Below, piece by piece: positions 1 through 64,000 of a DNA stretch of 64,000 bases (the first letter of the stretch is position 1; the number at the start of each line of letters is the position of its first letter). The notes below the pieces were generated by a model, which was not told the origin of the DNA, made no database searches, and was given only the letters and a program-made list of their open reading frames with translations. The DNA is taken from assembly GCF_024362525.1 (NCBI RefSeq), contig NZ_CP101458.1:186001-250000 (forward strand), written 5' to 3'. A program made the translations under genes and the position numbers. This DNA is from Natrononativus amylolyticus (GTDB lineage Archaea > Halobacteriota > Halobacteria > Halobacteriales > Natrialbaceae).

Positions 1-203
1 ATGACGGCGCGCTCCTCGAGCATCTCCGAGAGCGTCGGTTCGACGATGGCGCCGAGCATGAACAGCCCGAAGAAGAGCACCGAGAGCAGGCCGGTGACGA
101 GCAGTCGGTTCGCACTGAGCAGTACCCAGAGCTTCAGCCGGCTCTCGTTGGCCCGCTCGCGCATCGTGTTCGCGGTGCCGGCGTCGCTCTCGTCCTCACT
201 CAT
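1..203 (-). CDS. Membrane protein, N-terminal part (runs off the left edge)
   Basis: Reading leftward from the ATG at 203, the visible 67 residues start with a short acidic, charged stretch, then a basic segment (MRERANESRLKLWVLL) and a hydrophobic helix (LLVTGLLSVLFFGLFMLGAIV), followed by a charged exposed stretch. This is the start of an integral membrane protein whose remainder lies outside the window. The start codon overlaps the stop of the DUF4177-like gene by 8 nt (ATGAGTGA), so the two are probably co-transcribed. Similar beginnings occur in an uncharacterised haloarchaeal membrane family, from memory; the function is unknown. Confidence 0.7.
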   Translation of the reverse strand, partial: MSEDESDAGTANTMRERANESRLKLWVLLSANRLLVTGLLSVLFFGLFMLGAIVEPTLSEMLEERAV

Positions 204-399
204 CGTCCGAACCCGCCGGTCGTTTGAGCACGAGGAACTTGGTGCCGCCGCCGCTGTAGTCGATGGTGTCGACGAGCTCCCACCCGTCGGCTCCCAGCTC
301 GTTCAGCACGGTCTTCGGGTCGGCCGCCTCCTCCATCGTCGGCCCACGGGGTGGACGAACGGTCTCGTACTCCCAGATCGTCCCGGTGTTCCCTGCCAT
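196..399 (-). CDS. DUF4177-like small protein
   Basis: 67 residues. The pattern of an aromatic N-terminal strand (IWEYETV), then LNELGADGWELVDTIDY and a final FLVLKRP strand is typical of DUF4177 proteins, small beta-rich proteins of unknown role. I chose the ATG at 399; an in-frame ATG further upstream (462) would add 21 residues unlike the family. It overlaps the following membrane-protein gene by 8 nt, suggesting translational coupling. Nothing shows a biochemical function. Confidence 0.75.
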   Translation of the reverse strand: MAGNTGTIWEYETVRPPRGPTMEEAADPKTVLNELGADGWELVDTIDYSGGGTKFLVLKRPAGSDDE

Positions 400-491
400 C
401 GGATCCACTCCTACCACGAAGCGCGTGAAAACCGTTGCTCTGGCGGACACACTGTCGGCCACTCGGTCCGGTCGCTCACCGAACCCCCTCC

Positions 492-764
492 TCAGGCCTG
501 CTCGAGGTCTTCGCGATACGTCTCGGCGTGCTCGAGCGCCCGGTCGATGCTGTTTGCGGTGTCGGCGTCCGACTGCTCTCGAGCCTGCCGGAGCGTGTTC
601 AGGTGGCCGTCGAGGACGGCGTGGTCGGCCTCCCGGTCGGCGGCGGCGAGTTCGGCGAACGCCCCGGCGGTCTCGCGGAGCGCGTCGCGGACGTCGTCGT
701 CGGCCGTCTCGGCGGCTCCCTCGAGTTCGCTCCGGGCCTGCTGTAAGTGCTGATCGTCGGCCAT
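492..764 (-). CDS. Small helical haloarchaeal protein (DUF7553-like)
   Basis: 90 residues, almost entirely predicted helix and very acidic (many Asp, Glu and Ala, no Cys). Alternating charged and Ala/Leu positions (QQARSELEGAAETADDD, LRQAREQSDADT) suggest a helical bundle or coiled coil. It resembles a small haloarchaeal family that I recall as DUF7553; this is from memory. No catalytic motif or membrane segment is visible. It stands alone on the minus strand between the DUF4177-like gene and the amidotransferase. Function unknown. Confidence 0.65.
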   Translation of the reverse strand: MADDQHLQQARSELEGAAETADDDVRDALRETAGAFAELAAADREADHAVLDGHLNTLRQAREQSDADTANSIDRALEHAETYREDLEQA

Positions 765-862
765 ACCGGCACCACCACGACCGCGGTGAAAACGCTTATC
801 GGTGGGGAAAGCGGGGTGGGGTTTCGACGTCGACGCGGACGATCGACCACCCTACCGGTCGG

Positions 863-1519
863 TCACGCGTCGGTCGACCCGCGAACGAGCGAGGTGAAGT
901 TCTCGAAAACGCGGGCGGCCGTCACGTCGTCGTAGGAGTGGTCCGTCTCGGTCCACCCGAAGTCCCGCTCGATCCGGTTGTGGTAGTCGCTCGAGAGCTC
1001 CGGGTGGAACTGGACCGTCCACAGCGGCGCGTCGCGGTGGCGGGTTCCGAAGTGCGGCGAGTGCTCGGTCCGCGCGATGGTCTCCATTCCCTCGCCGGGT
1101 TCGAGCACGCTGTCGCCGTGAATTGCCGGGACGACGGGCGCGACGCCGTCGAACAGCGGGTCGCCGTCGAAATCGACGGCGACCAGCCGGTGGGTCGGAC
1201 CGACGTGCTCGACCCGGCCGCCGAGCGCGGCGTTTGCGACCTGGTGGCCGAAGCAGACTCCCAACGTCGGGATCCGCCGTTCGACGAGTTCGCGGATCAG
1301 CTCCTGCTGGTCCGCAATCCAGGGCTCGTCCTCGACCTCGTACACGCCGGCGGTGCTTCCCGAGATCACGACGGCGTCGATCCCCTCGAGGTCGGGGCGC
1401 TCGCCCGCGGGGAAGTTACACTCGAGACAGCCGGGGAAGTGACTCGCGAGTTCGTTGGAGTGGTACTCGTAGGCGGCGTCCACCTCGTTGTGGACGACGA
1501 GAACGGTCGGCGACTCCAT
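863..1519 (-). CDS. Class I glutamine amidotransferase-like protein
   Basis: 218 residues, a single GATase1 domain. The nucleophile elbow is intact (LGVCFGHQ, Cys89) and the His-Glu pair is present (VQFHPE, His172 and Glu174), so the triad needed to release ammonia from glutamine is complete. There is no fused synthetase domain. This matches the free-standing GMP-synthase-like amidotransferases (GuaA N-terminal/YfeJ type), whose acceptor partner is usually unknown. Neighbours (small proteins and divergently transcribed uvrB) give no pathway clue. It could also be a gamma-glutamyl hydrolase-like enzyme. Family is certain, substrate is not. Confidence 0.85.
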   Translation of the reverse strand: MESPTVLVVHNEVDAAYEYHSNELASHFPGCLECNFPAGERPDLEGIDAVVISGSTAGVYEVEDEPWIADQQELIRELVERRIPTLGVCFGHQVANAALGGRVEHVGPTHRLVAVDFDGDPLFDGVAPVVPAIHGDSVLEPGEGMETIARTEHSPHFGTRHRDAPLWTVQFHPELSSDYHNRIERDFGWTETDHSYDDVTAARVFENFTSLVRGSTDA

Positions 1520-1612
1520 AGCTGGACGGACGACCCCGACAATGATAGGTATCGGGGGTCTTCGGGGTCAAGCGTGCCGGTCAAGTAGCTCCGGTCCCTT
1601 ACTCGATTCACC

Positions 1613-3673
1613 GTGAGCGACACTCGAGGCCCCCTTCAGCCGGACCGCCCAGACGTCGAACATCCCTTCGAGGTCGACGCGCCATTCGAGCCAGCGGGCG
1701 ACCAGCCCGAGGCGATTTCCCAACTCGCCGAGGGATTTCGGTCGGGCATGGACAGACAGACGCTCCTCGGCGTGACGGGGTCGGGGAAGACCAACACCGT
1801 CTCGTGGGTCGTCGAGGAGGTCCAGAAGCCGACCCTCGTCATCGCCCACAACAAGACCCTGGCGGCGCAGCTGTACGAGGAGTTCCGGAACCTCTTTCCG
1901 AACAACGCCGTCGAGTACTTCGTCTCCTACTACGACTACTACCAGCCCGAGGCCTACGTCGAGCAGTCGGACACCTACATCGACAAAGACGCCTCGATCA
2001 ACGACGAGATCGATCGCCTCCGACACAGCGCCACCCGCTCGCTGCTGACCCGCGAGGACGTCATCGTCGTCGCCTCGGTGTCGGCGATCTACGGACTGGG
2101 TGACCCGCGAAACTACGTCGACATGGCGATGCGCCTCGAGGTCGGCGAGGAGGTTGGCCGCGACGAACTGCTGAAACGGCTCGTCGACCTGAACTACGAG
2201 CGCAACGACGTCGACTTCACCAACGGCACGTTCCGCGTGCGCGGGGACACCCTCGAGATCTTCCCGATGTACGGCCGCTACGCCGTCCGCGTCGAGCTCT
2301 GGGGCGACGAGATCGACCGGATGGTGAAGGTGGACCCGCTCGAGGGCGAGACCAAGGGCGAACAGCAGGCGGTGCTCGTCCACCCCGCGGAGCACTACTC
2401 GATCCCGGAGACGCGCTTAGAGCGGGCGATGGACGAGATCCGCGAGGACCTCGACTCTCGGATCTCGTACTTCGAGCGGAAAGGTGATCTGGTGGCGGCC
2501 CAGCGCATCGAGGAGCGAACGACGTTCGACCTCGAGATGATGGCCGAGACGGGCTACTGTTCTGGCATCGAGAACTACTCGCTGTATCTCTCCGATCGCG
2601 AGTCCGGCGAGGCCCCCTACACCCTGCTCGACTACTTCCCCGAGGACTTCCTCACCGTGGTCGACGAGTCCCACGTCACCCTCCCGCAGGTCCGCGGCCA
2701 GTACGCGGGCGACAAGTCGCGCAAGGACTCGCTGGTGGACAACGGCTTCCGGCTGCCGACGGCCTACGACAACCGCCCGCTCACCTTCGAGGAGTTCGAG
2801 GAGAAGACCGACCAGACACTCTACGTGAGCGCGACGCCGGGCGACTACGAGCGCGAGGAGAGCGAGCGGATCGTCGAACAGATCGTTCGTCCGACCCACC
2901 TCGTCGACCCGGAGGTGTCGGTGTCGCCCGCCAGCGGCCAGATCGACGACCTGATGGACCGCATCGACGGCCGTATCGACCGCGACGAGCGCACGCTCGT
3001 GACGACGCTCACCAAGCGGATGGCCGAGGACCTCACGGAGTACTTAGAGGAAGCCGGCGTCGACGTCGAATACATGCACGACGAGACCGACACCTTAGAG
3101 CGCCACGAGATTATCCGCTCCCTTCGGTTAGGGGAGATCGACGTCCTCGTCGGGATCAACCTGCTCCGGGAGGGGCTGGACATCCCCGAAGTCTCGCTCG
3201 TCGCCATTCTGGACGCCGACCAGGAGGGCTTTCTTCGCTCCGAGACGACTCTGGTCCAGACGATGGGACGAGCGGCCCGCAACGTCAACGGCGAGGTGAT
3301 TCTCTACGCCGACGACCCCTCGAGCGCTATGGAGTCGGCGATCGAGGAGACCCGCCGGCGCCGGGAGATCCAGCGGGAGTACAACGCAGAACACGGCTAC
3401 GAGCCGATGACGATCGACAAGGAGGTCGGCGAGACGAGCCTGCCGGGGAGCAAAACGGACACCTCGAGCGTCTCCGGGCGCGATCTGAAAGACGACGACG
3501 AGGCTGCCCGGTATATCGACGACCTCGAGGACCGGATGGAGGAGGCGGCGAGCAACCTCGAGTTCGAACTCGCGGCAGACATCCGCGACCGGATCCGAGA
3601 GGTCCGCGAGGAGTTCGACCTCGCGGGCGGCGACGAGGAGGAGGGAATCGCGCCGCCGGCGGAGGAGTTCTGA
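1613..3673 (+). CDS. uvrB: UvrABC system protein B (excision nuclease helicase subunit)
   Basis: 686 residues, normal for UvrB. UvrB is loaded on damaged DNA by UvrA, verifies the lesion with its beta-hairpin, and recruits UvrC. Visible are Walker A GVTGSGKT (residues 53-60), the Tyr-rich beta-hairpin region ([12 protein letters not shown], about 103-114), the [11 protein letters not shown] motif, the helicase motifs in domain 3 ([14 protein letters not shown], then TMGRAARN), and a C-terminal UVR motif (about 640-675) that binds UvrC. The start is GTG at 1613, giving [10 protein letters not shown]; no better ATG lies upstream. The bacterial-type system is widespread in haloarchaea and is thought to have been acquired from bacteria. 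uvrC lies 4.5 kb downstream on the other strand. Confidence 0.97.
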
Positions 3674-3724
3674 GACCGCCCGCTTTCAACCGGGCGATAG
3701 CGCCGCCGTGGCGCTTTCCCTCCA

Positions 3725-4120
3725 CTAGTCGCGATACGTTTCGACGTCAACTACTCTTCGCGTCTCCGGGTGAGTGAGATCGCTGTCCGCCGAAACGAGC
3801 GGCGCATTCAGCTCCCTGCCGACAGCGGCGATCAGCCCGTCCGCGCCGGCCAGGAACGGCCCCTCGGGGCCGATCTCGTCGGCGATCTCTCCCGCGAGGA
3901 TCGCGGTCTCCTCGTCGACGTCGTACACGTCTCCCCACGAGAGATCGGCGACCACCGCGGCAACGTCGCCGTCGGGAGCGTTTCCCTCCCCGACCAGCAC
4001 TTCGGCGTACGCCGGTGCGGGAAACACGAAGGCCTCGTCGTCGTTCGCGAGGAGGTACTCGGCGGCTACGTCGACGCCGTTCAGGTAGTCGATGAGAAAC
4101 GACGCGTCGAGGACCTTCAT
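3725..4120 (-). CDS. vapC: PIN-domain ribonuclease toxin (VapC family)
   Basis: 131 residues with the acidic pocket of PIN-domain RNases: Asp5 (MKVLDASFLID), Glu40 (AYAEVL), Asp94 (GADGLIAA) and Asp112/Asp114 near the end. VapC toxins cut tRNA or rRNA and are neutralised by a cognate antitoxin. The gene overlaps the upstream antitoxin by 4 nt (ATGA), the classical toxin-antitoxin arrangement. It runs toward uvrB with about 50 bp between the two stop codons. The target RNA cannot be read from the sequence. Confidence 0.88.
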   Translation of the reverse strand: MKVLDASFLIDYLNGVDVAAEYLLANDDEAFVFPAPAYAEVLVGEGNAPDGDVAAVVADLSWGDVYDVDEETAILAGEIADEIGPEGPFLAGADGLIAAVGRELNAPLVSADSDLTHPETRRVVDVETYRD

Positions 4121-4359
4121 TCCGGATCCGCCAACCGCTGCATCCGTTCTTTCGACTTCCGTTTGGACGCCTCTCGAGCCTCCCGAACCCGTTCCGCCTG
4201 ATCGTCCGACCAGCGTCCGAACCCGGCGAGCAGGTCGCGCTCATCGTCGGCGAGAAGGCGCTCGAGGGTGTCGTTGTAACTCTCTCCCTCCCGGCGGTGT
4301 CGGTCGAGCGTCCGTTTCACCCGACTACTGACCCGGATCTGTTCGTCCGCTGTTCCCAT
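4117..4359 (-). CDS. vapB: VapB-type antitoxin (ribbon-helix-helix-like)
   Basis: 80 residues. An N-terminal strand (EQIRVSSRVKRTL) followed by helices with ESYNDTLERLL has the ribbon-helix-helix pattern of archaeal VapB antitoxins that dimerise and bind their own promoter. The Arg/Lys-rich helical tail (ERVREAREASKRKSKERMQRL) would wrap the toxin active site. ATG at 4359 is preferred over further upstream codons because the RHH strand starts there and a repeat element abuts it. The stop overlaps the vapC start (ATGA). Assignment rests on context plus fold pattern. Confidence 0.8.
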   Translation of the reverse strand: MGTADEQIRVSSRVKRTLDRHRREGESYNDTLERLLADDERDLLAGFGRWSDDQAERVREAREASKRKSKERMQRLADPE

Positions 4360-4380
4360 GCGTTGACGTTCGCGTTGACG
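4360..4380 (-). promoter_or_regulatory. Tandem 9-bp repeat, candidate VapBC operator
   Basis: Read on the minus strand, CGTCAACGC occurs twice with GAA between the copies, and the second copy directly abuts the vapB ATG. The copies are 12 bp apart centre to centre. RHH antitoxins commonly bind short tandem sites in their own promoter, so this is a natural candidate for autoregulation. No factor binding is shown. Confidence 0.4.
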
Positions 4381-4423
4381 CCACTTCGTCTTTTGGTTTG
4401 GACGAGTGAGAACCCGTTTTCCC

Positions 4424-5290
4424 CTATCGTTCACGCCCTCGAGGCGCCGTCGCCTGGGCGATCCGCGCGGCGACCGCGGCGGTGGTGCCGACCGCCCGGA
4501 CGACACCGCCGGTCGCGTTGGCGACCCCTCGCTGGGCGTAGTGGGCCGGTTTCACCGCGATCTTCCCCGTCTCGGCGGCGACGTCCCAGGCCAATCGATC
4601 GACGAACTCGAGGCGCGAGCGCGACCACCGCCCCGGGTGGGCGAGGACGTACAGCCGGGGGCAGTCGCCGGCCTCGAGGAACTCGACGAAGTCGTCCGTC
4701 GTCTCGACGAGGCCGAAGTCGGGGTCGACGGTTCCCCACCGCCGACCCGTATCGGAGAGGTACGACGGCAGCGTCGGGTCCTCGTCGTCCTTCTCGACGT
4801 CGAGGTAGGCCTCCCCCAGCAGGTCGTACTCCGCCGGCGAGCGCTCTCCCTCCCAGATGTCGAGGTTCAGGTGCCGCGAGAGCGGGCTGCCGTGCGAGCA
4901 GGCGGTTTCGATCGTCGCGTGCTCGCGGAAGGCCGCGAGGTTGGCCGCGAACTGGCGGTGGGCTCTGCGCCGGTCGCCGCGGGCGCGGGCCAGGTCCTCG
5001 TAGTGGTAGCCGATCTCGTGGCCCATCTCGGCCATCTCGGCGACGATCTCGGGCTCGAACGTCGAGGTCCGGAAGTAGTACGTCGACGCCACGCCGTGGC
5101 GCGCCTCGAGGCGGGCCATCGAGCGGGCGATCTCGACCCGCCGGTCGACGTCGTGGCGCAGGATGAGGTACCGCTCGGGGAGGGTCTCCGCCCGCAGGTA
5201 CTCCGCCACCGTGAGGACCTCGTAGTCGGCGTCGACGGCGGCACCGACGAGTCGGTCGTACGCGTCGAACGTGAAGTCGCGAACGTTCAT
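4424..5290 (-). CDS. Polysaccharide deacetylase-like (NodB-fold) protein
   Basis: 288 residues. The segment YLILRHDVDRRVE carries the HDVD metal-binding motif, and MGHEIGYHYEDL is the second NodB motif. Both are typical of polysaccharide deacetylase-fold proteins, which remove acetyl groups from N-acetylated sugars using a metal ion. No signal peptide is visible, so a cytoplasmic role on a sugar or a related amide is possible. The C-terminal third (about 230-288) is unlike the catalytic core. ATG at 5290 (MNVRDFTFDAYDRL) is preferred over the longer ORF, whose first 43 residues look non-coding. Substrate unknown. Confidence 0.72.
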   Translation of the reverse strand: MNVRDFTFDAYDRLVGAAVDADYEVLTVAEYLRAETLPERYLILRHDVDRRVEIARSMARLEARHGVASTYYFRTSTFEPEIVAEMAEMGHEIGYHYEDLARARGDRRRAHRQFAANLAAFREHATIETACSHGSPLSRHLNLDIWEGERSPAEYDLLGEAYLDVEKDDEDPTLPSYLSDTGRRWGTVDPDFGLVETTDDFVEFLEAGDCPRLYVLAHPGRWSRSRLEFVDRLAWDVAAETGKIAVKPAHYAQRGVANATGGVVRAVGTTAAVAARIAQATAPRGRER

Positions 5291-5478
5291 ACACGGGGAG
5301 ACGACTGTCAGGGAATTAGCTATCCGCCGACTACCGTCCGCGACCGGGCGGGTACGGACTACGTACCGCATCTCGTGAGCGTCACTCGAGCCGTATCGTC
5401 CGCTGGCGACGACGGTCACCGGTGTACGACGTCGTTACCCTCGCCACTGTCACCGGTTGGGACCGGTTTCCGGACCGG

Positions 5479-5958
5479 TTACAACTCGAGGGTGTACACG
5501 ACCTCGCGGTGTGTTTCGCCGCCGATATCGACCTCCCCGTCCCCCGTCTGTTCGAAGCCCAGTCCCTCGTAGAACTCGCGGCCGCCCGCGTTCGAGGCGA
5601 GGTCGATCGCCCGCATGCGCTCCATGTTGAAGTCCTCGAGAGCCGAGCGCAGGCGGTCGTGCAGCGCCGTCCCGACGCCCTGGCGCTGGTGGTCGGGGTG
5701 GACGTACATTCGCAGGACGTCGCCCTCATCCTCCTGGACGACGCCGTGTGTAAACCCGACGACTTCGTCGTCCGCTTCGGCGACGAGCACGGCGGTGCCG
5801 GCGGTCGATAGCGCGCGCTCGAGTTCCTCGTCAGCGTACCAGTCGTTGACGGTGTCGTCGATAACGTCCTCGGGAATATCGTAGGTGTCGTGCCAGGTCT
5901 CGCGGGCGACCTCGCGGATCGCCTCGCGGTCGTCGGCCGTGGCCGGTCTAATCTCCAT
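5479..5958 (-). CDS. GNAT family N-acetyltransferase
   Basis: 159 residues starting MEIRPATADDREAIREVARETWHDTY. The acetyl-CoA binding motif A is clear (VLRMYVHPDHQRQGVGTALHDRL), followed by motif B (FYEGLGFEQTG). It would transfer an acetyl group from acetyl-CoA to an amine: a small molecule, a protein N-terminus or a lysine. ATG at 5958 is chosen because a TATA-like box lies about 27 nt before it, while the longer ORF starts inside that promoter. Substrate unknown. Confidence 0.88.
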   Translation of the reverse strand: MEIRPATADDREAIREVARETWHDTYDIPEDVIDDTVNDWYADEELERALSTAGTAVLVAEADDEVVGFTHGVVQEDEGDVLRMYVHPDHQRQGVGTALHDRLRSALEDFNMERMRAIDLASNAGGREFYEGLGFEQTGDGEVDIGGETHREVVYTLEL

Positions 5959-5983
5959 GTCGTGCACTACGGTAGCGAACGAC

Positions 5984-5993
5984 AAAATTATAG
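5984..5993 (-). promoter_or_regulatory. TATA-like box of the GNAT gene
   Basis: CTATAATTTT on the minus strand, centred about 31 bp upstream of the ATG at 5958. This predicts a transcript start within a few bases of the start codon, as is common in haloarchaea. Confidence 0.5.
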
Positions 5994-6208
5994 GCTCCAC
6001 AGAATCCTCGGTGGCCAGGGAGCGTAACACTCTCTGCGGTCCGTACGAAGACGAACGCACCGCCTCGATGGCCACGCTCGTCGACGAGTCGCATCTCGGA
6101 TCAGTGTCAAGACGCGGGATCGCGTTCGATAGCGTCTACACGAGGCTCGAGGCGCGTATCTGGCACGAAGCCGACTCTCACCACCGCACTCCCTCTACTA
6201 ACGGCAAC

Positions 6209-6216
6209 GATAAATA
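6209..6216 (+). promoter_or_regulatory. TATA-like box of the CPBP protease gene
   Basis: GATAAATA centred about 29 bp before the ATG at 6242, predicting a nearly leaderless transcript and supporting that start over the long upstream extension of the reading frame. Confidence 0.5.
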
Positions 6217-6241
6217 CTCGACAGGTGTCTTATCGGTTATC

Positions 6242-6979
6242 ATGGGAGAATCAGGGCATGCCGCGGACGCACCGCCGACGACGGGCGGACGGGGAAAGAT
6301 TCGAGCCGTCGGGGTCGCCGTCGGACTCACCGTCCTGGCGCTGATTCTCTCGGGCGTTGTGGGCGTCCTCTTCGCCGTTCCACTCTTCGTGCTCGGGTTC
6401 GACTTCGAAAGTACGGCCGTCTTCGTCACTCTCCTCCTCGGGGGGCAGATCGGTTTCTTCGCCGCGGGGTATCTGTACGTCCGTCGCTACGGACTCGCCG
6501 TTCGACTCGCTCGCCCCGACCGCCGGGACCTCTCGTATGCTGCTGGTGGGACGATCGTCGCACTGGTCTTCGCGACCGGTGCGAGTATCGTGCTGGAGTT
6601 CCTCGGTCTCACCCCCGAATCCGTCCTCGAAGGGTTCGTTACGGCGGATCCGCTGATCCTCATCTGGCTCGCTCTCCTGTCGATCGTCGTCGTAGCGCCG
6701 GCCGAAGAGTACCTGTTTCGCGGCGTGATCCAGGGCCGACTCCGGAACACGTTCGGGCCAGCGAGTGCGATCGTCGTTGCGAGTTTGCTGTTCGGCTCGA
6801 TGCACTTCGGGAACTGGACCGGATCGCTCGCCACCGTCGTCGGGTGGGCGTTGCTTATTACGGGCGTCGGTGTCGTCATGGGCGTCCTCTACGAGCGGAC
6901 GAACAACCTCACCGTCCCCATCATCGCCCACGCGGTGTACAACTGTTTCCTCTTTATCGCCGGCTACCTCTTGCTGTAG
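6242..6979 (+). CDS. CPBP family intramembrane glutamic protease
   Basis: 245 residues and about seven hydrophobic segments. The family motifs are intact: EEYLFRG (Glu155, Glu156, Arg160), FGSMHFGNW (His188) and the final HAVYN (His230, Asn234). CPBP (CAAX/Rce1-like) proteases cleave or process substrates within the membrane; in prokaryotes many are linked to bacteriocin immunity or protein maturation. Start chosen at 6242 because of the TATA spacing and because upstream translation looks random. The neighbouring GNAT gene diverges from it. Its natural substrate is unknown. Confidence 0.9.
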   Translation: MGESGHAADAPPTTGGRGKIRAVGVAVGLTVLALILSGVVGVLFAVPLFVLGFDFESTAVFVTLLLGGQIGFFAAGYLYVRRYGLAVRLARPDRRDLSYAAGGTIVALVFATGASIVLEFLGLTPESVLEGFVTADPLILIWLALLSIVVVAPAEEYLFRGVIQGRLRNTFGPASAIVVASLLFGSMHFGNWTGSLATVVGWALLITGVGVVMGVLYERTNNLTVPIIAHAVYNCFLFIAGYLLL

Positions 6980-7136
6980 GGCGCTGTCGCATCTATCGAA
7001 CTCCTGGTAGTAACTCTCGGCGAGAAATCTGCATAGCGGCAGTGTCCAGCGAGGCCGATTTGTGACGCGAGCGGATCGTAGTCGACGGACCCACGGTATC
7101 CGTTCGACTCGAGTTGCCGAACCGAAACGGGAGTTG

Positions 7137-7158
7137 GAGGCGGGCGCGAAGCCGCCTC
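7137..7158 (-). terminator. Weak hairpin 3' of the eIF1 gene
   Basis: GAGGCGG pairs with CCGCCTC across an 8-nt loop, 12 bp beyond the eIF1 stop. No U-tract follows, and archaeal termination usually needs a T-rich tract, so this may only stabilise the mRNA end. Confidence 0.25.
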
Positions 7159-7169
7159 GCTCGCGGCGA

Positions 7170-7466
7170 TCAGGTCTCGACGTCGAACCCCCGGTCGCGA
7201 AGCAGTTTCGGGACTCTGTCGCGGTGGTCGCCCTGCAACTCGATCCGTCCCTCAGTGATCGTGCCGCCGGTTCCGAGGGCGCTCTTGAGACTCGAGGCGA
7301 TCGGCTTAAGCTCCGACTTGGGGAGATCGAATCCCTCGACGATCGTCACCGGCTTCCCGTACCGGCGTTTCTCCATGCGGATCGACAGCGCCTGGGCCGC
7401 GGCCTCGAGGTCGCTGTGGGCGTCGAGTTCGTCGAGTAAGTCCTCGAGCGGGTCGTCGTCTGACAC
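7170..7466 (-). CDS. Translation initiation factor eIF1/SUI1-like
   Basis: 98 residues. SUI1 hallmarks are present: IRMEKRRYGKPVTIVEGFD, then the basic loop region LKSALGTGGTI and ELQGDHRDRVPKLLRDRGF. Archaeal aIF1 binds the small ribosomal subunit near the P site and secures correct start-codon choice. The GTG at 7466 gives a standard N-terminus (MSDDDPLEDLLDEL); an ATG at 7493 would add nine hydrophobic residues and seems less likely. The gene is free-standing. A 7-bp hairpin lies just beyond its stop. Confidence 0.92.
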   Translation of the reverse strand: MSDDDPLEDLLDELDAHSDLEAAAQALSIRMEKRRYGKPVTIVEGFDLPKSELKPIASSLKSALGTGGTITEGRIELQGDHRDRVPKLLRDRGFDVET

Positions 7467-7533
7467 GTTATTCGGTACGCTCGCGAGCAACATAGGGTTG
7501 CTCCCTCTCGAGGAACGCTCCGCCGGCGACGAG

Positions 7534-8004
7534 CTACCCAGTTCGTAGCAACCAGAGCAACGACCCGAGCAGAACGCAGAGAACGGCGATCACGACGGCC
7601 GCGGTCGGGTCGTCCTCGAAGGAGTCCGCGGGCAGCGCGGTAACGTGCGGCGCGAGAAGGGCGTACATCCCGGCCGTCCAGAACAGGAACACCGCGCTCG
7701 CGCTTGCAGGAACGATCGCGTCGGCTCGAACCAGTGCGTGGTCGTACAGCAACAGGAGCAGGCCGGCACCGGCGAACAGCGCGAAAAACAGCCCGGTTAT
7801 CGTCGCCATCCAGTTCACGAGGCCTCCGGCTGCGGCGCTCGAATCTCGAAACCGCTCGAGCGCTTCCGCATCGGTACGTACGAGCAGCGCCGTCGCTTCG
7901 TTCGACCCCAGGATGAGCCCGATCCCAAAAACGAAGATCACGATAACGAGGCCGTAAACGAACCCGACTTCGAGCAGACCGACGGCCGTCTCGAGCACAT
8001 TCAC
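7534..8004 (-). CDS. Small four-helix membrane protein
   Basis: 156 residues with four hydrophobic segments (about 15-35, 65-88, 98-118 and 136-153). A charged cytoplasmic loop follows the first helix (SNEATALLVRTDAEALERFRD). No catalytic or transporter motif is visible. It is transcribed in the same direction as the upstream uvrC but with a gap of about 125 bp. Function unknown. Confidence 0.7.
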   Translation of the reverse strand: MNVLETAVGLLEVGFVYGLVIVIFVFGIGLILGSNEATALLVRTDAEALERFRDSSAAAGGLVNWMATITGLFFALFAGAGLLLLLYDHALVRADAIVPASASAVFLFWTAGMYALLAPHVTALPADSFEDDPTAAVVIAVLCVLLGSLLWLLRTG

Positions 8005-8129
8005 GAAGATAGATACGTTCGTTTTATACGTTCTGGTGTGACTAGCGTCGAGCGGGACGAGCGGGATAAACGTCGTGCACGCACGCGAGCCGTCGCCCGT
8101 GGCCGGTCCTCAACCGAAGTGACGCCGGG

Positions 8130-9893
8130 TTACAATCGCTCTTTTACGGTTCGAGCCGTCTTTTCGCCCACCCCCGACACGCTCTGCAGATCCTCGAGAC
8201 TCGCCTCCCGCACGTTCTCGACGCTGCCGAACCGCCCCAGCAGGCGCTTTCTGGTTTCGGGGCCGATCCCCGGCACGTCGTCCAGGACTGTCGAAACGTC
8301 GTCGCGGATCGTCTGGTGGTACTGCACCGCGAAGCGGTGGGCCTCGTCGCGCACCCGCTGGAGGAGGTGGAGGTGGGGGGCGTCCCGCGGCCAGGAGAAC
8401 TGCCGGTCCGGGGTGATCACCGTCTCCTCGGCCTTCGCCAGCGCGACGGCGGGGACGTCCCAGCCCACCTCGGCGAGGGCGTCGCGGGCGGCCTCGAGCT
8501 GGCCCTCGCCGCCGTCGATCACGAGCAGGTCGGGGTCGGAGCGGTCGTCGCGGCCCTCGACGGCGCGCTCCGCCCGCCAGCGGATCAGCGCGCGCATGTT
8601 GTCGTAGTCGTCGTTTCGGTCCTCGAGTTTCTTGCGCCGGTAGTCGGTCTTCTCCGCGCTCCCGTCGACGAAGGTCACGTCGCTCCCCACCGCCGACTTG
8701 CCGTGGGCATGGCTCACGTCGAACCCCTCGAGCCGTCGGGCCGACTCGAGACCGAGCGCGTCGGCGAGGGCTCCACACTCGTCCCGGCGACCGACGTTTC
8801 TTCGGGCGTTCTTGAGCGCGAGGTCGACCAGTTTCGCCTCCCGCCCCGCACCCGGAACGCGGACGGCGACGCCCTCCGCTGCGAGCCAGGACGCGACCTC
8901 CGCGTCCTCGAGTCGTTCCGAGAGCAAGACGGCGTCCGGCAGGCTCCGCTCGGCGTAGTACTGGACGAGGAAGGCGGCCAGAACGGCCGGAACACCCCGC
9001 TCGCTCGCAGCCCCGTCGCCGCCAGCAGTCGCCGCGTCGGAGCCCTCGAGGCTGTGTCGCTCCCGATCGACCAGTTTCCCGCCCTCGGCGCGCAGGCGGG
9101 CCACCGTGGCGTCGTCGCCTTCGATCGCCACACCGAGCACGTCGACGGTGTGCTCGCCGCCCGTCGTCTGGACGGCCTCGCCGCCCTCGCCGTGGAAGCT
9201 CTCGACGGCCTCGAGACGATCTCGAAGGTTCGCCGCCCGCTCGAAGTTCTTCGCCTGAGCGGCGGCCTCCATCTCCCGGCGCAGCGGATCCGCGAGAATC
9301 CCGGTTTCGCCCTCGAAGAAGCGCTCGACGGCGGTCACGTCCTCCCGGTAGCTCTCGAGGTCGATCTCGCGGGTACAGGGGGCGGTACAGAGCCCCATCT
9401 CGTGGTCGAGACAGGGGCGGTCCCGGCCCGCGTACTTGTGGTCCGAGCAGCCGCGGACGCCGTACGTCTCCCGGAGGGCCTTGACGACCGTTTCGACCCG
9501 TCCCTTGTTCGTGAAGGGGCCGTAGACGGTCGCCGCTTCGTTCGGATCGCGGGTGATCTCGATCCGGGGGGCCTCGTGGCCCGTCAGCTGGACCATCGGG
9601 TAGGACTTGTCGTCCTTGAGCCGGACGTTGTAGCGGGGCTGGTGGCGCTTGATCAGGTTGGCCTCGAGCAACAGCGCCTGGGTTTCGGTGTCGGTGACGG
9701 CGATCTCGATTCCGTCGGCGCGATCGACCATCCGCCGGATGCGGGCGCTGCGCGGGTCGGCGTAGGAACGAACCCGCGAGCGCAGGTCGACGGCCTTCCC
9801 GACGTACAGTGTGGTGCTGCCCTCGCGGAACTGGTAGACGCCGGGCTCGCGCGGCAGCGACGTCGCTCGCTCGCGCACCCCTGCTGCGTTCAT
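8130..9893 (-). CDS. uvrC: UvrABC system protein C (dual-incision nuclease)
   Basis: 587 residues, usual for UvrC. The N-terminal GIY-YIG nuclease domain is visible (GVYQF at 18-22, [13 protein letters not shown] at 29-41) and makes the 3' incision. A UVR motif (about 200-232) contacts UvrB. The RNase H-like domain ([33 protein letters not shown]) makes the 5' incision. Tandem helix-hairpin-helix motifs end the protein ([24 protein letters not shown]). A Cys cluster typical of UvrC (CSDH...[13 protein letters not shown]) is present between domains. It works with UvrB, whose gene lies 4.5 kb away. uvrA is not in the window. Confidence 0.97.
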
Positions 9894-10085
9894 CGGCGGT
9901 CCTACGTGATCGACGACTTTCAGCCTGACGTCACACGGGCCGCCCGACTTGTACGAGCCGCGACCGCACGCGGCGGTGTCGCCACTCGAGTTTCCGGTCC
10001 GGGTCGAAAAATGCCGTCGTTGAAGGTCGATTCGAAACGCCCTCGACCGTGTCAGTTACCGTAACTGGCGGTCGGTGCGTGACGG

Positions 10086-10568
10086 TTAGACGTCGTCCTC
10101 GGTGTCGGTGTCGTCATCGTCGACGACACCGTCGTCGTCAGCTTCGTCGTCGTCGCCGACGCCATCGTCAGCGTCATCATCATCGCCGACGCCGTCATCC
10201 GCGTCGTCGTCACCGACGCCATCGTCGGCCTCGTCGTCGTCGCCAACGCCGTCGTCATCGCCGACGCCGTCGTCAGCTTCGTCGTCTTCGCCAACGCCAT
10301 CATCTGCATCGTCATCACCGACGCCGTCGTCAGCTTCGTCGTCTTCGCCAACGCCGTCATCTGCACCGTCGTCACCGACGCCGTCGTCGGCCTCGTCGTC
10401 GACGTCCTCTCCAGGAGCGTCGTCGTCAATTCCTTCGTCGTCGACACCGTCGTCACCGCCAGGTCCGCCACAGCCGGCGAGTCCGATCATTACGAGCGCG
10501 AGCGTGACCGCGATGATCGTCCGTCGCTGTGGCAGCGAGCGGCCGAGACGTTCTTTCATGGATGTCAT
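10086..10568 (-). CDS. Lipoprotein of acidic repeats
   Basis: 160 residues: a basic start (RLGRSLPQRR), a hydrophobic helix and the lipobox GLAGC (Cys33), then about 127 residues made almost only of Asp, Gly, Val, Ala and Glu in a repeating DDxADDGVG pattern. The mature part would be an extremely acidic disordered tail anchored by lipid on the cell surface. A second in-frame ATG at 10559 is equally possible. Parts of the repeat are near-identical at DNA level, so its length probably varies between strains. Cation binding or a surface-spacer role are guesses; no enzyme motif exists. Confidence 0.72.
   Translation of the reverse strand: MTSMKERLGRSLPQRRTIIAVTLALVMIGLAGCGGPGGDDGVDDEGIDDDAPGEDVDDEADDGVGDDGADDGVGEDDEADDGVGDDDADDGVGEDDEADDGVGDDDGVGDDDEADDGVGDDDADDGVGDDDDADDGVGDDDEADDDGVVDDDDTDTEDDV
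10261..10374. repeat. Two tandem 57-bp units inside the acidic lipoprotein gene
   Basis: Positions 10261-10317 and 10318-10374 are the same 57 bp with three mismatches (unit positions 39, 49 and 54). Nineteen codons per unit keep the frame. Shorter degenerate copies surround them. This indicates recent in-frame duplication. Confidence 0.85.
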
Positions 10569-10793
10569 GGGTTCGACGCAGGCTACACTGGTCCCGCCGG
10601 GAGTATAAACGGGGTCAGCCGTTTTGCTCAATTCCGGTGCGTTCGATCCCGTTCGCCTCTCGAGACCTAACTGATTCGAATCGCTGAATATATCGATGTA
10701 CAACCGGTCTCGAAGCGGTTTAGGCGGTGGGACATTCCGTGAACTCGGGGCCAACGCGATAGATTCTCCTTAGTGGAGGCGTAACCGCCGTCG

Positions 10794-11063
10794 ATGACCG
10801 ATTCGACCGTCCGGTGCTGGCTCGTCGAACGGAGCGTCGGCGACCGGAACCTCGTCACGCTCGTCTACGCGACGCCCGACGGCCGGCGCTACCGCCGGTA
10901 CGAACGCTCGGCCGTCTCGCTTCGAACCGGCTCGCCCGTGACCGCCGCAGTCACCGTCGACGGGGACGACCTCGAGTCGACGGCCGACGAGGAGACGGTG
11001 GCGCGGTACGCGGCCGAAGCCGAACGCACCGCCGAGCGGTACGATCCGGACGACCCCATCTAG
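10794..11063 (+). CDS. Hypothetical small protein
   Basis: 89 residues, acidic, no membrane segment. The N-terminal half reads like a beta-sheet (RCWLVERSV, NLVTLVYATPDGRRYRRYER, SVSLRTGSPV-like strands), and the C-terminal part is helical (DEETVARYAAEAERTAERYD). A TATA-like CTTAGTGG about 25 bp upstream predicts a leaderless message. No family is recognised. It lies just upstream of the ABC exporter genes on the same strand, but with its own spacing of about 90 bp. Confidence 0.6.
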   Translation: MTDSTVRCWLVERSVGDRNLVTLVYATPDGRRYRRYERSAVSLRTGSPVTAAVTVDGDDLESTADEETVARYAAEAERTAERYDPDDPI

Positions 11064-11156
11064 CACCGCGCGAAGTCCGGACCTGACGAACCACTGCGGC
11101 CACCGGCGGTGCTCGCGGTAACAAACCTTATCGGCCAACGGTGAGACAACTCGTGC

Positions 11157-12074
11157 ATGGCCGCGATCAGGGTCGATGGACTGACGAAAACGTACGGTCG
11201 GACGGTCGCCCTGGACGACCTCTCGTTTCGCGTCGACGAGGGAGAGGTGTTCGGGTTTCTGGGGCCGAACGGCGCCGGCAAGTCGACGACGATCAACGTC
11301 CTCCTCGACTTCGTACGCCCCTCCGCGGGTGAGGCGACGGTGCTCGGACTCGACGCCCACCGCGACAGCCGGGAGATCCGCCGGCGAACCGGCGTCCTCC
11401 CGGAAGGGTACGAGACCTACGACCGCCTCACCGCCCGCCAGCACCTCGAGTTCGCCATCGAGTCCAAGGGGAGCGACGACGACCCCGAGCGACTGCTCGA
11501 GCGCGTCGACCTCGCCGACGCCGTCGACGACAAGACCGGCGGCTACTCGAAGGGGATGGCCCAGCGGCTCATGCTGGCGATGGCGCTGGTCGGCGAGCCC
11601 GAGCTGCTGATCTTAGACGAGCCCTCGACCGGGCTCGACCCCAACGGCGCCCGCGAGATGCGCGAGATCGTCCGCGAGGAGAACGCCCGCGGGGCGACCG
11701 TCTTCTTCTCGAGTCACATCCTGGAGCAGGTCGAAGCCGTCTGCGACCGCGTCGGCATCCTGCGGGCGGGCGAGATGGTCGCCGTCGACACCGTCGAGGG
11801 CCTGCGCGACTCCGTCGCGACGACGACGACCCTCCGGGTGACCGTCGACCGGATCGACGACGACGCCCTCGCGGCCGTGCGCGCCCTCGCGGACGTCGCG
11901 GAGGTCGCGACCGACGAGCGCGAGGAGCCGACGGTCGTCGTCCAGTGTAACGGCTCGAAAACGGCCGTGCTCCGGGAGCTCGAGGACCACGGCCTCGAGG
12001 TGCGTGACTTCGTGACGAAGGAGGCCTCCCTCGACGACGTCTTTCACTCCTACACCGCGGAGGCCCGACCATGA
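11157..12074 (+). CDS. ABC transporter ATP-binding protein (ABC-2 type)
   Basis: 305 residues. Walker A GPNGAGKST (about 42-50), signature YSKGMAQR, Walker B LLILDEPSTGLDPNG and the switch His (FFSSHILEQVEA) are intact. A C-terminal domain after residue 220 is typical of CcmA/NatA-type exporters. It powers the permease encoded immediately downstream, whose start overlaps this stop by 4 nt (ATGA). Such pairs export sodium, drugs, copper-related factors or lipids; the substrate cannot be told. A TATA-like AACCTTATC lies about 29 bp before the ATG. Confidence 0.93.
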   Translation: MAAIRVDGLTKTYGRTVALDDLSFRVDEGEVFGFLGPNGAGKSTTINVLLDFVRPSAGEATVLGLDAHRDSREIRRRTGVLPEGYETYDRLTARQHLEFAIESKGSDDDPERLLERVDLADAVDDKTGGYSKGMAQRLMLAMALVGEPELLILDEPSTGLDPNGAREMREIVREENARGATVFFSSHILEQVEAVCDRVGILRAGEMVAVDTVEGLRDSVATTTTLRVTVDRIDDDALAAVRALADVAEVATDEREEPTVVVQCNGSKTAVLRELEDHGLEVRDFVTKEASLDDVFHSYTAEARP

Positions 12075-12970
12075 GCGCGTCAGACTCCCGGTCCGGCGGG
12101 CCCGCCGTCGACCTCGACCCCGACAGCGTGATCGCGGTCGCGCGAAAGGACTTCCACGATGCCGCCCGCTCGAAGGTGCTGTGGCTGTTGACGACGATCT
12201 TCGTCGCCTTCCTCGGCGGAATGGCGTTCCTGTTCGTCTACCTCGACGACCTGCTCGCCCAGGAGGGCGAGGAGATCGCCGCCGTCAGCCTGATCCTCTT
12301 TCTCGAGCAGCCGGTCGCGTGGCTGTTGCCGCTGATCGGCCTGCTCGTCGGCTACAAGTCCCTCGCGGGCGAGATCGACTCGGGAACCGGGAAGATCCTG
12401 TTCTCGCTCCCGCACTCGAGGCTCGACGTCGTCGTCGGGAAGTTCCTCGGCCGCTCGCTCGTCCTGTGGGCTGCGCTGTTCGCCGGTCTCGCGGTCGCGT
12501 TCGTGATCATCGTCGCGCTGTACGACGAGGTGAACGCCTTCCAGCTGTTCGTCTTCAGCCTGCTCTCGTTGCTGCTCGGGACGGTGTTCGTCGGGATCGG
12601 GGTCGCGATCTCGTCGCTGACGACCTCGACGGGCAAGGCCGCGGCCGGCGTCGTCGGCGTCTTCATCTTCTTTTACTTCGTCTTCGACTCGTTCCGCCTC
12701 GTCGCCTACTACCTGCTCACGGGGAACGTCTTTCCGGAGCCGCCCGCGCCGGGGTGGTACCTGTTCGTCCCCCGGCTGAATCCCATGGGCGCGTACGACG
12801 GGGCGCTCTACGGTCTGCTCCCCGACGCGACGCTCCAGGAGATCGCCTTCTGGCACGAGGGCGAGTTACCGTTCTACCTCTCCGACTGGTTCGCCGTCCT
12901 CATCCTCCTCGCCTGGCTGGTCGTCCCGGTCGCGCTCGGCTACCTCCGATTCAGGAACCTCGATCTGTAG
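12071..12970 (+). CDS. ABC-2 type transporter permease
   Basis: 299 residues, six predicted membrane helices: one after a cytoplasmic N-terminus (LWLLTTIFVAFLGGMAFLF), four in the middle, and one at the end (FAVLILLAWLVVPVALGYL). The motif near residues 97-118 (GYKSLAGEIDSGTGKILFSLP) is typical of NosY/ABC-2 permeases. Overlap of 4 nt with the ATPase gene shows an operon. It forms the membrane pore of an exporter. Substrate unknown. Confidence 0.9.
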   Translation: MSASDSRSGGPAVDLDPDSVIAVARKDFHDAARSKVLWLLTTIFVAFLGGMAFLFVYLDDLLAQEGEEIAAVSLILFLEQPVAWLLPLIGLLVGYKSLAGEIDSGTGKILFSLPHSRLDVVVGKFLGRSLVLWAALFAGLAVAFVIIVALYDEVNAFQLFVFSLLSLLLGTVFVGIGVAISSLTTSTGKAAAGVVGVFIFFYFVFDSFRLVAYYLLTGNVFPEPPAPGWYLFVPRLNPMGAYDGALYGLLPDATLQEIAFWHEGELPFYLSDWFAVLILLAWLVVPVALGYLRFRNLDL

Positions 12971-13272
12971 CAACCGATCTCTGTCGACGACTTTCGTCTC
13001 GTAAACCACCCCTGAATGATACGTCTCCACGGAGAGTTCAACCGCTTCCACGCCGATTACGGTGAGTTCATCCCGGCCGATCGTTCTGTCTCGGTGACTT
13101 GTCCACCGATTAAATCCCTCGTTTTCGACCGTTATCGGGCTTATTCTGGACATAGTTATCCCGGTTTACCTTCCTAACACAGGGATATGCTGGTACCGTC
13201 CGGCAGTCGTTCGCCGGACACCGCTCGCGGCACCGCCGTCGGTGTCACTTCGCAGTACGCAGATTACTACAA
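12971..13272. other. Intergenic region of 302 bp with low GC and a short ORF
   Basis: The stretch is poorer in GC than its neighbours. It holds a plus-strand ORF of 53 codons (13016-13177, starting MIRLHGEFNRFH) without convincing homology or composition, and the hairpin at 13198-13219. It also contains the promoter of the asparagine-synthetase-like gene, though no clear TATA box is seen. I do not call a gene here. Confidence 0.5.
13198..13219. promoter_or_regulatory. Inverted repeat upstream of the asparagine-synthetase-like gene
   Basis: GTCCGGC and GCCGGAC form a perfect 7-bp inverted repeat with an 8-nt spacer, about 55 bp before the ATG at 13273. It could be a regulator site or an mRNA hairpin; there is no further evidence. 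Confidence 0.3.
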
Positions 13273-14997
13273 ATGAAAACCGAACTATTCGGCGTCTTCG
13301 GGGAGTACGAAGGGTTCTCCCGCCACCGCTCTCGCCAGGAGTTCGACGTGGTCGTCGAGGGGCCGTCGATCACCGTTGGCGTTCGCGATCCGCACCTCGG
13401 AACGCCCGGACGAAGCGCCGTCGCAGACACTGACTCGGGGAGTTGTCTCGTCTGGGGAGAGGCGTTTCCGCCGGACGCGGTCGACGCGGACAGCGCCTCG
13501 TGGCTGCTCGAGGCCTACCGCGACCGCGGACGGGATGCGCTCTCGCAGCTTAACGGCTCGTTCATCGCGGTGATCGACACCGCCGAGGAGACGATCGTCG
13601 CGACCGACCCGATCCGATCCTGGGAGTGTTTCTACACCGACGACCACGCCTCGCGGGTCTTCGGAACGAACGCGGCCGCAGTTGCGCGCACGATCGATCG
13701 GCCGACCGTCGACCGGACCTCGCTTCGAGAGTTCATGCACGTCGGGATGGTCTTCGGCGAGGAGACGCTGCTCTCGGAGCTCTCTCGCGTCCCCTTCGAC
13801 GGCTACCTCACCGCGACCGACGTCGGCGGCCTCGAGCGGTTCGTCTACGACCCCCAGGAGTTCGACTACGTCTCGGAGTTGGCCCGCAGGCTGCGCCGGG
13901 CGATCGCCCGACGGAGCGGGTATCCGGGCTCGAGCGGGCTGTTGCTCTCTGCGGGCTACGACTCCCGGCTGTTGCTCTCGCAGGTCCCCTCGATCGAGGA
14001 GTGTTTCACCGTCGGCCACAGCGACAACCCGGAGATCGTTCGCGCCGGCAAACTCGCGAACCAGTACGGCGCGACCCACACGGTGTTCGAACCCGACCAG
14101 CGCTACCTGTACGCCGGCCCCGAGAAAGTCGAGTACGCACAGGGGATCAAGGAGTCGCTGCACATCCACCACGCGGGCTACGCCGACGGCATCGACGTCG
14201 ACACGATCTACCACGGGCTGCTCTGTGACACGCTCATCCGGGGGCACTTCCTCGAGCGCAAGGCGATCGACCTCTTCGGAAAGTCGCTTCCGCTGCCGCC
14301 GCTCGAGTCGAACCCCGACCCCGCGGCGGTGCTCGCCGACCGCTTCGGCTACGTTCCAGAGAAGAGCGAGGCGGTCGTCCGCCACACGAACGTCGGCCCC
14401 GACGACCCCCACTCGTTCGTCCTCGAGTCGATCCGCGAGCAGGTCGAGACCCACGCCCACCGCGGCGTCGACGTCCACACTCGCCTCACCTGTGCGGGAA
14501 TCGCCAACCAGCCGTCGATCCCGTTCCGGACCCACCTCGCGGACAACTACCTCGAGTCGATGCTCGTTACGGACGTCGAACTGCTCGACTGGCACCTGAC
14601 GACGCCGCCGGAACACCACAACACCCGCACGTTCCTCGAGGCGATCAAGCGCCTCGACGACGACATCCTGCGACACACGCCGCCGGACCGTCCGTTCGAG
14701 TCACAGACGGTCAACGCGGTCCAGGGATTCCTCCGGAAGAAGGCGCCGTTCGCCCGCTCGCCGCGGGCGTGGCCGGACCGCTTCGAGATGTTCGACCGGT
14801 ACGACCTCGATCAGGTGCTGTTCCCCGACCAGCCGTCGATCCACGAGCTACCGCCGCGGCACAAACTCCGGGTGAACGACGTCACCGGCTGGCTCGAACA
14901 CTGTATCACCTCCGACGTCGAGTTCGACGAGCTGTTCGCCCCGTCGCCGTCGGACGGGACGGGACAGCTCACCCGCCCCGTACACGGCGGGCGGTAG
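13273..14997 (+). CDS. Asparagine synthetase-related protein lacking the glutaminase Cys
   Basis: 574 residues. The N-terminal part keeps the shape of a class II glutaminase domain (LNGSFIAVIDTAEETIVATDP at about 93-113, EETLLSELSRVPFDGYLT at about 163-180), but residue 2 is Lys, so the catalytic N-terminal Cys is missing. The synthetase domain carries the PP-loop LLSAGYDSRLL (Ser226-Arg232), which binds ATP and adenylates a carboxylate. This resembles AsnB relatives that use free ammonia or another amine, often in surface-sugar or secondary-metabolite pathways. The gene stands alone, ending 8 bp from ligA, which converges on it. The acceptor is unknown. Confidence 0.85.
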   Translation: MKTELFGVFGEYEGFSRHRSRQEFDVVVEGPSITVGVRDPHLGTPGRSAVADTDSGSCLVWGEAFPPDAVDADSASWLLEAYRDRGRDALSQLNGSFIAVIDTAEETIVATDPIRSWECFYTDDHASRVFGTNAAAVARTIDRPTVDRTSLREFMHVGMVFGEETLLSELSRVPFDGYLTATDVGGLERFVYDPQEFDYVSELARRLRRAIARRSGYPGSSGLLLSAGYDSRLLLSQVPSIEECFTVGHSDNPEIVRAGKLANQYGATHTVFEPDQRYLYAGPEKVEYAQGIKESLHIHHAGYADGIDVDTIYHGLLCDTLIRGHFLERKAIDLFGKSLPLPPLESNPDPAAVLADRFGYVPEKSEAVVRHTNVGPDDPHSFVLESIREQVETHAHRGVDVHTRLTCAGIANQPSIPFRTHLADNYLESMLVTDVELLDWHLTTPPEHHNTRTFLEAIKRLDDDILRHTPPDRPFESQTVNAVQGFLRKKAPFARSPRAWPDRFEMFDRYDLDQVLFPDQPSIHELPPRHKLRVNDVTGWLEHCITSDVEFDELFAPSPSDGTGQLTRPVHGGR

Positions 14998-15004
14998 GGC
15001 GGAC

Positions 15005-17122
<2,118 letters not shown>

Positions 17123-17160
17123 TTAACGTTACTGAAGGCGGTTCGGCCGTCGGAAGCCGC

Positions 17161-17511
17161 TCACCGGCTCCACGGGCTGTCACCGAGTTCGCTGCGGATC
17201 ATCGGTCCGACCGCGATTCGACAGTCGGACCGCGGCAGGGCGATACAGAGCAGCGCGTAGCCGTCCGTCAGGTCACCGGCCTCGAGCGCCCGCGGCGGTC
17301 GCCGGTAGTCGACGGCGTCCGCGACGTCGAGGGCGTCGTCCTCGACCGCGAGCACCCGTCCCGCGCAAGTCGTACAGGTCCCCTTCCGGCAGTCGTACGG
17401 GAGCCGCACCCCCTCGCGCAGCGCCGCCTCGAGCACCGTTTCGGACGGCTCGACCGCGACGGTCCGGCTGCGGCCGTCGGGCCACTCGAGGGTGACCTCG
17501 TGGCGGGTCAT
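17161..17511 (-). CDS. [2Fe-2S] ferredoxin
   Basis: 116 residues. The plant-type cluster motif is present: Cys41, Cys46 and Cys49 (DCRKGTCTTCAG) and a distant Cys89 (YALLCIALP). It carries single electrons between oxidoreductases. ATG at 17511 is preferred to a GTG three codons earlier. The C-terminal tail (DCRIAVGPMIRSELG) is standard for short haloarchaeal ferredoxins. It lies between ligA (same strand) and divergent rio1; no redox partner is adjacent. Confidence 0.92.
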   Translation of the reverse strand: MTRHEVTLEWPDGRSRTVAVEPSETVLEAALREGVRLPYDCRKGTCTTCAGRVLAVEDDALDVADAVDYRRPPRALEAGDLTDGYALLCIALPRSDCRIAVGPMIRSELGDSPWSR

Positions 17512-17680
17512 CGCTCGCACCCTGTCGCTTGCCCCCGGTCGGGCGGCTCGCTCATGGAGAGCGTACCGCGGGCAGCGACAAAAGGGTTCGTCGGATCGGG
17601 ACGCCGGCCCACCGGTACCGCGCTGACGGCGGGGAACGATACCCAGTCTTTACCCACCCTCGCATCGTAGACGCGATCAG

Positions 17681-18550
17681 ATGGACACGGGATCGGAGTA
17701 CGGTCTGGTCGACCTCGAGGAGGCCGACGTTCCGGGCGACGAGTGGGAGGAGATCGACGTCTCCGATACGGAGGCCGACCGCATCGCCCGAAAGCGCGAC
17801 CGCGAGTTCGAGCAGTTCGAAGCCCGAATCAAGGACGCCGATCAGTTCAAAGTCGAGCAGTCGGTGTTCGACGACGCCACCTTCGCGGCGCTGTACAAGC
17901 TCGTCCAGGACGGCCACGTCGAGGCCTTCGGCGGGCCGATCTCGACGGGAAAGGAGGCCAACGTCTACCACGCGCTGGGCGACGACCGCGAGGTCGCGGT
18001 GAAGGTCTACCGGATCAACGCCTCGAATTTCCGACAGATGCGCGAGTACCTCGAGGGCGACCCCCGGTTCGAGGGGCTCGGCGGAAAGAAAAAGGACGTC
18101 GTCCTCGCGTGGGTGAAGAAGGAACTCGCCAACTTAGAGCGGGCGCGCAAGGCCGGCGTTCGCGCGCCGGAGCCGATCGCCGCGGAGCGGAACGTCCTCG
18201 TCATGGAGTACATCGGCAACGAGGAGGGCCGGGCGAAGCGCCTCGGGGAGGTCCACGTCGAGAACCCGCAGACGGCGTACGAGGTCATGCGCGAGTACAT
18301 GCGGCGACTCTACTCGGCGGGGCTGATCCACGGCGACCTGAGCGAGTACAACGTCGTCTTCCACGAGGGCCAGCTCGTCGTGATCGACCTCGGGCAGGCG
18401 GTGACCGTCCACCACCCCAACAGCCGCACGTTCTTAGAGCGCGACTGCCACAACGTCGCCGCCTTCTTCCGCCGTCAGGGCCTCGAGGTGAGCGACGACG
18501 ACCTCCTCGAGTTCGTCACCGATCCCGAACCCGACCCCTCGCGAGACTGA
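17681..18550 (+). CDS. rio1: RIO1-family serine protein kinase/ATPase
   Basis: 289 residues. Visible motifs are the glycine-poor loop GGPISTGKEANVYHA, the catalytic loop LIHGDLSEYNVVF and the metal-binding LVVIDLGQAV. The RIO1 kinase acts in late 40S/30S subunit maturation. An acidic N-terminal tail of about 60 residues precedes the domain. A TATA-like GTCTTTACCC about 30 bp upstream predicts a leaderless message. In many archaea rio1 sits with eIF1A and a KH-domain gene; here the KH gene lies 4.9 kb downstream. A zinc-finger microprotein gene follows 45 bp after the stop. Confidence 0.95.
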   Translation: MDTGSEYGLVDLEEADVPGDEWEEIDVSDTEADRIARKRDREFEQFEARIKDADQFKVEQSVFDDATFAALYKLVQDGHVEAFGGPISTGKEANVYHALGDDREVAVKVYRINASNFRQMREYLEGDPRFEGLGGKKKDVVLAWVKKELANLERARKAGVRAPEPIAAERNVLVMEYIGNEEGRAKRLGEVHVENPQTAYEVMREYMRRLYSAGLIHGDLSEYNVVFHEGQLVVIDLGQAVTVHHPNSRTFLERDCHNVAAFFRRQGLEVSDDDLLEFVTDPEPDPSRD

Positions 18551-18563
18551 CCGGACGACCGCG

Positions 18564-18570
18564 ATTTATG
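18564..18570 (+). promoter_or_regulatory. TATA-like box of the zinc-finger microprotein gene
   Basis: ATTTATG centred about 29 bp before the ATG at 18596. The spacing fits a leaderless transcript and supports that the short ORF is a gene. Confidence 0.4.
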
Positions 18571-18595
18571 GACCTCCGGGTCGTACCCGTCTTCG

Positions 18596-18760
18596 ATGTC
18601 CCCGACGAGCCACCGCTGCGTCTGCGGCGCCACCATCCGGTTCCGTCAGGATCTCGAGGTCCGCGACGGCGCGACGAGGCGCCACTGGACGTGCCGCGAC
18701 TGCGGCACGCCGGTTCCCGGTCGGGTCGGCGAGCGGATCAGCCACCAGCACCCCTCGTAG
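18596..18760 (+). CDS. Zinc-finger microprotein (two CxCG-type half-sites)
   Basis: 54 residues, MSPTSHRCVCGATIRF at the start and HWTCRDCGTPVPG in the middle. Two Cys pairs (Cys8/Cys10 and Cys33/Cys36) would hold one zinc ion in a ribbon. The protein is basic for this proteome. Such one-domain CPxCG-related proteins are numerous in haloarchaea, and some influence motility, biofilm or stress. It is not joined to rio1 by overlap, and a TATA-like box lies at leaderless spacing. Support is composition, Cys spacing and promoter position; function unknown. Confidence 0.62.
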   Translation: MSPTSHRCVCGATIRFRQDLEVRDGATRRHWTCRDCGTPVPGRVGERISHQHPS

Positions 18761-19001
18761 GGGCCGCTCGTCCGCGTCCCCCGATCCCCCGCGAACCCCG
18801 GGGCGGTCTCCCCGAACGGAAACCGATCGTCCCGGCCGCTCGCGGCGGTAGTACGAACCGCGGGGTCACTCTCGCCCGACGGGTGGCGGGACCCGTCCGA
18901 CGAGGTCCGGTCACGCCCGCGACCTAGAGCGGCGGAAACGCGAGTGCCGGTCGCGGCCGGCCGGCCGCCAGGTACTTGTCGCTCTCGGAAAACCGACGAC
19001 T

Positions 19002-19826
19002 ATGCGCCGCCGCCACTTGCTGGCCGCCTCCGGTCCCTTCCTCCTCGCCGGCTGTGCCGACCTCGCCGACGACGCGACCCCGGACCGCGACCCCTTCGAG
19101 GTCGACGACGCCGTTCCGTCGTCGACCCCCGACGAGGACTTCGTCGACCTCCCGGAGTCGCTCCAGTCCGTCGGCTGTCCCGTCGCCGACCTCGAGTTTC
19201 CCGCGGCGCTGACCCGCTCGAGCGGGCGGTCGTACGCGATGCGCCTCGAACTCGCCCGTGCACGGACCGCGCGGGGGTCAGACGGAAGCGCCGACACCGA
19301 GGGTGATGCCGACGACGCGGAAGAGGGCTCGAGCGACGACGAACCCGCCGTCCGCTCCGTCGGCTCCGTCGAGCGAGCCGCCGGCGTTCGCGTCGACGTC
19401 GGGGTCTGGCCGCTCGCGGACCTCGAGTACGACCTCGAACTGTGGCCGGGCGAATCCGTCGAGAACGCTCCCCGGGTAGACGCGGGCGAACCCGCCCTCG
19501 AGCCCGATCCGATCACGACGGCCATCGACGAGGCCCTCGAGTCGGGCGCGGAGCGGCGGGTGGAGGACGACGCGCTCGTCGCGGACCTCTACTACGAGCT
19601 CGGGACGAGTCAGTTTCGGATCGACGGGCGAGACGAGCCGCTGTTCGCGCGAATCCTCCTCGGGGAGGTCCACGATATGGTCGAGCACAGACCGGAATCC
19701 GTCGCCCACTACTTCCTCGAGGCGGAGCGAGGGACGGTCTACCGGGCGGGTGAACCCGGCGAGATCCCCTCTCGCGCCACGGCGTCCGTGGACGCCGACG
19801 ACTGGGTCGCCCTCGAGTGTCCCTGA
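19002..19826 (+). CDS. Secreted lipoprotein of unknown function
   Basis: 274 residues. The start MRRRHLLAASGPFLLAGC combines a twin-arginine-like stretch with a lipobox (Cys18), indicating Tat export and lipid anchoring, usual for haloarchaeal surface lipoproteins. The mature part is acidic, with a low-complexity linker (about residues 88-115) between two beta-rich parts (VDVGVWPLADLEYDLELWPGE and LVADLYYELGTSQFRIDG). No enzyme motif is recognised. It lies alone between the zinc-finger gene and the TrpRS gene. Confidence 0.75.
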   Translation: MRRRHLLAASGPFLLAGCADLADDATPDRDPFEVDDAVPSSTPDEDFVDLPESLQSVGCPVADLEFPAALTRSSGRSYAMRLELARARTARGSDGSADTEGDADDAEEGSSDDEPAVRSVGSVERAAGVRVDVGVWPLADLEYDLELWPGESVENAPRVDAGEPALEPDPITTAIDEALESGAERRVEDDALVADLYYELGTSQFRIDGRDEPLFARILLGEVHDMVEHRPESVAHYFLEAERGTVYRAGEPGEIPSRATASVDADDWVALECP

Positions 19827-20032
19827 CCCCGCGAAACGCTCTTTGCCGCGCGGCCGAAACGATCCGGTAATGAGAGCCGCTCTCGCCTGGCGCCCGCAGC
19901 CGTCCTCGAGAGCGGACAGTGTCGTCGGTGCGCGCGACGCGGCCTAACCCGTCGGGCGCGGCGGCGACCGCTCCCTTCGTTCTTCCCCTCGGAACCGCCC
20001 GAAAGCGACAGGATTCACCGAATTCCACACGA

Positions 20033-21277
20033 ATGACGAACACGAACGACACGACCGAATCGCAGCCGACCGAAACGGAGCCCGAGTCCCGCCCCTCGAG
20101 CGACGGGACACCCCCCGCCGACGGGGAGGGGTTCTCCGTCACGCCCTACGCCGTCTCGGGCGAGGTGGATTACGAAAAGCTCCTCGAGCGCTTCGGCGCC
20201 GATCCCCTGACGGACGAGCAGATCGCCCGCCTGCCGGACCACCCGCTGCTCCGCCGCCGGACCTTCTACGCCGGCCGGGGCGTCGATCGCTACCTCGAGG
20301 CGAGCGGGGCGGGCGATCCCCACACGCTCGTCACCGGCCGCGGCCCTTCGGGACCGATGCATCTGGGCCACGTGCTCCCGCTGTACCTCGCGAAGCGCCT
20401 GCAAGACGAGACCGGTGCGACGGTGTACGTCCCGCTGTCGGACGACGAGAAGTTCCTCGCGAAGGAGCAGTCCTTCGAGGAAATCGGCGAGCACGCGCGG
20501 GACAACCTTCGCGACGTCCTCGCGGTCGGCTTCGACCCCGAGCGCACCCGGATCGTGGTCGACACCGCCGACGCGGACGTGATCTACCCGCTCGCGGTGC
20601 GCCTCGCGAAGCACCTCACGCCCGCCACCGTCGAGGCCGTCTACGGCACGCAGGACACCGTCGGCCTGCAGTTCTACCCCGCGGTCCAGGCGGCGCATCT
20701 CCTGCTCCCGCAACTCGTCGCCGGTCGCCAGCCGACCCTGGTTCCGATCGCCGTCGACCAGGACCCTCACGTCCGGGTCTGCCGAGACGTGGCGGCGAAG
20801 GAGGCCCTGCCGGTCGAGAAGCCGGGGGCGCTGCTCGGCCGGTTCCTCCCGAGCCTCGCGGGACCCGGCAAAATGAGCTCCTCGGGCGACGCGCCCTCGA
20901 TCGAACTCACCGACGATCCCGAGACCGTCGCCGAAACGATCCGCGAACACGCCTACAGCGGCGGGCGGGCGACGCTCGAGGAACACCACGAACGGGGCGG
21001 CGACCCGTCCGTCGACGTCCCGTTCCAGTACCTCCGATTCTTCTTCGAACCGAACGACGACCGCCTCGCCGACCTCGAGCGCGAGTATCGCTCGGGGGAA
21101 CTGCTCAGCGGCGACCTCAAGACGTACGCGATCGAGCGGATCACGGAGTTTCTGGCGGCTCACCAGCGCCGGCGGGCGGCGCTGGGTGACCTCGAAACCG
21201 AACTCGAGCCCTACCGGCTGACGGCGGCGGAACGACGGGTGGCCCTGGAAGCCGCGGGCGTCCCGCGCATTCCGTAG
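20033..21277 (+). CDS. trpS: Tryptophanyl-tRNA synthetase (first copy)
   Basis: 414 residues. The N-terminal VTPYAVSGEVDYEKLLERFG is the signature of archaeal/eukaryotic TrpRS. The class I motifs are TGRGPSGPMHLGH (HLGH at 110-113) and GPGKMSSSGD (KMSSS near 280). It activates Trp with ATP and charges tRNA-Trp. An acidic extension of about 35 residues precedes the conserved core. ATG at 20033 is preferred because upstream codons look random. A second, distinct TrpRS is encoded at 39453-41015. Confidence 0.95.
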   Translation: MTNTNDTTESQPTETEPESRPSSDGTPPADGEGFSVTPYAVSGEVDYEKLLERFGADPLTDEQIARLPDHPLLRRRTFYAGRGVDRYLEASGAGDPHTLVTGRGPSGPMHLGHVLPLYLAKRLQDETGATVYVPLSDDEKFLAKEQSFEEIGEHARDNLRDVLAVGFDPERTRIVVDTADADVIYPLAVRLAKHLTPATVEAVYGTQDTVGLQFYPAVQAAHLLLPQLVAGRQPTLVPIAVDQDPHVRVCRDVAAKEALPVEKPGALLGRFLPSLAGPGKMSSSGDAPSIELTDDPETVAETIREHAYSGGRATLEEHHERGGDPSVDVPFQYLRFFFEPNDDRLADLEREYRSGELLSGDLKTYAIERITEFLAAHQRRRAALGDLETELEPYRLTAAERRVALEAAGVPRIP

Positions 21278-21331
21278 CGACGGTTTCTCGAGGGTCGTTC
21301 TCGCCGTTTCTCTCGGGGATCGGGATCAGGG

Positions 21332-21337
21332 TATATT
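21332..21337 (+). promoter_or_regulatory. TATA-like box of the flavin oxidase gene
   Basis: TATATT. Its usual spacing predicts a transcript start near 21361, downstream of an in-frame ATG at 21350, which therefore favours the ATG at 21377. Confidence 0.45.
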
Positions 21338-21376
21338 CCACATTCAGTTATGGTGTGTGCAGTGGTACCAACCATC

Positions 21377-22798
21377 ATGGAAGAGACCAGAGCGAAGCGA
21401 CCGGCTGACCTACCCGCAGCGGCTGAGGAACTACGGCTCGGACTTCGAGGCAGCCTCGTACTCCCGGAGGACGACGCCTACGACGATACGCGCGCGGTCT
21501 GGAACGGGATGGTCGACCGGTACCCGTCGGCGATCGTCCGCGCCGCGGGCGTCGGCGACGTCGTCGCGGCCGTGAACTTCGTCGCCGAACACGACCTCCC
21601 GGTGTCGGTCCGGGGCGGCGGCCACAACGTCGCGGGGACGGCCGTCTGCGACGACGGCGTCGTAATCGACCTTCGTGACATCGACTGGGTGCGCGTGGAC
21701 CCAAACGCACGCCGCGTACGCGTCGGTGGCGGGGCGACCTGGGCCGACATCGACTGGGAGACGCAGGTGTTCGAGCTGGCGACCCCCGGCGGCGAGGTTT
21801 CGGAAACCGGCGTGGCGGGACTCACGCTCGGCGGCGGGGTCGGCCAGCTTCGCCGAAAGTACGGACTGAGCTGCGACGCGCTCCGCTCGATCGACGTCGT
21901 TACCGCCGACGGGGAGTTTCTGACCGCCAGCGAGGACGACCACGAGGAGCTGTTCTGGGCGCTGCGGGGCGGCGGCGGCAACTTCGGTGTCGTCACCGCC
22001 TTCGAGTTCGAACTGCACCCGGTCGGACCCGAGGTTCTGCAGGTCACCACCGCGTACGACCTCGAGGAGGCCGAGGCGGTCATCCGCGCGTGGCGCGAGT
22101 ACACCGAGACGGCGCCCGACGAGGTCTCGAGCATGGTCGCCATCTGGGGTGTCCCACGACTGCCGGAACTCCCGACGGAGGCCCACGACGACCCCGTCGT
22201 CCTGGCGTCGGGGCTGTACGCCGGCTCCCAGGAGGAGGCAGCGGCGGCGTTGAAACCGCTCCAGGAACTCGCCGAACCCGCGATGGACCTGAGCGCCAGG
22301 ATGCCGTACGTCGTCGCCCAGAGCGCCCTCGACGCGGCGGTTCCCGAGGGGGACCGCTACTACTGGAAGTCCATCAACGTCGAGGCGCTCACCGACGAGT
22401 TCGTCGATCGCATGGCTGAGCACGGACGCGAGCGACCCCACCCGCGCGTGCTCATGATCCTCCGGCACATGGGCGGGGCGATCGCAGACGTCGACGAACT
22501 GGCGACCGCGTACAGCCACCGCGACGTCGAGTACATGCTGAGCATCGACGGCATCTGGGAGGAGCCGGCCGACGACGACACGAACGTCGCCTGGGTGCGG
22601 GAGACGTGGGCCGACCTGCGCGGGCTCACCGCGGGCGGCGTCTACCTCAACTTCCCCGGCTTCGGCGAGGACGGCGAGGCGCTGGCTCGAGCGGTCTACG
22701 GCGACGAAACCTACGATCGGCTGGCGTCGGTCAAGGCGACGTACGACCCCGGAAACCGGTTCCGGTCGAACGTGAACGTCGAACCGGCGACGCACTGA
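21377..22798 (+). CDS. FAD-linked oxidoreductase (VAO/berberine bridge type)
   Basis: 473 residues. The FAD-binding PCMH fold shows VSVRGGGHNVAGTAV, whose His is the usual site of covalent FAD attachment, then VRVGGGATWADID and LTLGGGVGQLRRKYGLSCD. The C-terminal berberine-bridge segment YLNFPG...YDRLASVKATYDPGNRFRSNVN closes the active site. Such enzymes oxidise sugars, alcohols or alkaloid-like compounds and pass electrons to O2 or another acceptor. No signal peptide is present. Neighbours do not hint at the substrate. Confidence 0.9.
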   Translation: MEETRAKRPADLPAAAEELRLGLRGSLVLPEDDAYDDTRAVWNGMVDRYPSAIVRAAGVGDVVAAVNFVAEHDLPVSVRGGGHNVAGTAVCDDGVVIDLRDIDWVRVDPNARRVRVGGGATWADIDWETQVFELATPGGEVSETGVAGLTLGGGVGQLRRKYGLSCDALRSIDVVTADGEFLTASEDDHEELFWALRGGGGNFGVVTAFEFELHPVGPEVLQVTTAYDLEEAEAVIRAWREYTETAPDEVSSMVAIWGVPRLPELPTEAHDDPVVLASGLYAGSQEEAAAALKPLQELAEPAMDLSARMPYVVAQSALDAAVPEGDRYYWKSINVEALTDEFVDRMAEHGRERPHPRVLMILRHMGGAIADVDELATAYSHRDVEYMLSIDGIWEEPADDDTNVAWVRETWADLRGLTAGGVYLNFPGFGEDGEALARAVYGDETYDRLASVKATYDPGNRFRSNVNVEPATH

Positions 22799-22898
22799 GC
22801 CGCCGGCTCGCCCGCGTAGCCGACAGTCGGCGGCCGTCGCTCGGCGCGGAACCGCCACCGTCAGAACACTCTTGGTGCTCCCGAACGCGCCGACACGC

Positions 22899-23402
22899 AT
22901 GCAACTCGGTCTCATCGCGGACACCCACGACAACGTCGACGCGACCAGGCGAGCGGTCGAGCTCTTCGAGGAGGATGGCGTCGAAATCGTCGTCCACTGC
23001 GGGGACTACGTCGCCCCGCCCGTGATCTCGCTGTTCGATGGGTTCGAACTCCATGGAGTACTGGGGAATAACGACGGCGAGGTGTCGGGCCTCGAGGCCG
23101 CGTTCGCCGACCTGGGACGCGAGAGCGAACTCCACGGCCGCTTCGCAGACCTCGAGTTCGACGGGCTCTCGCTGGCGGCCCTCCACGGCGAGTCGCTGGC
23201 GGAGGTCCGCGCCATCGCGGAGGGCGAGTCGTACGACTACGTCTGCTACGGCCACCACCACCGACGAGAACGCGAGCAGATCGGTCGGACGACTCTCCTC
23301 AACCCGGGCGCACAGTTCCCGACGGTCGAGGACGACCATCGGACGGTGGCGGTTCTCGACACGCGCTCGGAGACGGTCCGGTTCCGGTCGGTCCGCGGGT
23401 GA
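22899..23402 (+). CDS. YfcE/MJ0936-type metallophosphodiesterase
   Basis: 167 residues. Calcineurin-like motifs appear in order: LIADTHDN, HCGDYV, GVLGNND, AALHGES and YGHHHRRE, which bind two metal ions. MJ0936-type enzymes hydrolyse phosphodiesters such as cyclic nucleotides in vitro. The natural substrate is unknown. ATG at 22899 gives the normal N-terminus (MQLGLIADTHDN); a TTG start nine codons earlier is less likely. It is followed 60 bp later by the KH-protein gene on the same strand. Confidence 0.9.
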   Translation: MQLGLIADTHDNVDATRRAVELFEEDGVEIVVHCGDYVAPPVISLFDGFELHGVLGNNDGEVSGLEAAFADLGRESELHGRFADLEFDGLSLAALHGESLAEVRAIAEGESYDYVCYGHHHRREREQIGRTTLLNPGAQFPTVEDDHRTVAVLDTRSETVRFRSVRG

Positions 23403-23462
23403 GATTCTCAGCCTGATCCTGCGGACCAAGGGCTTAACCCTCCTGAGCAAGTAGTTCTGGCC

Positions 23463-24020
23463 ATGCAGCACGTGAAGATTCCGCAGGACCGCATCGGTGT
23501 TCTCATCGGCGAGGGCGGCGAGACGATGCGCGAGATCGAGGCGGAAGCCGAGGTGCGACTCGACATCGATTCGGAGAACGGCTCCGTCGCCGTCGAGACC
23601 GTCGGCGACCCCGTTCGCGGACTCAAGGGGCCGGAGATCGTCCGTGCGATCGGACGCGGGTTCGCCCCGGAAGACGCGATGGCGCTTCTGGCCGACGACA
23701 TGATGCTGTTCGACCTGGTCGACATCGACGCGGCCTCGAGGAACAAAAACGACATGAAGCGACAGAAGGGCCGACTCATCGGTGAGGGTGGCCGAACCCG
23801 CGAGCTGATGGAAGAACTCTCGGGCGCCTCGGTCGTCATCTACGGCTCGACGCTCGGAATCATCGGCACGCCGCCGCAAGTCGACGCCGCTCGAACGGCC
23901 GCCGAGATGCTCTTAGACGGCGCGCCCCACGGCGCGGTGTACTCGTTCTTAGAGGAACGGCACAACGAAATGAAACACCAGGGGATGCAGTACCACCGGT
24001 TCCCCGGCGGCCAGTCCTGA
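23463..24020 (+). CDS. KH-domain RNA-binding protein (Pno1/Dim2-like)
   Basis: 185 residues with two KH-like modules: KIPQDRIGVLIGEGGETMREIE and KGRLIGEGGRTRELMEELSGASVVIYG, each with the GxxG loop (GEGG). The archaeal relatives of yeast Dim2/Pno1 bind near the 3' end of small-subunit rRNA and cooperate with RIO1 kinase in ribosome maturation. A TATA-like GGCTTAACC about 28 bp upstream indicates its own promoter. The thermosome gene follows 200 bp downstream. Confidence 0.92.
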   Translation: MQHVKIPQDRIGVLIGEGGETMREIEAEAEVRLDIDSENGSVAVETVGDPVRGLKGPEIVRAIGRGFAPEDAMALLADDMMLFDLVDIDAASRNKNDMKRQKGRLIGEGGRTRELMEELSGASVVIYGSTLGIIGTPPQVDAARTAAEMLLDGAPHGAVYSFLEERHNEMKHQGMQYHRFPGGQS

Positions 24021-24186
24021 CCGCGTACTCCCCGTAGGGTTTTCGGCGCCACACTCCCCTCGAGCGTGGTGTGTCGCTTCGCGACGACTACCGCGACCGG
24101 TGACCTATAAAACACGCTGTGGTAGGATTTACCAGACTGGCGACCACGCTCTCGTGTTGCGGTTTACCGTGGCGCATACCGCAGCT

Positions 24187-24194
24187 TTTATATA
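24187..24194 (+). promoter_or_regulatory. TATA box of the thermosome gene
   Basis: TTTATATA, the strongest TATA match seen in the window, centred about 30 bp before the ATG at 24221. It fits a highly expressed gene. A second AT-rich motif (CTATAAAAC near 24102-24110) lies further upstream. Confidence 0.65.
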
Positions 24195-24220
24195 GAATAC
24201 CAATCAATCTATCTCTGACT

Positions 24221-25900
<1,680 letters not shown>

Positions 25901-26107
25901 GCGAGGTGCGGCGAAGCCGGGCCTCGAGTATGCGAACGGGCGCTACGCGTCCGTGAGCAGGCCCAATCGGCCATCCGACACCCATCAGCGTCGACGACGC
26001 TCGTTCTTTCGGACCGCGGCGATCGCGCCCTCGAGCCGTTGCTCTCACACTACCGCGCTCTCCGGTGGTGTGTCTCGAGATCCAGACTGCGCCGCCGTCC
26101 GGTCTCG

Positions 26108-27490
26108 CTACCGAACGGCGACGAGCGACGCCGTCGCCCCGTCAGCGGTCGTCTCGAGAGTCACTCGGCCGTCCGCGACCTCCGCTTCCTCGCCCCGGTC
26201 GCCGTCGGACTGGAGGTAGTCGACGAACTGGACCTCGACGATGACCTCCTCGCCGGTTTCGTCGACAACCCGATCCCGCAGATCGTTCTCGAGGCCGTGG
26301 TACTCCTCGTCGGCTGGTTTGGCGACCGTGACGGTCACGATCTGGTCGTCGTCGAAGATCCCGCGGCTGGTGTACTCCGAGGAGACCGACACCAGTTCGA
26401 GCTCCTCGTACTGTGGATCCTCGAGGGCGGCTTCGATCTCGGCCTGGGCCGTGTTCTGAAACGTGAGGTGCTGTGCGGTCGCGAAGACGGTGAGGACGAC
26501 GACGACGACGAACACGCCGGCGACGAAGGCGTACGCGCCCGTCTGGATGGACAGCGAGAGGTCGTCGCGCACCGAGTCGAGCAGCGCCGTCCGGTAGCCG
26601 AGCGCGTAGAACCCGACGTAGGCGGTGAGGTTGACCGCGACGACGTTGACGAGCAACAGGACCAGAGCGCCGAGGGCGATCTGGGGGCGGGCCCAGGCGA
26701 GCCCGATCGCGGAGGTCGCGACCGACGGGACGATCGCCGCCGCGACCGCGACGCCGGCGACGGCCGTCGAGAGGTCCTCCGCGAGCGCGAGCGTTCCGGC
26801 CGCCCCCGCACAGATCGCGATGGTGATCGCGAGCACGTTCGGCGTCTGGAAGAGCCCGATCTGTTCGATGCGGGCGACGACGATCGAGGGCGGCACCGTT
26901 CCGGTGTACTGGACGAGCAGCGAGACGCCGAGCGCGCTGACGAACGCCGACGACAGCCCGATGACCTGCGTGACGAGGCTGTCGACGAACATCTCGTCGT
27001 CGTCGACGACCGCGCCGACGCTGGCGGCCATCAGCGAGCCGACGAACGGGGCGATCACCATCGCCCCGACGATCACGATCGCCGAGTTCAACAGCAGTCC
27101 GGCGGTGGCGACCGCGCCGGCGAGCGCCGCGAACGCCGTGTAGGAGACCCTGCCCGGTTTGAGGTCTTTCACCTTCGCGCGGAGTTCGCGGTGGGTGATC
27201 CCCCGTCGATTCCGCGGCCCCTCGGCGAACCGGCCGGAGATCTCGTCGGCTTCGACGCCGATCGCCCCTTCCATGTTGACCATCCCGACGTAGGTTTCCT
27301 CGTCGAGACCCTGCTCCCGGAGCTCTCGTAACACGCCGTCGACGGCGCCGGTCGGCACCGGAACGTACGCGATCGCGCCACCCTGTCTCCCCGATTCGTC
27401 GACGAGAAAACACTCGAGGCCGAGCGACTCACAGCTCTCGAGGACGTCCTCGCGGCGGTCTTCGTCGACGTACAGTTGTAGTAACCGCAT
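26108..27490 (-). CDS. TIGR00341/DUF389 family membrane protein
   Basis: 460 residues. A soluble N-terminal domain of about 110 residues starts MRLLQLYVDEDRREDVLESC and is followed by six to seven helices (AFAALAGAVATAGLLLNSAIVIVGAMVIAPFVG is the conserved family motif), then a C-terminal soluble domain of about 120 residues (VTVTVAKPADEEYHGLENDLRDRVVDETGEEVIVEVQFVDY). The family is widespread but uncharacterised; transport or sensing is possible. A TATA-like GATTTAACC lies about 30 bp before the start codon. It diverges from the ornithine-cyclodeaminase-like gene. Confidence 0.88.
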   Translation of the reverse strand: MRLLQLYVDEDRREDVLESCESLGLECFLVDESGRQGGAIAYVPVPTGAVDGVLRELREQGLDEETYVGMVNMEGAIGVEADEISGRFAEGPRNRRGITHRELRAKVKDLKPGRVSYTAFAALAGAVATAGLLLNSAIVIVGAMVIAPFVGSLMAASVGAVVDDDEMFVDSLVTQVIGLSSAFVSALGVSLLVQYTGTVPPSIVVARIEQIGLFQTPNVLAITIAICAGAAGTLALAEDLSTAVAGVAVAAAIVPSVATSAIGLAWARPQIALGALVLLLVNVVAVNLTAYVGFYALGYRTALLDSVRDDLSLSIQTGAYAFVAGVFVVVVVLTVFATAQHLTFQNTAQAEIEAALEDPQYEELELVSVSSEYTSRGIFDDDQIVTVTVAKPADEEYHGLENDLRDRVVDETGEEVIVEVQFVDYLQSDGDRGEEAEVADGRVTLETTADGATASLVAVR

Positions 27491-27639
27491 TCGGACGGTC
27501 CCGGTTCCACGGCGCAGGTTAAATCGGTGTGGTTTGCGGACGTGTCGGGGGCGGTTCTCCGCTCGATGCAGGGGATAGACCGCCCCGGGAGGCCGCGAGA
27601 AACAGATAAACTAAGTAGCGACCCGCAAAACTCGCGGCT

Positions 27640-28629
27640 ATGCAAACGTTACTTCTCGACAGCGGGGACGTCGACGCGAACGCCGAAATGGCAGACGTCG
27701 TGCGAGCGGTCGAAGACGCCTTCGCCGCCTACGAGCGCGGCGACGCGCAGATGCCGGCCAAGTCCTATATCGACCTGCCGCAGTACAACGGCGACTTCCG
27801 GTCGATGCCGGCGTACCTCGACGCCGGCGACTGGGACGCCGCCGGGTTGAAGTGGGTTAACGTCCACCCGGACAACCCCCGCGAGCACGACCTGCCGACC
27901 GTGATGGGGACGATGATCTACTCCGACCCCGAGACGGCGTTCCCGCTCGCGGTGATGGACGGCACCGAACTCACGATGAAGCGAACCGGTGCCGCCGCGG
28001 CCGTCGCCACCGACTACCTCGCCGTCGAGGGCGCGACCAGCCTCGGCATCGTCGGCGCGGGCGTCCAGTCGTACACCCAGCTCGACGCGATCAGCGAGAT
28101 CCGTCCGATCGAAGAGGTCGTCGTGAGCGACCTCGACGACGAGCGCGTCCAGCGGTTCATCGACGCCTACGGCGACGAGTTCGACGTCCGCGCGGGTTCG
28201 ATCTCCGAAGCGGGCCACTGTGACGTGCTCTCGACGGTGACTCCGGTCAAAGAGCCGATCGTCTCACTCGAGGACGTGGCCGATCACACCCACGTCAACG
28301 CCATGGGTGCCGACGCCGAGGGGAAACACGAACTCGCCGACGCCCTCCTGAAGGCGGCGACGATCGTCATCGACGACCACGAGCAGTGTACCCACTCCGG
28401 CGAGGTGAACGTTCCCTACAACGAGGGCGTGCTGACGGACGACGACATCTACGGCGAGATCGGCCAGATCGTCGTCGGCGAGAAGGCGGGTCGCACCGCC
28501 GAGACGGGAATCTCGATCTTCGACTCGACCGGCCTCGCGATCCAGGACGTCGCCGCGGCCCACGTCGTCTACAGCTACGCGAGCGATCACGACAACGGCT
28601 CGCCCTTCGACCTCCTCGGCCTCGAGTAA
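27640..28629 (+). CDS. Ornithine cyclodeaminase/alanine dehydrogenase family protein (first copy)
   Basis: 329 residues. The Rossmann motif LGIVGAGVQSYTQLDAI (about 136-152) binds NAD(P). Substrate-pocket motifs include MKRTGAAAAVATDYLA and NAMGADAEGKHEL. Family members are archaeal alanine dehydrogenase, ornithine cyclodeaminase and imine reductases; MGAD..GKHEL recalls the archaeal alanine dehydrogenase, but the reaction cannot be fixed from motifs. Its 3' end overlaps the convergent DUF2071 gene by 43 bp. TATA-like GATAAACTAA lies about 32 bp before the ATG. A second relative is encoded at 41124-42050. Confidence 0.9.
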   Translation: MQTLLLDSGDVDANAEMADVVRAVEDAFAAYERGDAQMPAKSYIDLPQYNGDFRSMPAYLDAGDWDAAGLKWVNVHPDNPREHDLPTVMGTMIYSDPETAFPLAVMDGTELTMKRTGAAAAVATDYLAVEGATSLGIVGAGVQSYTQLDAISEIRPIEEVVVSDLDDERVQRFIDAYGDEFDVRAGSISEAGHCDVLSTVTPVKEPIVSLEDVADHTHVNAMGADAEGKHELADALLKAATIVIDDHEQCTHSGEVNVPYNEGVLTDDDIYGEIGQIVVGEKAGRTAETGISIFDSTGLAIQDVAAAHVVYSYASDHDNGSPFDLLGLE

Positions 28630-29366
28630 CCCTCGCGCTCGAGACAGAGCGGGCGGACGAGCGAGCCCGTGAGCTCGAGTCGGCCGCAGAACTGCGCCCG
28701 GGGCCCTGCCGTCGGCTCCGGCAACCCGACCGCCTCGAACACGTCGTTCTCCTCGATTTCTACGGTCGCGGGGCGCAGCGGCCAGGGTTCGTGGGCGATC
28801 TCGCCGGCCAGCACGCGGGCGCCCCGCCGCGAGAGGAACTGTCGTCGCTCGACTAGCCAGTGTTCCAGCGAGCCGGGGTCGGCGCGGGCGGCCGGTCCGG
28901 CGGGCTCGTAGGTCGCGACGAACCGCCCGGTGCCGTCCGCTCCCGCACTCGAGAATCGGACCCGGTCGCCGGCCGCCTCGACGTGCTGGTGGGCGTGCCG
29001 GCAGTCGACGCCGGCCACGCCCCGGCCGAGCGCGGCGACCCACGGACTGGCGACGTCGATCCGCAGGAAGTACAGCCCGGAGATCCCGTCGGCGCTGACG
29101 TACGTTCGCACGTTGAGCTCCGGTCCCGTCCAGCGGGCCGCCCGCGGCGATCCACGGAGGCCGGCTCGAGCGAGGACGAACGGGACGAGGCTGACCCACG
29201 CCGAGCCGTCGCGGGTCTGGACGTCGAACTCGTCGGGGACCAGCCGCCGGACGGCGTCCGGTTCGAACGGCCAGTGGAGGAACGCCCCGTCGAGCCACGT
29301 CATCGAGAGCGGGTGTGGCAGCCCCGAGAGGGCGTCGCCGACTCGACACTCGAGGGTCCCGCTCAT
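28587..29366 (-). CDS. DUF2071 (YqjF-like) protein
   Basis: 259 residues. The sequence PLSMTWLDGAFLHWPFEPDAVRRLVPDEFDVQTRDGSAWVSLVPF matches the DUF2071/YqjF family, an acetoacetate-decarboxylase-like beta-barrel fold without a known reaction; no catalytic lysine is assigned. ATG at 29366 overlaps the stop of the small upstream gene (ATGA), so both form an operon. The 3' end runs 43 bp into the oppositely transcribed cyclodeaminase-like gene. The reading frame stays open far upstream, but that part is a shadow of leuS. Confidence 0.82.
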   Translation of the reverse strand: MSGTLECRVGDALSGLPHPLSMTWLDGAFLHWPFEPDAVRRLVPDEFDVQTRDGSAWVSLVPFVLARAGLRGSPRAARWTGPELNVRTYVSADGISGLYFLRIDVASPWVAALGRGVAGVDCRHAHQHVEAAGDRVRFSSAGADGTGRFVATYEPAGPAARADPGSLEHWLVERRQFLSRRGARVLAGEIAHEPWPLRPATVEIEENDVFEAVGLPEPTAGPRAQFCGRLELTGSLVRPLCLEREGYSRPRRSKGEPLS

Positions 29367-29587
29367 TCCGATCCGCCGCTGAGGCGGTCGAGCAGTCGAA
29401 CGATCAGCCACAGTGCGATCGCGACCGGCAGGAGCGGCAGGAGCAACACGAGCAACCCGAGAAAGATCCCCCAGCCGATGACGTCCATCTCCGGGTTGAC
29501 CCGGCCGCCGTACGGCGGCGTAACCGTCCGGAGCGCCTCCCTGGGGATCGATTCGTCCTCCTCTCCTGCCGTCTCCGCGCGGCTCAT
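29363..29587 (-). CDS. Small single-pass membrane protein (DUF7535-like)
   Basis: 74 residues: a soluble N-terminus ending in TVTPPYGGRVNPEMDVIGW, then one long hydrophobic stretch (GIFLGLLVLLLPLLPVAIALWLIV) and a short charged tail. The TVTPPYGG motif is conserved in a haloarchaeal family that I recall as DUF7535. It overlaps the DUF2071 gene by 4 nt. Function unknown. Confidence 0.68.
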   Translation of the reverse strand: MSRAETAGEEDESIPREALRTVTPPYGGRVNPEMDVIGWGIFLGLLVLLLPLLPVAIALWLIVRLLDRLSGGSE

Positions 29588-29698
29588 GGGGTCCGTACGA
29601 CGGGTACGAGAATAAAGTGGGCGTCTGCTGGTACCACGCGTGACGGTCACGAAACCGTTGCTTCGATCGGAGGGTACCGCCAGCGGAGGTAGCCGCGA

Positions 29699-32344
29699 TC
29701 AGTCCTCGATCTCGATCGCGGGCCGACCGGGCGCCGCGTTCTTCAGCACGCTCTCGTCGACCCCGTCGGCGCGAACGACGCTGACGGGCGCGTCGAACTC
29801 CCGCTCGAGCAGCCAGGCGGCGGCCTCGAGGGCCTCGTGTTCCGCCTCGGGCGGGAGCGACCGGGTCAGCGCCTCCCGTTCGGCCTGCAGATCCTGGCCG
29901 TAGCTCGCGGCGGCGTCGCCCTGCTCGCGGATGTGCGACTCCCCCATCAGCTCGCCGATCAGGTTCGGCGCGTCGCTCTCGAGTGCGATCTCGAGGGCGT
30001 CGTACTTCCAGTCGGGGGCGACGACGACGTCGATTCCTTTCGGATCGTCGATGCCGGCGACGTCGACGATCTGGCGGACGTCCTCGCGGGTGTTCTCGAC
30101 CAGCTTGCGGCGCTTCTCGACGAACTCGCGGTCGGCCTCGGCGGCCGGCCAGTCGGCGTCGACGACGAACCCCTCGCCGCCGAGGTCGTCGTACAGCTCC
30201 TCGGCGATGTGGGGCGCGACGGGCGCGAGCAGGCGGACGACGGCAGAGAGGCCGCGCTCGAACGTCTCCGGCCGTGGATCGGTGTAGTCGGCGTAGCTCC
30301 GAAGGGTGCCGACCAGCTCCTGGACCTCCCGCAGGGCGTCGTTGAACCGCAGGTCGTCGTACTCGTCGGTGGCGATGGCGACCGTCGCGTCGATCTCGCT
30401 CTCGACGTACGCGGCCACGGCGTCCTCCCCGCCGGGTTCGAACGACCCGATCAGGTTCGCGAGCCGTGTCAGGAAGGCGTGGGTCGAACGAACCCCGTCC
30501 TCGCTCCAGTCGAAGGCCTTGTCCGGCTGTGCGGCCTGCATCATGAACAGCCGAGCGGTGTCCGCACCGTACTCCTCGACGATCCGCTGGGGAGAGACGA
30601 CGTTCCCCACCGACTTCGACATCTTCTCGCCCTCGAGCTGGACCATCCCGTGGGCGAGCAAGTTCTCGAACGGCTCGCGGTGTGCGAGACCCTCGTGGTC
30701 GGCCAGCACCTTCGTGAAGAATCGCGAGTACAGCAGGTGCATCACGGCGTGTTCGATGCCGCCGACGTACTGGTCGACGGGCATCCACTCGTTCGCCCGC
30801 TCCGTGTCGAAGGGCGCCTCCTCGAGGTCCGGCGAGACGTACCGCAGGAAGTACCACGAGGAGTCGACGAAGGTGTCCATCGTGTCGGTCTCCCGCTCTG
30901 CGGGGCCGCCGCAGTCCGGACAGCTGGTTTCCTTCCACTCCTCGGCGGCGTCGAGCGGGTTGCCGGTCGTGTTGATGAACTCGGGTAGCTCGACGGGCAG
31001 GTCCTCGGCGGGCACCACGACGGGACCGCACTCCTCGCAGTGAACCACTGGAATCGGCGTCCCCCAGTAGCGCTGGCGGGAGATCCCCCAGTCGCGCAGC
31101 TGGTACTGGGTGGTCCACTCGGCGCTCTCGATGTCGTCGGTGAGTCGCTCGCGGGCGACCTCGCTCTCGAGACCGGAGTACTCACCCGAGTTCACGAGCA
31201 CGCCGTCGTCGGTGTACGCCCCCTCGCTTACGTCCGGCGCTTCGGGGATCGACTCGCCGTCCCACTCCTCTGGTTCGGGTGCGACGACGGGGGTGATGTC
31301 GACGCTCGTCTTGGAGGCGAAGGCGTGGTCGCGGTCGTCGTGGCCGGGAACGCCCATCAGCGCGCCCGTGCCGACGTCCGAGAGGACGAAGTCGGCGACG
31401 AAAACGGGGATCTCCTCGCCCGTCGCGGGGTTGGTCGCGGTCAGGTCGGTCGCGACGCCGTTTGGCTCGTCGCCGTCGGGGTCGGCCTCCTCCGCGACGA
31501 AGTGGCTGACGTCCTCGTCTTCTTCGGCCAGTGCCTCGCTGATCGGGTGATCCGGCGCGAGCGCGAAGAAGGTCGCGCCGTAGATGGTATCGACGCGGGT
31601 GGTGAACGCCCTGACGGAGCCGTGACCCGAGATCGAAAAGTCGAGTTCGGTCCCCTCCTGGCGGCCGATCCAGTTGCGCTGCATCTGGCGCACCGAGTTG
31701 GGCCATCCCCCCAGGTCGTCGATGGCCTCGAGCAGTTCGTCTGCGTATTCGGTGATCCGCAGGAACCACTGCTCGAGTTCGCGCTGTTCGACCGGCGTAT
31801 CGCAGCGCCAGCAGAGTTCGGCCTCGCCCTCTACTTGCTCGTCGGCCAGAACGGTCTCGCAGTGGGGACACCAGTTGACCTCGGCGTCGCGGCGTTCGAC
31901 CAGCCCCTCCTCGTGGAAGCGGGCGAACAGCCACTGGTTCCACCGGTAGTACTCCGGGGTGCAGGTGGCGATTTCGCGCTCCCAGTCGTAGCCAAAGCCC
32001 ATCGACTCCATCTGGCCGCGCATCGTCTCGATGCAGTCGAACGTCCAGTCCCGCGGGTTGGTGTCGCGCTCTTTGGCGGCGTTCTCGGCCGGGAGGCCGA
32101 AGGCGTCCCACCCCATCGGGTGGAGGACTTCGTCGCCGCACATTCGCCGGTAGCGGGCGTAGGCGTCCGTGATCGTGTAGTTCCTGACGTGGCCCATGTG
32201 GAGTTTGCCCGACGGGTACGGGTACATCCCGAGGACGTACGTCGGATCCTCGGCGTCGTCGGGCGTCCGGTAGACTCCCGCCTCGTCCCAGGCTTCCTGC
32301 CACCGTCGTTCGACCGCCGCGTGGTCGTATCCCGTCTCACTCAT
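29699..32344 (-). CDS. leuS: Leucyl-tRNA synthetase (bacterial-like)
   Basis: 881 residues, the bacterial size class. Motifs are YPYPSGKLHMGH (HMGH at 49-52) and EKMSKSVGN (near residue 574). The zinc ribbon WCPHC...CWRC is present, as is a CP1 editing domain with TTRVDTIYGATFFALAPDHP and the editing Asp segment LMGVPGHDDRDHAF. The opening MGWDAFGLPAENAA is of bacterial type. Natrialba has been reported to carry bacterial-type LeuRS enzymes with an archaeal-like tRNA-binding domain, and this gene fits that picture. A TATA-like GCTATACG lies about 30-40 bp upstream. It charges tRNA-Leu and hydrolyses misactivated amino acids. Confidence 0.96.
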   Translation of the reverse strand: MSETGYDHAAVERRWQEAWDEAGVYRTPDDAEDPTYVLGMYPYPSGKLHMGHVRNYTITDAYARYRRMCGDEVLHPMGWDAFGLPAENAAKERDTNPRDWTFDCIETMRGQMESMGFGYDWEREIATCTPEYYRWNQWLFARFHEEGLVERRDAEVNWCPHCETVLADEQVEGEAELCWRCDTPVEQRELEQWFLRITEYADELLEAIDDLGGWPNSVRQMQRNWIGRQEGTELDFSISGHGSVRAFTTRVDTIYGATFFALAPDHPISEALAEEDEDVSHFVAEEADPDGDEPNGVATDLTATNPATGEEIPVFVADFVLSDVGTGALMGVPGHDDRDHAFASKTSVDITPVVAPEPEEWDGESIPEAPDVSEGAYTDDGVLVNSGEYSGLESEVARERLTDDIESAEWTTQYQLRDWGISRQRYWGTPIPVVHCEECGPVVVPAEDLPVELPEFINTTGNPLDAAEEWKETSCPDCGGPAERETDTMDTFVDSSWYFLRYVSPDLEEAPFDTERANEWMPVDQYVGGIEHAVMHLLYSRFFTKVLADHEGLAHREPFENLLAHGMVQLEGEKMSKSVGNVVSPQRIVEEYGADTARLFMMQAAQPDKAFDWSEDGVRSTHAFLTRLANLIGSFEPGGEDAVAAYVESEIDATVAIATDEYDDLRFNDALREVQELVGTLRSYADYTDPRPETFERGLSAVVRLLAPVAPHIAEELYDDLGGEGFVVDADWPAAEADREFVEKRRKLVENTREDVRQIVDVAGIDDPKGIDVVVAPDWKYDALEIALESDAPNLIGELMGESHIREQGDAAASYGQDLQAEREALTRSLPPEAEHEALEAAAWLLEREFDAPVSVVRADGVDESVLKNAAPGRPAIEIED

Positions 32345-32430
32345 TATATACTGTCCCTGGACGGGACGCGCCCGTATAGCTTTCTATACATCTATCACCG
32401 AGCGCGCCGATCCGCCCGGCGGGGCGCTCG

Positions 32431-32436
32431 AAAAAA
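32431..32436 (-). terminator. T-tract terminator of the hsp20 gene
   Basis: On the minus strand TTTTTT begins about 14 bp after the hsp20 stop. A T6 tract alone suffices for many archaeal terminators. A GC-rich inverted repeat follows it toward leuS. Confidence 0.5.
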
Positions 32437-32450
32437 CGGATCGTCGTGAC

Positions 32451-32870
32451 TCACTCGATGTCGATTCGTCTCGAGTCGTCGAGCCCCTCGACTTTCGGCA
32501 GCGTCACCGTCAGCACGCCGTTGTTGTACTGGGCCGTCACGCCCTCCTCGTCGACCGGCTCCGGCAGGCGCAGCCGTCGGCTCACCGATCGGTGGCTGCG
32601 CTCGCGCCGGACGTACTCGCGGTCCTCGTCGAGGCTCTCCTCGGTTCGGTCCGCCTCGAGTTTCAACGTCCCCTCCGCCAGCGTGAGGTCGATCTCCTCG
32701 GTTTCGTACCCCGGGAGGTCGGCGGTGACGACGTACTCGTCGCCGGCGTCGGCGACATCGACGGCGACCGATCCCGTCGGCGGGAAGCCGCCCGTCCCCA
32801 TTCCTTCCTCTACCTGGCGGCCGAGGCGGTCGAGCATCTCCTCGAGTTCGTCGAACGGATTTCGTCGCAT
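32451..32870 (-). CDS. Hsp20/alpha-crystallin family small heat-shock protein
   Basis: 139 residues. The alpha-crystallin domain spans about 35-130, with the hallmark LPGYETEEIDLTLAEGTLKLEA and the final AQYNNGVLTVTLPK (normally A-x-x-x-NGVL). Small heat-shock proteins hold unfolding proteins for refolding by ATP-dependent chaperones. The tail DDSRRIDIE contains the IxI-type motif used for oligomer contacts. It stands alone, followed by a T6 tract. Confidence 0.95.
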   Translation of the reverse strand: MRRNPFDELEEMLDRLGRQVEEGMGTGGFPPTGSVAVDVADAGDEYVVTADLPGYETEEIDLTLAEGTLKLEADRTEESLDEDREYVRRERSHRSVSRRLRLPEPVDEEGVTAQYNNGVLTVTLPKVEGLDDSRRIDIE

Positions 32871-32931
32871 ATCGCCCGCTACGCACTCGAGCGAGATAAA
32901 ATCTGCCCGGCAGGAGACGACAGAACGCCGA

Positions 32932-33738
32932 TCACTCGACGACGTGTTCGGTGTCGTACGAGCCCAGTCGCCGCACCCACCCCAGCTCTGCGATCGACTC
33001 GAGGTCGGCGATGGCGTTCCGGGTTCGCTCCTCGTAGAGGCCGGCGGCGACGTCGATGTGGAAGACGTAGTCGCCGAGGCGCTCGCCGCTGGGGCGTGAC
33101 TCGACGCGAGTCAGGTTGATGTCCCGCTCGGCGAACGGCTCGAGCAACTCGAGCAGCAGGCCGGGGTAGTTCGCGTCGGGGTAGACGATGAGTGAGGTCT
33201 TCCCGCCGGCTTCCGAGCGCTCCTCGACGGGCGCCAGCACGAAAAAGCGCGTGGCGTTCGACGTCTGGTCCTGGATGTCCGCCGCCAGCACCTCGAGGTC
33301 GTCGCCCGCGTTGCCGGGGTGGCCGATCCCCGCGACGGTGGGATCCTCGCGGGCGCGCTCGACGCCGCGGGCCGTGCTCGTAACCGCCTCGAGGCTGGCG
33401 TCGGGGTACTCGCTCTCGAGGTAGCTGCGACACTGTGCGAGCGCCTGGGAGTGGCTGGCGACCGTCTCTACCTCGGGGCGCTGGGCGAGCAGCGCGTGTC
33501 TGATCGGGGTGACGATCTCCTTGACGACGGCGACGTCGTACTCGGCGACGGCGTCGAGACTCTCGGTGACGCTTCCTTCGATGCTGTTTTCGACGGGGAC
33601 GATCCCGCGGTCGTACTCGCCGGAGGCGACGGCGGCGACGATCTCGGTCACCGACTGTCGGAACTCGATCTCGTCGGCTACCGCGCGACTCGCCCGGTGT
33701 GAGTACGTGCCCGTGGGACCGAGCGTGACTGCGATCAT
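32932..33738 (-). CDS. pheA: Prephenate dehydratase
   Basis: 268 residues. Catalytic-domain motifs are LGPTGTYSHRAS at the N-terminus, VPVENSIEGSV, GNAGDDLEVLAADIQDQTSNATRFFVL with the TRF triad, and a C-terminal ACT domain with ESRPSGERLGDYVFHIDV, where Phe feedback acts. It converts prephenate to phenylpyruvate for Phe synthesis. There is no fused chorismate mutase. A TATA-like GCGTTTTTCC about 28 bp upstream implies a leaderless message. pheST lies less than 2 kb away. Confidence 0.95.
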   Translation of the reverse strand: MIAVTLGPTGTYSHRASRAVADEIEFRQSVTEIVAAVASGEYDRGIVPVENSIEGSVTESLDAVAEYDVAVVKEIVTPIRHALLAQRPEVETVASHSQALAQCRSYLESEYPDASLEAVTSTARGVERAREDPTVAGIGHPGNAGDDLEVLAADIQDQTSNATRFFVLAPVEERSEAGGKTSLIVYPDANYPGLLLELLEPFAERDINLTRVESRPSGERLGDYVFHIDVAAGLYEERTRNAIADLESIAELGWVRRLGSYDTEHVVE

Positions 33739-33871
33739 GGCACCCTGTAGAACCCTCTCGCGGAAAAACGCGTCGAGAGCAGCGAGGGGGCGCGTCGGCT
33801 CCGCTGGTGGAAACGAGGTCCCGGCACAGACGCTGCTACTGCTGGCGCAGAAAACGTCGCTCGGCGACGGT

Positions 33872-34180
33872 TCACTCGTCTAGGTGTTCGATTCCCTTCT
33901 TCGAGACGTTCGCCTCGGTGATGTCGCTCGGCATCCAGTCGGGTTTGTCGTCCGGCGCGGTCTCCTCCCAGGCCCAGCCGTCGTAGATGTGGACCTTCTG
34001 GGTTCCCTTCTCGCGGAGTCGCAGTTCGACGCGGTCGGCCGCATCCTCGCTGGAACCGGGCTCGAGGCGCCGAGCCGCCTTCAGCGCTGCCTGTCGGGGC
34101 GTGTTCCCCGAGAAGACGCTCGACTCGTCACCGTTCGATTCGCGCAGTGCGAAGTTTCGCTTACCATCTTCACGTACCAT
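33872..34180 (-). CDS. MC1-family chromosomal protein
   Basis: 102 residues. It matches methanogen MC1 through its length: KRNFALRESNGDESSVFSGNTPRQAALKAARRL, then RLREKGTQKVHIYDGWAWEE and KPDWMPSDITEANVSKKGIEHL. MC1 bends DNA sharply and is a main chromatin protein in some archaea, including haloarchaea. The ATG at 34180 is chosen over one seven codons upstream because GGAGGG lies 8 nt before it. The promoter region is shared with a divergent small regulator gene. Confidence 0.93.
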   Translation of the reverse strand: MVREDGKRNFALRESNGDESSVFSGNTPRQAALKAARRLEPGSSEDAADRVELRLREKGTQKVHIYDGWAWEETAPDDKPDWMPSDITEANVSKKGIEHLDE

Positions 34181-34220
34181 GATTTTCGCCCTCCATGCCA
34201 ATTCAGCACATAGTCCGACA

Positions 34221-34263
34221 TAAAGATATCCCCCAAAACCGACCGACTGCGTCGGTATCTTTA
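34221..34263. promoter_or_regulatory. Mirrored TATA boxes flanking a hairpin
   Basis: TAAAGATA (34221-34228) and TATCTTTA (34256-34263) form an 8-bp inverted repeat around an inner 6-bp repeat ACCGAC/GTCGGT (34238-34243 and 34251-34256). Each outer arm reads as a TATA-like box, one toward MC1 and one to the right. A regulator bound here could control both directions. Confidence 0.45.
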
Positions 34264-34285
34264 AGTGGGTTCGTCACACCATCTC

Positions 34286-34375
34286 ATGGACGCAGTCGTC
34301 GGTAGACACCGTTTCCGATCCGATCCCTTCTTCGTGGGAGTAACCCTCACGGCTTGTGACGTAGAAAACACTTAA
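34286..34375 (+). CDS. Possible 29-residue leaderless microprotein
   Basis: ATG at 34286 lies about 26 bp after the TATA-like TATCTTTA. The ORF (start MDAVVGRHRF) ends with TAA inside the TATA region of the next gene. Composition is not strongly haloarchaeal and no homology is recognised; it may be a leader or chance. Low confidence. Confidence 0.25.
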   Translation: MDAVVGRHRFRSDPFFVGVTLTACDVENT

Positions 34376-34381
34376 GTATAT
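34371..34381 (+). promoter_or_regulatory. TATA box of the AbrB-like gene
   Basis: CTTAAGTATAT, ending about 31 bp before the ATG at 34413. It is AT-rich and of good spacing. Confidence 0.55.
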
Positions 34382-34412
34382 CCTACGGCGAAGGTCGTGG
34401 TAGAATCCCGCG

Positions 34413-34610
34413 ATGGTACGGAAAAAGAAGTTGAGTCCAAGCGGTGCGAAAGACGAAGACGGTAACTACCACAACGTCCACCTCAACCTCCACGAGGACG
34501 AACTGGAAGTCGCGGGTATGGATATCGGCGACGAAGTCTTCGTCCGCGTCCGGGATGGCAAAATCATCATCCAGAAAGCCGACAAAGAGGAAGTCGAACA
34601 CGAATTCTAA
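34413..34610 (+). CDS. Small AbrB/SpoVT-like protein
   Basis: 65 residues. A basic start (MVRKKKLSPSGAK) is followed by the strand-rich VHLNLHEDELEVAGMDIGDEVFVRVRDGKIIIQKAD. The pattern L..G...G.EV.V.V.DG.I.I is that of swapped-hairpin AbrB domains, DNA-binding dimers often serving as antitoxins or transition-state regulators. There is no adjacent toxin gene. It may regulate its own divergent promoter region shared with MC1. Fold inferred from pattern only. Confidence 0.6.
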   Translation: MVRKKKLSPSGAKDEDGNYHNVHLNLHEDELEVAGMDIGDEVFVRVRDGKIIIQKADKEEVEHEF

Positions 34611-34681
34611 CACCACCTCTGTTCCGGCGCACCCGCAGTGCAGTTCGCGGTCGCGCCGGGACATCGACACAGCAGACCGTC

Positions 34682-35113
34682 TCACTCGGCGAGCGTCGAC
34701 ACTACCGGGCACTCCGCGTTGAGCACCACCGACTGGGCGACGCTTCCGAACACGGCCTTTCCCGCGGGCGACCGCCGGCGGGGGCTGACGACGAGATAGC
34801 GAGCGTTCGTGTCGTCGGCGTACTCGACGATCCGAGACGCCGGGTCCCCCATCAACCCGACCGTTTCGACCGGCACCGCGAGCGTCCGATCGCCGACCGC
34901 CTCGTCGGCGAACTCGCGGGCGACCGCCCGGACCCGTTTCATATCGATCGACTCGCCGCTCTCGACCGACGTCTGTCCGAGATCGACGAACTCCGACCGG
35001 GTAAGCACGTGAATCACGTGGAGGTCGTCGCCGAACGCCTCGGCGAGTCGTTCTGCCTCGCGGACGACGTCGTGTGTGCGCTCGGATCTATCGACGGCAG
35101 CGACGATTGTCAT
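34682..35113 (-). CDS. Universal stress protein (UspA family)
   Basis: 143 residues. The N-terminal strand MTIVAAVDRSERTHDVVREAERLA and the C-terminal nucleotide loop region LVVSPRRRSPAGKAVFGSVAQSVVLNAECPVV follow the Usp fold. The GxxG-x9-G(S/T) motif is slightly altered (SPAGKAVFGSVAQ), so ATP binding is likely but not certain. These dimeric proteins respond to starvation and stress. Free-standing. Confidence 0.9.
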   Translation of the reverse strand: MTIVAAVDRSERTHDVVREAERLAEAFGDDLHVIHVLTRSEFVDLGQTSVESGESIDMKRVRAVAREFADEAVGDRTLAVPVETVGLMGDPASRIVEYADDTNARYLVVSPRRRSPAGKAVFGSVAQSVVLNAECPVVSTLAE

Positions 35114-35252
35114 ACTTCACCGTACACTGCCCGTTCATTTTACTATTCGGTATGAATTATAGTCACGACCCCTGGTCGACGTCGACGCGCCGCCGAACGG
35201 TCGCCCACCGAGTCGCGACGCGCTCACGTCGCCAGTAAAAACTGCTCGCGCG

Positions 35253-37031
35253 CTATCGAAGTGCTCCGAGGTCGAACTCGAACGCCGCCACGGGTACCTC
35301 GAGGTCGTGCTCGACGAGCACTTCAGGGTGGACCTCGCCGATGACGCCCACTTTTTCGCCGTCGATGACGATCGCCGCCGTTCGACCCGGAATGAACGTC
35401 GGGTGCTCCGTGGGGGGCGTCTCGAGGTCGACGCCGAAGTTCCGGGCGATCGCCTGGAGTCGCGCTTTGGCGTCCTCGTAAGCGGCGTCGTGGCTCGCGA
35501 GGGCCGCCGAGACGTGGCGGCTCTCGCCGACGCCGGTGTTCTCCGTGTCGTCGACGCGCGCCGAGAACCCGATCTCCGCGAGGTGCTGCGGATAGGCGCG
35601 GTGGGTGTTTCGCTCGAGAACCATCAACAGCGAGGGAAGCACCCAGGTTCGCAGCATCGTGTAGTCCTCGCTGTAGGGCTCTTTGATGACCGCCGGCTCG
35701 CCGGCGCCGTAGGCGCCCTCGTCCGGAGAGAGCCCCATCCGGTCGAAGTTCTCGGTTTCGTTGATCATGTGGAAGTTCAGCATGTCCTCGAAGCCGAGTC
35801 CGACGAGCGCCGTGCGCGCAGCGTCCTCGAGGCGGCTGCGCTCGTGGCGGCCGCCGACGGTGCCGACGTCGGGGTAGCGCGGCTCGAGGTCGTTGAAGCC
35901 GTAGGCCCGCCCGAGGTCGTCGATCAGGTCGAGCGGATGGAGCACGTCGACGCGGTAGGGCGGGATCGTCATCTCGTAGGTCGCGCCGCCGTCGTCCGCT
36001 TCGACGGTTTCCGCGTCGAGCCCCGATCGCTCGGCGAGGTCGACGACCTCTTCGGGATCGAAGTCCACTCCGAGCAGCGTCTCGATGCGGTCGTGGCTCA
36101 CGATCTTGGTTTTCGTCGAGAGGTCCGGTCGAACGAGTTCACGCTCGCCGGCCCTGCTGTCGGGGTACTCGACCGTCACCTCCTCGATCGTCGCTCCGCG
36201 CGCGGAGAGCGCGTAGCAGACGATGGTGAGCATCTTGTCGATCGTCCACTGGTCGGTGCCGGTCATCTCGACGAACAGGTCCCGCGAGTCCGTCGTTACT
36301 TCGGTGCGGCGGCCGTTGATCACCGGCGGGAACGAGAACAGCCCGAGGTCGTCGTAAATCGCCGGGTAGCGCTCGTACTCGCCCACGAGGTCGGCGTACG
36401 TCTTGCCGGTCTGGTGTTCCTCGAGCACCGCCGCCGGCGTCAGCTCCGAATCCGAGTCGAGCGGGACGAACCGGTCTCCGTCGGGTTCGACGCCGACGTA
36501 CTCGATGGTGGGGGTCCCCTCCGTCGCGGGGCTCGCTCGCGGCTCGTCGCCGCTCGCGTTTTCCGATGCGCGTAGCGCATCGCGCCCCTTCAACATCGTC
36601 AGGTCGTGAATCCCGATCGCGCCCTTCGCGCGCTTTCGGCCCATCGTCGCGTGCAGCTTCTCCTGGAGCTGGATCAACGAGTCGAGACTCTCCTCGTCGA
36701 GGTCGACGTCGCGGATCACCGCGCCGGTGACGTAGGGGCGCTCGTCGGGCACCGAGTCGTCGACGACGATCGTCCAGTCGGGGGCGTTCGTCTTCGGGAC
36801 GTACACCCCGCGCGAATCGCCGTACTGGTAGCGAAGCGAGCGGGCGACGCCCTCGACCGAGAGCCGATCGAGGCGATCGGGAGCGAACTCGAGTTCGAAC
36901 TCGCCGTCTTCCGTCTCCCCTTCGTACTCGAGGCCGAGCGCGAACAGGTCGTCGATCAGTTCGTCGTCGCCCTTCTCGTCGTGGCCGGTCAGTTCGCGCA
37001 GTTCGTCGGGGTGGATGTCGACGGTTGGCAT
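35253..37031 (-). CDS. pheT: Phenylalanyl-tRNA synthetase beta subunit
   Basis: 592 residues, archaeal PheT size. It starts MPTVDIHPDELRELTG at the ATG at 37031, which shares one base with the pheS stop (TGATG), so translation is coupled. B3/B4 editing domain segments (ATMGRKRAKGAIGIHDL) and the B5 domain (TVEYPDSR...YRVDVLHPLDLIDDLGRAYGFNDLEP) are visible. With PheS it forms the (alpha-beta)2 enzyme that charges tRNA-Phe and hydrolyses Tyr-tRNA-Phe. The longer open frame upstream is a shadow of pheS. Confidence 0.95.
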   Translation of the reverse strand: MPTVDIHPDELRELTGHDEKGDDELIDDLFALGLEYEGETEDGEFELEFAPDRLDRLSVEGVARSLRYQYGDSRGVYVPKTNAPDWTIVVDDSVPDERPYVTGAVIRDVDLDEESLDSLIQLQEKLHATMGRKRAKGAIGIHDLTMLKGRDALRASENASGDEPRASPATEGTPTIEYVGVEPDGDRFVPLDSDSELTPAAVLEEHQTGKTYADLVGEYERYPAIYDDLGLFSFPPVINGRRTEVTTDSRDLFVEMTGTDQWTIDKMLTIVCYALSARGATIEEVTVEYPDSRAGERELVRPDLSTKTKIVSHDRIETLLGVDFDPEEVVDLAERSGLDAETVEADDGGATYEMTIPPYRVDVLHPLDLIDDLGRAYGFNDLEPRYPDVGTVGGRHERSRLEDAARTALVGLGFEDMLNFHMINETENFDRMGLSPDEGAYGAGEPAVIKEPYSEDYTMLRTWVLPSLLMVLERNTHRAYPQHLAEIGFSARVDDTENTGVGESRHVSAALASHDAAYEDAKARLQAIARNFGVDLETPPTEHPTFIPGRTAAIVIDGEKVGVIGEVHPEVLVEHDLEVPVAAFEFDLGALR

Positions 37032-38545
37032 CAGTAGGTCACCTCCGTTTCCCGCAGCAGTTCGAGGTCGCAGAGCGTGCCGTGGATGTCGCGGATGTCC
37101 TCGAAGCCGTACATCAGCATGAGCAGCCGCTCTAAGGCGAGTCCCCAGGCCATCACGTCGCACTCTACCCCGAGGGGCTCGAGCATCTCCTCGCGGAAGA
37201 TACCCGAGTTGCCGATCTCGACCAGTTCGCCGGTGGTCGGGTGGGTACCGAACAGCTCGAAGCTCGGCTCCGTGTAGGGGTTGTAGTGGGGTTTGAACCG
37301 AATGTCGGTGATCCCGAACTGGGCGTAGAACTCCTCGAAGGTGCCCATCAGATCCCGAACCGAGAGGTCCTCCGCCATCACCCAGCCCTCGATCTGGAAG
37401 AATTCCAGCAAGTGGGTCGGATCCAGCGTGTCGTTGCGGTACACCTTCTCGACGCTGAAGAACCGGGCGGGCGGCTCGATCTCGCCGATCTCGGTTCCCG
37501 AGAGGTACCGCGCCGACAGCGACGTCGTGTGCCCGCGCAGGGCGAGCGCCCGCGCGAACTCCTCGTCCCACGGCGAGTGGTAGCCCTCGCCGTCTTCCCC
37601 GACGCCCTCCCGGTGAGCGCGTTCGACGCGTTCGACGAGGTCCTCGGGGAGGTGGTCGATGTGGGTCGGGTTCTCGAGGGCGAACCGGTCCCAGTGGGTC
37701 CTGGCGGGGTGGTCCTGGGGCATGAACAGACAGTCGTTGATCCAGAAGTCGGCGTCGACGTGGGGACCCTCCATCTCCTGAAAGCCCATCCCGACGAGGA
37801 CGTCTTTCACGCGATCTGCGGTCTGACGGAGGATGTGGACCTTTCCACCGGAAACCGACTCGGCGTCGGCCTCGACGTTGTACTCGGCGAACTCGACGTC
37901 CGCCCACTCGCCGCTCGTGAGCAGTTCGGGGGTGAGCTGGCCGACGGTTTCGGCCGTCTCGAGGCCCGCCATCAGCTCCGTCACGCCGGCGTCGGTCAGC
38001 GTCACTTCTCGGGTTGTGGCTTCTCGCCGCTCGGCGAGCCCGCGGCGCTCGAGCTGGTCGATCGTCTCCTCGTCGATTCCAGCCGCGCCCTCGCCCGCTG
38101 CGAGGGTCTCGAGTGCCGACGCCTCCGGGTCGGCCGCCGGATCGGCGTCCCGGTCGGCCGAGAGTTCGCCGCTCTCGATCGCACCGTACCCCTTCCGGGC
38201 GTAGTTCGAGAGCGCGATGTCGACCTGCGGGCCGCCGAGTCCGGAGGTGCCGATCACCCGCCCCATCGAGACGGGATCGGCGTCGGCGCCGGCCTCGAGG
38301 GCGGCCTCGTACAGCCGGACCTCCGGCAGTCCCTCAGTGGCGTACTCCTCGCCCTCCTCGGTGAGCGAGATCGTTTCGTCGACGCGCTCGTCCACGGCGA
38401 CCAGGCCGGCCTCCTCGAGTTCGAACACCGCGCCCGTGACGGTCTCCGGCGGGAGGTCGGTCGCCGCAGCGAGGGCCTCGACGGACTGGGCCTCGTCCGC
38501 GCTCGCGGTCTCCATGACCGCGACCTGTGGTTGTGGCAGTTGCAT
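37031..38545 (-). CDS. pheS: Phenylalanyl-tRNA synthetase alpha subunit
   Basis: 504 residues. An N-terminal winged-helix set (about residues 15-200) binds tRNA; the class II core shows HPARTHWDRF, TTSLSARYL, RFFSVEKVYRNDTLDPTHLLEFFQIEG (motif 2) and GWGLALERLLMLMYG-like motif 3 (MAWGLALERLLMLMYG). It is archaeal/eukaryotic in type. ATG at 38545. No typical TATA box lies within 60 bp of the start; the 382-bp upstream region carries the candidate Phe leader (38684-38767). Confidence 0.95.
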   Translation of the reverse strand: MQLPQPQVAVMETASADEAQSVEALAAATDLPPETVTGAVFELEEAGLVAVDERVDETISLTEEGEEYATEGLPEVRLYEAALEAGADADPVSMGRVIGTSGLGGPQVDIALSNYARKGYGAIESGELSADRDADPAADPEASALETLAAGEGAAGIDEETIDQLERRGLAERREATTREVTLTDAGVTELMAGLETAETVGQLTPELLTSGEWADVEFAEYNVEADAESVSGGKVHILRQTADRVKDVLVGMGFQEMEGPHVDADFWINDCLFMPQDHPARTHWDRFALENPTHIDHLPEDLVERVERAHREGVGEDGEGYHSPWDEEFARALALRGHTTSLSARYLSGTEIGEIEPPARFFSVEKVYRNDTLDPTHLLEFFQIEGWVMAEDLSVRDLMGTFEEFYAQFGITDIRFKPHYNPYTEPSFELFGTHPTTGELVEIGNSGIFREEMLEPLGVECDVMAWGLALERLLMLMYGFEDIRDIHGTLCDLELLRETEVTY

Positions 38546-38683
38546 TCGCTTGTTCGTAAGGCTGCGTGTCGGTCAGTTAGCGGTTCCGATACTGTCGAAG
38601 CGGTCGACGCGGACCGTCCGTTCGGCGTCGATCGCGCGGTCGGTTTCCTCCCGGTCCGGCGCGGACTCGAGACTCCACCGCAC

Positions 38684-38767
38684 CTACACGCTAAAAAAGC
38701 CGAATCCCGAGCGCGGCTGCGGACGCTGGCGGGCAGTGCTGGCACGGTCGTGGGATTCGGATGCCAT
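38684..38767 (-). CDS. Candidate Phe-rich leader peptide of pheST
   Basis: 27 codons from an ATG at 38767 to TAG at 38684. The last eight residues are SGFGFFSV, three Phe among them at positions 22, 24 and 25, encoded TTC GGC TTT TTT. A TATA-like AAGGTTTTTC is centred 27 bp before the ATG, the spacing of a leaderless transcript. pheS begins 138 bp further on. The Phe codons overlap both a hairpin arm and the T6 tract. This resembles amino-acid leader peptides of attenuated operons in bacteria. Alternatively the T6 is simply a TATA box for pheS and the Phe codons are chance. No homology can be tested here. Confidence 0.45.
   Translation of the reverse strand: MASESHDRASTARQRPQPRSGFGFFSV
38693..38760 (-). 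terminator. Alternative hairpins beside a T6 tract in the pheST leader
   Basis: On the minus strand CCGAATCCC (38760-38752) pairs perfectly with GGGATTCGG (38708-38700). A competing short stem pairs AGCCG (38718-38714) with CGGCT (38702-38698), directly followed by TTTTT. The two stems share bases and exclude each other; the tract TTTTTT is 38698-38693. This is the layout of a terminator/antiterminator pair. Confidence 0.4.
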
Positions 38768-38790
38768 ACTCGAGAGTCGCCCGGTCTCGA

Positions 38791-38800
38791 GAAAAACCTT
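38791..38800 (-). promoter_or_regulatory. TATA-like box of the pheST leader
   Basis: AAGGTTTTTC on the minus strand. Its T-run is centred 27 bp upstream of the leader ATG. A closely similar GCGTTTTTCC stands at the same distance before pheA. Confidence 0.4.
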
Positions 38801-38927
38801 GCGGGTCTTTCACACCCGCGGCGCGTCTCTCCCCGCGCGCGACGGCCGACCGCCGGGTCCCGAACCTCCGAGTGCCCTGCGTGAGACGGCAGCGAGCTAC
38901 TTCCGTCCGAAGCCCGTACTCGGTGGT

Positions 38928-39452
38928 ATGACTGCCACTGACTCAGACTCCGGGGGCGGCTCGGACACCAACGCGACCCGTCGGTGGACGGAGTCGGAAA
39001 CTGACCCTCGAGACGTCCACGACGCCGAGCGGGTGCGCGACCGGCGGCCGACCGATCCCCACGCCGACGGCGACCTCGCGGGACGATCCACGCTCGTCAA
39101 CGGGCTGGTCGGCGCGCTCGTCACCGTCTTGCTGGTATCGCTCGTTCCGCTGGCGCCGCTGTTCGGCGGTCTCGTCGCGGGCTACCTCGAGGGTCGGGAC
39201 GTCGGCGACGGGTTGCTCGCGGGCCTCCTCTCGGGGATCGCCGCCGCGATCGCGACGGTCTTCCTGTTCGCTGCATTCGGTACCATCTTCCTCGGCTTCC
39301 TCGCGGTCGGCGGCGGGCCGCTGTTCGTCGGCGGCTTTTTCTTCCTGTTTCTGGCGTTCGCCACCGTCTACATCGTCGGGCTCGCCGCCGTCGGCGGCGC
39401 GCTCGGCGCCTACCTCAACGACGAGTTCGGCGACGACGTCGGTCGGCTCTGA
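38928..39452 (+). CDS. DUF5518-like membrane protein
   Basis: 174 residues. A charged disordered N-terminus of about 55 residues precedes four hydrophobic helices with glycine-rich packing (LVGALVTVLLVSLVPLAPLFGGLVAGYLEG, DGLLAGLLSGIAAAIATVFLF). The GGLVAGYLEG motif is characteristic of the haloarchaeal DUF5518 family of unknown role. The stop codon abuts the stop of the convergent trpS gene with no bases between. ATG at 38928 is chosen; the upstream extension lies in the pheST leader. Confidence 0.8.
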   Translation: MTATDSDSGGGSDTNATRRWTESETDPRDVHDAERVRDRRPTDPHADGDLAGRSTLVNGLVGALVTVLLVSLVPLAPLFGGLVAGYLEGRDVGDGLLAGLLSGIAAAIATVFLFAAFGTIFLGFLAVGGGPLFVGGFFFLFLAFATVYIVGLAAVGGALGAYLNDEFGDDVGRL

Positions 39453-41015
39453 TCAGCCGCGTCGGGGCGACTCGAGTTCGATCTCCGCGGCCTCGAGTAG
39501 CTCCTCGACTTCTTCGCGTTTCTCCTGGTGCTCTGCCAAAAACTCCCGCATCAGCTCCGCGGCCTGCTCCTTGCAGTCGCCACAGAGGCGCTCGCCGCCG
39601 ACGCACTCGTCGTACACCAGCTTCGCGAACTCGTCGTCGTCGCCCGCCAGCAGGTACGCGTAGAGTTCGTAGACGGGACACTCGTCGGCCCGGCCGCCGA
39701 GTTCGCGCTGGAGTTCGGCGGTCTCGCGGCCGCCGGTGGTCGCCGATTTGACCTTCTCGTAGCCCTCCTCGGGATCGTCGATCAGGGAGATGTGTGAGGC
39801 GGGAATCGACGAGGACATCTTCCCGCCCGTCAGCCCGGTCATGAAGCGGTGGTAGATCGACGACGGCGGGAGGAAGCCGTAGCCGCCGTACTCGAGTTCG
39901 ATCTCGCGGGCGAGCTCTCGGGCCTCCTCGCGCTCGAGGTCGAAGACGTCGACGTGCTCCTCGAAGACGCGCTTCTCGCCGTCGATCGCCTCGATCAGCC
40001 CCTCGAAGGCGTCCGCGCCCGCCCGCCGGTTGAGGAACCGGGTACGGGGGCGAAGCGGCTCCATGCCGGCGTTCTCGAGTTTGTCGACCACGGACTCGAG
40101 CGCCGGCGCGTCTGGCTCTCTCGCGCCGGCGAGCCACGCCGCGGCCTCCTCACACCGGGGCGTTTCCGCCTCCTCGGCGTACTCGCCGCGAGCCTCGTAG
40201 GCGGCCGAGAGGTGGGCGAGTTCGGCGTCGGTTGCCTCGAAGCTCGCGTAGGCGGTCGTCACGCCGAAAGCGCGCATCCGCGAGGCGAGGTCTCGAGCCA
40301 GTCTGACGTGGGGGTCCTGGTCGGGACCGACGGGGATCACGGTGGGTTTGGGCTCCTCGAGCTGGGGATACAGGATGTCGGCCATCTGGGTCACCACCGA
40401 CTGCATGTGTGAGACGTCGGTCTCGCCGTCGAAGCCGTAGATCGCCCCCAGTTCCGAGAAGTTCGCCTCGATGCCGAGTTCGAACGCGAGGTCCTGGACC
40501 GCGCGGTTGGTCGACTGGCGGTAGAGTTCGCCCTCCTCGGGGTCGAAGCCGAGTGCGAGCAGCGAGAGCAGGTAGTTCCGGCTGTGCTCGTCGATCTCGT
40601 CCCAGGAGAGTCCGCGGGCGGAGTGGGCCTCTAAGTCCGCGATGAGCGCGTAGGCGTCCCCGCCCTGCTGCTGGTGCCAGATAATCTCGTCGAACACCAG
40701 CTTGTGGCCGATGTGGGGGTCGCCGGTCGGCATGAACCCCGAGAGCGCGGCGAACGGTTCGCCGTCGCGCATCGCCTCCGCCACGGGTCGGTAGTCCCGG
40801 TGGCCGAAGATCACCCCGCGGCGCATCAGGTAGTGGGGGTCCGGCACCTCGGGGAGGATCTCGTCGAACTCCTCGATGCCGAACTCCTCGAACAGCTTGC
40901 GGTAGTCGGAGACGCTCGAGGACCCCCAGGGATCGAGGGCGACCTCGTCTGCGCCCGTCGCTCCCCCGTCCGTCTGCGGTTCCTCGGACCTCTCGCTCGC
41001 GTCGTCTCCGGTCAT
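39453..41015 (-). CDS. trpS: Tryptophanyl-tRNA synthetase (second copy)
   Basis: 520 residues. Motifs are LSGFMPTGDPHIGH (HIGH at 101-104) and GGKMSSSIPAS (KMSSS at about 399-403). The N-terminal LDPWGSSSVSDYRKLFEEFGIEEF is archaeal in style; the C-terminal segment CVGGERLCGDCKEQAAELMREFL is reminiscent of the bacterial tail. It is longer than and clearly different from the first copy at 20033-21277. Haloarchaea often carry two TrpRS genes; why is unresolved. ATG at 41015 follows the TATA-like AAACTTTTT by about 31 bp. Confidence 0.93.
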   Translation of the reverse strand: MTGDDASERSEEPQTDGGATGADEVALDPWGSSSVSDYRKLFEEFGIEEFDEILPEVPDPHYLMRRGVIFGHRDYRPVAEAMRDGEPFAALSGFMPTGDPHIGHKLVFDEIIWHQQQGGDAYALIADLEAHSARGLSWDEIDEHSRNYLLSLLALGFDPEEGELYRQSTNRAVQDLAFELGIEANFSELGAIYGFDGETDVSHMQSVVTQMADILYPQLEEPKPTVIPVGPDQDPHVRLARDLASRMRAFGVTTAYASFEATDAELAHLSAAYEARGEYAEEAETPRCEEAAAWLAGAREPDAPALESVVDKLENAGMEPLRPRTRFLNRRAGADAFEGLIEAIDGEKRVFEEHVDVFDLEREEARELAREIELEYGGYGFLPPSSIYHRFMTGLTGGKMSSSIPASHISLIDDPEEGYEKVKSATTGGRETAELQRELGGRADECPVYELYAYLLAGDDDEFAKLVYDECVGGERLCGDCKEQAAELMREFLAEHQEKREEVEELLEAAEIELESPRRG

Positions 41016-41041
41016 TACCCCGGATTCGCGCCCCCTCGCGC

Positions 41042-41050
41042 AAAAAGTTT
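41042..41050 (-). promoter_or_regulatory. TATA-like box of the second trpS
   Basis: AAACTTTTT on the minus strand, centred about 31 bp before the ATG at 41015, predicting a nearly leaderless transcript. Confidence 0.45.
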
Positions 41051-41071
41051 CGCTTCCGGACCCCCGACTCA

Positions 41072-41087
41072 CTGAAACGAGTTTCAG
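41072..41087. promoter_or_regulatory. 16-bp palindrome between the second trpS and the cyclodeaminase-like gene
   Basis: CTGAAACGAGTTTCAG: 7-bp arms with a 2-bp centre. It lies about 22 bp upstream of the trpS TATA box and 37 bp before the divergent gene's ATG (41124), a natural site for a dimeric regulator of either promoter. Confidence 0.45.
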
Positions 41088-41123
41088 CGAACGGCTACGT
41101 CGGTGGCCACCGAAGGGGACGAT

Positions 41124-42050
41124 ATGAGTCCACGAGTGTACACCGACGACGACGTTCACGACCTGCTCGAGCCCGCCGACGCGGTGACGGCGATGGAGCG
41201 CGCCTTCGAAGAGCGGGCGGCGGGAACGCTCGAGGCCCCGCCGCGCTGGTCGGTCGAGGCCGGCGACGGCGCGCTCGTGTTCACCGTCGGCGCGGCGACG
41301 GGACCGACGAACGCCGTCGGCTTCCGGGTGTACGACACCTATCCCGACTCGAGCGACGATCACCACCAGCTCGTCGCCGTCTTCGACGCGAGCACGGGCG
41401 CCTTCGAGGGGCTGTTCGTCGGCCACGCGATCGGTCGGTGGCGCACGGGTGCCATCGGCGGCGTCGCCGTCGACGCCCTCGCTCGCGAGGACGCCCGCAC
41501 TCTCGGCGTGCTCGGGGCCGGCAACCAGGCCCGGACGCAGGTCGAATCGGCGTGTGCGGTTCGGGAGTTCGAAACCGTCCACGTCTACAGCCCCACTCCC
41601 GAGAGCCGCGAGGCGTTCGCCAGCGAGGTCGGGCCTCGAGTCGCGCCCAACCTTGAGACCGTCGAGGACGCCGAAACTGCCGTCCGCGGGGCTGATGTTC
41701 TCATGTGTGCGACCACCAGCACCGAGCCGGTGTTCGATCCGGACTGGCTCGAGCCGGGTGCTCACGTCACCTCGATCGGGCCGAAGTTCGAGGACGCACA
41801 CGAGCTACCGATGGAGGCTGTCGACGCCGCCGATATCATCGCAACCGACTCGCTCGCACAGGTCGACGGCTACGACCGGCCGTTCGTCGTTTCCGGCGCC
41901 GATCGGGACCGGATGGTCGAACTCGCCGACGTGCTCGAGGACCCGTCCCGCGGGCGGACGGCTGCCGACGACCTGACGCTGTTCTGCTCGGTCGGACTCG
42001 CCGGCACGGAGGTCGTCCTCGGAAGGGCGTTGCTCGAGGCGGCCGATTGA
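41124..42050 (+). CDS. Ornithine cyclodeaminase/mu-crystallin family protein (second copy)
   Basis: 308 residues from ATG 41124 (MSPRVYTDDDVHDLL); a GTG seven codons earlier is possible. The NAD(P) motif is TLGVLGAGNQARTQVESA, and HVTSIGPKFEDAHELP resembles the substrate loop. It differs from the first copy (LGIVGAGVQSYTQ). Candidate activities are ornithine, alanine or ketimine reduction; not decidable here. It is inserted between second trpS and endA, transcribed opposite to both. Confidence 0.88.
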   Translation: MSPRVYTDDDVHDLLEPADAVTAMERAFEERAAGTLEAPPRWSVEAGDGALVFTVGAATGPTNAVGFRVYDTYPDSSDDHHQLVAVFDASTGAFEGLFVGHAIGRWRTGAIGGVAVDALAREDARTLGVLGAGNQARTQVESACAVREFETVHVYSPTPESREAFASEVGPRVAPNLETVEDAETAVRGADVLMCATTSTEPVFDPDWLEPGAHVTSIGPKFEDAHELPMEAVDAADIIATDSLAQVDGYDRPFVVSGADRDRMVELADVLEDPSRGRTAADDLTLFCSVGLAGTEVVLGRALLEAAD

Positions 42051-42071
42051 GGAGCAGTCGCTCGAGTCGGA

Positions 42072-43118
42072 CTACGGCGTCAGCCGCTCGGCCGACCAGA
42101 ACTCGACGGTCGCGTCGCGGTCGTCGGAGACCAGCGCGAACACCATCGTCTTCCGAACGCCGTGGGCGAGGCGCACGTCGAGTGCCAGATCGCGCGGCTC
42201 GAAGACGTGGCCCGAAGGGAGTACCCGGATCAGGAGTTCGGAGTGCCCCAGGTCTTCGACGGAGTCGACGGTCGCGTAGGTCCGAAAGTCCGCGCCGAAC
42301 TTGTAGCCCGTCTTCGGGACGACGCCCGCTTCCCGCAGGTGCTCGTAGACGCACAGCCGTCGAGCGAAGCGCTCACCCTCGACGTCCCGGCCGCGGTCGA
42401 GCACTGCGTCCGGATCGAGGTCGATCGCCCCCCGCTCGGCGAGGTAGGCCGCCTCGAGCAGCGAACACTGGAGCGTCGGCTCGTCGTACTCCCGACCCTC
42501 GAGGGGCTGGCCGTAGAACGTTCGCTCGTACAGCGACCGCGGCGGCTCCCAGACGATGACGCGGTCGGCGAGCAGGTCGGCGTCGACGCCCGCCGGCAGC
42601 TCGGCCGCGCTCTCGCCGTCGACCTGTCGGCGGTCGACGTCGAAGTACGTGATCTCGCTCTCCTCGTCGACGACGGCGAGCACGCCGGAGGCGAGTTCGC
42701 CGGCCGGAAGGTCGGTCCGCTCGCCGACGACGGTCAGGGCGTACTCGAGTTCGCCGTCGCCGGGTCCCTTGCCGCGGGGGAAGACGGCGAAGTCCGTCTT
42801 GGGCGGGTCGGCGAGCCACGGTTCGGTCGCGGGCGAGAGGTAAAAGCCCCGCGAGCGCAGATCCGCGTAGACGAGAAACCGGACGCCGAAGCCCGGTTCG
42901 GGCTCGCGGGCGAGGAACTCGCGAAAGCCGAGGCGGGTGTCGCCGTCGACCACCGCCTCGAGATCGCCGCGGTAGAGCAGGTGTGCCGCCTCGACGGGGG
43001 CGAGCGCGATCTCGTTGCCCTCGAGCGGGTAGCCGTACCCCCGCGAGTCGTGATAGCGCTGGCGGGCGTCGCCGCCGACGCGAACGACGCCGTCGTCGTA
43101 TCGTCCCTCGAGTTTCAT
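42072..43118 (-). CDS. endA: tRNA-splicing endonuclease (fused two-repeat type)
   Basis: 348 residues, double the single-subunit enzyme, with two tandem repeats as in haloarchaeal EndA. The catalytic repeat is C-terminal: TGYKFGADFRTYATVDSVEDLGHSELLIR...GVRKTMVF with Tyr281, His292 and Lys323 as the triad. The N-terminal repeat (about 1-175) keeps the fold (GDLEAVVDGDTRLGFREFL) for dimer contacts. It removes introns from pre-tRNA at bulge-helix-bulge sites. ATG at 43118 is chosen; upstream translation is random. Confidence 0.94.
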   Translation of the reverse strand: MKLEGRYDDGVVRVGGDARQRYHDSRGYGYPLEGNEIALAPVEAAHLLYRGDLEAVVDGDTRLGFREFLAREPEPGFGVRFLVYADLRSRGFYLSPATEPWLADPPKTDFAVFPRGKGPGDGELEYALTVVGERTDLPAGELASGVLAVVDEESEITYFDVDRRQVDGESAAELPAGVDADLLADRVIVWEPPRSLYERTFYGQPLEGREYDEPTLQCSLLEAAYLAERGAIDLDPDAVLDRGRDVEGERFARRLCVYEHLREAGVVPKTGYKFGADFRTYATVDSVEDLGHSELLIRVLPSGHVFEPRDLALDVRLAHGVRKTMVFALVSDDRDATVEFWSAERLTP

Positions 43119-43164
43119 ACCCGTGGCTGGGCCGCGCGGCACAAAGCGCCTGCGGATCGGACGC

Positions 43165-43926
43165 TCAGGGTTCGGCCGCGGCGGGCGAGTCCTCGAACGC
43201 TCGCTCGCAGGTCGCGTCGAGACAGCGACTCCCTCGAGCGGTCTCGAAACTCGGGAGCCCGCAGCGACACTCGCCGTTGACGACGCCCGCAGGGAGGACG
43301 AACCCCGTCTCGCAGGCGGGGTAGTTCTCGCAGCCGGCGATGAGCCCGCCACGTCGGAGGATTCGTAACTCGCCGTCGCAGTTCGGACAGCCCCACTCCC
43401 GGTCGAACGCCTCGCGGACGGCGTCGTCCAGGGACTCACAGCGTCGGTCGAGACAGACGTGGAAGGCGAGCCCGCGCTCGACGCGCATCCGCGGTAATCC
43501 GCACTCGCACCGTTCGTCTCGGATCGTCGCATCCGTGGGGACGCCGTACCGTTCGTCGCAATCGACGCAGCTGACGCCGTTCGACCTGACGAGCGTTCCC
43601 GTACACTCCGTGCTCGCACAGTCGCCGACGGGCGTCCCGGCGGCCGTTGCGGGATAGGCGGCGAACCCGTCCTGGTCGTGAGCGGCGATTCGCAGCGTCT
43701 GAGTGTCCTTCTTCGCGACCAGAGTGAAGCCGTCCTCGCGAGCGCTCGAGACGCTGTCGGCGCGGGTGAGCCAGGCGACCGGCTGGTAGCCGTCGACGTC
43801 GTGGACGAGGACGGTGTTGTCGGGCTTGACGAGCGTCGTCACGCGCCCGCGGTACTCCTCGCGGTCCGTTCCGTCGGTGATCACGGTGCAATCGCCCGCG
43901 AGCACGCGGAGGCTGTGGTCGGCCAT
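43165..43926 (-). CDS. NucS-like N-terminal domain fused to four C4 zinc fingers
   Basis: 253 residues. Residues 10-53 (DCTVITDGTD...GRVTTLVKPDNTVLVHDVDGYQPVAWL) follow the pattern of the NucS (DUF91) N-terminal DNA-binding domain. No nuclease domain follows; instead four topoisomerase-type C4 fingers are evident: Cys103/108/120/123, Cys140/142/158/163, Cys180/183/199/205 and Cys220/222/235/240. The ATG at 43926 is preferred over 43947 because the TATA-like ACTTAAGT (43951-43958) lies 28 bp upstream of 43926 but only about 7 bp from the other. Probably a DNA-binding repair or replication accessory; the role is unknown. Confidence 0.8.
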   Translation of the reverse strand: MADHSLRVLAGDCTVITDGTDREEYRGRVTTLVKPDNTVLVHDVDGYQPVAWLTRADSVSSAREDGFTLVAKKDTQTLRIAAHDQDGFAAYPATAAGTPVGDCASTECTGTLVRSNGVSCVDCDERYGVPTDATIRDERCECGLPRMRVERGLAFHVCLDRRCESLDDAVREAFDREWGCPNCDGELRILRRGGLIAGCENYPACETGFVLPAGVVNGECRCGLPSFETARGSRCLDATCERAFEDSPAAAEP

Positions 43927-43950
43927 ACGGCGGTCTGGGCGCGTCATGGT

Positions 43951-43958
43951 ACTTAAGT
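43951..43958 (-). promoter_or_regulatory. TATA-like box of the NucS/zinc-finger gene
   Basis: ACTTAAGT, itself a palindrome, centred 28 bp before the ATG at 43926. It decides the start: an in-frame ATG at 43947 would be in the promoter. Confidence 0.5.
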
Positions 43959-44038
43959 TCGAGATGCATTCACCGCTGGTACCGGCGTGGTTGCAGCGGC
44001 GCGAAACACGTTTGCACGCCGCCCACCAGGTTGCACGT

Positions 44039-44632
44039 ATGACAGCGACTACCGCAGAGATCGTTCTCTTCGAGGGGTTCGACGAACTGGACGCGATCGG
44101 CCCCTTCGAGGTGCTCGCAAACGGCGCGCGCGCCGGCGAACCGCTCGAGGTTCGGCTCGTCACGCTCGAGCCGACGGAGACGGTGACGGCGAGTCACGGG
44201 CTGCGCGTCGAACCCGACGGCACGCTCGGCGAGCCGGACCTGCTCGTCGTCCCCGGCGGCGGCTGGACGCGAGCCGACGGCGGCGTCCGCCGGGCCGTCG
44301 AGGACGGGACGCTCGCGACGCGGGTTGCCGACCTTCACGCGGACGGAACGGCGGTCGCCTCGGTCTGTACGGGTGCGATGGTGCTCGCCGAGGCCGGGAT
44401 TCTCGAGGGCCGGCCGGCGATCACTCACCACGACGCGGTCGACGACCTCCGGGAGTACGCGGCGGTGGTAGACGCCCGGGTCGTCGACGACGGCGACGTC
44501 GTCACGGCCGGCGGCGTCACCTCCGGGATCGACCTCGCGCTGTGGCTCTTAGAGCGGGAGTTCGGCGCCGACGTGGCCGAACGGGTCGCCCGCGAGATGG
44601 AACACGAGCGACGCGGGGAGATCGCTCGTTGA
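44039..44632 (+). CDS. DJ-1/PfpI family protein
   Basis: 197 residues. The nucleophile elbow is SVCTGAMVLAEAG with Cys110, and VPGGGWTRADGG precedes it. The pattern (FEGFDELDAIGPFEVLANGAR) is that of the GATase1-like transcription-regulator/hydratase subgroup of DJ-1 proteins (ThiJ/isonitrile-hydratase-like). Reported activities include isonitrile hydratase, deglycase and chaperone; not resolved here. The short spacing to the next gene (68 bp) permits co-transcription with the HAD gene. Confidence 0.86.
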   Translation: MTATTAEIVLFEGFDELDAIGPFEVLANGARAGEPLEVRLVTLEPTETVTASHGLRVEPDGTLGEPDLLVVPGGGWTRADGGVRRAVEDGTLATRVADLHADGTAVASVCTGAMVLAEAGILEGRPAITHHDAVDDLREYAAVVDARVVDDGDVVTAGGVTSGIDLALWLLEREFGADVAERVAREMEHERRGEIAR

Positions 44633-44700
44633 TTCGAGTGACCCGCCGGCCGCGAGCTACGGCCGAACGGCTATAGGACCGGCCCGTATACTCTCGAGGG

Positions 44701-45351
44701 ATGACTGCCGTGTTGTTCGACATGGACGGCGTGATCGTCGACAGCGAGGACTACTGGGTCGAACTCGAGCGCGAGCGGCTCCTGCCTCGAGTGGTGCCCG
44801 ACGACGATGTCGCGGTCGCCGAGATCACGGGGATGAACTACCGCGACATCTACGACTACCTCGACTCGACGTACGACACCGCGGTTTCCCGCGAAGAGTT
44901 CGTCGACCTCTTCGACGCGGCCGCCCGCGAGCTGTATTCGGAAAAAGTATCGCTGTTCGAGGGATTTCACGACCTGCTGGCGGCCCTCGAGCGGCGCGAC
45001 GTGCCGGTCGCGCTCGTCTCCTCGTCGCCCCACGACTGGATCGGAATCGTCCTCGAGCGGTTCGATCTCGAGGGCGAGTTCGACGAGGTGATCAGCGCCG
45101 AGGAGATCGACGGCGACGGCAAGCCCGAACCGGACGTCTTCGAGTACGCCGCCGGCGAGGTCGGCGTTTCCCCAGAAAACTGCGTCGCGGTCGAGGACTC
45201 GAGCCACGGGATCGAGTCGGCGGCCCGCGCCGGAACGACCGTCGTCGCCTACCGGATCGACGCCCACGACGGCGTCGATCACTCGCCCGCACACGAGGTC
45301 GTCGACTCGCCCGCTGAGTTGCGCGAGACGGTGCTTGCACTCGTCGAGTGA
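44701..45351 (+). CDS. HAD-superfamily phosphatase
   Basis: 216 residues. The catalytic motif I is FDMDGVIVDSEDYW (nucleophile Asp7, acid Asp9). Motif II is ALVSSSPHDW, then KPEPDVFEYAA (Lys of motif III) and VAVEDSSHGIESA (acidic motif IV). This is the beta-phosphoglucomutase/phosphoglycolate-phosphatase-like subgroup; it removes phosphate from small molecules. A TATA-like GGCTATAGG lies about 28 bp upstream. Substrate unknown. Confidence 0.92.
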   Translation: MTAVLFDMDGVIVDSEDYWVELERERLLPRVVPDDDVAVAEITGMNYRDIYDYLDSTYDTAVSREEFVDLFDAAARELYSEKVSLFEGFHDLLAALERRDVPVALVSSSPHDWIGIVLERFDLEGEFDEVISAEEIDGDGKPEPDVFEYAAGEVGVSPENCVAVEDSSHGIESAARAGTTVVAYRIDAHDGVDHSPAHEVVDSPAELRETVLALVE

Positions 45352-45411
45352 GACGGGATCGAGAAGTGATGGCGGCGTACGCCGCGGGGCGGGGCCGACG
45401 AGAGAGTAGGT

Positions 45412-47754
45412 TTACGTGACGGTGACCGTCCGCGTCTCCTCGATCGGCAACAGCGGCTCGCCGGGGAACGCCACGCTGACGGTGTACTCGAGTTCCTCCT
45501 CGTTCGCCCCGAAGACGCCGACCGGGATCGTCTCGCTCTCCCGGAGGTAGCAACTCGAGGCCGTCATCTCCACCCCGTTGACGGTGACGCGGATGCCGGC
45601 CTGAGCGGGCTCGCCGACGTTTCTGATCGCGACCTCGCGCACGTCGTTCTTCCCGGTCGCGACGGTTTCGGGGAACGCGCCCCAGTCGAGTTCGATCGTC
45701 GGAAGCGACTGGGCGCCCTCGTACACCTGCTCTGCGACGCCCTCGGAGAGGCCGGCGTCGACCAGTCCCGCGACGCCTGCGCCGAGAACGTCGCCGGGGG
45801 TCGCAAGCCCCTCCGTCGAGAGCTTGCTCGCCCGACCGGGGCCGACGCCGTCGATCGCCGTCAGCCCCACGGCGTCCTCGGCGACGCCGTTTTCGACCCG
45901 CGCCTCGACCCGGCGGGCGAGGTTCGCGTCGTGGGGGCTCGCGAAGCGCTCGAGGAAGGCCCCCAGCGCCGACAGCAGCCGTGTGGCGTTCTGGCGGATC
46001 ACCCAGGCGTCGCTCCGCAACTCGGCGGGGGTCGTCCCGTTGGCCGCGCTGCGGAGGATCGCGAGCACCTTCCGCTGGCCCGCCTCGAGGTCGCCGATCT
46101 CCTGGCCGACGAGCACGGAGCTGATCGCGTCGCGCTCGGCCTGGCGGGCGGAGACGGAGTCGAACTCCTCGGCGCCGGCGACGGCCTCGAGCACCGCCGC
46201 GGCGTCGATTTTCTCGCGCTCACAGAGGTCGGCGAAGCGGGCGGCGGTCTCGAGTCTGAGGTAGTACGTCGAGGCCAGCACCCCGCGGGGGGTCGCCTCG
46301 ATCGAGAGGTTCTCGCCGGTTTCGACGAACCCGCGGTCGACCAGCCCCTCCAGGGTGTCCCGGACGTTTCGCTTCAGGTTCGGAAAGTCGTACTCCTCGG
46401 GCCGGGACTGGCCGCGGACGTAGTAGAAGGTGGTCTCGAGCCAGTCCATCACGTCCTCGAGGTCCGTTATCGTCCCCATCGCGATCTCGGCGTTGAGGTG
46501 CGTCTCTAAGCTCTCGGCGAGTCGCGACTCGATCTCCTTGCCGTCGCGCAGCAGTCGGCGGTACTTGTCGGCCTCCCGCGTATCGCAGACCACCCAGCCG
46601 TAGCCGACGTCGTCGTACCCCGGCCGGCCCGCCCGCCCGAGCATCTGGAGGATGTCGAGCGGGCTCATGTCGACTTCGCCCTCGAGCGGGTCGTGGTACT
46701 TCGTATCCCGGATGATCACACAGCGGGCGGGAAGGTTCACCCCCCAGGCGAGCGTCGACGTCGAGAACAGCAGTTCGATCTTCCCCTGCTTGAACCACTC
46801 CTCGACGAGATCCTTGTCGCTCTTCGAGAGCCCCGCGTGGTGGAAGGCGACGCCGTCGAGAACCGACTTTCGCAGCGTCGAGTTCTCGAGTCGCTTCGCC
46901 TCGGTGTGAAAGTCGTAGTCGCCGCGAGCCCCCATCGGAACGTCGCGCTCGCCGATCTCGTCTCTGGCTTTCTTCGCCGCCTGCACCGTGTCCTGGCGGG
47001 AGGAGACGAACACCAGCGCCTGGCCGTCCTCGCGCAGGTGCGGCTCGGCGAGGTCGAGCGCCCGATAGAGCCGCCGGTACTTGTCCGCGAACGTGTTCTC
47101 GCCGTGAGTGTAGGTCTTGACGCCCGCGTTCAGGTCGACCGGCCGGTACTCCTCGCCGAACTCGAGGGTCGTCTCCGGGTCGGCGTCGAGCCACGCCGCC
47201 ACGTCCGCGACGTTCGGCATCGTCGCCGACAGCGCCACCACCCGCGGATCACAGAGCCGGCGGAGCCGTGAGATCGTCACCTCGAGCACCGATCCGCGCC
47301 GGTCGGCGTCGAGGAGGTGCACCTCGTCGATGACGCAGACGTCGACGTCGGTGACGAAGGCGTAGCGCGGGGAGTCGTGTTTTCTGGTCGCCGAGTCGAG
47401 CTTCTCGGGGGTCATTACGAGGATGTCCGCGCGCCGCGCGCGCCTGGGATTCAGGTCGCGCTCGCCGGTGACGACGTACACGGAGTAGCCGAGTTCCTCG
47501 AACCGATCCCAGTCGGCTTCCTTTTCGTTCGTCAGCGCCCGCAGCGGCGCGAGAAACAGCGCGGTGCCGCCGTCGGCGAGAGCGTTACAGATCGCCAGCT
47601 CGGCTAACGCCGTCTTACCGGACGCCGTCGGTGCGCTCGCGACCACGTTCGCGTCGTGCTCGAGCAGGGCGGGGACGGCCTCGCGCTGCATGCGATTGAA
47701 CTCCTCGAAGGGAAAGGCGTCCGCAAAGTCGGGGAGAACCTCGGCGACCTCCAT
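45412..47754 (-). CDS. hel308: Hel308-like ATP-dependent DNA helicase
   Basis: 780 residues. Superfamily 2 motifs: Walker A SAPTASGKTALAEL, DEVHLLD, LSATMPN, FSTSTLAWGVNLPAR and QMLGRAGRPGYDD. The winged-helix and ratchet domains follow, then helix-hairpin-helix IDGVGPGRASKL. A further beta-rich tail of about 90 residues (AFPETVATGKNDVREVAIRNV to the end) is beyond the classical Hel308 and looks like an Ig-like domain. Hel308 unwinds DNA at stalled forks. Because of the tail, this may be the second haloarchaeal paralogue (Hel308b type). ATG at 47754. Confidence 0.9.
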   Translation of the reverse strand: MEVAEVLPDFADAFPFEEFNRMQREAVPALLEHDANVVASAPTASGKTALAELAICNALADGGTALFLAPLRALTNEKEADWDRFEELGYSVYVVTGERDLNPRRARRADILVMTPEKLDSATRKHDSPRYAFVTDVDVCVIDEVHLLDADRRGSVLEVTISRLRRLCDPRVVALSATMPNVADVAAWLDADPETTLEFGEEYRPVDLNAGVKTYTHGENTFADKYRRLYRALDLAEPHLREDGQALVFVSSRQDTVQAAKKARDEIGERDVPMGARGDYDFHTEAKRLENSTLRKSVLDGVAFHHAGLSKSDKDLVEEWFKQGKIELLFSTSTLAWGVNLPARCVIIRDTKYHDPLEGEVDMSPLDILQMLGRAGRPGYDDVGYGWVVCDTREADKYRRLLRDGKEIESRLAESLETHLNAEIAMGTITDLEDVMDWLETTFYYVRGQSRPEEYDFPNLKRNVRDTLEGLVDRGFVETGENLSIEATPRGVLASTYYLRLETAARFADLCEREKIDAAAVLEAVAGAEEFDSVSARQAERDAISSVLVGQEIGDLEAGQRKVLAILRSAANGTTPAELRSDAWVIRQNATRLLSALGAFLERFASPHDANLARRVEARVENGVAEDAVGLTAIDGVGPGRASKLSTEGLATPGDVLGAGVAGLVDAGLSEGVAEQVYEGAQSLPTIELDWGAFPETVATGKNDVREVAIRNVGEPAQAGIRVTVNGVEMTASSCYLRESETIPVGVFGANEEELEYTVSVAFPGEPLLPIEETRTVTVT

Positions 47755-48012
47755 TACCCGAACACGGGAAGCGCCCGGTGAAAGGCGTTTCTGTCGCGGG
47801 GCGGTCGACCCGGTTCGACGCGAGCGGTCACGGTCTCGAAGGGGTCCTGGCACTACTTAATATTGTGTCAGGCCGCTGTACCGCGATTCCAAACCGAAAA
47901 CCGTGTTCATGTTTATCACAGGACAATGGCTATAGTTGTACATCTGTGCTCTGCTGTCGCCGATAATAGCCTTTTACCCTCGAGAAACGCTGTATTGATC
48001 ATCCGGAAATTA

Positions 48013-48031
48013 TTGCTTGATCATCAAGCAA
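48013..48031. promoter_or_regulatory. 19-bp palindrome, candidate operator of the peptide-transport operon
   Basis: TTGCTTGATCATCAAGCAA: 9-bp perfect arms around a single C. It ends 4 bp before the TATA box, covering the BRE region, so a bound dimer would block TFB. A further TTGATCATC lies 22 bp upstream, two helical turns away. Confidence 0.6.
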
Positions 48032-48035
48032 CATC

Positions 48036-48043
48036 TATAAATA
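48036..48043 (+). promoter_or_regulatory. TATA box of the peptide-transport operon
   Basis: TATAAATA. Normal spacing puts transcript start near 48066, which favours ATG at 48067 over the ATG at 48043. Confidence 0.6.
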
Positions 48044-48066
48044 TGAGTAATTCCCAAGGATTGTTC

Positions 48067-50070
48067 ATGGTGCAGGATAACAAGCGATCTGCTCTGGCAA
48101 TCAACCGACGCCGCATTCTGCAGGCGATGGGTGCAGCGGGTATCGTTGGGGCTGCTGGGTGTCTGAGCGACGACAACGGGAACGGTGACGACGGGAACGG
48201 GAACGGTGACGACGGGAACGGGAACGGTGACGACGGCACGCCGGACGTCAGTCCCGGTGAGGACATCGACTTCGAGGATATTATCGAGGGTGGTACCCTC
48301 AGAGCTGCGGTCGGGGCAAACGTCGACTCGTTCGACCCGCCGTACAGTTCGGACACGACCTCCACGATGGCCCAGGGGTTCATCTACGAGAGTCTGCTCG
48401 CGAACGACAGCGAGGGTAATCTCTACCCGTGGCTCGCCGAGAGCTACGAACTCGTCGAAACCAACGACGTCGATCGTACCGACTACGAGCCGTACATGCG
48501 GACCGTGACGGCCGGCGAGGATGGTGCACTCGACGTCGAGGAACAGATCCTCATCACCCACGAGGAGGACGCCGGTGCCGAGGAGGGCGAGGAGGTTCGC
48601 ATTCTCACGACCACGGAGGCGCCCGACGCGATCGCTGACGGCGTCTTCGGGATGCACTACCGGTACGACCTCGAGGAAGGGGTCATGTTCCACAACGGCG
48701 AGGAGATGACGTCCGCTGACGTCGTCGCGTCCTACCGCCGCTACGAGAACTCCCAGGTCTCCGCCCAGACGTACGACTCGGTTCTCCACGTCGAGGCGGA
48801 CGGCGACTACACCGTCCACATCTACGCGCAGATCCCCGACGCCGAGGGTGAGCGTGAACTCCCCGGTGCGGTCGTCATTCCCGAGGAACACGCCGATCTC
48901 CCCGACGGCGGCCTCGACCCCCGCGAGGGCGTGACGCCGATCGGGACGGGTCCCTACGAGCTCGAGGAGTTCGAGGACGAGCAGTACTTCGTCGTGACGA
49001 AGAACGAGAACTACTGGGTCGAGGAGAAGGGCATCCACTCGAAAGAGTGGTTCGACGGCCCGGACGCGTACCCGGACGGCCCGGTCATCGACGAGATCGA
49101 CGTCGACATCGTCCCCGACAACGCGACCCGGTCGGCCGCGCTGCAGAACGACGAGATCGACATCACCTACGGGCTGAACGCGGAGACCCTCGACGACTTC
49201 AACCGGTCGGAGGACTTCTTCGTCGCCGGCGTCGAAACCGGTGGCTACGAGTACTTCCAGTATCCGGTCCACGTCGAGCCGTGGGACGACCAGCGACTCC
49301 GCCAGGCAGTCAACCACCTCGTTCCCCGACAGAGCATCGTCGACAACGTCCTCGCCGGCTTCGGTCGGCCCGCCTGGACGTCGCTCCCCGAACTCGCGGC
49401 CGGTAGCGGCACCACCGACGCCGAGGCGCTCGAAGAGGAGCTGCGCCCGATGAACGAGTACGACCCCGAGCGCGCCGAGGAGCTGCTCGAGGAGGTCGTC
49501 GACGACCTCGGTCTCGATACGCCGATCGAGATCCAGCTCGAGGTCAACGCCGACAACGACGACCGCGTCCGGATGACCGAACTGGTCGCGGAGGCGATGG
49601 AGCAGACCGGCTACTTCGAGACGACCATCGAGACCTACGAGTGGAACACCTACGTGGGCCGCGTCCTCGATCCCGAGTACGCACAGGAGGGTCACATCGC
49701 GTGTATCGGCCTCTCCGGAACGTTCAACCCCCACAGCTTCTGTGAGGCGCTCCACCACCAGTCCAACCACGGACAGTGCTGTAACCTCCAGGGCGTGGGA
49801 ACCGACGAACTCGACGAGATGATGGACGGCGCCCGCTACGGGACCGACGTCGCCGAGGACCCGGACCTCCGTCGCGAGCGCTACGACGAAATCTGGCACG
49901 CACTCGCCGAGTACAGCGCCAGTTCGATCACGCACTTCGACCTCGCGACCGGTGTGACGAACACCGACGTCCGCGGATTCAGCATGTGGCCGTTCAACGA
50001 GGGAATCTTCAGCTTCGCGCTGTACTCCCCGACGGAAGAACAGGTCATTTACCTCGAGCGCGACGAATAA
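48067..50070 (+). CDS. dppA: Extracellular solute-binding protein, dipeptide/oligopeptide type
   Basis: 667 residues, family 5 binding protein. The start RSALAINRRRILQAMGAAGIVGAAGC has a twin-arginine motif (Arg14-Arg16) and lipobox Cys32: Tat-exported and lipid-anchored. A linker of repeated NGNGDDG follows (about 37-55), with DNA repeats of 21 bp. The mature domain contains GGTLRAAVGANVDSFDPPYSS, the usual binding-protein opening, and GVMFHNGEEMTSADVVASYRR. It delivers peptides or similar solutes to the permeases encoded next. The alternative ATG at 48043 lies in the promoter. Confidence 0.93.
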   Translation: MVQDNKRSALAINRRRILQAMGAAGIVGAAGCLSDDNGNGDDGNGNGDDGNGNGDDGTPDVSPGEDIDFEDIIEGGTLRAAVGANVDSFDPPYSSDTTSTMAQGFIYESLLANDSEGNLYPWLAESYELVETNDVDRTDYEPYMRTVTAGEDGALDVEEQILITHEEDAGAEEGEEVRILTTTEAPDAIADGVFGMHYRYDLEEGVMFHNGEEMTSADVVASYRRYENSQVSAQTYDSVLHVEADGDYTVHIYAQIPDAEGERELPGAVVIPEEHADLPDGGLDPREGVTPIGTGPYELEEFEDEQYFVVTKNENYWVEEKGIHSKEWFDGPDAYPDGPVIDEIDVDIVPDNATRSAALQNDEIDITYGLNAETLDDFNRSEDFFVAGVETGGYEYFQYPVHVEPWDDQRLRQAVNHLVPRQSIVDNVLAGFGRPAWTSLPELAAGSGTTDAEALEEELRPMNEYDPERAEELLEEVVDDLGLDTPIEIQLEVNADNDDRVRMTELVAEAMEQTGYFETTIETYEWNTYVGRVLDPEYAQEGHIACIGLSGTFNPHSFCEALHHQSNHGQCCNLQGVGTDELDEMMDGARYGTDVAEDPDLRRERYDEIWHALAEYSASSITHFDLATGVTNTDVRGFSMWPFNEGIFSFALYSPTEEQVIYLERDE

Positions 50071-50113
50071 CGCTGTCTCGTAGGCGACCGGCGCCTATCC
50101 CTCATTCCAACGC

Positions 50114-51070
50114 ATGAGCTTACGACGATTTATACTTAAACGACTGTTGTCAATCATTCCGATCCTGTTTGGCGTATCGGTAATCACGTTTGCGCTCGTC
50201 CACCTCACGCCGGGCGACCCGATCAGTCAGATGTTCGCGTTAAACCCCGACGTCACGGCGGCCGAAGAGCAACGGGTGCGCCAGCAGTACGGCCTGGACG
50301 GCCCCGTCTGGGAGCAGTATCTGACCTGGATGAGCAACGTCCTGACCGGCGACTTCGGGCAGGTCGTGAGTACTAACCGGGAGGTCTCGTCAATCATCCT
50401 GATGCGACTTCCCGAAACGATCGCGCTCGGCATCTTCGGCTGGGTCTTCGCGCTCACTATCGCCATTCCGACCGGGATCTACGCGGCGGCGAACAAGGAC
50501 CAGCTCGGCGACACCGCCAGCCGGTTCCTCGCCCTCTCGGGCATCTCGATCCCCAACTTCTGGCTCGGCCTGATGCTGATCCTGATCTTCGCGCTCTACC
50601 TGGGACTGTGGCCGGTGCTCCCACCGTCGCGGCTGCCGCTGTACCACCCCGAGATGCTGTGGTATCTGATCTTACCCGGCGTTACGATCGGGACGGCCGC
50701 CGCGGCCGGCATCATGCGCGTCATGCGCACTTCGATGGCCGAGGAGATGAACAAGGAGTACGTCACCGCCGCTCGAGCGAAGGGGCTCCCCGAGCAGAAG
50801 ATCATCCTCAAGCACGTCCTTCGAAACTCGCTCATCTCGGTCGTGACGCTCGCGGCGACGCTGACTGCGGGTATCGTCAGCGGTTCGATCGTCGTCGAGG
50901 TCGTCTTCAACTGGCCGGGGCTCGGCTACGAGTTCATCAACGCGATCAACGGCCGAGAGATCAACATGATCATGGCGATCACGCTGTTCACCGGTGTCTT
51001 CATCATCCTGGCGAATCTGGTCGCCGACATACTGTACGCGGTACTCGATCCGAGAATTAGATATGAGTAA
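50114..51070 (+). CDS. dppB: Peptide ABC transporter permease (DppB/OppB type)
   Basis: 318 residues, six helices. It opens with a cytoplasmic RRFILKRLLSIIPILFGVSVITFALVHLTPGDP, the DppB signature. The EAA loop is MAEEMNKEYVTAARAKGLPEQKIILKHVLRNSLI, which contacts the ATPases. It forms a heterodimeric pore with DppC. Its stop overlaps the next start by 8 nt (ATGAGTAA). Confidence 0.95.
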   Translation: MSLRRFILKRLLSIIPILFGVSVITFALVHLTPGDPISQMFALNPDVTAAEEQRVRQQYGLDGPVWEQYLTWMSNVLTGDFGQVVSTNREVSSIILMRLPETIALGIFGWVFALTIAIPTGIYAAANKDQLGDTASRFLALSGISIPNFWLGLMLILIFALYLGLWPVLPPSRLPLYHPEMLWYLILPGVTIGTAAAAGIMRVMRTSMAEEMNKEYVTAARAKGLPEQKIILKHVLRNSLISVVTLAATLTAGIVSGSIVVEVVFNWPGLGYEFINAINGREINMIMAITLFTGVFIILANLVADILYAVLDPRIRYE

Positions 51071-52127
51071 CAGGGAACTATCGACGGAACGCGGACGAAT
51101 ACAGATTACCGGGTTCGACGCAGATCGCGTCAGAAACCGGGAGAAGCTGTCGGACTGGACCGAAGAGTCGGGACAGGAGACACAGAGCCGGTGGAAGCGC
51201 GGCTGGAAGCGATTCAAGCGGAACCGATCCGCGATGTTCGGCATCGCGGTCGTAACGTTGCTGTCGCTGCTCGCGTTCTTCGCGCGGCCGGTCGAGGTGT
51301 TCGGGTTCGCGATTCAGCCGTTCTCGCTCGCACCGTACAACCCGACGACGATCCTGTATCTCCAGCCCGACGCGGCGTGTGGAACCGACTGTATCTACCA
51401 CCCGCCCTCGAGCGACTATCCGATGGGAACCGACGGCTCCGGCCGGGATCTGTTCTCGCGGCTGCTCTACGGCGGCCGGTACAGCATCTCGATCGGGTTC
51501 GTCGTCGTCGCCCTCACCGCCAGCTTCGGGATGGTGTACGGCGGCATCTCCGGCTACTACGGCGGCTGGGTCGACGAGGTCATGATGCGAATCATCGACA
51601 CGATCTACGCGTTCCCCGGGATCGTCCTGGCGCTGATCATCGTCGCGATCTTCGGCGGCGGCTACTGGCAGCTCGTGCTCGCGTTCTCCCTGTTCGGGTG
51701 GGCCGGATACGGTCGTCTCATTCGCGGGGAGGTACTGAAGGTCAAACAGAACGAGTACGTCCTGGCGGCGAAGGCACTCGGCGCGCGGGACCGGTCGGTC
51801 ATCTTCAAACACATCGTTCCGAACGCCATGCCGCCGGTGCTCGTGCTTGCATCGCTCAACATCGGCACCGTCGTCATCGGCGTCGCCGCACTCGGATTCC
51901 TCGGTCTCGGCATGGACTCGGGGACGGCCGAGTGGGGGACGATGCTCGATGCGACCCGCGAAACGCTGATTCAGGGTCCTGACGGTGCGATCCCCTGGTG
52001 GGCAACCGTCTACCCGGGCGCCGCGATCTTCATCTTCGTCATGGCGATGAACATGATCGGCGACGGCGTCAACGACGCGCTCGACGCCAACGAGACCGGC
52101 GTCGGCCAGCAGGGAGGTGGTGGATAA
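51063..52127 (+). CDS. dppC: Peptide ABC transporter permease (DppC/OppC type)
   Basis: 354 residues. A cytoplasmic N-terminal tail of about 45 residues is followed by a helix (AMFGIAVVTLLSLLAFFA), a large exported loop ending YPMGTDGSGRDLFSRLLYGGRYSI (family signature) and the EAA loop GEVLKVKQNEYVLAAKALGARDRSVIFKHIVPNAM. Overlaps of 8 nt upstream and 1 nt downstream prove an operon. Partner of DppB. Confidence 0.95.
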   Translation: MSNRELSTERGRIQITGFDADRVRNREKLSDWTEESGQETQSRWKRGWKRFKRNRSAMFGIAVVTLLSLLAFFARPVEVFGFAIQPFSLAPYNPTTILYLQPDAACGTDCIYHPPSSDYPMGTDGSGRDLFSRLLYGGRYSISIGFVVVALTASFGMVYGGISGYYGGWVDEVMMRIIDTIYAFPGIVLALIIVAIFGGGYWQLVLAFSLFGWAGYGRLIRGEVLKVKQNEYVLAAKALGARDRSVIFKHIVPNAMPPVLVLASLNIGTVVIGVAALGFLGLGMDSGTAEWGTMLDATRETLIQGPDGAIPWWATVYPGAAIFIFVMAMNMIGDGVNDALDANETGVGQQGGGG

Positions 52128-53203
52128 TGACGCTCCTCGAAGTGAACGACCTGACGGTACGGTTCTACACCCAGGAGGGTGTCGTCAACGCCGTCGACGG
52201 CCTCTCCTACAGCATCGAGAGCGGGGAGAAGTTCGGCGTCGTCGGCGAATCCGGCGCCGGCAAGAGCGTCACCGCGCTCTCGCTGATGCGGCTCATCGAG
52301 AACCCCGGCCGGATCGAGAGCGGGGAGATCCTGTTCAAGGGACGGAACATCCTCGAGATGTCCGAACGGGAGGTCCGCGACATCCGCGGCAACGAGATCG
52401 CGATGATCTTCCAGGACGCCCAGACCGCGCTCAACCCGGTGTACACCGTCGGCGAACAGATCGCGGAGGCGATCCGCCACCACCTCGACTTCGACGACGA
52501 CGAGGCCCGCGAGCGGACCATCCAGCTCCTGGACAAGGTCGGCATTCCGGAGGCGGAAACCCGCTACTCCGACTACCCCCACGAGTTCTCCGGCGGGATG
52601 CAACAGCGGGCGGTGATCGCGATGGCGCTCTCGTGTGACCCGGACCTCCTGCTGTGTGACGAGCCGACGACCGCACTCGACGTCACGATCGAGACGCAGA
52701 TCCTCGACCTGATCGAGGACCTCGCCGACGACTTCGATACGGCGGTACAACTCATCACCCACGACCTCGGCGTCGTCGCGGAGGTCTGTGACCGCGTCAT
52801 GGTGATGTACGCCGGCAAACCCGTCGAGAAGGCGCCGGTCGAGGAGCTCTACTACGATCCGAAACACCCCTACACCGTCGGGCTGATGAGTTCGATCCCG
52901 CGCGTCGGCGACACCCGGGAGCGGCTGCAGACGATCCCCGGAACGATGCCCGACCTCGTCGAACTCCCGCCGGGCTGTAGCTTCCACCCTCGCTGTCCGT
53001 TCGCGGAAGAAGTTTGCACACAGCGCGAACCGCCGTTGCTCGACCTCGAGACCGGGACGGACGTGACGGCCGCCTCGGAGCGAGCGGCCGCCTGTCTCGA
53101 GTACACCGGCGACCTGGAGACCGGACTCGACTACGAAGTCGAGGTCCGCGGCGAAAACACCGAGGCAGCGGCGCAGTACATCGAGAGTGATCACAATGAC
53201 TGA
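52127..53203 (+). CDS. dppD: Peptide ABC transporter ATPase (DppD/OppD type)
   Basis: 358 residues. Walker A GESGAGKS, signature [16 protein letters not shown], Walker [14 protein letters not shown], switch His LITHDLGVV. The C-terminal oligo-HPY motif [15 protein letters not shown] with a late Cys (Cys284, 290, 297 and 323) is complete; in Dpp/Opp ATPases these can hold an Fe-S cluster. Start ATG 52127 overlaps the permease stop by one base. Confidence 0.95.
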
Positions 53204-54623
53204 TCGGAACGACGAGCCAATCCTCTGGGCGGAGAACCTGGAGAAGTACTACGACTCGAGCGGCGGATTCGTCGAGAGCCTCATCGGCAGCTCCCAGTGG
53301 GTGAAGGCGGTCGACGGCGTCGACCTCGAACTCTACGAGGGCGAGACGCTCGGCGTCGTCGGCGAGAGCGGCTGCGGGAAGACGACGCTCGGCCGGTCGC
53401 TCCTGCGCTTGATCGAGCCGACCGGCGGCTCGGTGTACTACCGGGAGCGCGTCGACCCCGACGACCCCGCGGCCGGCCGCCGCGAGGTCAACCTCACCGA
53501 GGCGTCCGACAGACACCTGCGGAACCTGCGAACGGACCTCCAGTACATCTTCCAGGACCCGTTCTCGAGTCTCAACCCGCGGCTGACCGTCGGCGACATC
53601 ATCGGCGAACCGCTCGACATCCACGGTATCGCGAGCGGTGCCGAGCGTACCGAGCGGATCTACGAACTGCTCGAGGTCGTGGGACTCAACCCGAGTCACA
53701 CGCACCGCTATCCACACGAGTTCTCGGGCGGCCAACGCCAGCGCATCGGGATCGCCCGCGCGCTGGCGGTCGACCCCGAGGTCATCGTCTGTGACGAACC
53801 CGTCAGTGCGCTCGACGTCAGCGTTCAGGCGCAGATCCTCAACCTGCTCGAGGATCTGCAGGACGAGTTCGGGCTCTCGTACATCTTCATCGCGCACGAC
53901 CTGAGCGTCGTCGAGCACATCTCGGATCGGGTCGCGGTCATGTACCTCGGCGAGGTCGCCGAGGTCGGCTCGACCGAGGAGGTGTTCGCGCCGCCGTACC
54001 ACCCGTATGCGGAGGCGCTGCTGTCGGCGATTCCGGAGCCGGACCCGCTCTGGCAGGGCGAGCAGATCTTCCTCTCGGGGACCGTCCCCTCGCCGCTCGA
54101 CCCGCCGTCGGGCTGTCGGTTCCACACCCGGTGTCCGCGGGTCATCCCGCCCGAGGAGTACGACCTCGAGCAGGACGTCTGGCGGTCGATCCTCGACTTC
54201 AAACTGCGCGTTCGCGGCATCGACTCGCTCGAGTCGGTGACGGCGATCGACGACAGTCAGGTCACCGCGATCGAACCGGAGGCGGTAACCGAGCGCGAGG
54301 ACCCGAGTACGTTCCCGAGAGACGTTCTCGGCGAACGGGTCCGCTCCGAGTTCGACATTCCCCGCCCGGTTTCGGACGGCCAGGCCGAGGAAGTGCTCAC
54401 GCAGGCGCTCGACGAACTCCACGCCGGCGACTTCGAAGCCGCGTCGACGCTGCTCGAGGAGGCCTTCGAATCGCCGTGTGAGATCTACCATCCGGACGCG
54501 CTCTCGACCGGCGAGACTCACCGGATCGCGTGTCTGCTGTACGACGAGGAGTTCGCCGAGTACCACCCCACCCGGGGCGGTACCGACGACACGGGCGACT
54601 CCGGCGCCGTCGCCGACGACTGA
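53196..54623 (+). CDS. dppF: Peptide ABC transporter ATPase (DppF/OppF type) with C-terminal insertion
   Basis: 475 residues, longer than bacterial OppF (about 330). Walker [10 protein letters not shown], signature [16 protein letters not shown] and Walker [14 protein letters not shown] are intact. The oligo-HPY motif starts normally (GCRFHTRCP, Cys307 and Cys313), but the remaining two cysteines come 115 residues later ([25 protein letters not shown], Cys428 and Cys446); the stretch between is acidic and partly helical. The same insertion occurs in the second OppF-type protein. ATG at 53196 overlaps the dppD stop by 8 nt; a GTG three codons earlier is less likely. Confidence 0.93.
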
Positions 54624-54710
54624 GACGGTCTGTCGGTGCACCGATCCGTCTGAGCGGCCACCGTTTTCCGGACCCGAACGATTTAGTCGCCTCCTCCCCT
54701 AGCGGTGTCA

Positions 54711-55253
54711 ATGCGTCGGATATACGACTCGAGTGCTCTCCACCGGGACAACGACGAGCCGTTCTCGCCGAACGAACGGGGTGGTAGCGATCGGCCGCAG
54801 GCGATGCGATCGATCAACTCGACCGCCTGGAGCCGCCGTCTCGTCCCCAACCGGCTCCGCCACCGGGCGATTTCGGTGTCGGTTTCGACGCCGCGGTCTG
54901 CGTACCCGGTCGGAACGCCGGTTCCGTTCGAGGTCACGATGTACAACTCGATGCCGTTTCCGATCGTGATCGGAACGCGATCGCCCGTGGTCTGGACCTG
55001 GCACGTCGACGGCGTCGAGGAGGCCTCGCACGTCCCGCTGCGTGATCCGCCCGACGAGCCACAGGGGTTCCGGTTCGACCGCGGCGAGCGCAAGCGGTTT
55101 CGCCGCCGGTGGAGCCAGTCGTTTCGCGTCTCCGACAGCGAGTGGGAGCCCGCGACGCCCGGCGAGCACGTGATCGGCGTCGGCCTCAACGTCGAGGACG
55201 CAGCCGAGAAGGGGCTGTACGCCGAGACGACGATCGAGGTCGTCCCCGAGTAA
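54711..55253 (+). CDS. Hypothetical protein with Ig-like fold pattern
   Basis: 180 residues, basic N-terminal half for this proteome, no signal peptide. The C-terminal part alternates strands (SVSVSTPRSAYPVGTPVPFEVTMYNSMPFPIVIGTRSPVVWTWHVDG, then GEHVIGVGLNVEDAAEKGLYAETTIEVV), an Ig-like sandwich reminiscent of BsuPI-type domains (F.VTM.N....P, W....G, PGEHVIG). It follows the peptide operon by 87 bp and ends in a T6 tract. Not recognised further. Confidence 0.62.
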   Translation: MRRIYDSSALHRDNDEPFSPNERGGSDRPQAMRSINSTAWSRRLVPNRLRHRAISVSVSTPRSAYPVGTPVPFEVTMYNSMPFPIVIGTRSPVVWTWHVDGVEEASHVPLRDPPDEPQGFRFDRGERKRFRRRWSQSFRVSDSEWEPATPGEHVIGVGLNVEDAAEKGLYAETTIEVVPE

Positions 55254-55264
55254 GGCGCCCGCTC

Positions 55265-55270
55265 TTTTTT
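55265..55270 (+). terminator. T6 terminator after the Ig-like gene
   Basis: GCTCTTTTTTCG about 11 bp after the stop at 55253; a run of six T, typical of archaeal termination. Confidence 0.55.
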
Positions 55271-55291
55271 CGCCGTTCGTCCCGTCGCCGA

Positions 55292-56602
55292 TCAGCGGTT
55301 CGCCACCCGCGCCCAGGAACGCGGCTCGGCGGCCCGTTCCGGGTCGTACCGGTGACAGCGGATCAATCGCCCGTCCTCGAGTGCGTCGTCCGGAACCGCC
55401 CGTTCACAGACGGTGGGCGTCGCCGCCTCGAGCCGGTCGAGTGCGTCCCGGCGGTCGCCGCGGGCCAGCGATTCGAGGGCAGCGTCGACGGCGCGATCGA
55501 CGTCCTCGTCTGCGATCTCCGGCGGGAGGTCGAACCGGTCCCGCAGCGTCCCGGCGTCCGTCTCGAGCGACTCGGCCAGCTCGCCGGCCTCGAGGGTAAA
55601 CCTGAACGCGGCGACCGCCTGCCAGTGGTCGTCCGGGAGCCCCGTCCCCTCGGGTGGGATGATCTCGGGACACCGGGTGTGGAACCGACAGCCGGACGGT
55701 GGCTCAGCCGGATCCGGGACGGTTTCGGTCAGCGGCTGTGCCAGCGTCCGATCCGTCGGGTCGAGACTCGGGACGGAGCCGAGCAACACCCGCGTGTAGG
55801 GGTGGGCGGGCGACTCGAGCACCTCGTCGATCGCTCCCCGTTCGACGATTTCCCCGAGGTACATGACCGCGATTCGATCACAGAACCGCCTGACGACGTC
55901 GAGGTCGTGGCTGATGAACAGCACCGAGATCCCGAACTCGCGGCGGATCTCGTCGAGCAGGGCGAGGATGTCCGCCTGGACGCGGCCGTCGAGCGCGCTC
56001 GTCGGCTCGTCCGCGATGATCAGGTCCGGGTTGAGCACGAGCGCGCGAGCGATGGCGATGCGCTGTTTCTCGCCGCCGGAGAACTCGTGGGGGTACCGAT
56101 CGGCGTCCACAGACGAGAGCCCGACGCGCTCGAGGAGGTCCCCGACGATCGCCCGTCGACGCTCCGCGTCGCGCATCCCGTGGAGGGCGAGGGGTTCGGC
56201 GACCGCCTCGCCGACGGTCAGCCGCGGGTTGAACGCCTCGTTGGGGTCCTGTACGATGAGTTGCGCCCGGCGCCGGAACGCCCGGAGATCCTCGCCGGTC
56301 AGTTCGGTCACGCGCTCGCCGTCGAACCTGATCTCGCCGCCGGTCGGCTCCTCGAGTCTGAGTACCGAAAGCGCCGTGGTCGTCTTGCCGCTGCCGGACT
56401 CGCCGACGAGGCCGAGCGCCTCGCCGCGCTCGACCGCGAAACTCACGCCGTCGACCGCGCGAATCCGGCCGACCTCTCGTCTGAGGAACCCCCTCGTGAT
56501 CGGAAAGTGCGTCTCGAGGTCGTCGACGGCGAGGAGGGGCTCGTCTCCCGCGTTCGATTCGGTCCGCTGTTCGGCGTCGGAGCCGGTTGTCGGTTCAGTC
56601 AT
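55292..56602 (-). CDS. ABC transporter ATPase, OppF type (second system)
   Basis: 436 residues. Walker A GESGSGKTTT, signature EFSGGEKQRIAIARAL, Walker B LIIADEPTSALDG. It shares the split oligo-HPY motif of the first Dpp[10 protein letters not shown] (Cys305, Cys311), then a gap of 88 residues, then CERAVPDDALEDGRLIRCHRYD (Cys399, Cys416). ATG at 56602 overlaps the stop of the upstream ATPase by 8 nt. It is the last gene of a minus-strand trio. Confidence 0.93.
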   Translation of the reverse strand: MTEPTTGSDAEQRTESNAGDEPLLAVDDLETHFPITRGFLRREVGRIRAVDGVSFAVERGEALGLVGESGSGKTTTALSVLRLEEPTGGEIRFDGERVTELTGEDLRAFRRRAQLIVQDPNEAFNPRLTVGEAVAEPLALHGMRDAERRRAIVGDLLERVGLSSVDADRYPHEFSGGEKQRIAIARALVLNPDLIIADEPTSALDGRVQADILALLDEIRREFGISVLFISHDLDVVRRFCDRIAVMYLGEIVERGAIDEVLESPAHPYTRVLLGSVPSLDPTDRTLAQPLTETVPDPAEPPSGCRFHTRCPEIIPPEGTGLPDDHWQAVAAFRFTLEAGELAESLETDAGTLRDRFDLPPEIADEDVDRAVDAALESLARGDRRDALDRLEAATPTVCERAVPDDALEDGRLIRCHRYDPERAAEPRSWARVANR

Positions 56603-57665
56603 CGGTGTTCTCGTTTGCGATCGGATTTCGTTCGCCCGACGCGCCGAGGACGGCGTCCGGTTCGTGGTCGGGCCCGTAGTAGACACAGGAGGCCGTGTGC
56701 GCGGGGTGGCCGGCGACCGACCGGAACGGCGGCTGGTCGTCGCTCGCGCAGGCCTCGACCGCGTGCGGACACTGGTCGCGGAACCGACAGCCGTCGGTCG
56801 GGACCTCGCGGCGGGCGGCGCGGTCGGCGTCGGTCGGCCGACCCCGGTAGCTGTCGAACAGCGCCTGCGTGTACGGGTGGGCCGGCCGGCCGAACACCGC
56901 TTCGACGGACCCGGACTCGACGACGGTCCCGCCGAACATGACGACCACCCGGTCGGCGAGGGCGGCGACGACGCGCAGGTTGTGGGTGACCAGCAGCATC
57001 GACATCCCGCCGTCGGTGAGTTCGCCCAGGAGCTCGATCAGCCGCGCCTGGACGGTCACGTCGACCGCCGTCGTCGGCTCGTCCGCGATCAGGAGATCGG
57101 GGTCGGCCGCCAGGGCGATCGCGATCGCGATCCGCTGGCGCTGGCCGCCGGAGAACTCGTGGGGGTAGTCGTCGAACCGCGCCCCGGCCTGTGGAATACC
57201 GACCCGCCGGAGGAGTTCGATCCCCCGTTCGCGGGCCTCGTCGTCGTCGATCTCCCGGTGGATCGCGATCGCCTCGACGACCTGCTCGCCGACGGCGTAC
57301 ACCGGATCGAGCGCCTGCTGGGGGTTCTGGAAGACGTGGGCGATCCGGTCCCCGCGAAGCCGCCGCAGGAACGCGTCGTCCGCCTCGAGAATCGAGCTCC
57401 CGTCGAACTCGATCGTACCGCCGACGATCTCCGCCGGCGGCTGCGGGAGGATGCTGGTCACCGACTCGCAGGTGACGCTCTTGCCGCTGCCGGACTCGCC
57501 GACGATACAGACGGTCTCGCCGCGACCGACGCTGAAGCTCACGCCGTCGACCGCGCGGATCGTCCCCTGCTCGGTGTGGATGTGCGTTCGCAGTTCGTCG
57601 ACGGCGAGTAGCGGGTCGTCGTCGCGTTCGCGTGGTGATCTCGTCGTCTCGGTGTCGCGTGTCAT
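56595..57665 (-). CDS. ABC transporter ATPase, OppD type (second system)
   Basis: 356 residues. Walker [11 protein letters not shown], signature [16 protein letters not shown], Walker [14 protein letters not shown]. The oligo-HPY motif is complete and unsplit ([21 protein letters not shown] with a late Cys). Start at 57665 lies 5 bp after the permease stop, and the stop overlaps the OppF gene. Confidence 0.93.
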
Positions 57666-57670
57666 CGTCG

Positions 57671-58879
57671 TTAGTGCCTCCGTCGGGGGTCGAGTGCGTC
57701 TCTGACGCCGTCGCCGACGAGTTTGAACGAGAGCATCGTCAGCGTGAGCGCGAGTGCCGGGAGCGTCGACACCCACCAGATCTGGTAGGCGGGGTAGTCC
57801 GCCCGGCTCTGGACGTGGCCCGGAACGGCGGCGTTTACCGACTCGCTGATCGTCGACCCCCAGGAGTAGACCTCGAGTTCGTGAAAGCCCAGGAAAGCGA
57901 TGCCGGCTTCGATGAGCACCAGCATGGCGAACAGGTGAAACACCGCGGGGACGAGCGTGTTGGTGACGTTCGGGAGGATGTGTCGTTTGGCGATGTACGG
58001 CTCCGAGGCCCCCAGACTCCGGGCGACGAGGACGTAGCCGTCCTCCCTGCGCTGGAGCACCTCGCTGCGAACCAGACGGGCAATTCCGCCCCAGCTCAGC
58101 AGGCCGAACGTGACCAGCAACAACAGCAGCGACGGGTTCCAGTAGGCGTAGCCGATGAAGTAGAGGATAATCGCGGGAATCGAGAGCTGGATGTCGACGT
58201 ATCCCATCAACAGGTCGTCGACGAGCCCGCCGCGAACCCCGGCGACGACGCCGACGGTCGCGGCCAGCGGGACGACGAAGACGGCCGTGAACACCACGAC
58301 GTACAGCGCGACTCGCGCCCCGGCGGCGAGCAGGAACCCCATCGGGTGGCCCCGCTCGTTGGTGCCGAGCGGGTACGACAGCGAGCCGTGACACCGACGG
58401 TCGAGCGTCGCCGCCTCGGTCGTCTCGCCGAGACACTCCACCGGTGCGATCTGACTCGAGAAGCCGACCGGCGGGTGAAACGCGTGCTGAAACTGGAGCC
58501 CGGGGTTCGAGAAGACGACGGGGCCGAGAAAGCCGACGACGGCGAACACCGCCAGGTAGACGCCCGCGAGCAGCGTAACCGGCCTGGAGACGACTCGTTT
58601 TCCGACCCGTCCGACTTTCTCTCGGTGTCTGATCGCCGGGACGACGCCGTAGGCGAACAGGAGTACGACCGCCGCCAGGAACACCCAGTCGACGGGTCTG
58701 GCGCGCCAGTCGCCGACGGTGTAGACGTGTGCGACGTACGCGTCGTACAGGTACAGTGCAACCAGGAGGAGACCGCCGACGACGAGCGTCACCCGTTCGG
58801 CGGAGACGAGCCGCCGCCGTCGGTCGACGTCGTCCCAGTCCACCCGCTCGAAACGGTGTGGCTCGTCAGCGGTGCCCAT
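57671..58879 (-). CDS. ABC transporter permease, OppC type with N-terminal extension
   Basis: 402 residues, longer than the first DppC. Two extra hydrophobic segments (LVVGGLLLVALYLYDAYVA and WVFLAAVVLLFAYGVVPAI) precede the standard region. The family signature YPLGTNERGHPMGFLLAAGARVAL and the EAA loop SEVLQRREDGYVLVARSLGASEPYIAKRHILPNV are present. It is the first gene of the minus-strand trio and diverges from the partner permease, whose start lies about 256 bp away. Confidence 0.92.
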   Translation of the reverse strand: MGTADEPHRFERVDWDDVDRRRRLVSAERVTLVVGGLLLVALYLYDAYVAHVYTVGDWRARPVDWVFLAAVVLLFAYGVVPAIRHREKVGRVGKRVVSRPVTLLAGVYLAVFAVVGFLGPVVFSNPGLQFQHAFHPPVGFSSQIAPVECLGETTEAATLDRRCHGSLSYPLGTNERGHPMGFLLAAGARVALYVVVFTAVFVVPLAATVGVVAGVRGGLVDDLLMGYVDIQLSIPAIILYFIGYAYWNPSLLLLLVTFGLLSWGGIARLVRSEVLQRREDGYVLVARSLGASEPYIAKRHILPNVTNTLVPAVFHLFAMLVLIEAGIAFLGFHELEVYSWGSTISESVNAAVPGHVQSRADYPAYQIWWVSTLPALALTLTMLSFKLVGDGVRDALDPRRRH

Positions 58880-58946
58880 GAAGTGCTACGTGCATTCGTC
58901 CACCACAATATCATAAACCTAACTATTTATCCGTCGTGTTCGAACC

Positions 58947-58957
58947 GTTATACTTTT
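58947..58957 (+). promoter_or_regulatory. Candidate TATA box of the second permease transcript
   Basis: GTTATACTTTT, pointing to a transcript start near 58980. On the other strand TTTATGATAT (58910-58919) would serve the divergent permease gene. Confidence 0.4.
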
Positions 58958-59135
58958 TGTCTACCGATAGGATAGTGCGCGATATGTTCCCCGTCCGCAG
59001 GACCGAGCGACGAGGCGCGCTCCGCGTTCTCGAGCGGCGACGTCCGTTCCGGTTCGACGATCCCGACCGACGGCGGGGGTGCGATCGTCGAGGGCTACTG
59101 CCGAGTACACGGCGCTTCGCGAGCGTGAGGGCACC

Positions 59136-60086
59136 GTGACGCTCCTTCGCCTGTTCGCAAAGCGGATCGCACTCGGGCTCGTCGCCGCCTGGGCGGTTCT
59201 GACGTCGGTGTTCGCGATGTTCACGCTCACCGACGACTGGGTGCTCGCCGGCCAGGAAGGGCTGCTCAGATTCGCCGGGGCGGACGAAGCGGAACTCGAG
59301 GCGGCTCGAGAGGAGTACCTCGCCGCGCGGGGGTTCGACCGCCCACTCCGGGAGCAGTACGTCGACTGGATGGGTGACATGGTCCTCCTCGACTGGGGGG
59401 ACTCGCTAGCTACGGGCGAAGCCGTGTTCCCGCTGGTCGTCGGCGCCGCCTCGCGAACGGCGCTGTACGTCCTCCCCGCGCTGGCGCTCGGCATCGCGCT
59501 GGGAACTCTCGGCGGACTCTACGTGGCGCTCAACCCCGACAGCAGGCTCGCGGGCGGCGGGCTCGCCAGCGCGTACCTCCTGTTCGCGCTGCCGAACTTC
59601 TGGGTCGGCGGCCTGCTGTTCTCGCTCACCTGGGGCGAGGAGCCGGCCGCCAGCTACTCCCCGCTCGTCTTCGAGCACGCGCTGCCGATCCTCCTCACGA
59701 CGACGACGCTCCTGGGCGGTTACGTGAGCTACTCCCGGGCTCACTCCCTCGAGTACGCCAGTGCGGAGTTCGTCACCCTGGTGAAGGCGAAGGGGGCGGG
59801 CCGCCTCCGAGTGGCGACGCACGTCGTTCGCAACGCCGCGATTCCGCTGTTCTCGATGCTGTTCACCGAGGCGCTCGCGCTGCTGGTGCTCGCGGTGTTC
59901 GTCATCGAGACGCTGTTCGGAATCGAGGGGTTCGGCCTGTTGCTCCTCGAGGCGGTCCACCAGCGCGACCTGCCGGTGATCCTCGGCAGCACGATCGTCA
60001 TCATCGGCGTCGGCGTCGTCGGCAACATCCTCCAGGACCTCTCCTACACCGTCCTCGACCCGCGCGTCGACACCGGGACGCGCTGA
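59136..60086 (+). CDS. ABC transporter permease, OppB type (second system)
   Basis: 316 residues from a GTG at 59136, preceded by GAGGG at 59127-59131. Hydrophobic helices begin with RLFAKRIALGLVAAWAVLTSVFAMFTLTDDW; the family signature LPNFWVGGLLFSL and the EAA loop SAEFVTLVKAKGAGRLRVATHVVRNAAI are present. It pairs with the divergent OppC-type permease. An earlier GTG at 59079 would add 19 residues. The promoter lies more than 150 bp upstream, leaving a leader with a 51-codon ORF (58984-59139) that overlaps this start (GTGA). No binding-protein gene is adjacent. Confidence 0.88.
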   Translation: MTLLRLFAKRIALGLVAAWAVLTSVFAMFTLTDDWVLAGQEGLLRFAGADEAELEAAREEYLAARGFDRPLREQYVDWMGDMVLLDWGDSLATGEAVFPLVVGAASRTALYVLPALALGIALGTLGGLYVALNPDSRLAGGGLASAYLLFALPNFWVGGLLFSLTWGEEPAASYSPLVFEHALPILLTTTTLLGGYVSYSRAHSLEYASAEFVTLVKAKGAGRLRVATHVVRNAAIPLFSMLFTEALALLVLAVFVIETLFGIEGFGLLLLEAVHQRDLPVILGSTIVIIGVGVVGNILQDLSYTVLDPRVDTGTR

Positions 60087-60092
60087 CCTCGC

Positions 60093-60959
60093 TTACGGGA
60101 CGATTCCCTTGTCGGTCTCGCTCGCGTCGACGGCCTCCGGGTCGAACTCGAGCAGGCGCTCGCCGCAGTCGAGACAGCCGAGCGTGACGACCTCGTAGGA
60201 CCGACAGCAGGAGTCGACGATCGTCTCGTCCATCGCGACGGGGCCGCCACAGAGCGGACAGCTCTCGTGGAACGACCGCAACAGCTCGAGGATCTCGACG
60301 CGCTGTCCGACCGGGACGTCGCCCCAGTCGTCGGTGCGCTCGGCGAGGGCGTCGTGGGTCGCGGCGTCTGCGATCAGCGCACCCCGTGCGGGCCACTTGC
60401 GGACGCGGCGTTCGACGGTAAACGCGGGGTAGTCCCGGTCCTCGACGGTCACCGCCTCGGGCTCGACGCCGAACAGGTCGGCGACGGTCTCGCGGCCGAC
60501 CCCATCGCGGTAGTCGGCCATCTCCCCGTCGACGCGGTCGGCGAACTCCCCGGTGAGACGGTACGCCTCGCCGTCGGCGCGAAGCTCGAGGGCGCCGGCC
60601 TCGAGGAGGTACTCCTCGGGGTCGACCGAGTGTGCGCGCTCGTACTCGAGTTTCTCGAGCGTCTCGAACGTCGGGGGCTCCGACCGCGTCTCGTGGTGGT
60701 CGAACCGCGCGAGGACGCTGTCGGGAAGGAACCGCTCGGTGAGTTCGGGCGTCCCGGGGACGAGATACCCTCGCAGGTAGATGATCAGCAGCGAGCACGC
60801 GAGCGCGACGACCCCCGCGGCGGGAACGACCAGCGCGAGTGCGCCGCCGACGAGGACGGCGATCGCCACGTTGAGAACCGTACACGGCGTACACCGGTTC
60901 TCGCCGGTGTACTCCGGCTGGCGGAGCCCCTCGAGAACCGATGCGGTCCGGTCTGACAT
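60093..60959 (-). CDS. Membrane protein with a C-terminal zinc ribbon
   Basis: 288 residues. An N-terminal Cys pair CTPCTVLN precedes two hydrophobic helices (VAIAVLVGGALALVVPAAGVVALACSLLIIYLRG). The soluble part ends with a four-Cys zinc ribbon: CPLCGG...CC...LGCLDCGERLLEFDP. No enzyme motif recognised. ATG at 60959 is preferred over one nine codons earlier (a rare first stretch). It converges with the permease gene, 6 bp apart. Function unknown. Confidence 0.75.
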   Translation of the reverse strand: MSDRTASVLEGLRQPEYTGENRCTPCTVLNVAIAVLVGGALALVVPAAGVVALACSLLIIYLRGYLVPGTPELTERFLPDSVLARFDHHETRSEPPTFETLEKLEYERAHSVDPEEYLLEAGALELRADGEAYRLTGEFADRVDGEMADYRDGVGRETVADLFGVEPEAVTVEDRDYPAFTVERRVRKWPARGALIADAATHDALAERTDDWGDVPVGQRVEILELLRSFHESCPLCGGPVAMDETIVDSCCRSYEVVTLGCLDCGERLLEFDPEAVDASETDKGIVP

Positions 60960-61032
60960 GGCTGCGGGTTGGCAGCGCAGGACCAAAAGCTGCGGTGTCG
61001 GGGCGCCGTCGTTCGACGGACCCGAGGGCCGC

Positions 61033-61557
61033 TCACCGACGGTTCGCGGACTGTCTGTTCACCGCGGCCTCGAGTTGCATGCTGAGCGCGTTGTTGGCGC
61101 GTTCGGGGCGGGGAACGCGCTCGAAGGTCAGCTCGGGCTCGCCCGAGCCGGCGGTGTAGACGGTCAGCTCGCCGTACCCCAGCAGGCGGCCGATCGGGCT
61201 CTGTCGCAGGCTCGTGTTCTGGATGCGGTCGAGACGAAACTGGGTGACGTCCCGCGAGACGACGCCGTGTTTCTTGTACAGTTCCGCCGAGGTGAGCACG
61301 TATCGCGTGTTCGTCCAGACGACGTACTGGGCGAGCGCCAACGCCGCCCCGGCGAGCACGCAGAGCACGCCGAGGGCGACCAGGAGGGTACTGCCGTCGC
61401 CGGTCGACCCCCACCCGGCCAGCAGGAACCCCACGAGCGCGAGTGCGACCCCTGCCGGAAGCCCCGCCCCCATCGTGATCGGATGCGGTCGGCTGTGCCA
61501 GACGACCGTCTCGTCTTCGCCCAGGTGGAGCCAGCCGGGCGCCGATTCGGGAGTCAT
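61033..61557 (-). CDS. bPH2-domain (YdbS-like) membrane protein
   Basis: 174 residues. Two adjacent hydrophobic helices (about 28-48 and 58-80) are followed by a bacterial PH-like domain: TNTRYVLTSAELYKKHGVVSRDVTQFRLDRIQNTSLRQSPIGRLLGYGELTVYTAG, the YdbS/YdbT pattern. Such proteins are linked to membrane or stress responses. ATG at 61557. Not in an obvious operon with its neighbours. Confidence 0.85.
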   Translation of the reverse strand: MTPESAPGWLHLGEDETVVWHSRPHPITMGAGLPAGVALALVGFLLAGWGSTGDGSTLLVALGVLCVLAGAALALAQYVVWTNTRYVLTSAELYKKHGVVSRDVTQFRLDRIQNTSLRQSPIGRLLGYGELTVYTAGSGEPELTFERVPRPERANNALSMQLEAAVNRQSANRR

Positions 61558-61634
61558 CGCTCTCGAGTATACCGTACGCCCCCGTAAAGCTGTCGCGCAC
61601 CGGACGTTCTCGCGGGGGAGAACGCCACGAGAAC

Positions 61635-63032
61635 TCAGTCGCTGGCGGCGGTCGCCTCGCCGGCCGCGCGAACGTTCATGCCGTTGGTCGTCTCGTACCA
61701 GTAGTACCAGCCGAGTCCGACCGCGACGGCGACGTTCGAGAGCGTGACCGCCCAGAACACGGCCGAGACGTCCATCCCCAGCAGGTAGACGCCGCCGGCG
61801 GCGATCGGGAGCCGGACCCCCCAGTACTGCAGGAGGGAGGCGACGAGGCTCGTCCGCGTTCGCCGCGCCCCGTTGAACCCCGCCTGGAAGAGGTAGCTCG
61901 CGCCGATCGCCCAGTAGCCGTAGGCGAGGATCTCGAGGTAGAGAACGGTGTACTCGAGTTCCTGGCCGGTCGCGTCGGGGACGAACACGAACGTCAGCGT
62001 CTCCGGAACGAGCCACTGGATCGCGCCGACGATCGACAGCGCGCCGGCGGCGATGCCGACGCCGACCCAGGTCGCTCGCCGGGCCCGCTCGGGGGCGTCG
62101 GCACCGAGGTTCTGGCCGACGACGCTCTGGGCGGCCTGCTGGAGGCCGATCGCCGGGATGAACGCGACGCTGGCGACGCGAGCGCCGATCGCGTACGCCG
62201 CGACGGCCGGCGCCCCGCCGACGGCGGCGACGATCGCGATGATCACGACGCGGACGGACTGGCTGGCGAGGTACTGGCCCGCGTTCGGCCAGCCGATGTC
62301 GACGACCTGTCGCACGTCCCCGGCGTCGAAGACGACCACCTCCCGGTCGATGACGAACCCGTCGCGGCCGTGGACGGCCATCCCGATCGCGAGCAGGAGG
62401 CCGCCGGTGTAGCCCAGCCCGGTCGCGAGCGCGGCACCTGCGACCCCCATCTCGGGGAACGGCCCCCAGCCAAAGATGAGGAACGGATCGAGGACGATGT
62501 TGAGTCCCACCGCGAGGAGGTTGATGTACAGCGCCGCCCGCGAGTCACCCCAGCCGATGAACCCGGACTCGAGGGTGTCGCTCGCGGTGAGGATCGGGAG
62601 TGCGAGCGCGTAGACGGCGAGATAGCTGGCGGCCATCTCCGCGACGTGGGCGTCGGTGCCGAACAGTCCGATGATGTCCCGAGCGAGCAGGAACGTCGCG
62701 ACGCCGACGACGCCCCCGACGACGAAGCCGAGGACGGTGCCGTTGACCGCCGCCCGCCGCCCCGCGTCGGCGTCGTCAGCGCCGACGCGCTGTGAGACCA
62801 GCACCTGCGTCCCGACCGCGGTCCCGATCGCGACGGAGACGAGCAGCCCCGTCAGCGGGAAGTTGAGGCCGACGGCGGCGACCGCGTCGGCGCTGTGTCG
62901 ACCCAGCCAGAAGATGTCGACGAGCTGCTGGAGCACCTGAACGAGATTCTGGAGCAACAGCGGCGCCGCGAGGACGAGCAACGCCTTCGGAATCGACCCG
63001 GTAGTGATTTCGTCGCGCGATACGTCTACCAT
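61635..63032 (-). CDS. MATE family efflux transporter
   Basis: 465 residues, twelve predicted helices. It begins DEITTGSIPKALLVLAAPLLLQNLVQVLQQLVDIFWLGRHSADAVAAVGLNFPLTGLL, the MATE opening, and repeats the fold in the second half (VDIGWPNAGQYLASQSVR). Members export drugs or metabolites in exchange for Na+ or H+. A TATA-rich stretch (near 63040-63090) is the shared promoter with lipA. Confidence 0.93.
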   Translation of the reverse strand: MVDVSRDEITTGSIPKALLVLAAPLLLQNLVQVLQQLVDIFWLGRHSADAVAAVGLNFPLTGLLVSVAIGTAVGTQVLVSQRVGADDADAGRRAAVNGTVLGFVVGGVVGVATFLLARDIIGLFGTDAHVAEMAASYLAVYALALPILTASDTLESGFIGWGDSRAALYINLLAVGLNIVLDPFLIFGWGPFPEMGVAGAALATGLGYTGGLLLAIGMAVHGRDGFVIDREVVVFDAGDVRQVVDIGWPNAGQYLASQSVRVVIIAIVAAVGGAPAVAAYAIGARVASVAFIPAIGLQQAAQSVVGQNLGADAPERARRATWVGVGIAAGALSIVGAIQWLVPETLTFVFVPDATGQELEYTVLYLEILAYGYWAIGASYLFQAGFNGARRTRTSLVASLLQYWGVRLPIAAGGVYLLGMDVSAVFWAVTLSNVAVAVGLGWYYWYETTNGMNVRAAGEATAASD

Positions 63033-63164
63033 ACGATATATTGCCTACGACAATGGCTATCTGTTATATATATCTATCTCTTTTACGACAGCGCGATGGC
63101 CATCAGGGGGCTTCCCGTCCCCGGACCACCACGATTTTTCACCGGCGACCGCCAGAGTGACGGT

Positions 63165-64000
63165 ATGAGTCGCTCGCGAAAACCCAACTGGCTGAAGATG
63201 CGACCGCCGTCGGGTCGGGAGTTCACCGGAATACGGGAAACACTGCGCGAGCACGACCTCAACACCGTCTGCGAGGAGGCGAACTGTCCGAACCTGGGGG
63301 AGTGCTGGAGCGGGCGCGGCGGCGACGGCGGCGGCACCGCGACGTTCATGCTAATGGGACACCGCTGCTCTCGAGGCTGCAACTTCTGCGACGTCGAAAC
63401 GGGCGGGATGGAGCCGCTCGATCCCGACGAGCCCGCAAACGTCGCGAGCGCGGTCGCCGAGATCGGACTCGACTACGTCGTGCTCACGAGCGTCGACCGG
63501 GACGACCTTCCGGATCAGGGCGCCGGCCACTTCGCCGAGACGATCCGGGAGATCAAACGCCGCCACCCCGATACGCTCGTCGAGGTGTTGATCCCAGACT
63601 TCCAGGGTGAACGACGCCTGGTGCGCAAGATCATCGAGGCCGACCCGGACGTCATCGCACACAACATCGAAACCGTCGAGCGACTGCAGTTTCCCGTCCG
63701 CGATCGCCGTGCCGGCTACGAACAGAGTCTGGGAGTGCTCGCACAGGTCGACCGGGAGTCAGAGACGTACACGAAATCCTCGATCATGCTCGGCCACGGC
63801 GAGTACGACCACGAGGTGTACCAGACGCTCGCGGATCTGCGCGAACACGGCGTCGACATCGTCACACTCGGCCAGTACCTCCAGCCCTCGCGCAGTCACC
63901 TCGAGGTCAGGCGCTACGACCACCCGGACAAGTACGAGACCTGGCGGCGGGTCGCCGAGGACGACCTCGAGTTCCTGTACTGTGCCAGCGGGCCGATGGT
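63165..64000 (+). CDS. lipA: Lipoyl synthase (partial, right edge)
   Basis: 278 codons visible, C-terminus outside. The auxiliary cluster cysteines are Cys36, 41 and 47 (CEEANCPNLGEC) and the radical-SAM cluster is Cys68, 72 and 75 (CSRGCNFC). Further family motifs are DYVVLTSVDRDDLPDQG and KSSIMLGHGE. LipA inserts two sulphurs into the octanoyl group of lipoate-bearing proteins such as 2-oxoacid dehydrogenases and GcvH. ATG at 63165 gives MSRSRKPNWLKMRPP, the standard start. It diverges from the MATE gene. Confidence 0.95.
   Translation, partial: MSRSRKPNWLKMRPPSGREFTGIRETLREHDLNTVCEEANCPNLGECWSGRGGDGGGTATFMLMGHRCSRGCNFCDVETGGMEPLDPDEPANVASAVAEIGLDYVVLTSVDRDDLPDQGAGHFAETIREIKRRHPDTLVEVLIPDFQGERRLVRKIIEADPDVIAHNIETVERLQFPVRDRRAGYEQSLGVLAQVDRESETYTKSSIMLGHGEYDHEVYQTLADLREHGVDIVTLGQYLQPSRSHLEVRRYDHPDKYETWRRVAEDDLEFLYCASGPM

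Follow-up and report, generated by a model that had tools for sequence, protein, structure and literature searches.

A conserved Phe-rich leader upstream of pheST in Halobacteria as a candidate ribosome-mediated sensor of phenylalanyl-tRNA

The leader region of pheST

The window analysed here, a stretch of 64,000 nucleotides from Natrononativus amylolyticus, carries on its minus strand trpS, further ORFs, a leader region, pheS and pheT. Its pheS falls among those of Natrialbaceae. The pheA gene (prephenate dehydratase; 33232-33726, minus strand) lies a few genes below pheST and is without a leader of its own. The following features, all on the minus strand, are referred to below:

38792-38804, P1, putative leader promoter: BRE-like CCGCAAGG and TATA-like TTTTT (38796-38792), a conserved T-run
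38684-38767, leader ORF of 27 codons plus TAG, MASESHDRASTARQRPQPRSGFGFFSV: homologues upstream of pheS, frame kept
38752-38760, 5' strand of hairpin H1, codons 3-6, CCGAATCCC: pairing and double changes
38700-38708, 3' strand of H1, Ser-Gly-Phe-Gly codons, GGGATTCGG: pairing and double changes
38693-38704, Phe codons F22, F24 and F25 (TTC GGC TTT TTT), U-rich
38698-38693, T6 run
38638-38683, hairpin H2, 3' of the stop codon, with outer helix, internal loop and covarying inner helix: covariation, covariance model
38676-38674 and 38647-38645, GGA and opposite GAA of the H2 internal loop
38571-38590, P2, pheS promoter-like block, CGGAACCGCTAACTGACC: conserved core, putative promoter role
37031-38545, pheS: ORF and homology
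35253-37031, pheT: ORF

The 27-codon Phe-rich ORF, the TATA-like box, the stems and the T6 tract had been described in an earlier sequence-only reading of this DNA, and all of them were found where it had placed them.

Conservation and codon choice of the leader ORF

Regions of 420 nt upstream of pheS were read in 81 loci, 80 of them from a pheS scan of species genomes and one from the window. A leader ORF is present in 66 (65 named loci and the window). The homologous ORFs start with ATG, comprise 25-48 codons, begin with M-x-x-E-[S/P] with small variations, and have GFGFFFA or something close to it at their end; the last 10 residues include 3-5 Phe in all 66. A peptide profile matches 215 of 394 Halobacteria genomes, in 61 of 86 genera; in a phylum-wide genome draw it returned no match outside the order. 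The best profile matches adjoin pheS wherever this was tested (31/31). Lesser matches, considered as second leader copies within a genome, sit in unrelated genes and were rejected as chance. Comparison of the peptide with NCBIfam gave no match. Six changes are needed to place the presence of the leader on the pheS tree, and the leader appears to have been lost several times, repeated gain being less likely.

Altered versions occur in three further loci (L007, L047, L071). In L007, where the leader lies about 166 nt upstream of pheS, the Phe codons are interrupted by an insertion; this brings CCGAAACCGGCC, which resembles a 3' strand of H2, into the Phe-codon region, and an H2-like hairpin is also found 3' of the stop. 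In L047, a MAG, the leader is out of frame. The leader ORFs of L012, L016, L020, L285 and L296 have grown to 46-50 codons by in-frame insertions, some resembling internal duplications, and H1 and the Phe end are kept.

The distance from the ATG to GGRTTC, the Gly-Phe codons, is divisible by three in 61 of 62 loci, although the length of the ORF varies. This conservation of frame and codons suggests that the leader ORF is translated. A T-run starts 29-30 nt upstream of the leader ATG in 64 of 66 homologues (P1 consensus CCGcAACGtTTTTg). Because spacing of this size is expected for leaderless haloarchaeal mRNA, the leader transcript is probably leaderless, with its 5' end at or near the ATG.

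Codons in the middle of the ORF are little constrained (27 synonymous vs 42 nonsynonymous single-base changes in close pairs), as would be expected if the regulatory codons and the pairing alone matter. Since these middle codons change freely, the peptide does not have the look of a functional small protein, for which purifying selection throughout would be anticipated. Codon choice elsewhere in the ORF is skewed. TTT is used at 53 of 174 Phe codons F2-F4 (30%), as against 58 of 1234 pheS Phe codons in the same loci (4.7%; p = 2e-22). The Gly codon preceding F1 is GGA or GGG in 64 of 65 cases, vs 32% of Gly codons in pheS, and the Glu4 codon is GAA in 61 of 64, vs 26% in pheS.

Two conserved hairpins and a promoter-like block of pheS

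H1 is a stem of 9 bp in which codons 3-6 pair with the Gly-Phe-Gly codons, and it accounts for the otherwise odd codon choices at Glu4 and at the Gly before F1. Synonymous recoding of the window peptide produced a perfect 9-bp stem by chance in 8 of 5000 trials. Across 65 sequences, 574 of 585 cells are paired, vs a mean of 547 (sd 2.6, max 557) in shuffles. A formal alignment gives 98.3% paired cells, with double changes at 3 pairs, from C-G to U-A and to G-C. Linked codons follow the pairing: Leu3 CTC occurs with Asp GAC, Ser AGC with Ala GCG, Ser5 TCC with Gly GGA or GGG, and Pro5 CCC with GGG, never with C opposite A. In L301 and L302, a Glu-to-Asp change is matched by Phe1 to Val, and the H1 pair is kept. 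The tree-aware independent-pairs sign test is without power at position 13:81, where changes on the tree are few. Since the N-terminal residues follow the H1 pairing, the conserved start of the peptide is largely an RNA constraint.

The U-rich Phe codons lie directly 3' of H1, with a run of at least T5 in 39 and of T6 in 10 of the 66 ORFs, an arrangement resembling a pause or terminator hairpin. An essential terminator role for the T6 tract does not agree with these counts. The 5-bp stem (AGCCG/CGGCT) that had been taken to compete with H1 is perfect at that offset only in the window's own sequence and does not rise above chance.

The second conserved hairpin, overlooked in the earlier reading, lies past the stop codon, and H1 and H2 coexist in predicted folds; the idea of two alternative hairpins inside the ORF is not supported. 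H2 starts a few bases past the stop and consists of an outer helix (CGGY/ACCG and an extension), an internal loop and a long inner helix whose sequence varies. The GGA/GAA internal loop is near-invariant (63/63, 57/63 and 63/63). Pairing is found in 84.9% of cells vs 66.4% in shuffled alignments, both sides change at 12 of 15 pairs, and the covariation score is 0.481 vs 0.166, a value reached in 0 of 500 shuffles. In slid controls pairing drops to 34-51%. The joint alignment of H1 and H2 is paired in 91.0% of cells, with 145 doubly changed cells vs 44.6. Within H2 of L044 (about 2861-2917), the 3' strand GGACGAAACCGC seems to be duplicated, giving two CGAAACCG motifs. A kink-turn reading of H2 was rejected on the misfit of its geometry and bases, and comparison of the H2 region with Rfam gave no match.

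A covariance model (R1) was built from H2 alone. It returned one H2 copy each in 75 of 195 genomes, and the places checked lie upstream of pheS in 37 of 37 cases (30 returned loci and 7 more that were fetched). A Phe-rich ORF is present at 29 of the 30 loci, including divergent ORFs that the peptide profile had missed. Because the model holds at most a few ORF bases, this is a nearly independent confirmation of the leader. A T4 run between the leader stop and P2 is found in 0 of 66 leaders; hence H2 is not followed by a bacterial-type intrinsic terminator (hairpin plus U tract).

P2 has the core AAnnGnTAA[CA], most commonly 40 nt before the pheS ATG, and is kept in 61 of 65 loci with a leader and in 13 of 15 pheS regions of loci that have no leader ORF. 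It may represent the own promoter of pheS. As P2 is conserved with or without the leader, the leader is probably an added, regulated input beside P2, and at most one of two. That pheS transcripts might start downstream of 38690 had been named as a point against the leader. A promoter-like block does lie there, as foreseen.

Folding runs on the leader RNA, in which ribosome-sized segments were blocked, predict that H1 is lost and H2 mostly kept when the ribosome sits at the Phe codons, and that the foot of H2 is lost when it sits at the stop codon. The predicted mean probability of the H2 outer helix is 0.51 in the free RNA, 0.40 with the ribosome stalled on Phe codons and 0.06 with the ribosome at the stop. 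Also considered was a switch in which the Phe region would pair with the CGAAACC in H2, whose sequence nearly repeats the 5' strand of H1. It was rejected, since this pairing is predicted at 2-6% and the CGAAACC bases display no co-change with the Phe region.

Possible mechanism, alternatives and known systems

Based on this dataset, we consider it likely that in Halobacteria the region serves pheST as a leader that senses phenylalanyl-tRNA by way of the ribosome. In this model the leading ribosome would follow RNA polymerase along the leader, and the polymerase would tend to pause at H1 and the U-rich Phe codons, much as at a bacterial attenuator pause hairpin. With Phe-tRNA plentiful, the ribosome would reach the stop codon and its front would cover the foot of H2. 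When Phe-tRNA runs short, it would halt on the Phe codons and hold H1 open, leaving H2 free to fold whole. The state of H2 would then set how much P1 transcript reaches pheST, on top of the basal supply from P2. Because no U-tract terminator follows H2, the read-out would most likely be premature transcription termination or cleavage by aCPSF1/FttA on the untranslated stretch, with pausing and RNA stability as other candidates. The direction, with a whole H2 raising pheST output, is a guess on physiological grounds. In Haloferax, ribosomal proteins and initiation factors are recovered together with purified RNA polymerase, pointing to transcription-translation coupling (PMC8576121), and aCPSF1/FttA termination has been proposed to compete with ribosomes (PMC8116511; on polarity see also PMC12548453). 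These reports make the mechanism plausible. Points against it are the coexistence of H1 and H2 in predicted folds, the low predicted share of the switch pairing, the lack of a poly-U run past H2, the promoter-like block that pheS has to itself, the loss of the leader in several lineages, and the deviating leaders of L007 and L047.

Attenuation had already been suggested for this DNA by the sequence-only reading. Its central element, a Phe-coding ORF upstream of an archaeal pheST whose Phe region is a hairpin arm, is retained here, and the 5-bp rival stem and the T6 terminator are not. The comparison of haloarchaeal pheST upstream regions that it had proposed as a check was clearly passed: ORF, Phe codons and 9-bp stem are conserved over the class, and non-conservation is excluded.

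An alternative reading, to which we give a small but real chance, is a stand-alone small mRNA or regulatory RNA. P1 would make the ORF RNA with H2 as its stable 3' end, pheS would be expressed from P2 alone, and the RNA or peptide would act elsewhere, for which peTrpL of Sinorhizobium offers a comparison (PMC7298713). The conservation of P2 independently of the leader, and a stable H2 that coexists with H1, would fit. However, the leader always adjoins pheS (31/31 by the peptide profile and 37/37 by R1), the middle of the peptide is weakly constrained, and the Phe codons match the cognate enzyme.

Less probable still is an operator, with PheRS or another protein binding H2 and the ORF being secondary. 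Such regulation has a precedent in ThrRS of E. coli, which binds its own mRNA. Near-invariance, as in the GGA/GAA internal loop, typically marks a contact with a protein or within a tertiary fold, and the GAA of H2 equals the anticodon of tRNA-Phe, but this GAA lies outside any hairpin loop, and the frame of the ORF, the position of its stop and its TTT-rich Phe codons are more conserved than H2 would require.

An ordinary origin, in which a T tract (T6 being present in the window) or the pheS promoter would have produced the Phe codons incidentally, both raised earlier as chance Phe codons and as T6 serving as the pheS TATA box, can be set aside almost entirely, since Phe codons occur in 66/66 ORFs and T6 in 10/66 only, the promoter-like block of pheS sits elsewhere (38571-38590), and both pairing and frame are conserved.

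The case for a phenylalanyl-tRNA-sensing leader is helped by a second, clear leader of comparable build at another amino-acid operon. At 18 of 23 loci in relatives, ilvB is preceded by a short ORF with IIVGA or a variant of it at the end, most of these leaders having an GTAGGGGC/GCCCCTAC-type hairpin that spans the stop codon. The ORFs (L198-L218) end in LIIVGA before the stop, with rare ATT and GTA codons. With a profile of this leader, 65 of 195 class genomes gave a match at an E value of 0.05 or lower, among them genomes of lineages without the Phe leader. The organism's own ilvB leader (L315/L198) lies outside the window, just upstream of ilvB:

G000:C1:2196247-2196324, minus strand, ilvB leader

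Scans of relatives found neither a Trp leader upstream of trpE or trpD nor a Phe leader upstream of pheA, and double as a negative control for the leader search. The region upstream of trpD (e.g. L222, L230, L237) instead holds a conserved GTACATTGGTGT-like stretch and, on the other strand, an apparent tRNA gene.

The ilvB leader resembles the Phe leader in its leaderless-type ORF ending in cognate codons (LIIVGA), in its stop-codon hairpin and in its place upstream of the cognate operon; it differs in its peptide and in the simple hairpin across the stop. It is to us an evenly balanced proposition that leader switches of this kind, ribosome-mediated and amino-acid-sensing, form a class of Halobacteria's own (with pheST and ilvB as its least membership), which arose independently of bacterial attenuators and relies on archaeal pausing and aCPSF1/FttA termination instead of hairpin-plus-U-tract terminators. 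Given the second leader at ilvB, the device may be a general archaeal one.

Attenuation by leader peptides is a classic of bacterial gene regulation and requires that a ribosome closely follow RNA polymerase. A review on archaeal coupling makes no mention of attenuation (PMC8116511), and our literature search found no archaeal amino-acid leader-peptide attenuation; its coverage of subscription papers and preprints was thin, and absence is therefore unproven. Whether archaeal coupling is tight enough for attenuation is a question for which a conserved pheST leader in tractable haloarchaea offers a direct test. H2, being without an Rfam match, is also of interest as a conserved RNA element in its own right.

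Among known systems, T-box riboswitches control pheST in Bacillus, and CGGUGGAC of H2 faintly recalls the T-box antiterminator. Unlike a T-box, the leader has a translated-type ORF instead of stem I and a specifier loop, and no Rfam match. A T-box reading of H2 was rejected: the base after UGG is A, mismatched to A73 of tRNA-Phe, and neither stem I nor a fitting UGGN was found.

With the trp, his and ilv attenuators of bacteria the leader shares regulatory codons near the end of the ORF, a possible pause hairpin and a conserved hairpin beside the stop. In contrast to these, no mutually exclusive terminator and antiterminator emerged from the folding runs on the haloarchaeal leader, and the termination machinery differs, being aCPSF1/FttA in archaea (PMC8116511). 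A short, cognate-rich and putatively translated ORF upstream of the cognate operon, and conserved hairpins that overlap and follow its codons, make the leader attenuator-like by anatomy, but we stop short of calling it a proven attenuator.

In its logic the leader comes closest to the pheM-pheST attenuator of E. coli, in which pheM encodes the Phe-rich attenuator peptide (PMC5371410). Both have the same target operon, a short Phe-rich ORF ahead of it, and hairpins overlapping or following the Phe codons. The haloarchaeal leader differs in its archaeal host, its probably leaderless ORF, an H1 built from the ORF's own start, the purine internal loop of H2, the lack of a U-tract terminator and the extra promoter-like block downstream. 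If true, this parallel would be a strong case of convergent evolution.
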